From: Apostichopus japonicus
Taxonomy: Eukaryota; Echinodermata; Holothuroidea; Aspidochirotida; Stichopodidae
NCBI RefSeq assembly: GCF_037975245.1
Contig: NC_092577.1
Span: forward strand, 33,314,398-33,378,397
Length of the DNA stretch: 64,000 bases
Direction: 5' to 3'
Each line of letters begins with the position of its first letter. The first letter of the stretch is position 1. This document shows, one piece after another, positions 1-64,000 of the stretch. The notes beneath the pieces are model-generated. The model ran no database searches. It was not told where the DNA came from and was given only the letters and a program-made list of their open reading frames with translations. The translations under genes and the position numbers were made by a program.

Positions 1-12
1 AACATTACTTTG

Positions 13-110
13 AGTGTTCCAGAAGGCTGAAAGAGTTTGTGCCATTCTTGCCAACTATAAGAGTCTCTCACAACTTTGACCAGAAATTGTCAATGTTAGC
101 TACCGCATCT
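13..110. repeat. Direct repeat flanking the NAT-like terminal exon (left copy)
   Basis: About 95 bases (around GTTCCAGAAGGCTGAAAGAG) recur in the same orientation at about 1945-2035 with a small gap and few mismatches. The two copies bracket the last exon of the NAT-like gene at 458-1420. This is seen directly. The likely reading is a tandem segmental duplication with a unit of about 1.93 kb, so a further NAT exon may lie just left of the window; a dispersed repeat is the alternative. Confidence 0.6.
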
Positions 111-457
111 CTTGGTTGTCTCATTACCACAGAATGCTAGTCAAAATTGGCAGTGGTACACATGTAAACAAGTTGTTGTTAATTTGTAATAATGGTGATG
201 CAAATTCAGATAAGTACCAATTGCAGCTCAAAGACTGACCTCTCTTCCCCCCCGCGTGACCCAACGGCAGTTTAGAATAGATAAACGTTCCTCAGTTGCC
301 CCACGGCAGTCAAATATGGAGCAATAAAAGGAAGTATTATTAAGGGAATAGTTAAACTGTATAAATTCTCCAGGACAGCAAAGATGTCTATCTATATATA
401 TATATATAGGTTTTATATGATTTGTGCTTTTGTGATAAATCCTACCATATCTCATTC

Positions 458-3400
458 CTAAAGACAGTAGAGATTTCCGCCGTAATTCACGTTGTCGATA
501 GCTCGCTGCACCAGTTGCTTTGAGTATTGAGGGAAGTGAAGAAGAATAGCTTCCAACACTTCTTTATCAGTCAATAATTGGAACTCATTTTGGGCTGGGT
601 CCTCGTACTCAATCCTCATAGCTGCAAGGCATCCCATGGCCGCCAAGTTTCTCTGGTACACAATGCTGAGAATCCTGTTACCCTCGTAGCCCACCAAGAA
701 TGCAGTTTGGTGTATAGTGGGCACAAGACCTGGTATGCCAAACCTGTAGCCTCCCTTTTCTAAGTAGAATGCTCTATCTCTCCTAGTATTTAACCTATAA
801 ATAAGCTGTACTTTCCAAAAGGTACCCTCCGATTCGAGTACATGCTCTGAGGGAGCCGTCTCGTCGGCCGCCTCTGCGCACCACAGGAGAATGCCATGTT
901 CCCTTTTGAAAAATTTACTTCTCATGAAGTGAAATTTGTAGACTTGGGATTCCGTCTCAAAATCGAGAGGTATGGCCTGGTAGAGGGGTCGTCTGGTCCC
1001 GGGCTCAGCTAGGTGTAAGCTCCCAGGGAAGGTGAGGTTACATACAACTATCCCACAGTGGGTGTCAAACTGGTCTTCTCCAACGTTATTGCCACCCACA
1101 TGGAAGGTGTCATAATCCATCAGATCCAAAAGAGCTTTGGAGAAGGTGTTCTTGTAGAAACAGTGCCCTCCTTCCCGCCGTAATATCGCCATCTTGCATT
1201 CTTCGAACGTGGGGTTATGTTTGTCGTTCATCGGCTGAGATACATGTGGCAGGTTTGTAAATGGAAGCTTGGTGATCATGTTGTATATGTACGTGTTCAG
1301 AAATGCCATTGGATCTCTCTCTATTAGCTTCTCGGGGTTGGGTATTTCGAGTACATTTTCAAGAAACGACAGGGCCTCCTCTTTGGTCAACGGGTACGGT
1401 ACGTCGTCTGGTTCCACGTCCTGGAAAAATGGGGAACAAAAAGTCACACCTTTTTTTAAATGCTAAAAATTGTGGAGACTACTTTTCTTGGAGGTCCTTA
1501 CGCTTAAACTTATTCCCATACATTTACGATTTTTGAAATAAACTCAATGATTTCAGTGACCAAAAAGAATTGCTTTGAGTTAGGGTGGAAGTGTAACGAC
1601 AAGTTTCTTTTACAAAGAAGAAACTTTTACGGTGAGGTGAAGTTTAATAATTAAAACTAATTTTCTTTGGACTATCCACAGGTGTTCCTAATTTGACTTC
1701 AGTATTCTGTTATTGAATTGTTCATTGAGATTTACACCAAAAGCCAAGGTTTCCCTTGAAATCAATAACCTGTGGCTCTAGGGGGTGCCACACTCCCCCC
1801 TTCCCCTGAACCCCACAAGTAGTGCATGAAACTTCCAAGAAAACTATCTAAAAATAGCACCATTGCTATACAGATATGTATGACATATGTACTGTACCCC
1901 TTACTTCAATATATGGTTCACAGTTGATGAATAATCAATACTTTAAATGTTCCAGAAGGCTGAAAGAGTTTGTGCCATTCTTGAAGAGTCTCTCAAATAA
2001 AGTTGACCAGAAATTGTAAATGTTTGCTACCGCAGTCTTCGCAAGTTTACTTCTTGAAATTGTTCAAATTATGTATTATTTGCCATTCAGTTGGTCACTA
2101 CCCCCCACCCCCCCCCCTGCCCACCCAATCTTTAACCCCACAAGTAGGGCTAAGGACTGTATTTGCTCTTCCAAACAATCTTTCCTAGAGCAAAAATCCC
2201 TGGGGATTGCAAGGAATTGATCTATGCATTTTATGATTGATTTTATGAAAAATAGGGTAATTAATATAATGCTTTGTAATATTTCACGTCCAACAAATCA
2301 GAAACTGTTTTGCTCTGCCAACTGTGAACTAAATTCTCCTTAATAGATCCTCAGAAAATTTCAAACTTGTGATGTTTGGAACAATAGACCAGTTCATAGA
2401 ACGTCATTTCTGCTCTTGCTGTGTAGAACAGACCTTTATGAAATAGAGCTACATGATGCTGCACCATGAATCGTATGTTAGACCACATGTTAGACTGAGT
2501 CGGCAAGCTTTACCCCACCACGTTTGGTTTGACTATTATAGCGAGAAACTTGTATTGCAGTGCTTGCAATGTGTTAACACCGTGGTTTTCAACCTTGGGC
2601 TCGCGGGCCCATTTGGGCCCGCGAAGCCGATTTTGTGGGCTCGCGAGCATTGTCCCAGTAATGATTAAAAATTGTGGCATTTTTGGGGGCTGGTGGCGAA
2701 GGCACATGATGATGTTTCTTAGGAAGCCTCTTCGATGAAACCTTGTACAACGGGTAAAATTTACCCAACCCTAACCCTATAAGACTAGTATAAGAGAATT
2801 CGGTAACTCCCACCAACCACTGCACACTACGTATTTACCAAGGTTATGATGTGTGGAAGCCTTGTTCAATCGAACCCAGCTCTTCCCAGTGCACGCAGCA
2901 AGTATTGCGCGATTTCTATAGACAGCCGAAGCCTTGAGGTCATCACGTACAGTTACCCCGCATAATGGAGGTGCACTGGGTGCTCTCGCAATGGTAGAAA
3001 ATGACTTTCAAAGTCGCCGTAGCGTGGGCTTAGCATAGGCGCGAATGTTTGTTTGGAACGCGAGTGGGCGGGGCGATAGGAGAATGACGTCACACTTCGG
3101 CTCTCTATACAGGCAGTGAAAACAATGCCTAACAGGCGCTGCTGACTGTTGTGTGCTAATACCACAGACCTTGGCGGTGTGTTTTAGTTAGCAGTCCCTG
3201 GTCTGACACTATCACTAACAACAAACCCTGTGCCGTGCACATGATCAGTCGTGAAGGATACTGTACACCAGTGAAAATTTAGCGAACGCAATGGGACCTA
3301 CGCTAATCAGAGGATATCATGAGGAATACCTCAACATCGGATTCACCTATATATCGGACAAAGGTGTTATCAAACCTCAGTGTGTTGTTTGCGGAAAGGT

Positions 3401-6400
3401 TTTATCGGCGGCAAGTATGAAGAAACCAAATCTTCAGCGACACTTTACTACTGAACACCCACAACTTGCTGACAAAGACCGCGCCTATTTCGAGAGGAAA
3501 AGGCAAAATTTGAATACACAGAAGTTGGACTGCACTGGTGGAGTCTATCGCCGAAATGCAGCACTGCTGGAAGCTTCATTTGTCATTGCATACCAGGTAG
3601 CCAAGAAAAAGAAACCTCACACCATAGCCGAGGAATTGGTGATGCCCTGTATGAAAGAGGTTATGCGGATACTTATCGGGCCAGACCAGGCGAAATTATT
3701 GAATGGAGTTTCCGTTTCTGACAATACTGTTCAGCGACGAATCGTGGATCTGTCCAAAGATATTGAAAAACGTGTGATTGCGGAGATCAAAAGTTCGCCA
3801 TTCTACTCAATAGCATCCGATGAATCTACGGATGTCGCGTCCTTGAGTCAACTGATGGTATGGGTGCGTTATGTGGTCGAAGACGGTTTTAAAGACGAAC
3901 CATTGTTTTGCTCCCCACTTGAGTTGACTACAACCGGTGCCGATGTGTTTTTGGCGATTCAGACATACATCAACGAGAATGGAATCGGATTTGACAAACT
4001 CGTTGGGAGTTGCACCGACGGCGCCCCTGCCATGTTGGGTAGCCTGTCCGGTTTTCAGACGCGCCTGAAAGAAGTGGCACCGCAAGTGAAGACTACTCAC
4101 TGCATGCTTCACCGCCAGGCATTGGCTTCCAAAACACTCCCGCAACAGATGAAGAATGTATTGGATCAGGCGGTTAAAATTGTGAACGCTGTGAAGAAAA
4201 ATCTGCTCAATACTCGCCTGTTCAGGAAACTGTGTGAAGCAGTGGCGGAGATTTCTTGTCAGAAGTGGGGGGGTTGCAGGCCATTGATGAAATAAAAAGT
4301 CATAACTGCTGGCTCACTATCTAAGTGGAGCGCCACCATAAGTTGGCGCGAAGTGCACAAGAATTTTTTGGCAAATATTGCCTCCCAGATTGCAGTAAAT
4401 GGCACTGCCCAGGCCTTGAAAAGCTGGATTTAACCAGGGGTGTATGCAGGATTTTCTAACCCGGGGGGCGCGTATTACTATCTAAGCGGAGCGCCACCAT
4501 TGGTTGGCGCGCAGCGTACAAGAAAATTTCTGGTTTTGGTACCCCCAGATCACCGGAAATGGCACTTGAAATGGCTTGAAACTGACCAACCATATGTACA
4601 CTTTTGCCTGACAACCAAGTTTTTTCCAAATACTTTTTTTCTCATCTATAACCTTTTTGAAGATTGTCACCAGTCACACATCATGTTCGACTTCATCACA
4701 TATCCTGTGGATCATTGCTTTTGTAGGTGATTCTTCATCGCGGCCCACAATATCCGTCAGCCCCACTGTTCAGAATTTGAAAATTCACAATTCTCGTGAA
4801 TAAATTCACTTCAAAACATACCCATAATGTTGCACAAAATATCATCTATGGACAACCGATATAGAAAAACTTCCTTCAAACCCTAACAGACGGGTCAAAA
4901 TTGCACGAGTATGATGAAGTATGATGAAGAATGTTGGTTAGGGAATTTTCGAAAATTCAGACGGCTACTAAAAAATTTCGTTGAAGGAAATAAAAATATA
5001 CCAGATATTTCCGAATCCGAACACTACACACATCGACAGTTTTGAGCATGGGCGCAGATCTGTCTTGGATAATGGTGGGGACGCGTGTCTGTTCTATGAC
5101 ACTATCTAAGCGGAGCACGACCATGGGTTCGCGCGTAGCGTACGATTTTTTTGGGCAAATATACCTCCCAGATCGCCGGAAATAACACTTCCCAGACCTA
5201 ATGATGCTCCTAAACCTCCTTAAGTTTTAGATCTCATGGCTTAGAAATTTAGTTTGGAGAAATACATGGGCGTCTGCAGAAAGAAAATCAGGGGACAAAT
5301 AACCCAAGTAGACTTTTGTATATACGATGGGTCTGGGGTCCTCTCCCAGAAAACAAATATAGACTGCGGCAAATGTGATTTCCGTCCTATATTTAACAAC
5401 TGTGGATAAAATACAATAAAATGAGAACTGCTGCATGTCATTTGCACAATGCTGGATCAAACTGCGCCAAAGTTCAATACAGGGGAACTTGAAATGCAGC
5501 TATTGGTCAAGACAAATTGGTGGGGACACGGTATATCATGTCCCCACTACTGAAAAAGTTGGATGTGATATCTGCTGTTTGCTTTACAAATTCGAATAAT
5601 TTTGTCACTGTTCCTCTTTCTCTTCCCGTTTTCTTGCCGTATTTCTACTCCATCCTTTTCTCCTTTTCTCTTTCTTCTTTTTCTTTTCCTTCCTTCACCT
5701 CGTTGAAGTTGGCAAGTGTATACAGTTCCAAAGCTATTCAACAGCAACAAAACGTTATTTTGTGTATGTCTGTTGTGGGGTGAAGTTAGCGCTATGAGCT
5801 ACAAGTTCCAATGCGCAAGGTGGGGGAAAGGGGCTAGAAATAATGCGTGGGTCAATTCTAACTCGGTTTTCGGTCGTTAATTGTTGATGTAGCCTACCAG
5901 GTAAAAGGTTGAAATGACTAACAATTTCAAATTTAATAATTTGATTTATTATGCCATTTGGAGCACATAACATAGGCTATAACAAAACATTACTGGCAAA
6001 AACTAGGGGGGGTTGATTGTGTGGGCCAACCCCCCCTCTTCAAAAAGTGGGGGGGTTAAAAACCCCCACCCCCCCCCCTGTTTCTCCGCCAGTGGTGTGA
6101 AGAGATGGACGCACAGTTTTACAACCTGCTTTACCATACTGAGGTGAGGTGGTTATCCCGTGGGAAAGTGCTCATGCGACTTTTTGACCTCAGAAATGAA
6201 GTCGCTGAATTTCTACCAAGAGTAGGCAAACGTGACTTGGCGGCACATCTGTCAGATGACGTGTGGTTGGCTAACCTATGCTACTTGACAGACATATTCG
6301 AGCGCTTGAATATCCTCAACTCGTCGCTCCAAGGTAGAAAACCAAACGTCTTGGACTTTCACGACAAACTGCGCGGATTCATGGATTTGCTGGACATCCT

Positions 6401-9400
6401 TATTTCCAGAGTTAGAGCTGATCGATTCACGAGCTTCCCTCGACTGAATGAGTTCCTCGAGCAGACTGAGCCAATTGGAAGGATTCCTGGCATTGACGAA
6501 CATTTGGAATCACTGAAGTCTGAGTTGCGGCGCTATTTTCCAGAAGTTGATCCAGAGAAATTTGATCTGGTGCGGAATCCATTTCTCGTTAGATCAGCAA
6601 CGATGGACGATAACGAGCAGGCCCAAGAAGAACTTGTCCTCTTGAAAAACGATTCGGCCGCAGAACAACTGTTCAACAGCCGGCCACTATCCAATTTCTG
6701 GTGTTTAATGCGCCAGGAGTATCCGGTTTTGTCTGCCATCGCAATCAAAACTCTGTTGCCGTATCCTTCTACATACCTATGCGAAGACTCATTCTCCACA
6801 ATGGCCGCGATGAAAAGGAAACAAAGAAACCGCTTGGATATTGCTGCAGATATGCGCGTTGCGCTATCTGAGACTGAGCCGGACATACAAAGACTCGTTG
6901 CCGAAAATCCGGCCCAGCCATCCCACTGAAATACCCCAGACTTTTCAGTGTCATACCTCAGTTTTCAATATTCGAATGCAAGTAGGCCTATTGTTTCAAG
7001 TAATATGCCATCAACTACTTTTAACCGCTACTTATAATTTTGTAAACCAATTTTAATTGTTTCTCAATTTGCAAGCTTCAGAAGGTAAATGACGCAAAAT
7101 ATGTGAGGGACAGCCTGAACAAAAATAATGAGGCTTATGTATATGCGTGGAAGAAAAGGATATTAGGCAGAGGTTTCCCCTCTAGGGAAATGGGGACGGA
7201 GTTAGTTGAGTGTTAAGTTAACACAGAAAGCTGTATTTGGGGGAAACTCGCTGGTGTGTAGGCTAATTTAAGTGCACCAATCTCAATAAATACAATGACG
7301 TTCGACGTCCCTGTCACAACCTGTGAAATTAAATATAGGAACACATCATTAATGGGGACAGGTGACGTCTCGATAAGACAGCATGCGGTCCGTGTTACGT
7401 AAAGTAATGGTGATGACTAATGTCGGCATTTATCTGGGCTTTAAGGCGTTTTGGTACCAGTAGTAATAAAAACCAAAATAATTTAGTACTAACATGCCTT
7501 TATACGACTAGCCATTGATCGATCAATCTTCTAATTATCGGTTAATAATAGGTCAAAGATCCAAAGAAAAAAAGTGGATCATATTTGTCTACACTTGTAA
7601 AAATTGCGATAATTCGAAGGAAAGGGCTGTAGTAGAATCCTATTTTCAATACAATTAACCGTTAATTGTATTGGAAATAGAAGGATCCTACTACAGCCCT
7701 TTCCTTCGAATTATCGCAATTTTGACAAGTGTAGACAAATATGATCCACTTTTTTTCTTCGGCTCTTTGACCTATTCTACCTCGAATATGACCAATAATT
7801 GGAATAACTTATACAGCGTGATATCTATACAGTCCGACACTTCTATCAGTTCTCCCGTTCTATTGTCATTACACAAAGTATTATTACGTTCTCTTTATTT
7901 GTTAATTTGTTTTCAATAAATAGAAATTACCTCACCGATTTGAAATATATCTCCTTTAATACTACTGGGCCTCATATGCACACGTCAAACGGTTTTGCTG
8001 CTTTTTTATTGCATTGTTCATCTCCATTTTTCTGCATTATTCTGATAGTGATAACGGTCACACATTTCTTATCAAACCAGTACCATTGAGGGTTGCAAGA
8101 AATCTTTGAGATAGGCTCTAATTGGGCAGTACCTGTCATCTGATCACGGACAGGGACGTAGCCAGGGGGGGAGCAGGGGGAGCGACCGCTCCCCCCCTTT
8201 CAGTGTCGAAAAAAATGTTTAAAAACTGTTGTTTTTTTAGCATGGTATTTTGTCAGTGCTCTTTTGATCTTGAATACTCGTCAGCTCCGTTAACTCAATT
8301 ATAATCGTAGTAACATTCACGCCGACTGATTCAACTACTTACTTAGTTTGGCAGATGCAATTAGCTAAATTTAGCCTATAGCCTATTACAAGCCTACAGT
8401 TGGCCACGCGTAATAAAATACATATTGCCTACCTAACCGCACTCTATGGAATGTCACGAACCGTATGCACAACAACGTCGACAACGTTCGTTCTCATCCT
8501 TTCTATGATTCGTCCTAAGTTGTTGCACAACAGCATGTTATGAAGCTAAGCTAGCAATCGTACGTGATACGCACTTCCTATAAATAATTATTACACTGCT
8601 AATACACTGCGATAACGATATTTGTTTTTAGGCCACTGCATATCTGGCTATATTCCAAAATATGAAAGTTTATATTGTCCATCAGTTAAGTTGGTCAAAT
8701 GTATTAAAGTCCAGACAATGGACAATAAACAAGAATCATCCTACTTGAAAAATTGTAAAAGAGCACTATGTTTGTCTTTCTGGTATATTATGTAAAAGAA
8801 CATGTAAAAGAATTCAAACAGGAAACAAAATCTGCTGATAATATGATATCATATGATCAGGGGCGTAGCCAGTATGTAGCACTGTGGGCCCGGGCCTACA
8901 CTTTTTTTTGGCCAAGTTATCTTTTTTTTAAAACACCCATATTTCAAATCCATAAGCTTGCTGGACGAGTTTAAGAATCTAGACAGGAATAACTATTGAA
9001 ATGAACGTAGCAAAAATATGGCTTAATTAGGTGACCTAGTCTTCTAATTTAGGCTGTCATTTCTATCGCGTGCCGTTTCATTCAACACTCTACCCGCCGA
9101 AAAAGACTATAGGATCCGATCTTGTCAGTGTTGTAACATCTAGTTAAGAACCTGTTTACGCAGATAATATTTCAGTTGAGAAAACAGTTGAGAAATTTGA
9201 ATCAGATGGCAATCGTCGGATAGCTCTCGCCTTCTCTTATTAGGCTAACTTAAACATTTACAGTTGTATCAAAGACAATTACTGGCTATAGTTGTATCTA
9301 AGACATTTCTGGCCTATCTACATATGTAACTACAAGTATCAGCAGTTGAAAAGTAAGACTACTCTGTACATGTACCTTGCTAATTTTAAATACATTATGT

Positions 9401-12400
9401 ATTATTGAATTATGTATCTTAACTCGTTTGTTTTTTTGGTTAAAAAGTGATATTGAATGAGGTGTCCCAAGTTAGCAAGAGGCCATGGAACCAGCATGAA
9501 CACTCGGGAAGGACCGTTTCCGGCCATCTGGGGGGTTTGTAAAACCAAAAATTTTCTTGTACGCTCCGCGCCAACCGATGGTGGCGCTCCGCTCAGATAG
9601 TCGTGCCTAAATTTGTGAAAATCGATATCAATCGCAAAAAGTGCTCCCCCCCTTTCAAATTCCTGGCTACGTCGCTGATCACGGAGGAACATACATAGCT
9701 CTGATTGAGTCCCCGGGTCACTTGTGTCAAGAATACACTAATAAACGCTGTGAAATTGATTTTATGAAGTTGATAACTTTGCAGGGTAGGGTATGGGCTC
9801 GCGAGGATGGCTCGGAAGACGAATTGGGCTCGTGATCGAAAAAAGGTTGAAAACCAAGGTGTTAACACGTTCCCTATGTTGTAGTTATCTAGTGCTGTTA
9901 TATTTTAAGTACTTCAGATGGAGATTTCCGCTTTATATCTAGTGCGGGCGCTAGCACTATGCACGAATGTTAAGGGGTTACCTTTGGCATAACCAAACAG
10001 TGATGATATCGATGTTCAACAAACTTGTTTAATTGGTATAGAACTGAACATATGAACACATGACTATGAATGCCTTTAATACAACCTGTTCACAGTAATA
10101 ATTAGTAATATCAGATTTTAAATGATGCTTAAAAGCTGTGTATTTAGAAATGGACAGAATCAATGCTCCGTGATTACAGGCCTGTAAAAAGAGGGCAAAA
10201 CGGAAGCTCATTGCCGGGAAATCTTGAAAACTCGCGGGAAATCTCACACGCAGCAAGAAAAAAAAAAAAAAGGTTAGAGAAAGAGCCAAAGAGGAAATAA
10301 AATTTAAAAAAATTATAAATAAAAAATCAGAAACACTAACTTTAGTGTCTGGGTGTCTTTATTTCTCACTTGAAATAACCCAAAATAGCATCATAATTAT
10401 TTAATACACTTAATGGCATCGCCGCCGCAAGCCCGCTGAATCTCTCAAGCCAATGTTGGAAAACCTTGTTCAATTTCCCGCGAACACACTGCCGATTTCC
10501 CGTCGGTGTTCGCGCAGTACCTGGGAATTTTTCCCAGGTACTGTACATTGCCAAACAACTGTGAGCGCTTCCCCTGTCTAACACCTTACTTTTAACCTTT
10601 TTTTTTTTTGGCACGTTTCCAAGGAACGTTTTATGTAGTACACGAGGCACAGCCCATACGTACATACACGCATATCACGATATCAAGGCCCCTATAGCCA
10701 TTGCCATCTTTATTATGAAAGTGAACCTTGTAATAACTTATGTTTTAGGCCACTTGGCATGATTAACTAAATGCTAAATATTGTTTCCATGTTCTTGTAG
10801 AAAACGTCAACTTCGCAAAATACAGTTAGTTGTGTTTTTGTAGTTACGTGAGATCCGTAACCGACAAGGTGGTTAGGCTATATTTGATATGCACTTAACT
10901 GTGGTAGGATATTATTTTTTCCGTATTTTTGGAAATTCTAGAAAATACTTTCTTTTTCCCCCGCTTAACACCAAATGTGGTCTTACGGTTTATTCATAAA
11001 TGGATGTACTAGAGCCTTGTTTACATGACATTAGTTGCATTTAAGACGATATGCCAGTTTCGCGTGAATTTTTCGAAAGTGTTTTGCTCGATCTTTCGTA
11101 AAATTTGAAAGGTGTACCAACTTACTTTTCGTACACAATTGGTAATTTCTCTACTGATTTTCAGAGTTTTTATCTCCATACAGTCAAGTATATACGTTGT
11201 GTATTGAGTATAAACTAATCGAGAATGCAACTTATGCAAGAAAACAATGCGGGGATTTCCAGCAGACAATTTTTTTCTTTGCGGGATTACTGAGTCAGTT
11301 GAAGGGAATCCCGCACCTTAGAGGGAACACTGAGCTGAAGTCAAATTCTATGATACGACAGAAAACGTTTATTTTCTAACATACAATATAAATTTTTAAA
11401 AATGTGGAATGGCAATATTGTTGTTCAAAACATTTCCCGCCAGGCTAATTTTTTACAGCAACCTTCCCGCGCTGTGCCGTGGGTGTCAGTGTCACATTGA
11501 CATTGCCCTTGTGAGTGGTTTGGGGACACATCATTACTCGTTATATTGTGACAAAGATTGCGCGCACGCAGAACTTTTCGTAGGTAGTGTGATGCACTGA
11601 TTGTCAACATGTGATTGTCATTTTAAAAAGTTTCGATATTATTTGTACGTGAATGAGAGTGAAGTGAGGAGTGGTTTTTTTCTCGTGGAGGCTTTGATAA
11701 ATTGATAGGGGTAGTCGGGTAGGCCCACACGTCAACAAAAATACAAAATGGCTTCGTTTATTTAGTCTTTATCAGAAATATTTGAAGAAGTGTAAAGTCT
11801 GCTCAGTTTGATCGATCCAACACAATATAATAATAAAGGCTTACTGGGCGTCCCCATTGAAGGATTTTTATTTCATTTGTTCTATTTTTATCGTGAACCA
11901 TATCCAATTTATCTCTCTGCTCCAAGCCATGCGGCACACTGTACATAAAAACTGATGGGATCCATCGCGCACTCCATTGCTAAAATACACGTGCTCGCTC
12001 CAGCTCCACTGATGTGTAGAGATCAGTGGCTCACTTGCATCTCATGTAACTTTACGATGTTTGTTTACATTACATATTAATAATTGATGTGGTACAATGT
12101 GACAGCCGGGTTATAGATGTATAATAAATTATTATCAGACTGGAGTGATTGCTTGAGATGAGACTACTTTGAGTTTTGTCAAGGTAAGAACTCAAGAAAC
12201 TGACACACTAAACCAGTTTGTTTTAAAAATTATATTACCTTTTAAGTTCAAATTAGCACTGGTCTCAACGATTGCAAGTTGTTTTAAATCGCCAAAAAGG
12301 TGCACCAAATGGCGCCAATTGCATCCTCATTTTTCAAAAATCTGTGCCTTGTGAGGGGGGCACACCCCCCTCACGCACCCCCCTGCGCCGCTGAAGCGGC

Positions 12401-13116
12401 GCAATGGCTGCTCAGCAGCCATATGGTTCGAGGGAAATTATACCTTCCTTGCAGGGAAAAAAACATTTTTTACAGCCCTGGTCCGTGAAGTTGGTGAACA
12501 ACCTCCGTACATGAAAGATTCCCGTATATAATGTGCACACTTGCAAATAACGAACCATTTTACACAGTTAATTCCCATTGACATTTGTCATTAACAAATT
12601 TCATGGACTATTAGTACGTGATTTCTGTGGCATACAATCTACCCAATGGAGAATTCCCATTGACTTAACTGTGTAAAAGTGAACAGATCGTCGAGACAAA
12701 GGAAGGTTCTTTTTATAAAGATCTCACCAAGATTGATGTTTGTAGTTTGATAGTAGATACTTTGTTAATATTAACACGTCTATCTCTTGCCCCCGGCAAC
12801 GGGGCAGTCGTTAACACCTTGCGTGCTTTTGAACAGAATCTATATGCTAGTATCAATACACAACGACTCCACACAAGGATTGCAAGACTTACCACGGGAT
12901 GAAACTTTTATTCAGTTACAGCTAGCCAAAGGCTTTGCAATTTCTAAACAGAAACTCACTTACATGTGGTAGAGTTTTCTGCTGCTGAACAGCATACACT
13001 GGACTAGAGACAAGATCTATTGAGCCTTCAAGTGTTGATTCCTGGTCTGAACGACGGGTAACCTGAAGAATCTGTCTCAGTCGGCGATTAGGGGCTCGGT
13101 CAGATGCGCCTTCCAT
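458..13116 (-). CDS. Arylamine N-acetyltransferase-like gene 1 (two exons, giant intron)
   Basis: Likely an acetyl-CoA-dependent N-acetyltransferase of the NAT fold, cytosolic by default; the substrate cannot be read. Exon 2 is 1420-458 (acceptor TTTTTCCAG before GACGTGG). The proposed exon 1 is 13116-12964: 51 codons starting MEGASDRAPN and ending ...KTLPH at donor CAT|GTAAGT, phase 0. The product would be 371 aa; classical animal NATs are about 290. Exon 2 holds the nucleophile motif RREGGHCFYKN (Cys about residue 138), His in DTHCGIVV (about 172) and, where the triad Asp is expected, Glu in HLAEPGTRRPL (about 190). The Met nearest the long reading frame (1447) is intronic. The intron (12963-1421, 11.5 kb) contains a nested hAT transposon. 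Exon 2 is solid; exon 1 rests on its position, matching phase and a donor like gene 2. The Asp-to-Glu change may reduce or alter activity. Confidence 0.7.
1945..2035. repeat. Direct repeat flanking the NAT-like terminal exon (right copy)
   Basis: Partner of the repeat at 13-110. It starts with the same GTTCCAGAAGG block and ends in a shared GCTACCGCA segment. It lies inside the large intron of NAT-like gene 1. The rest of 1448-2571 is AT-rich intron with a poly-C run near 2101-2117 and no recognisable gene. Confidence 0.6.
4240..6094. mobile_element. Non-autonomous hAT-like element inserted in the transposase gene
   Basis: It starts CAGTGGCGGAG and ends CTCCGCCAGTG (reverse complement CACTGGCGGAG), an 11-bp terminal inverted repeat with one mismatch. 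The flanking 8-bp duplication GTGTGAAG lies at 4232-4239 and 6095-6102. The 1855-bp interior has no transposase reading frame. It carries three copies of a subterminal module (around 4300, 4480 and 5105) and an internal second end-like sequence CAGGGGTGTATGCAGG near 4437, so it is probably itself composite. The 3' edge has long poly-G/poly-C runs. Confidence 0.9.
4294..5200 (+). repeat. Subterminal hairpin module, three copies
   Basis: A block of about 90 bp recurs at about 4310-4400, 4470-4565 and 5100-5195. It is built on CTATCTAAGCGGAGCGCCAC, then CCATNGGTTGGCGCG, AGCGTACAAGAAAATTT, and CCCAGATCRCCGGAAAT. The GCGCCACC and GGTTGGCGC parts can pair as a short hairpin. A fourth copy lies reversed at 9525-9605, at the right end of the 8151-9677 element. 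Translating it gives the shared peptide YLSGAPPxVGAxRTRKFLVL, which I regard as an artefact of DNA conservation. Confidence 0.75.
7547..7776. repeat. Near-perfect 230-bp hairpin (two ~110-bp arms, one-base spacer)
   Basis: Left arm 7551-7659 and right arm 7661-7772 are reverse complements with only a few mismatches; the centre is AATTAAC-C-GTTAATT. The arms contain GTGGATCATATTTGTCTACA and GGAAAGGGCTGTAGTAG. It lies in the 3' untranslated part of the hAT element. No target duplication is evident. It could be a snap-back MITE or an inverted duplication, and a transcript would fold into a long double-stranded stem. Confidence 0.85.
8151..9677. mobile_element. Non-autonomous hAT-like element nested in the hAT transposon
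   Basis: Left end CAGGGACGTAGCCAGG, right end (reverse complement) CAGCGACGTAGCCAGG: 16 bp with one mismatch. A perfect 8-bp duplication ATCACGGA flanks it at 8143-8150 and 9678-9685. It is 1527 bp with no transposase frame. A further left-type end, CAGGGGCGTAGCCAG at 8858, has no partner and marks an older nested or truncated copy. The right end carries the subterminal hairpin module seen at 4294-5200, so the two nested elements are relatives. Confidence 0.9.
9525..9605 (-). repeat. Subterminal hairpin module, fourth copy
   Basis: Reverse-strand copy of the module at 4294-5200: ACTATCTGAGCGGAGCGCCA, then CCATCGGTTGGCGCGGAGCG and TACAAGAAAATTTTTGGTTT. It sits about 80 bp inside the right end of the 8151-9677 element, the place expected of a transposase-binding or end-processing region. 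Confidence 0.75.
10195..10560. other. Hairpins and TTTCCCGC-like motifs within the NAT gene 1 intron
   Basis: A perfect 13-bp stem CAGTACCTGGGAA at 10515-10527 pairs with 10531-10543 across a 3-base loop. Just upstream CGCGAACAC pairs with GTGTTCGCG. Several GCGGGAAA/TTTCCCGC motifs occur near 10220, 10235 and 10476, and again near 11431; they resemble E2F sites. No gene is recognisable here. A MITE interior is as likely as a regulatory block. The remainder of 9868-12350 looks like ordinary intron. Confidence 0.4.
12351..12423. repeat. Three consecutive perfect hairpins
   Basis: GTGAGGGGGG-caca-CCCCCCTCAC is followed by GCGCCGC-tgaa-GCGGCGC and then by ATGGCTGCT-c-AGCAGCCAT. All stems are perfect, 7-10 bp, within 73 bp. 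It sits in the NAT gene 1 intron about 540 bp downstream of the proposed exon 1. Probably part of a MITE end region; function unknown. Confidence 0.7.
12558..12678. mobile_element. Possible 121-bp MITE with 14-bp inverted ends
   Basis: TTTTACACAGTTAA at 12558-12571 is the exact reverse complement of TTAACTGTGTAAAA at 12665-12678. AATTCCCATTGAC also occurs near both ends, in direct orientation. No clear target duplication was found, so this is only a candidate. Confidence 0.4.
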
Positions 13117-15581
13117 AATTGTATTTCTTTCTTTCTTCTGAATAAATCTCAGCTTTACACAACAGAGACCTTGTTACATGTAGTGTACCACTCCAACCAA
13201 TATCTGAATAACTTACCACTATTCTATTTAAAGTGTTTAAATAATGTAGGTACCTTGGTGCAAGACAACTCTTCACTTATTCCATATTTGTTTTACCGAA
13301 AATATACCTCGCTGACTCCTTGCTAGATTGTTTTAGCTTAAGCTTTCGTCCTTCTTCCCAATGTTGTCTGTACTTTTATCAATTTAAAAGATCATCCAAT
13401 TTACGATTGATCCAGCGTGACTTTCACAAGTTCTTGTGGTAATTATTAGCTTCCAAGCCTAGGTGCATGTGAAAAGTGTGAATGCTTTCTAAGTAATTTG
13501 TTTGAAAGTGTAGGTGCCTTTCAGCGGATGTCTGTTACGGAAGTGAAGGCTCATTTAGCCCTGGAGTGGTTTGGTTGTGCAATAGTACATTGTAACACTC
13601 TGTACTAGCATGCTATAAAGCCTAAGCTGTCTCTGTTTACAGAACACTTGTGATAAAAGCCGACAAGTAAACATGTACGTTGATCCTGTGCAGGTCGTTT
13701 TGAGATCCATATCGCTACCTCGTGCCAACTTCCCATTTAACTTGGATGTTTGCTAATTTGCAGTTGGACTAATTAGTATCGAAAATATATGATAAGTTTT
13801 CACAGATAGTTTGGAGCCGAAATGACTGAATTAATAGTACAGTTTATGAATTTCCACCTGGGTTCCCCACCCCCCGCCCCCCAAATGATGGTGTAAAATA
13901 CCTGTAGCTGTTCTTGGCATTACTCATGATAAAACCTTGTCAATGCAATGTTTATGATGCAGAACATATTTTATTGAAAGTTACATAATATGTTACTTAT
14001 TTCAAATTGTTTTGTAAATGGGTACATGATATATGTATTCTCATGTTTATAGGGTTCCTGATTTAGTGGTCTACAGGTTTCTTTCCTTTTGGGGACAGGT
14101 CTGTAGATATAATCACAATATACAATGTTTGACATAAAAAGTACTGCACTAATGACATTTTTGTACTGATTTTAACAACACACATTATAATATTATTTGA
14201 ATATCTCATCATAGGGCTGCTTTAAAGGTGAAACAAACTTAACCATCATTATTGGGTATTCTGATGTGAGCAAATGCCCCTCTCCCTCCCCACTGCCCCT
14301 CATCACCCCACCCTTCACAGCCATGATAGGCAAACCAAACCATCCTCATCAGCCTATGTGATATTCCGTTATGGGCAAGTGCCCCTCCACCCCCCACCCC
14401 CTCCCCCACGCTGCTCCTCATCACTCCACCCTTCACAGCCATGATTAGCAACCAAACCATCGTCATCGCCTATGTGATATTCTGTTATGAGCAAATGCAC
14501 CTCTCCCTCTCCCCCTCACTGCCACCTCATCACCCACCCTTTACAGCCATGATAAGCAAACCAAAACATCACCACTAGCCTATGTGGTACTGTATGACAT
14601 CACCAAATGTTGACCACTCCCTGACACTACACTTTTTTTTCCGGCTACATTTATTTTACTTGATTTGTTCTTCATCTTGAGTTACTTCAAACTATGGAAA
14701 ACAGCCAGCCAGAGAGAATCTCACAGCACAGTGAAAACATCTGTCAATATCTATAGTATTAGCAGTGTACTAGGAAGTATTTTATATACTGTAGAACAAC
14801 TTGATCACAACAGTGACAAGACCCCCCCCCCCCCCCTGGCATGTTTTAGAAATTCCTCATTCATGAAGATTTCCTTTATTACTTGCAAAGTAATGTCATT
14901 GAAAATCAAACTCGCTAAAATGAAAAACACACAATTTTGCCAAAGTTCAGATTGGATAGTTTAATCACAGAAAAACTGGTGACAATACCTTTGTAAACCT
15001 TGCAGTGGTGTATACAGTTAAGTATCAAATGACTAGATCATTGTCTAGAATGTTTATCTGCTTCTTAGGAGCGAGTGCATGGCTGGTGAGGTCTTCCTGT
15101 AGCTGCACTGGATATGAAAAAAGTAATTTCTGTATAATTTTAAAGTTTTACTTAAGAGGATAGCTCCTCTGAAGGGATTCTTCTGAGCACTTGGATTGGG
15201 AGAGGAGGGTCATTTTTAGAACAAAATTCCCATGTACTGCTTTAAGTTTCATAAATCAAGGGTGTTCTTAAGCTGGTAACATCTTGCACCATGCCACACC
15301 CCTACCCCCCCCCCATCCCCCACCGCCAATGCTTATTAGTGTTTTGCTGTCTGGTATTTCCTGACGACTAAATGTTCCATGTAAATGGAGCTGAAAGTTT
15401 AAATTATTTGAAATTGTTACCTAAGTTTCTACGATACTTTTAACAAATAATTGGACATATTTGTAAATTATAGTTTCCAATGCATACCATAAATGGTTGG
15501 AACTCAGTACTTACAACAATCACGTCTGAATACCTTTCAAGCTCATACTTAAATATTTGCCAATATTTTACGATTTGGAGT
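13117..15581. other. Spacer between NAT-like genes 1 and 2
   Basis: Holds the likely promoter of gene 1 at its left end and the 3' flank of gene 2 at its right end. Apart from the tandem repeat at 14237-14610, poly-C runs near 13868, 14822-14836 and 15306, and AT-rich sequence, I see no gene. Confidence 0.5.
14237..14610. repeat. Minisatellite, units of about 107-117 bp
   Basis: About 3.4 copies of a unit carrying AAACCATCNTCATC, GCCTATGTGATATTC, GCAAATGCCCCTC and CACCCTTCACAGCCATGAT. Starts lie near 14240, 14337, 14454 and 14562. The weak antisense reading frame across it is a by-product. Confidence 0.85.
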
Positions 15582-17764
15582 TCAATAGTTGTATATGTTA
15601 CGTACATAATTAGCGTTCACCAGGGCATTCTCTATCATCTGCATTGTAAACTGAGGGAATTCTTTCCCCATCAATTCCAAAAATTCATCCTTGGGAAGAA
15701 ACATCATCTCAGCTTGAGACGGGTCAGAGTGTTGGTATTTCAGAGCAAACATGTCACCTACGGAGCCTATTATCACACATTTATCGTTGACGTAACCAAA
15801 GACTCCGATATTATGGAATATGTGTGGGATCATCGTGGGGAAGCAGTATCTGTATTTCATCCGGTTTAGCCAGTAGGCCCTGCTTCTCGGTGCTCGTAAC
15901 CTATAAACAAGCTCAACCTTCCAAAAGCTTCCTTTGTCTTCAAAGACACTCGGCGAGGCTTTCTCTGGTCGAGGGACTTGGGAACATGAGAGGAGTATCC
16001 CGTGATCTCTCTTGAAGAATTTTACTTTAATGTAATTAAACTGATAAACAGGAGATTCCTTCTCAAAGTCCAGAGGGATAGCTTCGAAGAGTGGTCGAAT
16101 GGTCCCAGGGTCCACCAGGTGTTGGCTACCGGGGTGGCTGAGGTCGCTGACGATTGTACTCACATGACTGTCGAATAACGCCTCACCGGGGTTGTTCGCC
16201 CCGACGTGGAAGGTTTTGAAACCCAGGACGTCTAACAGGGCTTTTGAGAAGATGTTGATGTAGACACAGTTGCCTCCATAGCACTTCATCATGGCCTCTT
16301 TGCATTCTTGTAAAGTTGGGCATGTCAGTGAGGTCAGGTCTTGTCCTGCTAAGATGTGTATGTTGGTGAAAGGAATCTTGACGTTCATCAGGTGAGTGAA
16401 GCTGTCGAGAAACTCACAACGGTCCTTTCGGAGAAGTTCCTGCGGTTTGTCCATCGCCAGAACATTTTGGAGAAACCAAAATGCTTCATCTTCTGTTAAG
16501 GGATACGGTATATCATTTTCTTGACATGTCTGTGCAGTTTTGAGGAAAAACAGTTGAAGAGGTTTAATGTCGATAAAATATTAGTAGTAAAAGTGAAAGC
16601 AGAGTGTTATTGCATGGAAGCTAAAATTTCAATGATTATACATGTTGACAAAATAGATACAATGCATTGTCCTGTGACACATGACCTTTAAGTTTGATGG
16701 GGTCTGGGTGATCAAAAAAAAAAAATTGTCTTTTCTTTGATAACAAACCTATTATTCCCCCCCCCCCCACCCCTAGGACCTCGCGAGGTGGATCAGGGGT
16801 TAAACTCCTTTACTACTTGGGGTCTGGGTGAGGGGTAAAGGTTTTAGGGCAGGTAATATTTACCAGCTTAGCATTGTAACTGATCTTGGGAATCTCACTT
16901 TTTAGAGATTTCCAAGAACTACTGTAAACCCAGAGACTGATGCCCTAAACTTTGAGATTTACAAAACATTCTCCAGTAGTTTAAACATTAAAATATCCAC
17001 AACTCTGCAAATCTGCATTTTTTTTTAACTTTTACCGGTTTAAGATATTTACACATGAGATTTTGAGAAAATACCGCTGGAGATTTATCCCAAAAATTTT
17101 TTTTAGGGCTCAACAAATCTGAAACTAACAGGGAAAATAGAGTAATTTTGGCAACTGATAAATCCAGCTAAAACAAAATAGCACATTATCAAGGAAGAAA
17201 GAAACCTTTTTGGTTTTTACAATGTCACCGCTGTAGGCTAAATGTAATAATGACATAAAACAATTGTCATGCTAGCAAATAGTGCCCTGCAGAGCACAAT
17301 GTTATTGTAGCACTCATGTATACAATTCTATCCCACCAAGCAAAGTAAGTGTTTACCACATTTCTAACGCATCTCAGCCATTTCCTCTCAAAATTGAAGG
17401 GAAAATTAGTAAGACATCAAGTTTGCCTGGAAAAAAAGCATGTGAAATTGTGTGAGCATGAGTGTGCCTACAGTAAATTAAAACCGTGAGAGTTAACCTG
17501 TATGTGTTACAGTGCACTTATTTTAATTCTTGTAATTTTGAAAAAGCAACCACCACAATTTTACTGATTAGCGATACGTTTGACTCATTTAAGACTGTAC
17601 AATTTAATAGTTCTTACCTGACTTACATGTGTAGAAGACAGGTAAACAGTTTGAGTAACTGGTTTCTGAATCACTTCGAGACTACGGTGTGACCTCGCGG
17701 CTGGCAACAGCATCCTTTGTAGCCGTAGTAACCGTCTTGATGCATTCATCCCTGCCACAGCCAT
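15582..17764 (-). CDS. Arylamine N-acetyltransferase-like gene 2 (two exons)
   Basis: NAT-fold acyltransferase with an apparently complete Cys-His-Asp triad. Exon 1 is 17764-17627 (46 codons, start MAVAGMNAS), ending at donor CAT|GTAAGT; a second in-frame donor CAG|GTAAGA lies nine bases further on. Exon 2 is 16529-15582, after CTGCACAG. Joined, it is about 361 aa. Catalytic motifs: CYGGNCVYIN, FDSHVSTIV and HLVDPGTIRPL. The exon 1 segment RLLRLQRMLLPAARS is Arg/Leu-rich and lacks acidic residues, so it could be a mitochondrial presequence; that is inference. Gene 3 has the related segment RLFQIQRALLPTMSG. The first in-frame Met of exon 2 (16454) is 25 codons inside the exon and is not the start. 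A 241-bp patch of exon 2 is nearly identical to gene 3. Confidence 0.78.
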
Positions 17765-19523
17765 GACTAAATGCTAAATTGCATGACAATTGTATTTAAC
17801 AGCGCACCTATTTGTTCTCCTGTTTTGACAGTATATGGACCATAGTTACCATACCTTGATATATTAATCAACAGTATTTCACCTTAGGCCTATATAACAC
17901 TAGGCTATAGTTTGTTGTTCAGATGAAGGTCGGCAGAAGGACATCTGAAGCAATTACTTCTTGCACTGCAGTCAAAAGTAAATAGACAAGCCTTACAAGA
18001 AAATCAATGACTGTACAGTATTTCAATCAAATTCACCATACTACTACTGAGCTAGCTCACAAAGTCCTTCAACTCTATATATCTGGAACTTGACTTTCCA
18101 CTTGCAGACCACTTACAGAGTTGTTGACAATTCATAATCATGGACGTGAAATATGATATCTAAGAGACTGATTTCGATCAGCTTGCGGCTTTGATAAGCC
18201 AATGATGGCCTCGTCGAGATTTCCTGTGTGCAGGAGGATCTAAAATACACACATACTTTGTCCATATCACATGCTGTTTGTTGTGTTGTGTGACAACAGT
18301 GAGGGATGCTGGTTGCTTTTCATGCAGTCTGAGCTGGATAAATCTCAAGTTCATAGGTGTTTGCCTGCATAGCTAGCACAGGAGGGTGCCTATTGTTGTT
18401 CTTTGTGGTTGACACTGCGGCTACATCTCTGTGTTCCGACGTCTGTATGTTCAGACGTCTCTATATTCCGACGTCTCTTTGTTCCCACAAAAAGAAATAA
18501 TGCGTGACACTCTTTTTTTATCCCAAAAATTTGTTTGTACCAAGAAAACAATTTTTCACAACCCCGTTATTTTTGTGACCAAAATTTTTTTGGACTCAAA
18601 TTTGTATTGACCAACATTTCTTCAGACCAAATTTTTTGGGACCAAAACTAGTTTTCTTGGTGCCAAACAATTTTTTTGGGGGGGAAAAAATGCTCCAAAT
18701 TCTTTTCTTTTAGTCAGAACATAAAGACGATTCTGACAATACCTGGGCCCCCTTCCTTTCTTTCATTAATGTTCCTTGAGTACATTAAATAATTGAAGAT
18801 GAAAATAGGCCTACACCAGACGTTCTACCATTCATTCCCCCCCCCTTCCCTCTCATCTGTTAATTGATTCAGTGCCAGGGCTGTTTAGCCACCAACCCCC
18901 CCCCCCCCTGCACTCAAATAAGGTCTGGACACGACACATTGTTTACTCAAGGAGATGACATAACGAGATGACAGACATAGATTTATTATTTATAGTTATG
19001 AACCATGTTTCAAAGCTCATGGGGAACCTTGTATGGATTGCATACAAATACAGGTCAAGTATTTCACATTGTTATTACAGTAGCACTTATAAAAACATAC
19101 AAGTATGCAATAGTAAGTACACAAGGTTAATAAGAAGAGAAGGAAAGCAATATAGTATGAACTGGTAACTACGTATACAGTGCATCCACGTACAATATAC
19201 AGAATCCAATTACAGTTATCATGAATACAAATAGAGTTTAAGCCTGTACCTGTAGGATAATGTATTCCATAAACTAATTCTAGTTTTACTTCAAACCGAA
19301 GCATTTCTTAGAAATAATGTCAAACATGCATCCGGTGAGAGGTCATGTCGGACATGAACTGGATTGCAGGTCGACTGCCTGACATACTGTAGTTGTGCGA
19401 ATGTCTGACGTACAGGCTACAGTATTCACAAATGTTCGGCTTCCCTGAAACTGTAGTATCCACCCGTTAACTTGATGCATGTATCACTCTTTTTTTGTTT
19501 GTTATGAAGAACTTGTAGAAATT
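17765..19523. other. Spacer between NAT-like genes 2 and 3
   Basis: Contains the gene 2 promoter side, a SINE body (18112-18246), three units of a 20-bp repeat with core CCGACGTCTCTATATT (18431-18482), and a degenerate run of ACCAAAATTTTTTT-like units near 18530-18690. There are poly-C runs near 18837 and 18897. No gene seen. Confidence 0.5.
18112..18246 (+). mobile_element. SINE body fragment (same family as 22541-22767)
   Basis: Closely matches the reverse complement of 22541-22685. Shared blocks include TTACAGAGTTGTTGACAATT, CTAAGAGACTGATTTCG, TCAGCTTGCGGCTTTGAT and GCAGGAGGATCTAAAA. The tRNA-like head present in the other copy is absent here, so this is a 5'-truncated copy. Confidence 0.7.
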
Positions 19524-20881
19524 TTAATATTTATTCATATTGTGACTATATTTAATGTTTGCAATTGCATTTTCGATCATCCTTAGTGGATACTGAGGAA
19601 ATTCCTTTTGAACGAGGGCAACAAACTCCTCCCTGGAAAGAAATCTTACTTCGACGTCTGATGGATCAGAATGTTCCAGTTTCATTGCGAAGAGCTTACC
19701 ATCGGAACAAAGTGCAGCACACCTGTCGCCAATGAATCCGAAAATGCAAACAACTTCGTGAATGCGAGGATCTAACGATGGAAAATTATACACATATTTT
19801 ATCCTATCCAGCCAGTGCGCCCTGCTTCTTGGTACATGCAACCGATAAATGAGCTCAATCTTCCAAAAACATCCTTCGTCTTCAAAGATATTCCGGGAGG
19901 CTTTTTTTGGCTCAGGGACTTGCGAACAGGAGAGGAGTATCCCGTGATCTCTCTTGAAGAATTTTACTTTCACGTAATTAAACTGATAAACAGGAGATTC
20001 CTTTTCAAAGTCCAGAGGGATGGCTTCGAAGAGTGGTCGAATGGTCCCAGGGTCCACCAGGTGTTGGCTACCGGGGTGGCTGAGATCGCAGACGATTGTA
20101 CTCACATGACTGTCGAATAACGTGTCACCGGGGTTGTTCGCCCCGACATGGAAGGTTTTGAAACCCAGGAGATCTAGCAGGGCTTTTGTGAACATATTGA
20201 TGTAGAAACAGTTTCCACCGTAGCCCTGCAACAAAGCTTCTTTGCATTCCTGTAAAGTTGGCAACCGGAACGTCACCAAGTTTGGTGTGGATATTATGTG
20301 GAGGTTGCTAAACGGAATCTTTGTGTTCATCAGTAGAGTAAACCTGGCCAGAAACTCATGACGATCTCTTTCCAGAAGTTCGTTTGGTTTACTCATGGCC
20401 AGAACGTTCTCAAGGAAAGAGAATACCTCGGCTTTGCTCAGAGGATATTCCACGTCTTCGGGAGTGTCCTGGACGGGAGACATTACAAAGTTGTTATTTA
20501 AAACGATGCCCAGTAATTTCAACAGATGGATTTACTTTGTTCATAAACTTGTACCATCTTTACGGACTGGCAGTTATCGGTCAGACATGCAAAAACACAT
20601 TTCACAAATTGTCAATTATAGTTCAAATTTGTAACACAATTCTATTTTATAAAAAAAACTATGCTCTATGGTACCTCACTTGAAATTTTTGAGCCAAAAG
20701 GCCTAGAAGTGATACAAGAATGATGAGAAACTTAAAATTAATGATTCACCTGGTCTATTATGGTAGACAGCTGGGATGAAGTGTGCAAGAGTTTTGGGTC
20801 ATTGCCAGACATCGTTGGCAGTAGCGCCCTCTGTATTTGAAATAACCGTCCGGTTGCTTTAGTTGGCTCCCTTGCATCCAT
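19524..20881 (-). CDS. Arylamine N-acetyltransferase-like gene 3 (two exons)
   Basis: Exon 1 is 20881-20750 (44 codons, start MDAREPTKAT, end ...STIIDQ at donor CAG|GTGAAT). Exon 2 is 20468-19524 after acceptor CCCGTCCAG. The intron is only 281 bp, phase 0. The product is about 358 aa. Triad motifs: GYGGNCFYIN (Cys), FDSHVSTIV (His) and HLVDPGTIRPL (Asp). The usual NAT pattern has Glu two residues after the Cys; here all three copies have Tyr, marking a divergent subfamily. The nearest Met to the long reading frame (20522) lies in the intron. It is the most upstream member of the minus-strand array. Family call is firm at motif level, substrate unknown. Confidence 0.8.
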
Positions 20882-21700
20882 GTTGGCAATACTATAGCTT
20901 TGTTATGTTCATGACTACTACGATAATATATTGCATACATTGGCCCGGCTAGTATTAGCCGAGATGAACTTTATCCCTGTTGTGTAAGTGCTCTCTAAAC
21001 ATTGGTTGCAATTGGTTTATTAAGTGAAGGAAACCTTGGACGAGGTGTGCTCTTTACTCAGGACTGGATAGTGTTGTCTGTTTGTAGCTCAGGTCACCTT
21101 TGACCCCACATGGTAGTTCTTTGATCACTCCTATTAAAGTGTTTCAGAGAGTATCACCCAGGTAATGTTAATAGATAAGAGATAATGAAATAAGTAGTCA
21201 ATTTGGACTTTGTATCTAGCTGTAAACTAAACAACTAATACATTCTAATTGAATAAAAAGCCACGACACGCTATCAATCTGATCAATGTCATCACAGGGT
21301 CATTAGCAGAGTTGTTGTACAACTTATTCACTTCCACCACCCATGTATAAATTATAGCATTTATATATATTATATATGCATATATATATACTGTATATAC
21401 ATAAATATATATATGATATCGTATACATACAATACGTGGTAACCTACAGCATGCTGCTACTCAAGTTTTACGCCTGTGCGGCGATCGTCAGACAACAGGA
21501 TACAAACGATCTTGTAGCATGGTTGGGCGGTCTGTTACCATGGCGACACTTTGAAATGAGTTAGTTGTTATGTTTATGCCTATATACATACATATATATG
21601 ACTAACTAAAATGGATAGAAATTTAAATAAGCAGGTTCCAAGTCTCTTGAGATTATTATTATTATTTTTTGTTATCTCTTTTCTTCATTCTTCATCGCAG
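20882..21700. other. Spacer between NAT-like gene 3 and the first PHTF exon seen
   Basis: Holds the promoter side of NAT-like gene 3. A TATATA-rich stretch lies at 21358-21420, and the polypyrimidine tract and acceptor of the first PHTF exon end at 21700. I looked for PHTF N-terminal exons here and found none. Confidence 0.4.
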
Positions 21701-29328
<7,628 letters not shown>

Positions 29329-29597
29329 AGTGTGTGCATCGTTCTTGTTCAGAAGTAGAGTTTTATTTTTGTGTCACATTGTAGTATTTGTCTTTTTTTG
29401 GTCTATTTTTGGAAAGTCAAAAACAAGAGAGCTTTTATTATTTACCGTTGTTGTTCGATAATGTTGTCACATAAAGTATCTAGCCGTATAGATTTATTGA
29501 TATCAAATGTTCCATGTGTGTGCTTATAACAGATATTTTATCCACTGAAAGTTTAATATATTGTCGTGTGTCTCACCAGCCTCTGGCGCCCTCTATA

Positions 29598-29603
29598 AAT
29601 AAA
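29598..29603 (+). terminator. Candidate polyadenylation signal of PHTF
   Basis: AATAAA about 270 bases after the PHTF stop codon, in TATAAATAAAATAG. Other AATAAA motifs occur further on (near 30750), so the used site is uncertain. Confidence 0.4.
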
Positions 29604-31108
29604 ATAGTCAGTAGTCGCGTTCAAAGGTAAATAGAATACGGGCAGGGAGGGGTGTTTTGGCCTGCCAGATTAGCGACTTGATTGAGGTGTTAGAGGTACC
29701 AATTTCTTCTCGGTCACGAAAGTTAAAGAGCTTGCGTCAAATGTGTCCATTGTTTTTAGGTTCCAGTTGGATTATTGAGCCAGCCAGTAGTAACTTATAC
29801 CTCAGCCTGCCTAGAATATGGGGGGGGGGTGGGGGTGATTTTGGACTAACTTCTTCAGTCCTGCTTTTATCTGATAAGCTTGTTCTGTTTCTGATATCAT
29901 TTCCATTTTCGATATTGTTGTCAAGTTAGCAAGCTGTGGTGGTTGTAATTTGAAGGTGACATAAACCCATAAACTGCTTCTGCTGGATATATTTTGTATT
30001 ATAATATGGTTCAACAGAATAGTCATATTTTTTCTTTTTAATTGCCCGACTGCTTTGAGGAATTGTGTTTGTTGGTGTGTTTGTCACATTGTCTTATAGA
30101 AGCTAATTCAAAATATACTTTTTTTGTGGTTTCGCTACAATTATTCAAAGTTATAACCATATCAAATGCAAAGTGTGCCAAATGTTTCTATTTTTGTAAT
30201 GTTATTTTGCATCCCTTTTTTTCTATTTAATATATCCTTCTTTTGTAACTGCAAAGATGTGAAAATGTCTATGCACTGCATTAATGACTTTCTATAAGCT
30301 ACAGTATTTTGTCCATGTTCAGTGCAGTAAAATAGAGTGAATCTTTAAACACAAAATTAATGAATATTCGATCACAAAATTAATGAATATTACATCATAA
30401 ATTTTCATAAATATTCATACATGCCAGCATAAGTCATAAATAATGTATGTTGCTCCATTTCCATTAGAGTTTTTAACTACTTAATATTGTTGGATATTTA
30501 TATATTTCTTTTTACAATTGTACATTTCGAGACATTTATTTCCCATATGTGCTACCATAGGTCTTTTATTTATTTGCTTTGTAAGATTTAATTTATGGAG
30601 TACACAAGGATGCAACTATATATTTTGGGGGGGGGGTGGGTGGGGGGTTGTCCATGAGGGAGGGGGACTTGTTTTGCTACTGGAAGTTGTATTTTGTCAC
30701 TGATTCTTATGGAAATGTTGAGTTGTCTTGAAAATGATAATATTGTCAAATAAATGAATGTGAATAATTTTCAACAAAAATATAATAAAAAACAATATGA
30801 ATTGATACGATCCAATAATTTATTCTTTAATCCCTGCAATTTGTTGAACATCTATTCTATGTCAGATTATTTCCATTTTATTTGAGCAAATTTCTATTCA
30901 ATTTAATACTTTTGAATTAACATTTTTAACAATTTTAAAGGTTTTCGAATATTCTTCCTCAATCTGAGATTATCTTACACTTTGTTTTGGAACTTGTGCT
31001 TTTATATTTTAATTATTTTTATTAGTTTTCATATTCTATTTATTGGTTTATTTATTGTTGTTTTACACATGTCTTCTCATGTCTTAGTCTGGATAATTGC
31101 CTTTAGAG
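29604..31108. other. Intergenic region downstream of PHTF
   Basis: AT-rich, with poly-G runs at about 29820 and 30629. No supported gene; possibly long 3' UTR of PHTF in its first part. Confidence 0.4.
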
Positions 31109-31432
31109 AAGGGGTTCCCTAACTGGAGTGCATGAACCCCCAGGGGGTGCGTGAGTCCATCTCAGGGCATTCGTGAGACATTTTTGAAAGTCAAAACTAG
31201 AGTACTTTTTGTTGAACTGAAATCTGATATATCATATAATTTAGTAATGTACAAAAGTCGTACCTATCGTCAAACTCTACAATATTAGACTATGAACTTG
31301 ATCTTTTACGAAGCACTGTTATGCATATTATAGTATAATAATGACTCAGATCGTGTCTCAAAAAGTTGGGGGTTCGTGGACAACTCTGACATCCACAGGG
31401 GTTTGTGGGGGGATAAATTTAGGGAAACCCTG
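31109..31432. mobile_element. hAT-like MITE, 324 bp
   Basis: Ends AAGGGGTTCCCTAACT and (reverse complement) CAGGGTTTCCCTAAAT, about 16 bp with three mismatches. Flanks CTTTAGAG (31101-31108) and CTTTAAAG (31433-31440) form an 8-bp target duplication with one mismatch. The mismatches suggest an older insertion than those in the NAT intron. Confidence 0.75.
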
Positions 31433-31440
31433 CTTTAAAG

Positions 31441-32182
31441 GGAACAATTACATTTTTGTTTAATGTGTGACCTTCATCTGACTTTGTAGAATATTTCGTA
31501 TCAATACTGACAACCCCATTAAGTGTGAAGAAGTCGTTAGTTACTGTGTAATTGTGATAGCCTTCAAAAGCAGGTACTGCAACTGCTGCTGAATCGATGA
31601 ACTCTGATGGTCCAATTTTCAATTTTTTGTTTGTTTGCCCTCCTTGCTCAAAGGAATATGAAATAAGAAAACAACATACCAGAGTTAACAAGAACAATAA
31701 ATATGTGAACCATAGTAGATTTTTCAAGTTATGAGAGACAACGAAACAATTGAGAAATTATTGTCCGTTGTTGAATAGTATCGAATTTCTAAGTAACAAA
31801 TCCCATACATTAATATATAATCTTCTGATTATTTTTTAATATGAAGAGAGAATATTGTTAATTTTTAAGCAATTTATTGCTTTTCAAAGTCATTCCTTTG
31901 TCAAAGTGACATTCAACTAATAAAATACCAACTGTTCACAAAATGAAACTTTTGTTGAGAAGAATTTTTTTTTTAGAATTATATATTCCCTTTTGCAGAA
32001 TGCATTCAAAAGTTTATTACATTTGAGTAATGTTTAGAGGGAACAATAATCACCAATTGACTTGTGTCATTTTCTTAAGACATTCTACATACTCTTCTTC
32101 TCTCTTAAGGCCTGCAACCTCTTCCACCTGTTCCTATCTTCGTCATCCCTTCTCCTGTCTCACTAAATTACCCTTCTTTCTC
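31441..32182. other. Intergenic region between MITEs
   Basis: AT-rich. A 102-codon minus-strand reading frame (31419-31727) with a hydrophobic start lies here, but its last codons are inside the MITE and I do not accept it as a gene. Confidence 0.4.
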
Positions 32183-32346
32183 CAGGGATGAGCCTGGGTT
32201 AAAAAATAATTCACGGAACTTTGCAAAAATTGCGGTATAGGCTCCAGTTTGAGGAAAGCTACAGTGTGTTAGGATAATAGTTTTGTCCCCGAGGTAGAAA
32301 AGAAATCACAGATATTCCGAGAATTCGCGGAAAAAGCTCATGCCTG
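32183..32346 (-). mobile_element. MITE (CAGGCATGAG family), complete copy
   Basis: Bounded by CAGGGATGAGCCTGGG and, at the other side, GCTCATGCCTG. TTTCTC directly precedes and follows the element and may be a 6-bp target duplication. The interior has TTCCGAGAATTCGCGGAA, a near palindrome, and GCGGTATAGGCTCC. Confidence 0.75.
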
Positions 32347-32539
32347 TTTCTCACAGTGTTCATCCCTGGTTAAATCCGTGGCATCCACCCTAGGTCTTGA
32401 TATTTATCCTTTCGAACTCTTCATCTCTGCCGAGGCCTGGAAACATTTACCCTCCTAATTTCCTCCACCACCTTTGCCAGCCTTCTCCATCCCTTCATCC
32501 TGTCTCAGTGATCCCTTCTCCTACCTCTCCAAATTTACC

Positions 32540-32975
32540 CTTCTTCTTCCACCCAATTGTTCATCCCAGAGTACACCAGGGGCACTGCCGCACCATATCC
32601 ATCCTTCCTCACTTTCCTCTTCTCCTCTCATCTAGCTCTAGGAACCCTCACAATTTTACCTCTTTCCACCACCACCTCTGCCTCTCTTCTTCATCCCTTC
32701 TCCATCCCCTCCAAATTTACCCTTCTTCTTCCACCCACTGTTCATCCCAGAGTACACCAGGGGCACTGCCACACCATATCCATCCTTCCTCACTTTCCTC
32801 TTCTCCTCTCATCTAGCTCTAGGAACCCTCACAATTTTACCTCTTTCCACCACCACCTCTGCCTCTCTTCTTCATCCCTTCTCCATCCCCTCCAAATTTA
32901 CCCTTCTTCTTCCACCCACTGTTCATCCCAGAGTACACCAGGGGCACTGCTGCACCATATCGGTCCTTCCTCACT
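32540..32975 (-). repeat. 181-bp tandem repeat made of the DDX54 C-terminal coding segment
   Basis: TTCATCCCAGAGTACACCAG starts at 32560, 32741 and 32922, a constant step of 181 bp. The copy nearest DDX54 encodes its last residues (minus strand ...[20 protein letters not shown]... to the stop at 32837). The copies further left are nearly identical and lie after that stop. Because 181 is not a multiple of three, each copy shifts frame. Ser/His-rich plus-strand frames here are by-products. Confidence 0.9.
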
Positions 32976-35900
32976 TTCCTCTTCTTGCCACCGATCTTTT
33001 TGTCTTTCTTGGGCTGGTTTTTACTTCTATTGTTCTCCATCTTCTTCCTTCCTTTCAGTATGACCTCGTTCGTCCGCACCTCATCGACCACTTCACCGCT
33101 GCCTTTCTCTACCCCCTTCTTGTGCCTGTAGCGGGACCTGAAACCTGACGACCTCACCCCTGGTAGATGAGAAAGTCGAAAAATGAAAACAAGGACTGAT
33201 TAGTTAATAAGTACAGCTAGCTGTCTTTGCTCTTTAACCATAACTTCTTCTTGAGGAATACAGGCATACATTTCTAGGAATATTATCCCCATACTGCCTG
33301 TATGAATTATTAACGATTGGTGACAATTTACAAAACTTAGAGAATTAACATTGACAATATAAAGTCATGAAGTGAAACTGAAGCTGTACAACTTACAGCC
33401 CGTGATACCCACCCGAGCCTCACATTAATAAATATATCCCCTCATCTCCTCAAAACTCACCGCTTTTTCTGTAATCGTCCTCTGCATCCTCCCCTTTTGT
33501 CGTAAACTCGTTGGCCAGGTTGTCAAAGTTCACGCCCTCCTCCTTGGACCGCTCCAGCCAGTCCTGATAGATGTGCTTCTTGTACGAAGACGAGATGTAA
33601 GTGCCGCTCTCCGTTTTGATCTTCTTCATCTTCTCTTTTCCTCCAGAGCCCACGAATCGTTTCCGTTTACGGTCCCATTTCGTCTTCTGCTGATTCTTGT
33701 GCATCAGCCGACTCTCGTCTTGAGTCATCTCCAGGACGTCTTCCGAAGCTTGCTGTTCAAACGAGTTCACACCGAGTCTGAGAAGAAAAATGAGGAAGAA
33801 ATGCAGGTTTTACTCCTTACCTTCACAGTTTACATTCCGATTTGTACTATATTGAATTATCATATTTAACCAATGTGTAATTCTCTGCTTTATGATATAG
33901 TTTCCTGACTCTTTGACATATCATCCCAGTTCCTAATCTTTTATCCTTTTACGCTACAGGTTTTTATCAGGCATGAGTTTTTCCGCGAATTCGCGGAATA
34001 TTCTACCTCGGGACAAAAATTATTATCCTATCACACTGTAGCATATGCAAACTGGAGCCTATACCGCAACTTTTGCAAAGTTCCGCGATTTTTTTTTTTA
34101 CCCCAGGCTCATCCCTGTTTCATGATCTTTGAAAAGCAGAACCGACATCACAGACGTTATGTCACATCGTCGGTCTTTTTTCTTACCCCATCTCGGTCCG
34201 ATGGTCAGGTGCTACGTGGGGGATGTAGAATTCCTCGTCCTTGTGCGAACTGTTAAACAGCTGTTTTCCACTCTTGGTGAGCGTGAAGCCGCTCCGTCCT
34301 GCCCCCTTGCCTGGTTCCGCGACTTTAGAGAATAGCTCCTTTAGGAAGCAGTGGAACAAAAATGAGATTAGAAGAAATCATAACAGCTTCTCAGTCAACT
34401 AACGGATTACTTCAACAAATCATTCGGTTGTTAAGAAGTTGCAAGCATGCATCCACTCTGTTGATTAAATTTTTGCATAGAAGCTTTGACAGTCTATCAA
34501 GAAGGGAGCGGCAGTTGAAGGCATCCTTCTGGATATTTAGCAATATACCAAATCATGAAGATAGTCATGGTTGAGATAGCAAAAGAAAAATGACAACCTC
34601 CACACGCTTCCCCCTCTTTGCCCCCTGCCCCCCCCCACCCTCACATTCCTTTAGAATGAGATCAAATGTAGTAGTATCTTACCTCTGCGTTGGTGCTTAA
34701 GTCTGAGATGTGCCTTACGGGCATCTTATCTGCCTCTTCTTCTCTCTCCTCAGCTGTCTGTCTTGCCTTTTCGATGTACTTGCCATGTTTCTGTCTCTTG
34801 CTCAACATCACAGACTTCGAGGTGGTTTTAGTTGTTGAGTTGATCTCAAATATTGTCTGTGGTGAAAACAAGGTAATACAACTATTGCATTTACACCAGT
34901 CAGCCAAAACTTGATGGCAGTGCCATAAAGTTGTCATGAGTGAAGAGGATGTAGGAAGGGGTTGGATATGGAACGCGAAAAGGGCAAACTTATTTCGTTG
35001 CTAAAGGTGAGGTGTGCCTCCCATGAACTAGGGACCATTGAAATCACTCAGCACATAATGGAATAGCCACTGTACTAGAGTGAAGTAGGCATAGGTGAGG
35101 TGTGCCTCCCAATAACTAGGGACCATTGAAACCACTCAGCACATAATGGAATAGCCACTGTACTAGAGTGAAGTAGGCATAGGTGAGGTGTGCCTCCCAA
35201 TAACTAGGGACCATTGAAATCACTCAGCACATAATGGAATAGCCACTGTACTAGAGTGAAGTAGGCATAGGTGAGGTGTGCCTCCCAATAACTAGGGACC
35301 ATTGAAACCACTCAGCACATAATGGAATAGCCACTGTACTAGAGTGAAGTAGGCATAGGTGAGGTGTACCTCCCATGAACTAGGGACCATTGAAACCACT
35401 CAGATTGGACCTCAATCCAACCATGGACCTCTAAGCATCAATCAGGTGGGCTTCAATATTACAATGTCTATAAAAAATTGAAATCCAAAAGAAACTGACC
35501 ACGGACCTCTAAACAGTTAGTCAGGTACTGCCATGCCTACGAAATTGTGGATCTACTAAATTCAATTAAGCGGATCTCAAACCAAACTATGGACCTAGGA
35601 TAATGCATCAGGTGGGTCTCACCACGGAATGAATAAATCAATAAAAATGGTCTCCATTCAGATATTGATGCAAGACATCTACAGGGTGGGCTTTGAGCTC
35701 ACCATGGACCTAACAAATCACTGAGATGGGTCTCCCCACAGTGTATCCACATCGCTGATCTGGAAGAGCAAACATTTCAAGCCCTCTGCCACATATAAAC
35801 TGACCGGTTATATCTGACCAGTCAAATCTGACATTAACTGACCAGTTAAATCTGTCGAAGGTAACGTAGAAACAGCATGACTTACCGAATTTGGTTTGTA

Positions 35901-38900
35901 CCTCTTCATTTGATCGATAAGATTTACTTGCGGGTTTTCTGAACTGGTGGATCCTGTCAGATAAAACAAACAAATATAATTTGATGTTAGCCCAGAATAC
36001 TGAAATATCTCAGGAAGGATTTGGTTTGTATTTTCCTTTGTATTGTCTTTTTGTTTTGTCTTTTTGTATTGTCTTTTTGTATTGTCTTTTTGTATTGTCT
36101 TTTTGTATTGTCTTTTTGTATTGTCTTTTTGTATTGTCTTTTTGTATTGTCTTTGTATTTCCTTTGTATTTGTATTGTTTTGTCCTTCTTCCTCTCTTTC
36201 TTTTTAAATACACAGTATAAATGTTATTTCATTGCGATTCTCTCACCAAATATCGGATGATGGAGTAACAGCTCCATGTTGACTTCTTTCGACCTCTTCA
36301 CGCTCGCTGTGGATGGCAGAGGTCGAGACTTTGTGTACTGTTTCATGGCGTTATCGCAGACTTTTCTGAGGCTTATGAGATCGGAGGAATGTTCGTGTTG
36401 GTGGCGGAGATGTTCCCCTTCCTCATCTATGACCTCCCGCGGACATCTTCCAATGAACCCGTCATCAGCTGACGAAATAAATTTGTGTTTTTTAACAATT
36501 TTATGGAAAATTGAAATGTCCTATTGACTGCAAACCTAGCATGATCAATATCACAGCAGGCAAATAGACACATCAATTCACCATCACATATATGTAAACA
36601 CAAGCAAGCACAGATGGATGAGGTAGGGTGGGGAAAAAAGTGGTTAATATTCAGCAACGAAAGTTCACAAACAATGGCAGGTGTAAGTATAACTGCTTCT
36701 AACAGGTGTTCAGGAAATGGATAAGCATAAAAGAGTATATGTTTTAAGAGCATGGAATGGAAAATAAGTAATGCTTCAAACAAGTGTTCCGGAAATGGAA
36801 AAGTATCAATGGGGAAAAATAATTACAAGAAACTAAATAAAAAATATTACCAATCCTCCATAAGACTCAGAATATCTTGTTCAAATGTCTGTAGGATACC
36901 ACATATATCCATATCATACACAATATAAAGTGGATCAACCCATTGATTGGTGTGCAACAAACTTTCTACAACAACAGAGGAAAACCAGTCGTAAGAACAC
37001 TACAAGTTACCTTTCTCAGAGTTTTTCTTGTAGAGCTTCAAGGGTCTCCCGAGGAAAAGATGGAGATCTATAAAGTATGGGACCTCGTCGGGACAGATCA
37101 GGGAGTAAGCCGTTCCAGTACGCCCGGCCCTAGCAACACGACCTGTGAAGGAGTGAGTTAATCCGATCAATGTTTTGGTAGAGCTCAAATTCTACACTTT
37201 ACTGTATCCATTTCTGCATACATTCAGTGTAAAATCATTCTTAAAAATGATATTCGCATGGATGCATGCAGAGCACAAGTTCTTCGAATGATCCTTTTCT
37301 GGCGAAAGGCAACTGACGTGAGAATGTGAATTCACATGATCTAGTTGAAAGACAGTCATATTTGAATTTCAATCACTCTGGTGTGAAAAATAAACAAATG
37401 GCTCAAAATTGGTTACAAAATCACGTTTTTTTTTTTACCTTTGGCTTACTTTAAAGGTACACCAATACATTTAAACATAAGTCGTCTAGTTTTATACAAG
37501 TTTACATCAATTCACCCAGTTTTATTTCTTATCTTGCATAACTGGAAGACTGAATCGACGAATCACTCACCCACTCTGTGGACGAAAAGTTTCGGTTTGC
37601 CGGGAAAGTTGTAGTTGATGACGTTGTCTAACATTGGTATATCGATACCCCTGGCTGCGATATCTGTGACCAGTAAGATATGGGTCTTCTTGCTAGCAAA
37701 CTTAGCAATGTTGATCTTTCTAGCTGCTGGATCCAATGCGCTAAAGATGAACGTGCAGCTGATGTCAAATGCTTCCAAGACCTGTAACAAAATATCAGGA
37801 AAATAACCATCTATTGAAATAAATCTCCCAAGATCTGTGCGACATAAATTCAAGTGCATAATTATTTATTTACTTGTTTTCTGTAATTATACAAGAACAG
37901 ACTGAATTTCTAAGTCGTTCCAATAAATATCAACATAACATTAAATCGTTAGCATATTCCATTACTATTGCAAGGGCCTTTTGATTCTTTGGGCAAAAAT
38001 ATTTTACTCGGCTCCCGGCAATATTGAGCGATCGTCGAAATTTTGTCCGAGAGCAAAGACAAAACGCAAATTAATTAAGGCACTGATTAGGATTTTACAA
38101 AATATGTCATTCTTATTTCAAACTTTCCCACAAAAAAAAAGTCTGTCTATATGGCACAGATTCATATGAATACACTGGGGAGTTACCGTGATTACAAGCC
38201 AAGGCACAATAAACACACAACAAACACACCACAAACACATCACAAACACACCACAAACACACCCCATGGATATCACGTCCTCACCCTCATGAAGATTTGT
38301 TGCATACCAACGGGTAGCCAACCGTGGCTCTCTGAACATTTCTAGCAGACATACCGAGGCCGAAGTAGCCAATATAACTCACACCCGGAACCTGACTTCT
38401 GGTCTGTTTCACATGAGGGATATCAAATATGAATTTGATAATATTCTTTACGAGAATAAGCCTCACCTCTCTCATATAATCTACATGATGCTTGGTTGCC
38501 AAGAACACCACGGTAAGTTCATCCGGTTGGACGACATTCTTCAAGAGATGAAGTAACACAGCCGTTTTCTCACTACTTCTGGTGTAAAAATGTGCCATCT
38601 GAAATTTGGGAAATAATGGAATATCAGAGAAATATCCATACAAACTATAAATGATTTTTATTCGACCCTTGAAGTTACGATGATTGTTCAATTGTAGATA
38701 CCATTACAATACAACTGAAGGGTTCTGGAAAAAACAATTTAGAGATGCACATTACATGTCAACAAACAATTCAACAGGCTCTTACAACATATGACTTTTG
38801 ACCTCAGTATCACTGAGACATTGTCACAGATTCATAATTTTTACCCAACCCCAAAAATGGACGCAATGGTATCACCCACTTGCAACATAACATCTCTGGA

Positions 38901-41900
38901 CGATACGCTACACTAAAGGGTTCTGGAAGAAGCAATTTAGAGATGCACATTACATGTCAACAAATAATTCAACAGGCTCTTACAACATATGACCTTTGAC
39001 CTCAGTATCACTGAGACATTGTCACAGATTCATAATTTTTACCCAACCCCAAAAATGGACATAATGGTATCACCCACTTGCAACATAACATCTCTGGACG
39101 AAATGCAAACATAATAACAATGTAGCTCTAGGGTTTTAAGAACTCTTACAACACGAAATGACCTTTGACATCGGCATCACCGAGACATTGTCATTGATTC
39201 ATTATTTTACCCAACACCAAGAATATGGGTAACAGCATCACCTATTATAAAATAACAGCCCTGTGCTATAAATGCTAACATACACCATAATATAAAATGC
39301 CGAGGGTTTTTACTATTACAGCTCACGATACCTCAGGAACAGTGACATCATTTCAACTAAGAACCATTTGAAAGTTAAGAAGTTTGAAAGTCAACTATTT
39401 ATATACCTTCAAGTCCTGACTTATTTTGTTGTCCACGTCGAGTCGTATCAGCGTCGGATCGTGAAGGCCGGCACGAGCAAACTCCACGAGAGATTTTGGG
39501 AGTGTTGCGGAAAAGAGTAATGTCTGACGATTTTCAGGGACTCTGTGCAGAATCTCTTGCATCTGCTCGGCAAAACCCATCTCAAACAATCTACATGAGT
39601 AGATGAAAGATGCAGTAAATAACGAGAGAACTTGGTTTGACGTCATTTTTATCGTTTATAAAGATCAGGAACATGACGAGATAACAAGAGAAGTTGGCTA
39701 GACATTATGATTACGGTTAAGAAAAACAAGATTCATGGATTCTAAATGGTTGTAGTATTCTGCAAGTATCATTGATTGCATTAGAGGCAGGTTAACTGTA
39801 CCAGCACACGAAAGTGTATATGATTAAATCTTCCAACTCCAAAGGTATTGCTCCACGCCCAATACCTCTGTCAGAGATGGAAGCAGAGTAAGAATACAAC
39901 AGATTAATAACCAGAGAAGCTGTGCATCTCACACTTGAGATCAGGAAAAGGCAAATGGGGAGGGATGAAAAAATTGAGAGCAGACATGGCTTCGTAAAAG
40001 TACACTCCAATCTTATTCGACTTAATCGCTGACACAGCGACGATTAAAAGCATTCCCATGATGCATCATTCGCAGCAACTAGCGAGACTCACCGATCGGC
40101 TTCGTCAAAGACTAGATATTCCACGGAGCTGAGCTTCATGTCCATTTCCATCATTACATGGACGAGTCTTCCGGGAGTGGCGATCAATATATCTGGAAAC
40201 GTATGAAGGGCGGCAAACTGTTCTTCCAAGCTATCTCCGCCAAGGATTAGCTCCGCCTTTAGTCTGCATAACTTTCCCAGCTGTGGAGGATATAAAAAGC
40301 ATCAGGCTTGAGTGTGATACCATCTTTTTCCAACCTGCATTCCACAGACGAGATCATCGTGTAACTGACTCCCTGGTGAGGGTACTCTTCTGCCACTGCT
40401 ATTACGAGGAGCAGTTGCCATGTTGGTGTTTGACAGAGAGCATTTCAGCAAGTTCGGTTGAAGTTGTTACAGCCCCAAGGCCGTTCTCTTTAGTGTCATG
40501 TTTGGTTCTGTTTGATAAAATCAAACATGCAATTACTCACCTCCTTGGTAAATTTCAAAGTCTGGATGGCCAGCTCTCTTGTCGGTGATAGAATGAGTGC
40601 CCGGCAGCCTTTGCTGTGCGACGATTTTCCGAGACGCTCCAACATGGGGATGAGGAAAGCGGCCGTTTTCCCGCTACCTGTACGAGCCATCGCCACCACA
40701 TCCTTCCCCTCCATTATGATCGGTATAGACTGAAATGGAAAAGTAAAAAATGATAAAAGTGGACATACTTGCACGGTGTAAATTATGAAAACTTTGAAAT
40801 TAACTACAGTACCAACTAGGAAGTCAGTTTTCCCCTGTTAGTTACTTTACTACCTAGAAAGTCAAATTTCTCTTGAAATCCCTTCCCTGCCAATTTCTTG
40901 ATTATATCAGACAATGTCAAGGTGTGAGACCTCATTGTACACTATATGATGAGAGGTAACATGCTTAGAGTAGAGCCTGGGAGGTAATAATGATGTGGCA
41001 GGCAAAAAACATGCCATACAGCTATATCATTAAATAATATATATGGTTCACGATCTCACCGATAGTGAGTTTCTAAGGAGCTCTTCCTTTCATAGTAATG
41101 TATTAAAAATGTATTCATCAAATATGAATCCTTTGTTTCCCTTTCAGAGTCTAGTCTTTCAATAGAACACTGCCATCGATTCTGTAAAAAAAAAGCAACA
41201 ACTTACCTTCCTCTGAATCGGAGTTGGGATCTTGTACCCCTTCTTGAGAATTCCGCCAAATACATTTCTGTTTAAACCTGCAGACAGAGAAAAACTGCCA
41301 AGTATTAGAAACCCAGTAGTAAAATGTGAGACTACAGGAGGTGTATACAGAGCCCAGATACACCACACGCTGTATACAAACTACAGTATCATTAATATAT
41401 TAAATGCCATGACTACTAATCCTTTTATTGTTTTCTAGCAAAATGGTAGAAATTGATGATTTGTGATCAATTGAATTCTATCCACTGAACATGACAGTAC
41501 ATACCGTACAGTATGTACCAACAAACCACGTGAAGTAAAGCTGGTCGTACTGATGGTAAGGCAGAAAAGGATCAGAATGAGAGAAAACTAACATTTGAGG
41601 ATAAGAATGATTGGGGGAAGGCAAGTTTTCATGCTATTATCCTTCAGCTGAACACAACTAATTATAATGTAAGGATGGATAATGGGTAGGTGTACAAGAT
41701 GGGGTTTCATCTTTGGACTGAAGGGATTAGGGTATGTGTTTGGTTTGAGTTTGACACAGGTTACAGTTTTTTGTTCAAATTTCATTTTTCCATTTTTTTT
41801 CTTACAAGTAACAGTTTGCCTTCTCTAGATGAATGTATTTTTTCTGAGTCCACCAGGGTTTCTTGAAAACTTCTTTTCATTTTGAACTTATTACTACTTG

Positions 41901-42629
41901 TTTTCTCTCTGAATTATATTTGCTACACATGGATACATAAAGAGAGTTAAAAAACAACATTGGTAGTGAAACAAAACAAATCTTTATAAATGAGATTTGA
42001 AATTGAGAATATGTCTGCTTACCCATAGACTGAAATCCTCCAGATTTTTTCTTTTTACCAGTGAATTTTTTGTCATTTGATGGTTCTGGTTCTGCATCTG
42101 ATGTGTAGCCATCTAAAGTAGGAAAACCTGTAGATATCTGGGGAAAAGGGCATAGGAGTTATAAGTTTTCTCAACAATGCAATTTGTGGTCTACAAACAA
42201 GCTGCAATTTAAATATATGCAAATAGGGTACATCCCCAAGAAGAGGCCCTTTCGTATACTGCAGACAACACTATTTATATCATGACAGATTGAGCCTCAT
42301 TAGCCTTAAAATGTTTTCATTTATAACACAGAAAACATCTGTTGTTGCTGTGATGTGAGAAACGTCGATGCAGATGTTATTTGCGGTAACGTCATCGTGT
42401 TCAGATTGATGCTATTGTAGTACTGGCGTTATTTATGCCTAAGTAAGGACAAAGTGAGGAATGAGCTGAACCTAGGCTACAGTGGACATATAACATAGGC
42501 CTAGGCTAGAAATAGGCTTGCAACGTAACTTACTCGTTTCCGTACTGGTGCTTTAGATGTACTGACTTCTTTGCCAACTGGCTTGATTTTCCTCTTCGGC
42601 TTGAATTTACTTGCCTTACGATTCACCAT
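32837..42629 (-). CDS. DDX54: DEAD-box RNA helicase DDX54 (Dbp10), complete, 15 exons
   Basis: ATP-dependent nucleolar RNA helicase of large-subunit ribosome biogenesis. Exons (high to low): 42629-42534, 42137-42023, 41277-41207, 40729-40541, 40280-40093, 39590-39407, 38598-38467, 37781-37571, 37142-37011, 36468-36247, 35953-35886, 34856-34683, 34338-34187, 33777-33461, 33159-32837. All splice sites are GT-AG, phases agree, and the sum is 2574 bp (857 aa plus stop; human about 880). Motifs in order: Q motif [11 protein letters not shown] (about 83); I ARTGSGKT (109-116); Ia PTRELA (143); TPGR (192); II DEAD (216-219); III SAT (247); [23 protein letters not shown]. The DBP10 C-terminal region follows, then a basic Lys/Arg/Gly tail. 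The start [14 protein letters not shown] is basic, fitting nucleolar targeting. Confidence 0.95.
33968..34117 (+). mobile_element. MITE (CAGGCATGAG family) in a DDX54 intron
   Basis: Runs from CAGGCATGAG to CTCATCCCTG (inverted ends with one mismatch over 10 bp), 150 bp. Interior TTTTTCCGCGAATTCGCGGA is palindromic around GAATTC. It lies between the DDX54 exons ending at 34187 and starting at 33777. No clear target duplication. Confidence 0.75.
35005..35402. repeat. 88-bp minisatellite in a DDX54 intron
   Basis: AGGTGAGGTGTGCCTCCCA recurs at 35005, 35093, 35181, 35269 and 35357, exactly 88 bp apart, about 4.5 copies with few differences. Lies in the intron 34857-35885. The near-identity indicates recent expansion or homogenisation. 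Confidence 0.95.
36040..36165. repeat. 13-bp minisatellite in a DDX54 intron
   Basis: Unit GTCTTTTTGTATT repeated about nine times. Its hydrophobic plus-strand frame ([13 protein letters not shown]) is a by-product. Located in the short intron 35954-36246. Confidence 0.9.
38195..38265. repeat. CAAACACAC simple repeat in a DDX54 intron
   Basis: Units of about 10 bases like ACAAACACACCACAAACACA on the plus strand. No other feature in the surrounding intron (37782-38466). Confidence 0.8.
38720..39260. repeat. 198-bp tandem repeat in a DDX54 intron
   Basis: GGGTTCTGGA starts at 38720 and 38918, 198 bp apart. The two full copies are nearly identical; a third, from about 39118, is diverged and partial. 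Shared blocks include TTACATGTCAACAAA, CTCAGTATCACTGAGACATT and TTACCCAACCCCAAAAATGG. It fills much of the intron 38599-39406. Confidence 0.9.
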
Positions 42630-45600
42630 GATGTAAAGTTGCTCTTTTTAATATTGGGTGGTAGGTAATCAATTGATCACTGCCAGTGCCGCACGACATG
42701 AAACCTGAGGCCTAAGGTTAAGTGTACTACTGTACATGTAGTAACCAATAGCCAGTACTATATTCTGCAAGAGTAACACATGTTTAGTGCCTGTATGAAG
42801 ACTTTAACAAGCCGTTTTACATAAATAAAATCTATTTTAATTACTATTAAATACTAATTTTACTAAATATGAAGCATTTTACGTTTAAAATATGCTCAAA
42901 TGATACCAAAATAGCCGTTTAATTATTCCACTTCTAAATTTGGTAATGTTGATTAATTTTATGTAAGAAAACTGTAATTATTTGACCTAAAATTAATCTT
43001 GAGGTTGCACAAGTATAATAATTGTATCGTTTGCTTGCCTCGTCATTTGAGCGTAGTTTGCACTGCGGTTATGTATTTGCATCCGTTTCTGTTGTTGCAG
43101 TGGCGTAGGAAGGTACTTTTGAGTGGGGGGGGGGGGGGGCTGAAGACTGATGGCCGGCCTGGGGAAGGGGTCTAAGGGGAGGGGGTGTCCCCCTCCCCTT
43201 TTGATTTTTTTGCATTTCCAGGTGGCCTCAGATGCAATTTGGTGCAATATAGTACACTTCAACACCCACTCCATTTTGTAAACTTAATTTTGTATTTTCA
43301 CCTGGCCTTAGATGCAATTTGGTGCTCCAAATGACATTTTTTCTCATTTGGAAATGAAAAAGGGGTTTTCTGACTTGCGAAGCGGTGGGGGGGGGGGCGG
43401 AATGATACTTCCGCCCCTCCACATTTTTCAGCCCCCCGGTTCCTACGCCCTTGTGTTGTTGTATGGATAGGCGAGGTACGGCCTACATGAAAATAATAAA
43501 GAGTGGTAGGAGTCAAACAAATGTTACTAAATTTTCGTCAGCCATCAACTCTTTAAAGAGCATTCATCCAAAGAGAACATATCTGAATATGCAGTTTGAC
43601 TTGACTAGCCCCAACACGCGTACCCCCCCCCCCCCCATTCCAACAAATATGTATGTGTTTCTTATTCAAGGATAAAACATGGCTATAGTTTTTGTTATGT
43701 GTGATAATTGGAAACGAAAATGTACAGTTAACCTCAGTTGAACCTCTCAAATAGTATGAACTATAGTGCATAGCTTACTTGCACAAGATATACCAAAGGC
43801 ATTCTAGACCAGTTGGAATAAAGGCTAGTATAGTGCGGAGTCTTGTCTTTTCACAGTATTGCGTATGACGCGTACTTGATGTCAACTGATCATGTGATCC
43901 GACATTCGTTTTGGCTTTAAGCTCTAGCCTTGCAAACATGATCTAAGTTCTTCTTTTTTTCGTTCAGTAGGCTTCTTATTATTGGAGAGATGAAATTAAA
44001 TGCTTAATGTATTTTGTATGAACGATGCTAATCAAATGAGGTACCAGTAAAAAGACAAAACTTATAACCCTTCATCAGTTTCATTACCTTTGATCGATCG
44101 GTAAGTTCATTGTCAATGAACTGAGGGCGATGTTCAGCTTTATCACGAGGATGAACGTACTGGACGGGGAGAAGGGGTGGGGGGGGGGCTAGTTTTGCAT
44201 GTGTGAACTTATTTTGCGTTGAACGTTTTAGAGAATTCATCAAAACATTCATCGGGAGCAGGAAGCTGGCTAGCTTAATTAAGGATTATTGACCACCCCG
44301 TCATCCCGTTTAATTCCTACCCCTCACCCACCCCCCCCCCCCACCCCAATTCTCTCATCCGATCTCTCTATGACCGCTTGTAACTATTTTAGTCCTCACT
44401 AAGTTTCACATTGACAGTTCCATCACCAGTACGTGCAAAACAAAATTAACAGGCTTTATTCAAAAACGGCTATCGGTAATGGATTGTTATTCGAGACTGT
44501 TTGGAATTTACTATTTTTATTATATTATTATCTATCCTCTTGTATTCTTTATTATGATTTCGATATTGAAATAAGTTAATTGAGATAAAACTGAATTAAC
44601 GGGTCCATATATAACAAAACGTTGATAATTTAACACAGACAAACAGGACGAAAGGATTGAGGCAGCTTCTTCATGCATCATTTGCTTGCAAGAAAACAAG
44701 GCCAAACTTATAAACTGCGTATTGTATCAAAACAAAACGAAGTTACTAATACCAGCTTTAGATTGTAAAAAAAACAAAGTTACGTATTAACAGTTTCTGT
44801 TTGAGTTACTCGCCAATATACTAACCGCGAGCCGTTGGCTAAAGACTATTTGGAAGTTGAGAGGTTTTACTAGTAGTAATAAAGCGCACTTTTTGTATGG
44901 TGAGCAAACTAGTAAGCGTTCAATAGCGTGGTAATGCCCGGTGACTGATTCGTAGCGACAGTGTCAACAGCTGATCAAGCTAAATGAACGATAGGGACTA
45001 TCTCGCTGGATTTATACCAAAAGAGGTAATGTTGCAGGGTACTACGTAGATTATTCCATAGGCGGCATGATTGGCATACAAAGTAACCACGAAAGGATAT
45101 CACTGTATAGCCTACCTATTACTTGGATTATACATATACATTATCATAAACAGGCAATTCATATTTAACGTGAATAACTTGTAATTCTATTAAATTGTAC
45201 TAGGCTATATAGAGCTCTATAGGCTTATCAGTTTCGAAAGGCCTTGAACTTCTTATACCGTCCGTGGCTGAGCGCGAGAATTTGTTAATATTACAGTTGG
45301 TTGCTGTATGACTAGTTAACCAGACGGTTAATCAGCCATTATTCTAACGCCACAGACTTTAATACGAAGCGTTCGACCTATCATCAGGAGGCTACTATAC
45401 CAACTCTGAACTGCCATCTGTCATAGAATCCGAATTATAGGCTACACCAAACGGCTGAACGAGGAAGTGACATGTGACAATATGTAGAGTCTCGGATCTA
45501 AAATGATCCTTTCATTTCATCAGTGGAAATTTCTGGTCTGACTCTGTATTCTGTATGCAGGTGTGGTGGAGGGGCATGCATGTGAATAATCAGTCTGGTA

Positions 45601-46110
45601 AGTGATTTGGAGTTTTGATACATAGGCCTGCGTCCAAAATCTTAACAGAGCGCCACAAATAAGAAATTCCGCAAAACCACGGTATACACGCGGGAGTCTA
45701 GGGTTTTACAAGAGTAGGCACACTTTATTCAGCTAATTACAGATGGCGTCCCATGGATCATGTCTGTCAGTACTTGGCCTCCCAAAGCAAGCGACCATTA
45801 TATGTATAGCTATATTCTGTGCTTTGTAAGTGAACTCAAAATATGCTCAAATTTGTCTCATCAAATTGCCTGTACACAGATTGCATTAAGAAAATGAAGT
45901 AAAAAGGATACACTTGTAGAAGCAAAGAAAACACAGTGCCATAAAGCGTCCGAATTTTAGTCCGTGACAGCGCTGGAAACTGACAAAGTTTGAAGTAACT
46001 CGACATCCAACCTATGATATATTAGATCTATGTGATAGCGCGTAAGATGTGTTTGCGTTATTAGAATGGACGAATTACGCTGTAGTACGTTAACCTCTCC
46101 GGTGTTCTAA
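42630..46110. other. Intergenic region upstream of DDX54
   Basis: The DDX54 promoter lies in the first part. Apart from the MITE at 43098-43453 and poly-C/G runs (43623, 44330), I see no gene. TAGGCCTA-type words occur near 42500 (within DDX54 intron 1) and 45625. Confidence 0.4.
43098..43453. mobile_element. hAT-like MITE, 356 bp
   Basis: Ends CAGTGGCGTAGGAAGG and (reverse complement) CAAGGGCGTAGGAACC, with an exact 8-bp flank TGTTGTTG at 43090-43097 and 43454-43461. The interior contains two GATGCAATTTGGTGC blocks 60-70 bp apart and poly-G runs. It has no coding capacity and resembles the ends of the nested elements in the NAT intron. Confidence 0.88.
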
Positions 46111-46981
46111 TACGGAGAGCCAAACGTTCCATAAATGTCGAAAAAGAAAGTGAAGTGTCCAAGTTAATATATATATGTCCAAATCGATATCAACATGTTA
46201 CAATTCGATATCAGCATGTTACAATTCCATATGAACATGTCGAAATAAAATACAATATGCCATTGCGTCTATCAACATGTCAAATTCAACATCAGCATGT
46301 CGAAAACTTGTAACAGCATGCCATTACTACATTGGTCATGTCAACATGCTATATTTACGTCGTGCTATAATTTTGGCACTTCGGCGCGCGCCAACGTTTC
46401 GTATATGTCGAGATTTATTTCAGTATGTCCAAAACTTGTGTCAGCATGGTGAGCGAAGAGTAGTGAAGTATTGCCATGACAACGTTGCACATGGTTCGTG
46501 TCGTTCACACGGTACTATGGTTGAATATACTGTAGCGGAAAGCTACGACTTTTCCTTAGTGAGATACGTTTCGTTCCCTCAGGGGTTACATCTGTTGCGC
46601 TCCGTGGAGGTAACGAGAGATGTTTATCCGGAACAGGAACAGGAACTGATTACGTAATTTTGCTATATCGATGTATTCCAGTGACTGGCATAGGCAGGCA
46701 CGGCGGTGGGTGTGTGAGTCGATCCCATTGGTCGCAACTCATCGTAGTTATATACAGGTAGTCCATGATTGGTCTAAGCCTTTTTTTTACAGTTTATGTA
46801 CGGACGTGTGTATACGGGGGTTATTTCCGGGGTATTTAATGAAGGGTTCTTTCGTAAATGAGTGAGTCAGAGAGTCGGAGAGTCGGTCGAGTGCAAGACG
46901 AGGAACTTTCCTTCCGGCGGCTCGTGGTAAAGCCTTTGATATTTGCCTAAGTCCAAACAAATGTGTTTAGGCATTTTAGAG

Positions 46982-47160
46982 TGCCCGACATCTGCGCTGC
47001 CCGAGTCCAGCGGATTGCCCGACACCTGCGCTGCCCGAGTCCAGCGGATTGCCCGACACCTGCCCTGCCCGAGTCCAGCGGATTGCCCGACACCTGCCCT
47101 GCCCGAGTCAAGCGGAATGCCCGAAGCCTGTGCTGCCCGACACCGGTGGATTGCCGACGT
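46982..47160 (+). repeat. 34-bp minisatellite inside the foldback element
   Basis: Unit CCCGAGTCCAGCGGATTGCC plus CGACACCTGCGCTG, about five copies, with the period fixed at 34. It is GC-rich against AT-rich surroundings. All three plus-strand frames stay open across it (PESSGLPDTC, ARVQRIARHL and similar), which follows from the repeat and is not evidence of a gene. Confidence 0.88.
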
Positions 47161-47645
47161 TTAGATTGCCCGACCCTTGCGCAGCCCCAGTGTTATGCCT
47201 GCGTATCCTTGGGTTGTGCCCGACTCCAGTACGTTATATTGGGCAAATGTTAATATTGTGTATTATACGCTGTAGATGTAGAACGAGATGAGAAATTATA
47301 CTTTTATTAAACATACAACTCTGGTGTCTGCCTCCTGATTTAGAGTTAATCTGTATCCGTCCCCCATCTACCTCCCCTACCCTCCTCCAGTTGGTTTCGA
47401 GACAGGTTTTTCACTACCAGACGTTGGCGGCGTTACAATACGTTTTAAACTGCTGCAGTAGGTGGAAAATATACCATTGAGAATATCTTCAAGCCCTTAT
47501 TCGTATTAGTCGCGCCAAAGCTTTGTCCAAACAAAGCAGTTCATTTAATATAATCATTCATAATGAATGTTTTGCAAGAAACTTTTTCTTCCATACCGCG
47601 TTTGGTTGGAGAAATAAACCAATGCGTCAGAGAAAACCAGCTTTC

Positions 47646-47928
47646 GATAGCACCACTCCTCCGAACTCGTCTAGAGGCAACGTTTGACAGTAACAGTAAC
47701 ATGGTAATAAATTGAAAGTTTGTAAGAATATTCTTGGGGAAATTTCACTAGGCCCCTTTCTCCCTTTGATCCAGTCCGTGCTCTGTCTTTGGGATTTACT
47801 TCAACTAAGTTCTACTTGTATTTAGCCTATGCTAAGTTAGGCAATGCCTAGACTAAGGCTAAAGTTAGGGTATACATACTCTTATTTCTAACGTTGCCTC
47901 TAGACGAGTTCGGAGGCGTGGTGCTATC
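47646..47928. repeat. Internal inverted repeat (39-bp arms)
   Basis: GATAGCACCACTCCTCCGAA, continuing through CTCGTCTAGAGGCAACGTT at 47646-47684, is inverted at about 47890-47928 with one mismatch. The right arm abuts the inner end of the 410-bp arm. Could be a 283-bp nested MITE; no target duplication was found. Confidence 0.7.
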
Positions 47929-48646
47929 CCCATAGGACCGTGTGAACGACACGAACCATGTGCAACGTTGTCATGGCAATACTTCACTACTCTTCGCTCA
48001 CCATGCTGACACAAGTTTTGGACATACTGAAATAAATCTCGACATATACGAAACGTTGGCGCGCGCCGAAGTGCCAAAATTATAGCACGACGTAAATATA
48101 GCATGTTGACATGACCAATGTAGTAATGGCATGCTGTTACAAGTTTTCGACATGCTGATGTTGAATTTGACATGTTGATAGACGCAATGGCATATTGTAT
48201 TTTGTTTCGACATGTTCATATGGAATTGTAACATGCTGATATCGAATTGTAACATGTTGATATCGATTTGGACATATATATATTAACTTGGACACTTCAC
48301 TTTCTTTTTCGACATTTATGGAACGTTTGGCTCTCCGTATTCTAATGAAATTGCAGTAAAGGTTGTAGTGAAATAGATGTGCAGTATCGTGCACATGGTT
48401 TCCAGGGTGGGGAGGGAAGGAGGTGGATTCAAAGTTTCCCGGACTGATTTAGTTAGCAGCCTGAATCGTTATGGAAAGACTATGATTCTACTCAATCGAG
48501 GAAGGTGAAGATGGCGCTCTTAATTATAATAGCACAACGACTAGTCGTTTAACTCGATCCTTTTAAGTTTACTAACAAAACATTGACAATGTCTACAAAA
48601 CATTAAATAACCTTATTATTGCATTATTGACCTTAAATTCATCAGG

Positions 48647-51600
48647 ATGACTGGAGAACGGAATTACCCGCTCTGGCTTCAGCCTGATTGGAGAGGGCGC
48701 TCTTACTTTTTACCAACACGACGTAGCGTAGTTTTTCGACGAATTTTATGCATCGCTTTCATTGTCACCGGAATAACCACGGTCGTAATCGGAGTTCTGA
48801 ACGTTAAATGCAAAATACCTCTGTCGTCTCAACTCGTACACGACTCCGAACTCATCATACACTCCATGCCAGTCGTGCAAGGACTGGTGAGTGAACAACT
48901 TAAACAGACGACTTATCGAGTTAAATTTAATTGAGTTGATTTCAGTTGAAGTTCAGCCGTGAGTTAATTAAGTTGAGTTACTTCGAAGCTGAGTTCAGCT
49001 GAGAAGAGCCTTTGATGAATTGAGTTGAGTAGAACCATGGAGCTATAAATTGTTTATAGCTCCATGGTAGAACTGAGATTAGCTAAGCGAAATAGAGGAT
49101 TTGCTTTTCAAACTGTTCTATTTACTAAAACTTGCTTTCCAGACTGTTCTATAAATTAAATTTGTTAAAACTCTATGCTTGAATTGAATTTAGGATATTA
49201 AGTTTGATTTAAAACTGGATTGTGTTGATTTGAGCTGAGTAATGTGCTGAGTAATGAGCTGAGTAATGACCTGAGCTGAGTAATGAGCTGAGCAATGAGC
49301 TGATTAATGAGTTGAGTAATGAGCTGAGTAATGAGCTGAGTAATGAGCTGAGTAATGAGCTGAGTAATGAGCTGAGCTGAGTTGAGTATCAGTTAGTTAT
49401 ACTTTGAAAGTTGTTATCTTACTGCTCAGTCATTTGTTTTATAGTTCCTCAACTTCTTAAGCTACATCTACATTTCCATTTATATAGTCCCTAATATCTC
49501 TTGGAATCATTGGCACAATAACGACGAAGAAGACATACCCTGGACCTGTGAGTATTTGTCAATCCATCTCTATCTGGTTATGAAAAACTAAATCCTCTGA
49601 GTATATACAGGCTCATAATGCGCCCTTTATTTTGCCACCGACATAATTTTGTACGATCCTTTGTAGCATAAAAGTTTACAGGACACGAATATTGTGTAAA
49701 TCATTCCATTGTTTGAGCCCTTCCCCCCCCCCCGAAAAAAGTTATAAATAGTACGGGTCTGAGTTTATATATATGAGTGTTTAATTTTATGAAGGTCAAA
49801 GGTGATAATATTATCAAATATGATACTTGACTCGGCTTGTTATGACGCTTTGCGTTCTAGTTGTGATTGCCAAATACTGGACCACTATACTGGAACAGTT
49901 GCGAGGAATGTAACAGAAGATAGAGCAGAATGTAAGGGCGGCTAGATCAATTCTTACCCTCTCCCCATCACCCACCCCAATGACTTACATGATTTTCATG
50001 GCCGCCTAAGAAAGATACAGAAACTTAAATTTTCTAAACCAACAGATCAATTAGCATTACTGTCACCGATAGCTAACCTGTTAAGTTTTTAGCAGAAACT
50101 TAAATTAAATCGATCGAAACATTTTTGATGGAAGCTCTGAATCCCTAAGTCTCAGTCACTGACGGAGAACTAAAATTGGAAAGTCAAGTTGTGCTATGAG
50201 AGAAATAATTTCCAGGTAGCGGTAAGTTTTTGTGTTTGCTGAATTATGACTGTGGGTGACCATAAGACTATAGTTTCTTCTTTCTAGCATACTGAGGAGT
50301 AATACTGATGCTATTTTATGCAATTCTGTTTCTTTCACTTTAACTATATGGTTGTAAAACAATGGACGTTAACCGTAGTCCACATTATAGTTCCATCTCA
50401 TCAATTATTTTCTGTCTTTCTTTGTAGCTATTAATTTATTGGATATTATTCATCGTCAACATTGGTATCCTGTTTATTAGTTTTTGGATCATCTCTGTTG
50501 ATTTTTCGAGAGACTATGAACATAGAAAGATCTGTCGGTTATCAGAGAACTGTGACAAGAACGAAGAGGGTCATGTCGTACCTTGTCAGCCAAATGACAA
50601 TCCGGCAAGTTTCTGCGATGGTAAAGTGGTAAGCAGAGTTCTGTAGATCAGTATTTCTTATGCTATCAATGCCACCAAAAAGTGAAGCGACGCGATATAT
50701 GCCAACTAACAGGGCGCTACCACCTTTTCTCTACTGGGGGAGGTGTAATTAGATATAAGGTTGTCGAGGGAAGGGGTGTCTCCTCCCCTTTGAGGAATTA
50801 TGGTAAAACGGAGGGTGTTTATATGCAAAATGGTGCGATGTATTAGCAACTTTTGAAATAATGTTGAAGAATTTCGAATGCTTAGGTTGTACCGCATATA
50901 CATTATGTACTGTTCGCTAGGAATTGTTGTCATGTTCTGTATGCCTTATTCTGGCTGAGCTCCCGCAACTCTCCCCCCCACCCAACCCCCCCCCCCCCAC
51001 ACACACACACACACACAATTCCTCTGGGGGATAAGTTGTGAAAATCAAATTATCACTGAAATTGTCCCATTATTATTATTTTATTATGTTTTTTATTTCA
51101 AAATGGGTTTTACATAGGATATAGGTAACATCAGACCTTAATGGTCACTAATTGATTTTGTGAACTACAACCAAATGTATGTATGTAAATTAGTATAAGA
51201 AAATAATACAACCACAAACCACAAAATATTCAGTTGTGTATAATTATGTGTTCTTCTTTCTTCACAGGAGTTAAGATACATCATTGATGTGTTTCTGTTC
51301 CTTATATACTGTTTTAGTATACTACTGGTGTCTATCGGCGCATTATGCGATCCCTTCCAATCCTTACTTTGTTGCAAGAAAAGAAAAATACGATCGCGGC
51401 AATTGGTGAGTAAACCAGTCTCAAATCAGGACGAGCCCAGAAGTAACAAAAATCAATATTTTGTCAAGGTTATAATTTGGATGACTATGAAAATGGGTCT
51501 GTGGCTCAATGAGATTATTATAAGCAAAGAAAGGACATTCATTTATTAGAATAATCATGCTAAGCGGGAAGGTAGATTCTGCTTAAGATTGGCGAATCAT

Positions 51601-52198
51601 CTATCTATATATAATCAGTCCACTTCAACTCCATTCCAACACCCCCCCCCCCCCACCCACCCACCCTTCCGACTCTGAACTGAAGGTAGCTGTCGTGTCC
51701 AATATTTTCACAGAGTAATATTATTAATAATCAATACTATAAGAAACAATCTTGGTCGAATTGGCCCCACATTGTTTCTGTATTTATTTGAGTCCCCTCT
51801 ATAATAAACCTTCTGTTAGACATACTTGTGGTGTGAGTACAGGGTAACCACTACAAAGCCATGAGTACGAGTGTGAGTATAGCCTACACGTGGTGTTTTA
51901 AACATTGCTGAGGACGGGTACAAACCCCACGGGTACAGGGGAAAATATACCCTCGAAACGGTAAAGAGACTCGAGTACTACAAGTCTGATGTTAAACAAA
52001 TGTCATCGACTTTTACTTTCATAGAATGACGTCACTTCTGTTGAACCACAAAGTCCTTCATCATCAGGGGAGGAACCTCCGCCATCTTATAATCAAGTCG
52101 TTTCTACTGGCATATCATCAAATGACATTTCGGGACGGCCAATCGTACTACGAGCAGATGTCGATTGTACAGTGTCAACTACATCAACGTTGTTATAA
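48647..52198 (+). CDS. Four-span membrane protein, MS4A-like (five exons)
   Basis: Exons: 48647-48886, 49488-49547, 50428-50628, 51268-51405, 52025-52198. All introns are GT-AG and phase 0, giving 270 aa. TM1 is FRRILCIAFIVTGITTVVIG. TM2 is split by the first intron (VQGL|SLISLGIIGTITT). TM3 is LLIYWILFIVNIGILFISFW. A loop with four Cys (KICRLSENCDK ... PCQ ... FCDG) follows, then TM4 DVFLFLIYCFSILLVSIGAL. The tail has juxtamembrane Cys (LLCCKKRK) and a PPxY motif (EEPPPSYNQV) that could bind WW-domain proteins. Another acceptor at 49444 would open exon 2 in a frame that stops early after the next junction, so I prefer 49488. The family label rests on layout and resemblance to the gene at 58832; the gene itself is well supported. 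Confidence 0.75.
49034..49068. repeat. Perfect 16-bp hairpin in intron 1 of the four-span gene
   Basis: ACCATGGAGCTATAAA, loop TTG, then the exact reverse complement. Nearby, CTTGCTTTTCAAACTGTTCT and a close variant occur twice in direct orientation (about 49100 and 49130). Role unknown. Confidence 0.85.
49231..49388 (+). repeat. 12-bp minisatellite GAGCTGAGTAAT
   Basis: About 11 units, some with small indels, in intron 1 of the four-span gene (48887-49487). It sits roughly 100 bases before the exon 2 acceptor. Confidence 0.9.
50700..50860. mobile_element. Decayed fragment related to the MITE at 43098-43453
   Basis: Shares GGGAAGGGGTGTCTCCTCCC, CCCTTTGAGGAATT and ATGCAAAATGGTGC-like blocks with that MITE interior. 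Ends are not identifiable. Lies in the intron 50629-51267. Confidence 0.4.
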
Positions 52199-52914
52199 GT
52201 AGAATACCCCTTTCAGGACAGGACGTCTCTCCTTATGGTAGTGAATTAGCGAGCAGCGTGTAATCTGTTCGATAAAAAAACGTGACAACACTGTATATAC
52301 ATGTATGGAGAGTGAGGAAATGTACAACATAGTTCTATCATAATATGATTTTCAATCACATATTATTATAGTGCCAGCTATCTCATCTGAAGATGTCCCC
52401 GGCAAAAAAAAACATATTGATGTTAAGATTTCCTTTTTTTTTTCTATTTTTGGTGTTTTTTTTACCAAAGCAGTCTTTAAACAGACTGACGGAAACTGTG
52501 AAATCACGAGAGCGAAACTGCTGCAAGTTTCATTGATTTGTTTATTTATTGAAAAATGTGGTACCTGGTGAAAAGCCAAGACAGATAAGCAAACAATCAA
52601 ACTTATTTATATATTGCCCTTTCTGTGATTTGAAAACTTTTAGAGAAATGTTGCTGCTGGACCCATGGCCTATAGTTAATTATCGAACTCATTTCTTATC
52701 TAATCATATGCTATATATAGTTTATATACCTATGTATCATGCTACGGTAATTTGACAATGGGTACGTGGTTATATTCCTTCAACTATCCGTAATATAAAT
52801 AAGTATATTCCCTTCAATTCAAGAATGCTAAATATATTTGTTTAAAAAACATTTATTGTATGTGCCAATATATATTGCAACATCCTTTGAAAAATGTTTC
52901 CTTCACCATCATAT
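52199..52914. other. 3' flank of the four-span gene
   Basis: Probable 3' UTR then AT-rich spacer. No further gene seen. Confidence 0.4.
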
Positions 52915-53235
52915 AATAATAATAATAATAAGAAGAATAATAAAAATTAGTAGTTATTTTGACGACGCATAAGCGACCACAAATGTGGGAGAAACCCGCA
53001 AGGTCTTATGGATTACAACTTACACGTCAGGTGGCTTCCAATTCAACATTTTTCAACTCAAATTTGAACTCTTTTCAATTTAGAAAGTAATTTCAGATGG
53101 GAAAACCGTAGATTGCTCTTGGATGAAAAACCCACCTTACTATGGCCTGGCCGGGCATCGAACCCGGAACCTTCCGATTGCTAAGCCTCATTGCTTCAAT
53201 TGCTACTGCCTTCATCCAATCGGCCACAGCACTGG
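52915..53235 (-). mobile_element. tRNA-derived SINE, full length
   Basis: On the minus strand the head carries an A-box (TGGCCGATTGGATGAAGGC, 53208-53226) and a perfect B-box (GGTTCGATGCC, 53154-53164), like a Ser/Leu-type tRNA. A body of about 200 bp follows, then a TTATTATTATTATT tail at 52915-52935. A 3' fragment of the same family is at 27618-27690. Extra bases in the head and the tail argue against a working tRNA gene. Confidence 0.85.
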
Positions 53236-54314
53236 TCATCATATGACACCCGATTCTTGAATGTCTTGTTTACGTCAACATGTCTGCTGAATAATCATGA
53301 AGACCAACATGTAGACATGCACCAGGCCCAGTAGGGACAGTTTTCTTAGTACTTACTTCAGTATGAGCAGTGTAGCTATACTGTTAATATAAGAAAAAAG
53401 GGTTATGAGTTGGTCATACTGTCAGTACGAGTGGTGCTTTGAAGAATGGTATGGGAGGACAGTTTAGAGTGGTTTGAGCAGTAGCAAATGGTTGCAACAG
53501 TTCCTACATAGAAAGGGTATTTGGCTGATTGAAGAGACTACTAATAAACTTTAACCGTTGTGAGATAAAGAGGGGAGAATGCAAGAAACAATACGAGTAG
53601 AGAAGGAACAAACTATGACGATAAATGAGACCCACCCACCCGCCCACCCACCCCACCATGTACCCACATTACTTAATAAGACATGACAATGAAACAAAGA
53701 AACGCCGTCAGAAATACCTATAGATAACAATAGAGCTTTGTAGCACGTTCTGGTATGTACAGATTTGAGACGGTCACTGAATAAGAGTTCCAGATCTTAG
53801 ACCCTTTAACACACAGATGCAATACTGTGTGGAATTCAAACGATATATATATAGGAATGCTGTGAGGAGGGTTGCGGAATTTTGTGTTGTACTTGTGTAC
53901 AGAATAACGATTGAATAAAAAGAGAGTTTAAATGACTTTGGCATAAGGCCCCGTTGCAAATAATGTAACGCAAAGATCGTCTTTTGATGATATATTGATA
54001 TCATAAATAGTTGAGTTGAACCATAAGAGGATTACATACTGAGAGGAAGAGTAGAGCTCGTTATAATGTAAAAAAAACAGTGCTTGGCTTTGGAAGAATA
54101 TGATGTTTCTGCAGTCGCAAAGGATATACTCTTTTAAGAAAAGTCCCCCAAGATGGAACTTGGGGATGAAAAGCAAACAGCTAATCCTAACCTGAAGGAC
54201 TCTTCACCCCATTTCTATTTCATAGAGACTGATACCGAATATGATCTCGCAAAGGATATAGAGTTGTTGATCCAGACAGACGTATACAGTAAGTTAAGTG
54301 AAGTAGGATAATGG

Positions 54315-54354
<40 letters not shown>

Positions 54355-56009
54355 CATGGGAAATCTTGATATGCATAGCTAGCCGTCTTACATACAACAG
54401 TCTAGTCCGATTTGTATTGAATAATATACTTTCGTCGTCAAGCACAAGTAACGAAGGGCCAGTATGTCACAGGTGACCGGAGTAAATAAAAATTGATTCA
54501 TCGGCCAGTTTTTCTAATCGTCTGTCAAATTTCTCCCATGGCAGAAGTTATGCAAATATTTTGCTCCCATTGTAATGAAATTGTTTTTACCAATCACTCT
54601 GAATTGTGAAATTTAAAGATTAAGTAACAATGTTTCCTACAATAAACGTTAACTTTTTTTTTTCTTCAAAAAATGATTAGTGCCCCTTTTTTTATGAGAT
54701 ATACCGTTTATTGTTTTTGTAATGAAAATTGCCTTTTTGAAATTGTCACCGTCTGTTGAGGAATTATGTAAGTTTTAATAAAAGTGCCTGTTTTACAAAA
54801 TTAAAAAAGTGTCGTTGTGTAGAAGAATACTAGAATATGTGGATGCGAAAGTTAATAAGATTAAATAAAGATTTATTACATTAGGAAGTATGTTTTACAT
54901 GAATATGATCAAATAACGTTTCATTATGCTCGCGCTAGTGTTTCAAAATTGTGGTATTATGGCTCACGTCAAGAAAAAATTGTTTCCGTGAAGAAAAAAA
55001 ATTCGGTGAAATGATCAATACATCAAATGCATGAAATTAAACGATTCAACAATACCCGCTTTTTTGGACTCGTCGGGCAACTACTCGTACGTGATGGTAG
55101 GCTATTTGTCAAAGGTCCGTACCTGATTGCAATAAATGTCATTGCATATTTATGCTGACATTTAGGCAAACATTTAAGATAAATACTTATACATATCAGA
55201 TAGTTCAGCTGTGAGCAATCTCGGCATCCACATTTTGTGTAATGAATTTGTCACAGATCTGAATAGCCCTTGAGTCCAGTGTTATCAATCATTTGATGTA
55301 TGGTGAATGTCATATATACCACAATAACAGTTATGTAAATCCACTAGAAAGGTTAACCATTGTTAAGGAAAGAAAATACTTAATGCAGTGAATGTTTTGA
55401 CATATTTTACATTTATTATTATCATATATTAACTCATTGAATGTCTTATCATAACAGTATACGACTTGAAACAAGTTCGCGCTATCCTCGTCAGTAGCGA
55501 AACATGATGTTTTTTAATCACATCAATATATCGATAGGCTATAAATGTCTAAAACTGATGAAAAAAAAAGTATATTGATTGAAACTAAGATTACACAATG
55601 ACCATCCGTAGACTATCATTTATCATATTTAATATAGAGAAATAAGCAATATCAACATACATGTAATATGAGTGTCAGGCCTTTAAAACGGTAAAAAGAA
55701 AGACTTCTCGCAATGTTACGCGTTAAAACTTGTGCCCATAATATCGGTTAATGACATGAAAACATGTTCTTTCAACCCGGAAAAAATTGTCATATATTTA
55801 AATCCTGAAAAAAAGTAATTGTAGGTAAAAAAGGCCACCCCCCCCCCCCCACTGCATGACAGTAAATTAACAAGTCATGAAACGAGTCACTATAAATGTC
55901 AAACCTGAAGTGACTCGGTTAATTTTTCCCTATCGAGACTGTCACAATAAATTCTCTCGAATCAATATCTTGACTCGTTTCAGTAAAATCACTGGTTTAT
56001 GAACCAGCC
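53236..56009. other. Intergenic AT-rich region
   Basis: Includes an AT dinucleotide run at 54316-54353 and a poly-C run near 55843. Some minus-strand frames at 53774-54445 have hydrophobic stretches but no family likeness. No supported gene. Confidence 0.4.
54316..54353. repeat. AT dinucleotide microsatellite
   Basis: Uninterrupted TA repeat of about 37 bases. Confidence 0.95.
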
Positions 56010-56830
56010 AACCCGACAAGCTGTGAATCAGCAGCTGAAAAAATTCAAAACTGCATAATGCATATCAGTCAATGGATATCTGACATTTGTGTGAAACTAA
56101 ACAACGACATAACTGAACGTTGAGCTTAATGCCTCCGCATCACTTGCGTCGTTTCGGCAGGCAATCACTTAATATTGATGGACATGTTATCAAACCGTCA
56201 AAGTGCGCAAATGTATACTTGGGGTTCCTTTTGATGAACATCTTTCAATGTTTGAACAGATATCAATGTCGTTAGAATTTGCAACTTCCAACTTCGAAAT
56301 ATAACTGCGCAAGTACCTCACCACGCCGCGAAGCATATCGAACCGCTGTCCAGAGCCTTGTGGTGCCCCGGATGGACTGCTGCGCCTAGTTCGCTTACTG
56401 GAGCTCCGATGGGCCAAATGCGACGACTGCAGCTGGTACAAAACAACGCATCATCTCAAGAGTTGGTCATGGTGACCATATGTCACCTGTTCTGGCTGCC
56501 CTAAACATGGGTTCTCTGAAAAAAATTAGAATCCTGACGTACGTCTACAAGTGTCTTAATCAGTTGTAACCAGGATACCTACAGGAACGGATCCAAATCT
56601 ACGAATCTTGTCGCAGTCTTCGATCATCTTCCGACACAACCGCTCTGACTTCTCGACCGTCTACTAAGCAGGTTAGTGACTGAACCTTCAGTCATATTGC
56701 ACCATTGCTTTGTAACAAGTTACCATCAGAGACTCTATTAGTTCTTTTAAATCAGCACCGAAGACATTTTATTTCAAGCAAATCTATGTTAAACTTTGAT
56801 GTTATTTTACTCGTTTTCTTTATCAAGCAC
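56010..56830 (+). pseudogene. Decayed LINE reverse transcriptase, C-terminal part (CR1/L2-like)
   Basis: In shifting plus-strand frames the usual landmarks appear in order: MHISQWISDICVKLNNDIT (cf. the WM..N.LKLN region), KLGVPFDEHLSM (cf. LGV.FD..L), RLQLVQNNA (cf. RLQ.VQNAAAR), KIRILTYVYKCLNQ, PGYLQERI, CRSLRSSSDT, then SHIAPLLCNKLPSE. Stops and frameshifts break it throughout. Only the last part of the reverse transcriptase ORF is present, typical of 5'-truncated LINE copies. Confidence 0.8.
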
Positions 56831-57769
56831 ATTGAACATTGGAATTGTTCGCTCTATGAGCACCGGTGTAGTAGTAGCCTAGTAGTAATGACTCGACTTG
56901 TTCCAATAAAACCACTCGTTAGAACTCTGCTTTACTTTTGAAGGTTGACGAGGCTAGTTTGCATCTGGCAATAAGTCACTGATATATTCAAGACCAAACA
57001 TCTTTGCCTACTGGAGTATCTGTCAACATTTCCCTTCGATACGTGAAAGCCCTATTTTATTAACTTGGTTATACTTTATTAAACGGTCTATTTTATCCTG
57101 GCGTGAGAACAGAAATGAATTTGTTCTTTAAAATACAGATGAAGGGTTGAAAAATTTGTCATCATTCTATGTTTACGTGATATGAGGAGGTGTCAATTGA
57201 TAATTAACCATACAAAGAGTTGACTTAACGGATCGACTGAGGGGGACTTTGCCCTTTTAAATGGGCCGAGTATCGAAACTGATTAATTATCTCAGCCTTA
57301 CGTATATTGTTCATAGCATTTGCAGTTTGTTTTAATCCTCACTGCACGTTTCCAAGGGAGAAATCTGTAAAGCATATGTTTGGCTCGATATTTAGGTGTA
57401 TATCATACCTGGAATTTTATCACAGTATTTGAAAGACAAAGTCAAGTGTAAGTTTAAATTAAAAGTATTTTCTCTCCTTTCCTTCCATTATTTATAATTA
57501 CATATAAGTTACATATTTTGTTTGTTCTTTGTGTAAAGCAAATGTCATAGCTGAGGAATCTGACATGCATGCATGTGCTGTAGTGCCGTTTAACGAGCAG
57601 TGCATCATTTTCTGTGATGTAGGTAGCTGAATTGTAACGGTAGGTAGTAATTTACCCTAACAGTAAAGAAGCCAACAGTAAGCGTAATGATTACGATAGT
57701 TCATTACAAAGCATTTCACTCAACAGCTTCCTGCTCCGAGTATGTTTCCATATTCGACTAACTTAATTC

Positions 57770-58180
57770 AAACGTGATAAAAGTCCGCTTAAAGTTCTCC
57801 CCATGTACTGAAGCTTGTGTGACATCGCATTTCTATGAGTCACTCGTCCATTTGATCATACACTCATTCATACATTCATTCATTCGGTCAGTTCTTCATT
57901 CACCCATTCATCTTTCGACATTCATTCATTTATGTATTCGTTCATTTCATTTCATTCATATAAACGTGTCTGATACAGATCTGTTGAAGTTCTCTCGATA
58001 TACCGAAGCCTGTATATAGGATTCACTATGACGGGGTGATTTCATTCATTAATTCATCCATTCATTCTCCCATTCATTATTCATTCATTCTCCCATTGAT
58101 TCATTCATTCTTGAAAATAAGTCTGAAACAGATCTGCTGGGGTGTTCTCCATATACTGTAGCTTATATAATTGACAATGA
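57770..58180. repeat. Diverged tandem repeat with ATTCATTC runs
   Basis: Three diverged units begin near 57775, 57967 and 58120, each with AGTTCTC, ATATACTGAAGC-like and GACAATGACRGGG blocks, separated by ATTCATTC microsatellite of variable length. Confidence 0.7.
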
Positions 58181-58254
58181 CAGGGTAATGTTAATCATTA
58201 ATTCATACATACAAGCATTCATATGTTAGAGTTCTGTTCATATAATGATAAAAC

Positions 58255-58545
58255 ATGCAAATGAAGACAATGAATCATGTATATAATCATGTATAATCAT
58301 GAATAATCAAACATGTATACAGGTATAATCATGTATAATAATGAATAATCATGAATAATCAATCATGTATACATGTGCAATCATGTATATGATGACAATG
58401 AATCATGTATATTATCATGTATAATCATGAATAATCAATCATGTATAATCATGTATAATAATGAATAAACACTCATATATACATGTATAATCATGTATAA
58501 TCATGAATAATCAATTATGTATAAATGTATTATGATGTATATGAT
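58255..58545. repeat. ATCATGTATAATCATGAATA repeat
   Basis: Degenerate 10-20 bp units of ATCATGTATA and ATCATGAATA with interspersed GATGACAATGAA. Ends about 290 bases before the start codon of the next gene. Confidence 0.85.
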
Positions 58546-58831
58546 GACAATGAAAGGTACTTTTATTCATTCATCCATACATATATTTATTATTTCCTTA
58601 GTTCGTGCTTTCATCGACCTCCAGTCAGTCAACCAAACTTTCACCCCTGAAAGTAATTGTTGTACTCGATATATGCTGAATCGAAATAACCTGTTTGTTA
58701 ATAAGGATGTTTTAATAATGTCGAAGACCAGTTACTCATTTTTGTTACTATTTAGATACCAATTACCAGAAAACGAACACCCGATTTGAACACCCTCTTA
58801 AGCAAAAGGTAGAAGATTATACTGCAGCAAA

Positions 58832-61800
58832 ATGCAAGCAGCACCACCACAGCAACCTAATGTTCAACCGGCTTATGTCTATCCACAAATGGGCACACCA
58901 CAAGCACAAGTTCAGGTAGACCTACGTATACATAGTTCTTCTTACGTATTCATAAACAAACAAAAAATTGACGTAACAAGTGAAACAGAAATGAACTCGA
59001 TTTTAGTTCGTTAAGTTTATTTTCTATATTACCTACTTAACAATGCAAGTTACTCAGTTTTTGTCATGTTTTTGTCTGCATAATTCATAATACTGAAGTT
59101 TTGCTCTTGGCATGTGATTTATGTAAGTACAAAGTTTCTTTGCCACCTATCTCTACAATCGAACATCATTCAATGTAGGCTATACATTACTCGAGTATAT
59201 CTTCTCTTGATCACAAGATTCATTATACATACGGTAAGTAATATCCTCGGTAGCTTTAGTCCGTAAATCTGTCGATATTAGGCCCGCGACGCGGAAACGA
59301 TGAAAGCTAATTTAACATTAAAAGGAATGAGACATAATATATGTTTCAACTGGACAGCTCACTCTGACCGCTTTAGTAGTTTTGTCACTTATAAATGTTA
59401 CAACATCATCTTCTCAGATGGATGTGATAACCGAAGAAACCCTGGAATTTAACTGATAGGGAATTTAATTGAATTTAACTGTTTTGAAAGCGATTATCAG
59501 TCTAGACTATACTAAAACCAAATCAATTTTCTCAAGTTGTCACTTTGGCTAAACTTGAAAGTCTGATCCATTTTATCTGATCCATTTTATGCAATGAATT
59601 AATGGGTGATGGATTATGGGAAGAAATTACTAACCGTTTTAATAAACAGATAACCCTCAAATTAAACTAGACCCTATGTTGAAGTTTTTGTGGAATTCTA
59701 CCGAGACAATTCACACGAACGGAAGCTGGCTAGTATTGAAACGTTTGGAATGCTGACTTCCTCATTCAAGCCGTAACAATAGGCAACACAAATCGGAAGT
59801 TGATTCGAAACCAGCTGATAATGTAGGTAATGCTGAAGCAGCGCATGTTACCACATTGGCATATTGTTTATTATTTGACAACTAGTTCCAAGCAGGGATC
59901 TAAATTAGTGAAATATCCCTGTTCCAATTCTCCCTGAATGATAAAGGGAGATGCCAAATACGTCCTCTATTCTTGGGATCAAATTATACACTTAAGCTGG
60001 TCAATTATGTAATATCATGTTATCCCTTAGTGTAGTTTGATGGGGAGGCAGAATCACGATAGCATACTCAATAGTATACCCACAGTGTTTGTTTCTTCTT
60101 CTTTTCTTTGATTGCTTAATATTATTCATGTAATCAGTGTAACTCATTTATTGTTGATTCAAAGCCGCCTGTGATGAATACAATCCATCAACAACCCGTT
60201 GACCCTAATACTGACGTTGCTGGATGCCGAAGGTCTGGAGGATTTCAAATCGTGGTCGGCCTCTTGACTCTCATCTTTGGAATCGTTTCTGTGTGCATTG
60301 ATTGTGAATATTCATATTTCGGCACAGCTATCTGGGGTGGAGTTTGGGTAAGTAAATGGATAATTCTGCAAATGAAGTTGCCTTCATGTCAATACCAATT
60401 GGAGCTATTTGTGTAACAGCCTTTGTCTGATTCTGTCATTTGAGTATAAATTGGAAAGTACTTATGCCGAGAAGTTTACACTCTGCCTGTAGGATAGACA
60501 CTCCGAATGTGGAATGGACACTCTGAATGTGTAATGGAAACTCTGATTTTACATTGAACACTCTCATTGTGGAGTGGGCACTCTGTGGGTAGAGTGTGTA
60601 CTATGTGTAGTGTTCACTCCAACTGTGGTGCACATACTCAGATGATGGAGTGGACACTCACAGGGAGAAGTGACACTCTGATTGTAGGGTAGACCCTCTG
60701 ATGGTTGAATGGACCTTCTAAATGTGGAATGGACACTCTGATTGTACAGTGAACACTCTCATTGTGGAGTGGGCACTCTTTGGGTAGAGTGTATACCCTG
60801 TATAGTGTACACTCCGATTGTGGAGTTTATACTCTGATGTTGGAGTGCGGACACTCACAAGGAGAAGTGACACTCTGATTGTACAGTAGACGCTCTGAAT
60901 GTGGAATGGACCCTCTAATTGTGAAATGTATTCTATGATGATGGAGTGGACACTCTATGGGCAGAGTGCTGGAGGTTGAACAGTTTTGTTGTAGAATAAG
61001 CACTTTGATTGAAATGACATTTATGTCCTCCTACAGTGGACAGTTTGATGAAACATTGAGTAAATATGGGCACGTTGAGTTGAGAAGTTAACAGACTGAC
61101 TGAGGAGTAGATAGTCTGATTAAGGAATGGACAAACTAAGGCAAGGGTGGAAAACAGCATTGTGTAGTTAAATGTGGAGGGGTCGTTTGAGTGAGGAATG
61201 AAAAACATGATTGAAAACAAGCATTCATCACAATCGAAGAGGGGACGCCGTGGTAGAGCAATTTGAGAAACGGTTCGTTTACAGAAATGTCACCCAGGCT
61301 AAGTGGTGGACACTTGAGAAGTAGATACACTGAAAGAGGAGTGATTATTTTGGGTTAGGAGTGGGGCTGGCTACTCTGAATGAGGAGAAGACAATCTGAG
61401 TTAGGATTGGGCTCTCTTAGTGGAAATGGACAATTTGATTATGGAGTGTAGGCTTTTATTGGCGAATGTAGAGCAAATTTATTGAGAAACTTTAACAGAC
61501 GAGCGAACATTCTGAGTGATGAAGAGAGGGTACGTTAGATTGATGTTCTTTTAAACGGGAACGCACTGTTAGAGAAATGGTTCATTTCCTTGTACATGTG
61601 ACACTTCAAAGAGTAGATGACACTTTGATCCAGGACAAGATTCTCCGCGTAATTGTAGTGTGGAGTGAATGGCTTCTTTCCGAATGGGGAGCCTTATTTA
61701 GGAATGAATATTCTGATAGTAGAGAAATTCATGTAGTCCTACATTCAGCACAAACTCAGAGTTGGCACATTGATAGAGTAACTTTAACTGAAAGGCGAAC

Positions 61801-63923
61801 AACCTGAAAGAACAGTGGATACGTTTTGAGTGAAAACAAATACTATTACTTTTCTTTAAAAATAAAGAGGGGGGACTCCAATTAAGTAGTCCATTACCTT
61901 GTACAGCCAATACGTTTGGAAATAAGTAGATGCCACTGGAAACTAATTATTACAAAGGGTATTGTATTAACATGGAGAGTTTTGCTTTCTGTGATTTACA
62001 TTTCATTGATGATGTGAATTTGCGGGCATAGGCCTAAACTTTAAGCAAATTGTGCTTTCTTTTGTTTATTTTTTTTTACTCGCATTCATTGATTACTCAA
62101 TTATTGATTAACGTTCTTGACTTGAAGGACGAAAACTTGTTTCGTTATCTCCCTCATTTTTCTTGATACTTCTATCAATCAGTTTCTAGTTTGCGGTTTT
62201 ATCGGAGCTTCAGCGTATCGTGCCAGTGGATCTAGTGCACATTGTCAGGTAATTCTTTAACTTTGGGAATTCCGGGGTGGAGGATAACTAAAATTGTCTT
62301 TTTAAGTTGGATATATTATAATTCGATGGTTCCATATAGTCGAGGGTTAAACGAAAGATAAGAGTACATACAACTTTGATGGGTTAATTGTATATTTAAG
62401 TTCCTAATCACAACAGACAGAATGAATGAAATTAAGCATGAGGCCTAGCCAAATCGCAGTTTCAGGAAGCTCCACAGTCATAAAGGCCACGTTGATTTCA
62501 AGAAGAACTATTTTCTTTGCCTTCTCTCAATTAATCGTTTATGATGCAAACTATAAAACCAAACTTCAATTAGTTATTTCGAAATTATAAATTTCACGGT
62601 GGTTATATACTGATGATAACAAAAGCCTTATTCGAGCTGCAAGTCTCGCTTATCCCCAATTCTTGGAACGAGCGAACATCTCCTGCCACCAAAAAACAAT
62701 ATAGGCCTATGAATACATTGCTTCGAAAGGTCAACCACGAGTTAGAACTTTCCCTAATCGAGGTACGACTGTAATTGTACCGTCTTTGAAAGAACACCTG
62801 GCTTTAAAGATGTCCTTGTCTGGAATGTTAAACTATTCAACCTGTATACATCATGTTATAACTTGTTTTTTGTATCCAAGTGTGGGAAAATGAGAATATA
62901 CAAACTCCCAGGGAATACATGAAGCTTGGGGGATATCTACAGATTGCATAATTTATGATTTAATGAACCCCCCCCCCCCTCTTCCCCGCACCTCCGGAAC
63001 TTTGATTTCCTTGAAACGGACGGGTGTAATATCTTCATATCTATCCTGTAGCTACACGATAGTTAGTCCGAGTTTATGGAACATTTGAAAACTTATTTCA
63101 CGTGGAAAAAAATCAGCTGCAGAAAGCAACAAAATGCTCATTGTAATGAATTAGGCAATCATGCCCTTCCAACCACAATATTAATTAAGCTGCCAGCCAA
63201 ACTATCATATGTACAAATGTACATATACATATGCACCGTAAAATGTCATAAAACCGGCAATGAAAAATCCCACATAATTTACCTTCTGATAAATTAAGGG
63301 TTGTTAGAAATGTAGAAGATATGCTTTCCTGTGTAAACCACGAAATTACACATGTCCAATGGAAGTAATTACTGGGTAAAGGAGCTTTATAGAGTGAATA
63401 TTTGTCATTTAAAAATGCAGATACGCCATGCACTCTAACATACCACTGTCCTAATATATAAAATTATAAAACCTGTTTAAAGTATTAAATTTGAACGATT
63501 ATTTCGCTGTAACAATATCTTTCACAAAATTATCGATTTTTAAGAAAGAATTTCTAGTTGATGTTGTGACATATGCAAACCCAGGGCATTATTATATGCT
63601 TCAACGTGGATGCCATAACGCTGACATCATGAAAGTACATATGAATAGAGCCCCGCCTACAAATTTCGTTACTTCCTTAATACATTCCTTGTAATTATGT
63701 ATTTCTCTTTTAAAAGTACTTTTCATTGAACCGCACCTACCCTTTAATTAACCAACAGATCAACTTTTACATCCATAGCTATTTTATTTTTAATGTGTTT
63801 CAGCTGACCGGTTACCTCGTTCTTTGCATTTTCTCCATAATCTACGCATTGGACTTGGTTGTTACGATGAGTGTGGCGATCAGCGTGGAAGGCCCAGCTT
63901 ATTCGTTTAACCAACATTCATAC
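58832..63923 (+). CDS. MS4A/CD20-like four-span membrane protein (3' end beyond the window)
   Basis: Exons: 58832-58915, 60165-60347, 62183-62248 and 63804-63923 (donor TAC|GTGAGC), all phase 0; later exons are outside. The N-terminus is Pro/Gln-rich (MQAAPPQQPNVQPAYVYPQM). TM1 is GGFQIVVGLLTLIFGIVSVC. A short loop leads to YFGTAIWGGVW|FLVCGFIGASAYRASG, matching the MS4A pattern of a G-x-W-GG motif entering TM2. TM3 is LTGYLVLCIFSIIYALDLVV. MS4A proteins are plasma-membrane or endosomal four-span proteins linked to signalling and chemosensation in vertebrates; the role here is unknown. If the last donor is not used, the frame stops at 63989. Neighbouring gene 48647-52198 has the same TM2 intron position. 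Confidence 0.72.
60480..61480 (+). repeat. 20-bp tandem repeat with a 195-bp higher-order period
   Basis: Units like GGACACTCTGATTGTGGAAT repeat for about 1 kb in the intron 60348-62182. A longer pattern recurs: CTCTCATTGTGGAGTGGGCA at 60561 and 60756, 195 bp apart. The array decays toward 61.5-61.8 kb. No gene inside. Confidence 0.85.
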
Positions 63924-64000
63924 GTGAGCAATATAACATTGAAGAGTGGATTGACGTATAATTATAGCCTGATATTTAAAATAAAATAAAAAAAATTAAT

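Follow-up and report, generated by a model that had tools for sequence, protein, structure and literature searches.

How one hAT transposon came to hold two others, in what order and through which transposases, is the question raised by a locus of the sea cucumber Apostichopus japonicus, analysed here within a window of 64,000 nucleotides (contig NC_092577.1, positions 33,314,398 to 33,378,397). Almost certainly, a long-form Buster hAT element inserted near NAT-like gene 1 and subsequently received two non-autonomous hAT elements of foreign families. Three nested insertions had been proposed in an earlier note, and they are present at the coordinates it gave, which exclude the target-site duplications (TSDs); all three have perfect 8-bp TSDs and inverted ends. 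The nest comprises the following features:

2572 to 2579, no strand: left TSD of the outer element, TGTTAACA, a perfect pair with the right TSD and a fit to nnnTAnnn
2580 to 9859, plus strand: outer element, a putative Buster-type hAT of 7280 bp with copies on contigs C19, C16, C9 and C17
2580 to 2596, plus strand: left terminal inverted repeat (TIR) of the outer element, CCGTGGTTTTCAACCTT
4232 to 4239, no strand: left TSD of inner 1, GTGTGAAG, within transposase codons
4240 to 6094, plus strand: inner 1, a putative non-autonomous hAT-type element of 1855 bp with TIRs CAGTGGCGGAGA and CACTGGCGGAGA
6095 to 6102, no strand: right TSD of inner 1, GTGTGAAG, the pair being perfect
8143 to 8150, no strand: left TSD of inner 2, ATCACGGA
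8151 to 9677, plus strand: inner 2, a putative non-autonomous hAT-type element of 1527 bp with TIRs CAGGGACGTAGCCAGG and CAGCGACGTAGCCAGG
9678 to 9685, no strand: right TSD of inner 2, ATCACGGA, the pair being perfect
9843 to 9859, plus strand: right TIR of the outer element
9860 to 9867, no strand: right TSD of the outer element, TGTTAACA

The outer element belongs to the hAT superfamily, as an 8-bp TSD, short TIRs and a transposase C-terminal dimerisation domain are all present. In the window copy the inverted ends match at 16 of 17 bases (CCGTGGTTTTCAACCTT vs CCTTGGTTTTCAACCTT). When 36 loci of the outer family were examined, 3 lacking ends under the cut-off were left out; 31 of the remaining 33 carry a perfect 8-bp TSD, and all 31, from copies and short derivatives with the window copy counted, fit nnnTAnnn. 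This pattern is the TSD consensus of the Buster family in the excerpted descriptions of that family (PMC3517528; PMC3499496), and on these TSDs the outer element is probably Buster-type. It shares with the Buster family (TcBuster, Drosophila Mar and sea-urchin Sp-Buster) the 8-bp nnnTAnnn TSD, short TIRs and a transposase with the hAT C-terminal dimerisation region. The outer family also has short derivatives with internal deletions, of the kind described for Mar (PMC3517528; PMC3499496). The left terminus differs, being CAGTGG in Buster and often CCGTGG here (22 of the 33 loci with both ends, window copy counted), and so does the 3′ region, where the long form carries a palindrome of 230 nt.

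Inside the outer element, the transposase gene lies in two parts:

3291 to 4239, plus strand: 5′ part, with weak Spin-doc zinc-finger and DUF4371 matches, both below the Pfam cut-off
6103 to 6929, plus strand: 3′ part, with the hAT C-terminal dimerisation region (PF05699, 27.1 bits against a cut-off of 21.4)

The gene is cut by inner 1 and both halves are otherwise open, the 5′ part being about 98% identical to sister copies; in the C16 and C19 sisters the two halves are contiguous in a single frame. A search of PDB sequences matched nothing to the 5′ half; with the 3′ half, Hermes and transposase chains came up only at E 0.7-0.8, behind unrelated dehydrogenases (E 0.07-0.13). The outer copy was probably autonomous on landing, and inner 1 is probably what silenced it.

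The two inner elements each belong to a multicopy family in which both ends were found at 28 of 28 loci examined (window copy counted). The inverted ends of inner 1 match at 11 of 12 bases (CAGTGGCGGAGA vs CACTGGCGGAGA) and its longest listed reading frames are 96 and 88 codons, while those of inner 2 match at 15 of 16 (CAGGGACGTAGCCAGG vs CAGCGACGTAGCCAGG); with its 8-bp TSD and short TIRs, inner 2 can probably be classed as a non-autonomous hAT-type element. TSDs are perfect at 27 of the 28 inner 1 loci and at 25 of the 28 inner 2 loci, the other 3 being imperfect. The nnnTAnnn pattern appears in only 4 of the 27 perfect TSDs of the inner 1 family and in only 1 of the 25 of the inner 2 family, which suggests that both inner elements were inserted by transposases other than that of the outer element. 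Inner 1 resembles hAT elements of the Ac type, and the non-autonomous elements derived from them, in its 8-bp TSD and CAGTGG-type ends. The TSD preference of Ac is nTnnnnAn; in the inner 1 family, TSDs lean to T at position 2 (16/27) and A at position 7 (18/27), with both together in 8/27. Three papers searched for the nTnnnnAn preference contained no instance of it.

The sites of both inner elements can be seen empty in sister copies of the outer element. Among the other transposase-bearing copies found, 4 of 4 hold GTGTGAAG and ATCACGGA once each at the corresponding positions. The earlier expectation of uninterrupted genomic copies matching across both inner junctions was borne out. Three of these, on C19, C16 and C9, are 97-98% identical to the window copy, cross both sites without interruption, hold each TSD once and show 0 mismatches over the 30 bp ending in each inner TSD. 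The fourth (C17:18462909-18470801) has its own TSD, CTCTAAGA, which also fits nnnTAnnn and is additional to the 31 counted above. At the inner 2 site, 182 bp from the right end of the outer element, a single ATCACGGA was likewise present in 5 of 5 short derivatives traced (from 12 loci, L013-L024). No empty site was found for the outer insertion, whose left flank is single-copy in the assembly except for a 165-bp match at 82%.

The sister copies also bear on the size of the intact element, for which 3.88 kb had been proposed. The arithmetic is sound, since removal of both inner elements with one TSD copy each leaves 7280 - 1863 - 1535 = 3882 bp, but the uninterrupted copies measure 3256-3263 bp (n = 3), and the 40 candidates scored, out of 71 from a first look, included no uninterrupted copy of 3.88 kb. 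Besides the window, the long form was found in one other transposase-bearing copy, that at C17:18.46 Mb, which is itself interrupted and deleted; it is partly common to short derivatives. The long form is distinguished by two features:

7020 to 7679, plus strand: long-form-only stretch, in the window and the C17:18.46 Mb copy
7547 to 7776, no strand: near-perfect palindrome of 230 nt inside the outer element, with 95-nt arms 96% complementary (full length 93% with a gap)

In place of 7020-7679, the three 3.26-kb copies have a piece of approximately 33 bp that matches 7346-7381 in reverse complement, and they resume just beyond the palindrome centre. It could be argued that the 3.26-kb copies are original and that the long form later gained about 0.62 kb including the palindrome, as a further nested insertion; all three uninterrupted copies are short, and the palindrome resembles a foldback unit. 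This is nevertheless unlikely, as an inverted filler from the interior of the long form together with resumption past the palindrome centre reads as a deletion. The palindrome is moreover retained in the derivatives of about 1.2 kb, no TSD is seen around it by eye, and no palindrome-free copy with intact flanks occurred among the matches of the scored candidates. The hAT elements include internal-deletion derivatives and ones with replacement filler (PMC3260210). The outer family is like Ds of the maize Ac/Ds system in showing internal deletion and filler DNA, whereas in the 3.26-kb copies the element has supplied the filler from its own sequence, in inverted orientation.

Neither the palindrome at 7547-7776 nor the in-frame split of the transposase had been described in the earlier note. 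Situated downstream of the transposase gene, the palindrome is kept in derivatives of about 1.2 kb that have been mobilised, and it coincides with the end point of the apparent deletion with inverted filler behind the 3.26-kb form. It could be a structural device steering the birth of derivatives, for instance a hairpin that shapes excision-gap repair or yields silencing RNA, though this idea is improbable.

Nesting places the outer element before each inner element. The earlier statement that nesting fixes the order holds to that extent, but nesting does not say which of the two inner elements came first. Private substitutions in the window copies (26 of 2722 sites for the outer element, 8 of 1398 for inner 2 and 4 of 1752 for inner 1) rank the outer element above the inners, the direction predicted by nesting. 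With 28 copies of each inner family and only 4-15 outer comparators, the outer element differs from inner 1 at p 0.004 and from inner 2 at p 0.28, the outer count being inflated because it has fewer comparators. For the outer count, 11 of the 12 derivative loci L013-L024 were used and one comparator was missing from 1 of 9 segments. With 8 copies per inner family, inner 1 has 14 private substitutions in 1837 sites and inner 2 has 10 in 1508; outer vs inner 2 then gives p 0.39 and outer vs inner 1 gives p 0.09-0.52, the latter comparison having also been run with 9 in place of 14 after neighbouring changes were merged by hand. Inner 1 vs inner 2 (4/1752 vs 8/1398, p 0.15, 28 copies each) does not separate the two. 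Recent activity had been read from the perfect TSDs; the activity does appear recent, but perfect 8-bp TSDs alone are weak evidence for it, and low sister divergence is better. With private substitutions below 1%, the insertions look young, and no absolute date follows.

A different order of events would apply if the whole compound were one mobile unit that moved with the inserts already inside, the inner insertions having occurred elsewhere. Since the outer element has complete termini and a complete TSD, movement in the loaded state is possible in principle, and the inner ends are intact too. This reading is very improbable, given that neither insert occurs in any of the four other transposase-bearing copies, that a 7.3-kb unit lacking an intact transposase would depend on one supplied in trans, and that the outer element has no fewer private substitutions per site than the inners. 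A misjoin of three repeat families into one locus by the assembler has a negligible chance of being right: such error can occur among multicopy families, as all three are, but each inner element sits exactly between duplicated 8-mers that are single in sister copies, and matching TSDs with complete ends are unexpected from wrong joining.

When the window was scanned for inverted 14-mers (at least 12/14 matching) flanked by perfect 8-bp repeats, 5 structures were recovered, including the outer element and inner 2, with inner 1 (11/14) just below the cut-off of 12/14; 12 first-order Markov simulations gave 1 structure in total. Chance origin of the ends and TSDs is ruled out by this comparison and, far more strongly, by the sister empty sites.

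The nest sits upstream of one exon of the neighbouring gene:

458 to 1420, minus strand: main coding exon of NAT-like gene 1 (PF00797, 19.6 bits, below the cut-off of 22.8), with a possible acceptor AG just above 1420

It had been placed in an intron of this gene, a claim that is unproven as the first exon of gene 1 was not found. Candidate first exons can be proposed from sequence for NAT genes 2 and 3, and when the proposed first exon of gene 3 was used in tblastn and an ungapped scan of the minus strand across 1448-15500, no convincing match appeared. A genome search with the main exon of gene 1 gave 32 matches including itself, the nearest others, at 47% and 43% identity, belonging to the same cluster and none of the remainder exceeding 41%; since there is no close paralogue (best 47%), paralogues do not reveal the exon structure. 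The nest could thus be intronic or lie 5′ of NAT-like gene 1.

Cut-and-paste transposition is established for hAT elements and by analogy presumably applies to these insertions. In the favoured history, a long-form Buster-family hAT would first have inserted at TGTTAACA, on the upstream side of the NAT-like gene 1 main exon. Inner 1, mobilised by a transposase other than that of the outer element, would then have entered the transposase reading frame and broken the gene, and inner 2, likewise mobilised by a non-outer transposase, would have inserted near the outer right end, before or after inner 1. Many elements interrupt others in mammalian genomes, as reported in an interruption analysis of nested transposons (PMC2517846). 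The present study is like that analysis in using nesting as evidence, and unlike it in that genome-wide statistics are replaced by a single locus with direct empty-site proof. The nest records three insertion steps in an animal genome, a history that is well resolved, and is otherwise ordinary transposon biology. Its sister copies serve as built-in empty-site controls, target preference tells the transposase systems apart, and the locus is suited to presence/absence typing among individuals.

Three hAT-type insertions form a nest in the window (C17:33314398-33378397; the genome searched comprises 671.6 Mb), confirming an outer Buster-type element and two inner insertions from other families.

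2580-9859, outer element, whose termini are CCGTGGTTTTCAACC and (inverted) CCTTGGTTTTCAACC, flanked by two copies of TGTTAACA
4240-6094, inner 1, within the outer element, flanked by copies of GTGTGAAG
8151-9677, inner 2, within the outer element, flanked by copies of ATCACGGA
3291-4239, 5′ part of the outer transposase, with DUF4371 and Spin-doc zinc finger matches, both below the Pfam cut-off
6103-6929, 3′ part of the outer transposase, with a hAT dimerisation domain above the Pfam cut-off
7547-7776, 230-nt palindrome in the outer element

The 8-bp target-site duplications (TSDs) are perfect in all three insertions. Scanning for inverted ends with duplications yielded 5 structures in the window versus 1 in total over 12 simulated windows, with inner 1 falling slightly below the cut-off on its inverted ends.

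The earlier note had proposed this nest from inverted ends and perfect TSDs, with uninterrupted genomic copies and empty sites as its check; sister copies show such sites for both inner insertions. Searching the genome with the outer element's 5′ part yielded at least 42 matches, and the 40 scored of 71 first-look candidates include three other near-full-length copies, each with its own perfect TSD: C19:1.17 Mb (3263 bp, GTGTAGTG), C16:8.95 Mb (3256 bp, CTATATAC), and C9:12.04 Mb (3258 bp, CTCTAAAA). In all three, the inner-1 site is uninterrupted with a single GTGTGAAG, as is the inner-2 site with a single ATCACGGA. Compared with the window, they show 0 mismatches in the 30 bp ending with each inner TSD, and 1 and 2 mismatches in the following 30 bp. 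Deletions and a separate 4.2-kb insertion disrupt a fifth copy (C17:18462909-18470801); both of its inner sites are empty, with bases missing directly before the inner-2 TSD. Both inserts are therefore absent, with single TSDs, from all four other transposase-bearing copies found among the 40 of 71 candidates scored. A single ATCACGGA also occurs in the five short derivatives with traced segments (among 12 loci, L013-L024). No empty site for the outer insertion was found in the assembly. The 4.2-kb insertion of the fifth copy (L012; C17:18463641-18467875) shows inverted ends of 20 bp (TAGTCAGGTGGCTTAGCAAC) and what looks like a CTA duplication of 3 bp. It sits close to where the transposase gene begins and is independent of the inner insertions, so two of the five transposase-bearing copies found, the window's included, are interrupted.

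Inner 1 separates the two parts of the outer transposase, which share one frame, one codon apart, in the C16 and C19 copies. The frame is open over 590 codons in the C16 copy, stops early in C19 and is split in C9. Since the window's coding sequence is open except for inner 1, this insertion is suggested to be what broke the gene. Among 36 outer-family loci examined, ends were found at 33 and perfect TSDs at 31, all 31 reading nnnTAnnn, the pattern published as the Buster TSD consensus (PMC3517528, PMC3499496). At its left end the window copy has CCGTGG, which recurs in 21 of the other 32 outer-family loci with ends and is not a private mutation.

Removal of both inner insertions with one TSD copy each leaves 3882 bp. 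The full size proposed earlier holds as arithmetic, but the three uninterrupted copies found are about 0.62 kb shorter. In these, about 33 bp matching the reverse complement of 7346-7381 stand in for 7020-7679, and the sequence picks up again directly beyond the centre of the palindrome. Because the C17:18.46 Mb copy and derivatives of about 1.2 kb both carry the palindrome too, the long form probably came first and the 3.26-kb form probably arose by deletion with inverted filler. The 33 outer-family loci with ends comprise 16 of 543-548 bp, 8 of 818-827 bp, and 5 of 1204-1220 bp, plus the three copies of 3.26 kb and the window's own.

The inner families lack the outer TSD pattern, a central TA occurring in only 4 of 27 perfect TSDs for inner 1 and 1 of 25 for inner 2; thus, transposases other than that of the outer element very likely inserted them. 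Inner-1 TSDs favor T at position 2 (16/27) and A at position 7 (18/27), a bias that may resemble that of Ac-type hATs. Both families are multicopy, with at least 77 match pieces for inner 1 (40 of 6321 candidates scored) and at least 45 for inner 2 (40 of 2208), and no reading frames above 96 codons were listed in either insertion. Despite differing ends, the two contain a common module of about 90-100 bp, found three times in inner 1 (4316-4421, 4477-4581, 5101-5204) and once, inverted, in inner 2 (9514-9601). Within inner 2, CAGGGGCGTAGCCAG at 8858-8872 matches the inner-2 terminus at 14 of 15 positions and may be one end of a different, truncated hAT. In 30 of 40 inner-1 copies scored, about 90 bp missing from the window copy interrupts the sequence at position 1323; copies with perfect TSDs occur in both length classes.

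Nesting places the outer insertion before each inner one, as the earlier note held, but leaves the inner pair unranked. Window-private substitutions number 26 at 2722 sites in the outer element (4-15 comparators, varying by segment), 8 at 1398 in inner 2, and 4 at 1752 in inner 1 (27 comparators each), a direction that agrees with nesting; with 7 comparators, the inner counts are 10/1508 and 14/1837, respectively. With the larger samples, the outer element differs from inner 1 at p 0.004, a value accorded no weight since fewer comparators inflate the outer count; its comparison with inner 2 gives p 0.28, and that between the two inners p 0.15. In the smaller samples, the outer comparisons give 0.09-0.52 with inner 1 and 0.39 with inner 2. 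Such counts give no absolute date, which would need a substitution rate. Perfect TSDs, previously read as a sign of recent activity, alone carry little age information because most sampled copies have them (outer 31/33, inner 1 27/28, inner 2 25/28, all drawn from best matches).

The surrounding NAT-like genes are as follows.

458-1420, minus, gene 1 main exon, below the Pfam cut-off
15582-16529, minus, gene 2 main exon, below the Pfam cut-off
19524-20468, minus, gene 3 main exon, alone among the three above the Pfam cut-off
17764-17618, minus, plausible first exon of gene 2 by sequence, upstream, then a GT donor
20881-20750, minus, plausible first exon of gene 3 by sequence, upstream, then a GT donor

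The nest does lie upstream of the gene 1 main exon, but its earlier placement in an intron is not borne out: a sequence search found no first exon for gene 1, so the nest could be intronic or upstream of the gene. The HLVDPGT of genes 2 and 3 is HLAEPGT in gene 1, a difference presumably falling on the catalytic Asp position of NATs. Counting gene 1, NAT-like matches in the whole genome number 32, of which 28 are free of internal stops; many are clustered (C2, C3, C17, C18, C22), together an expanded family. Elsewhere in the window, an inverted repeat (46109-48341) has 412-nt arms, 100% complementary, spaced by 1409 nt and each containing 21-bp tandem repeats; it resembles a long-TIR or foldback element of very recent origin.

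The nest comprises new members of well-known kinds of element, with natural empty-site controls for both inner insertions.
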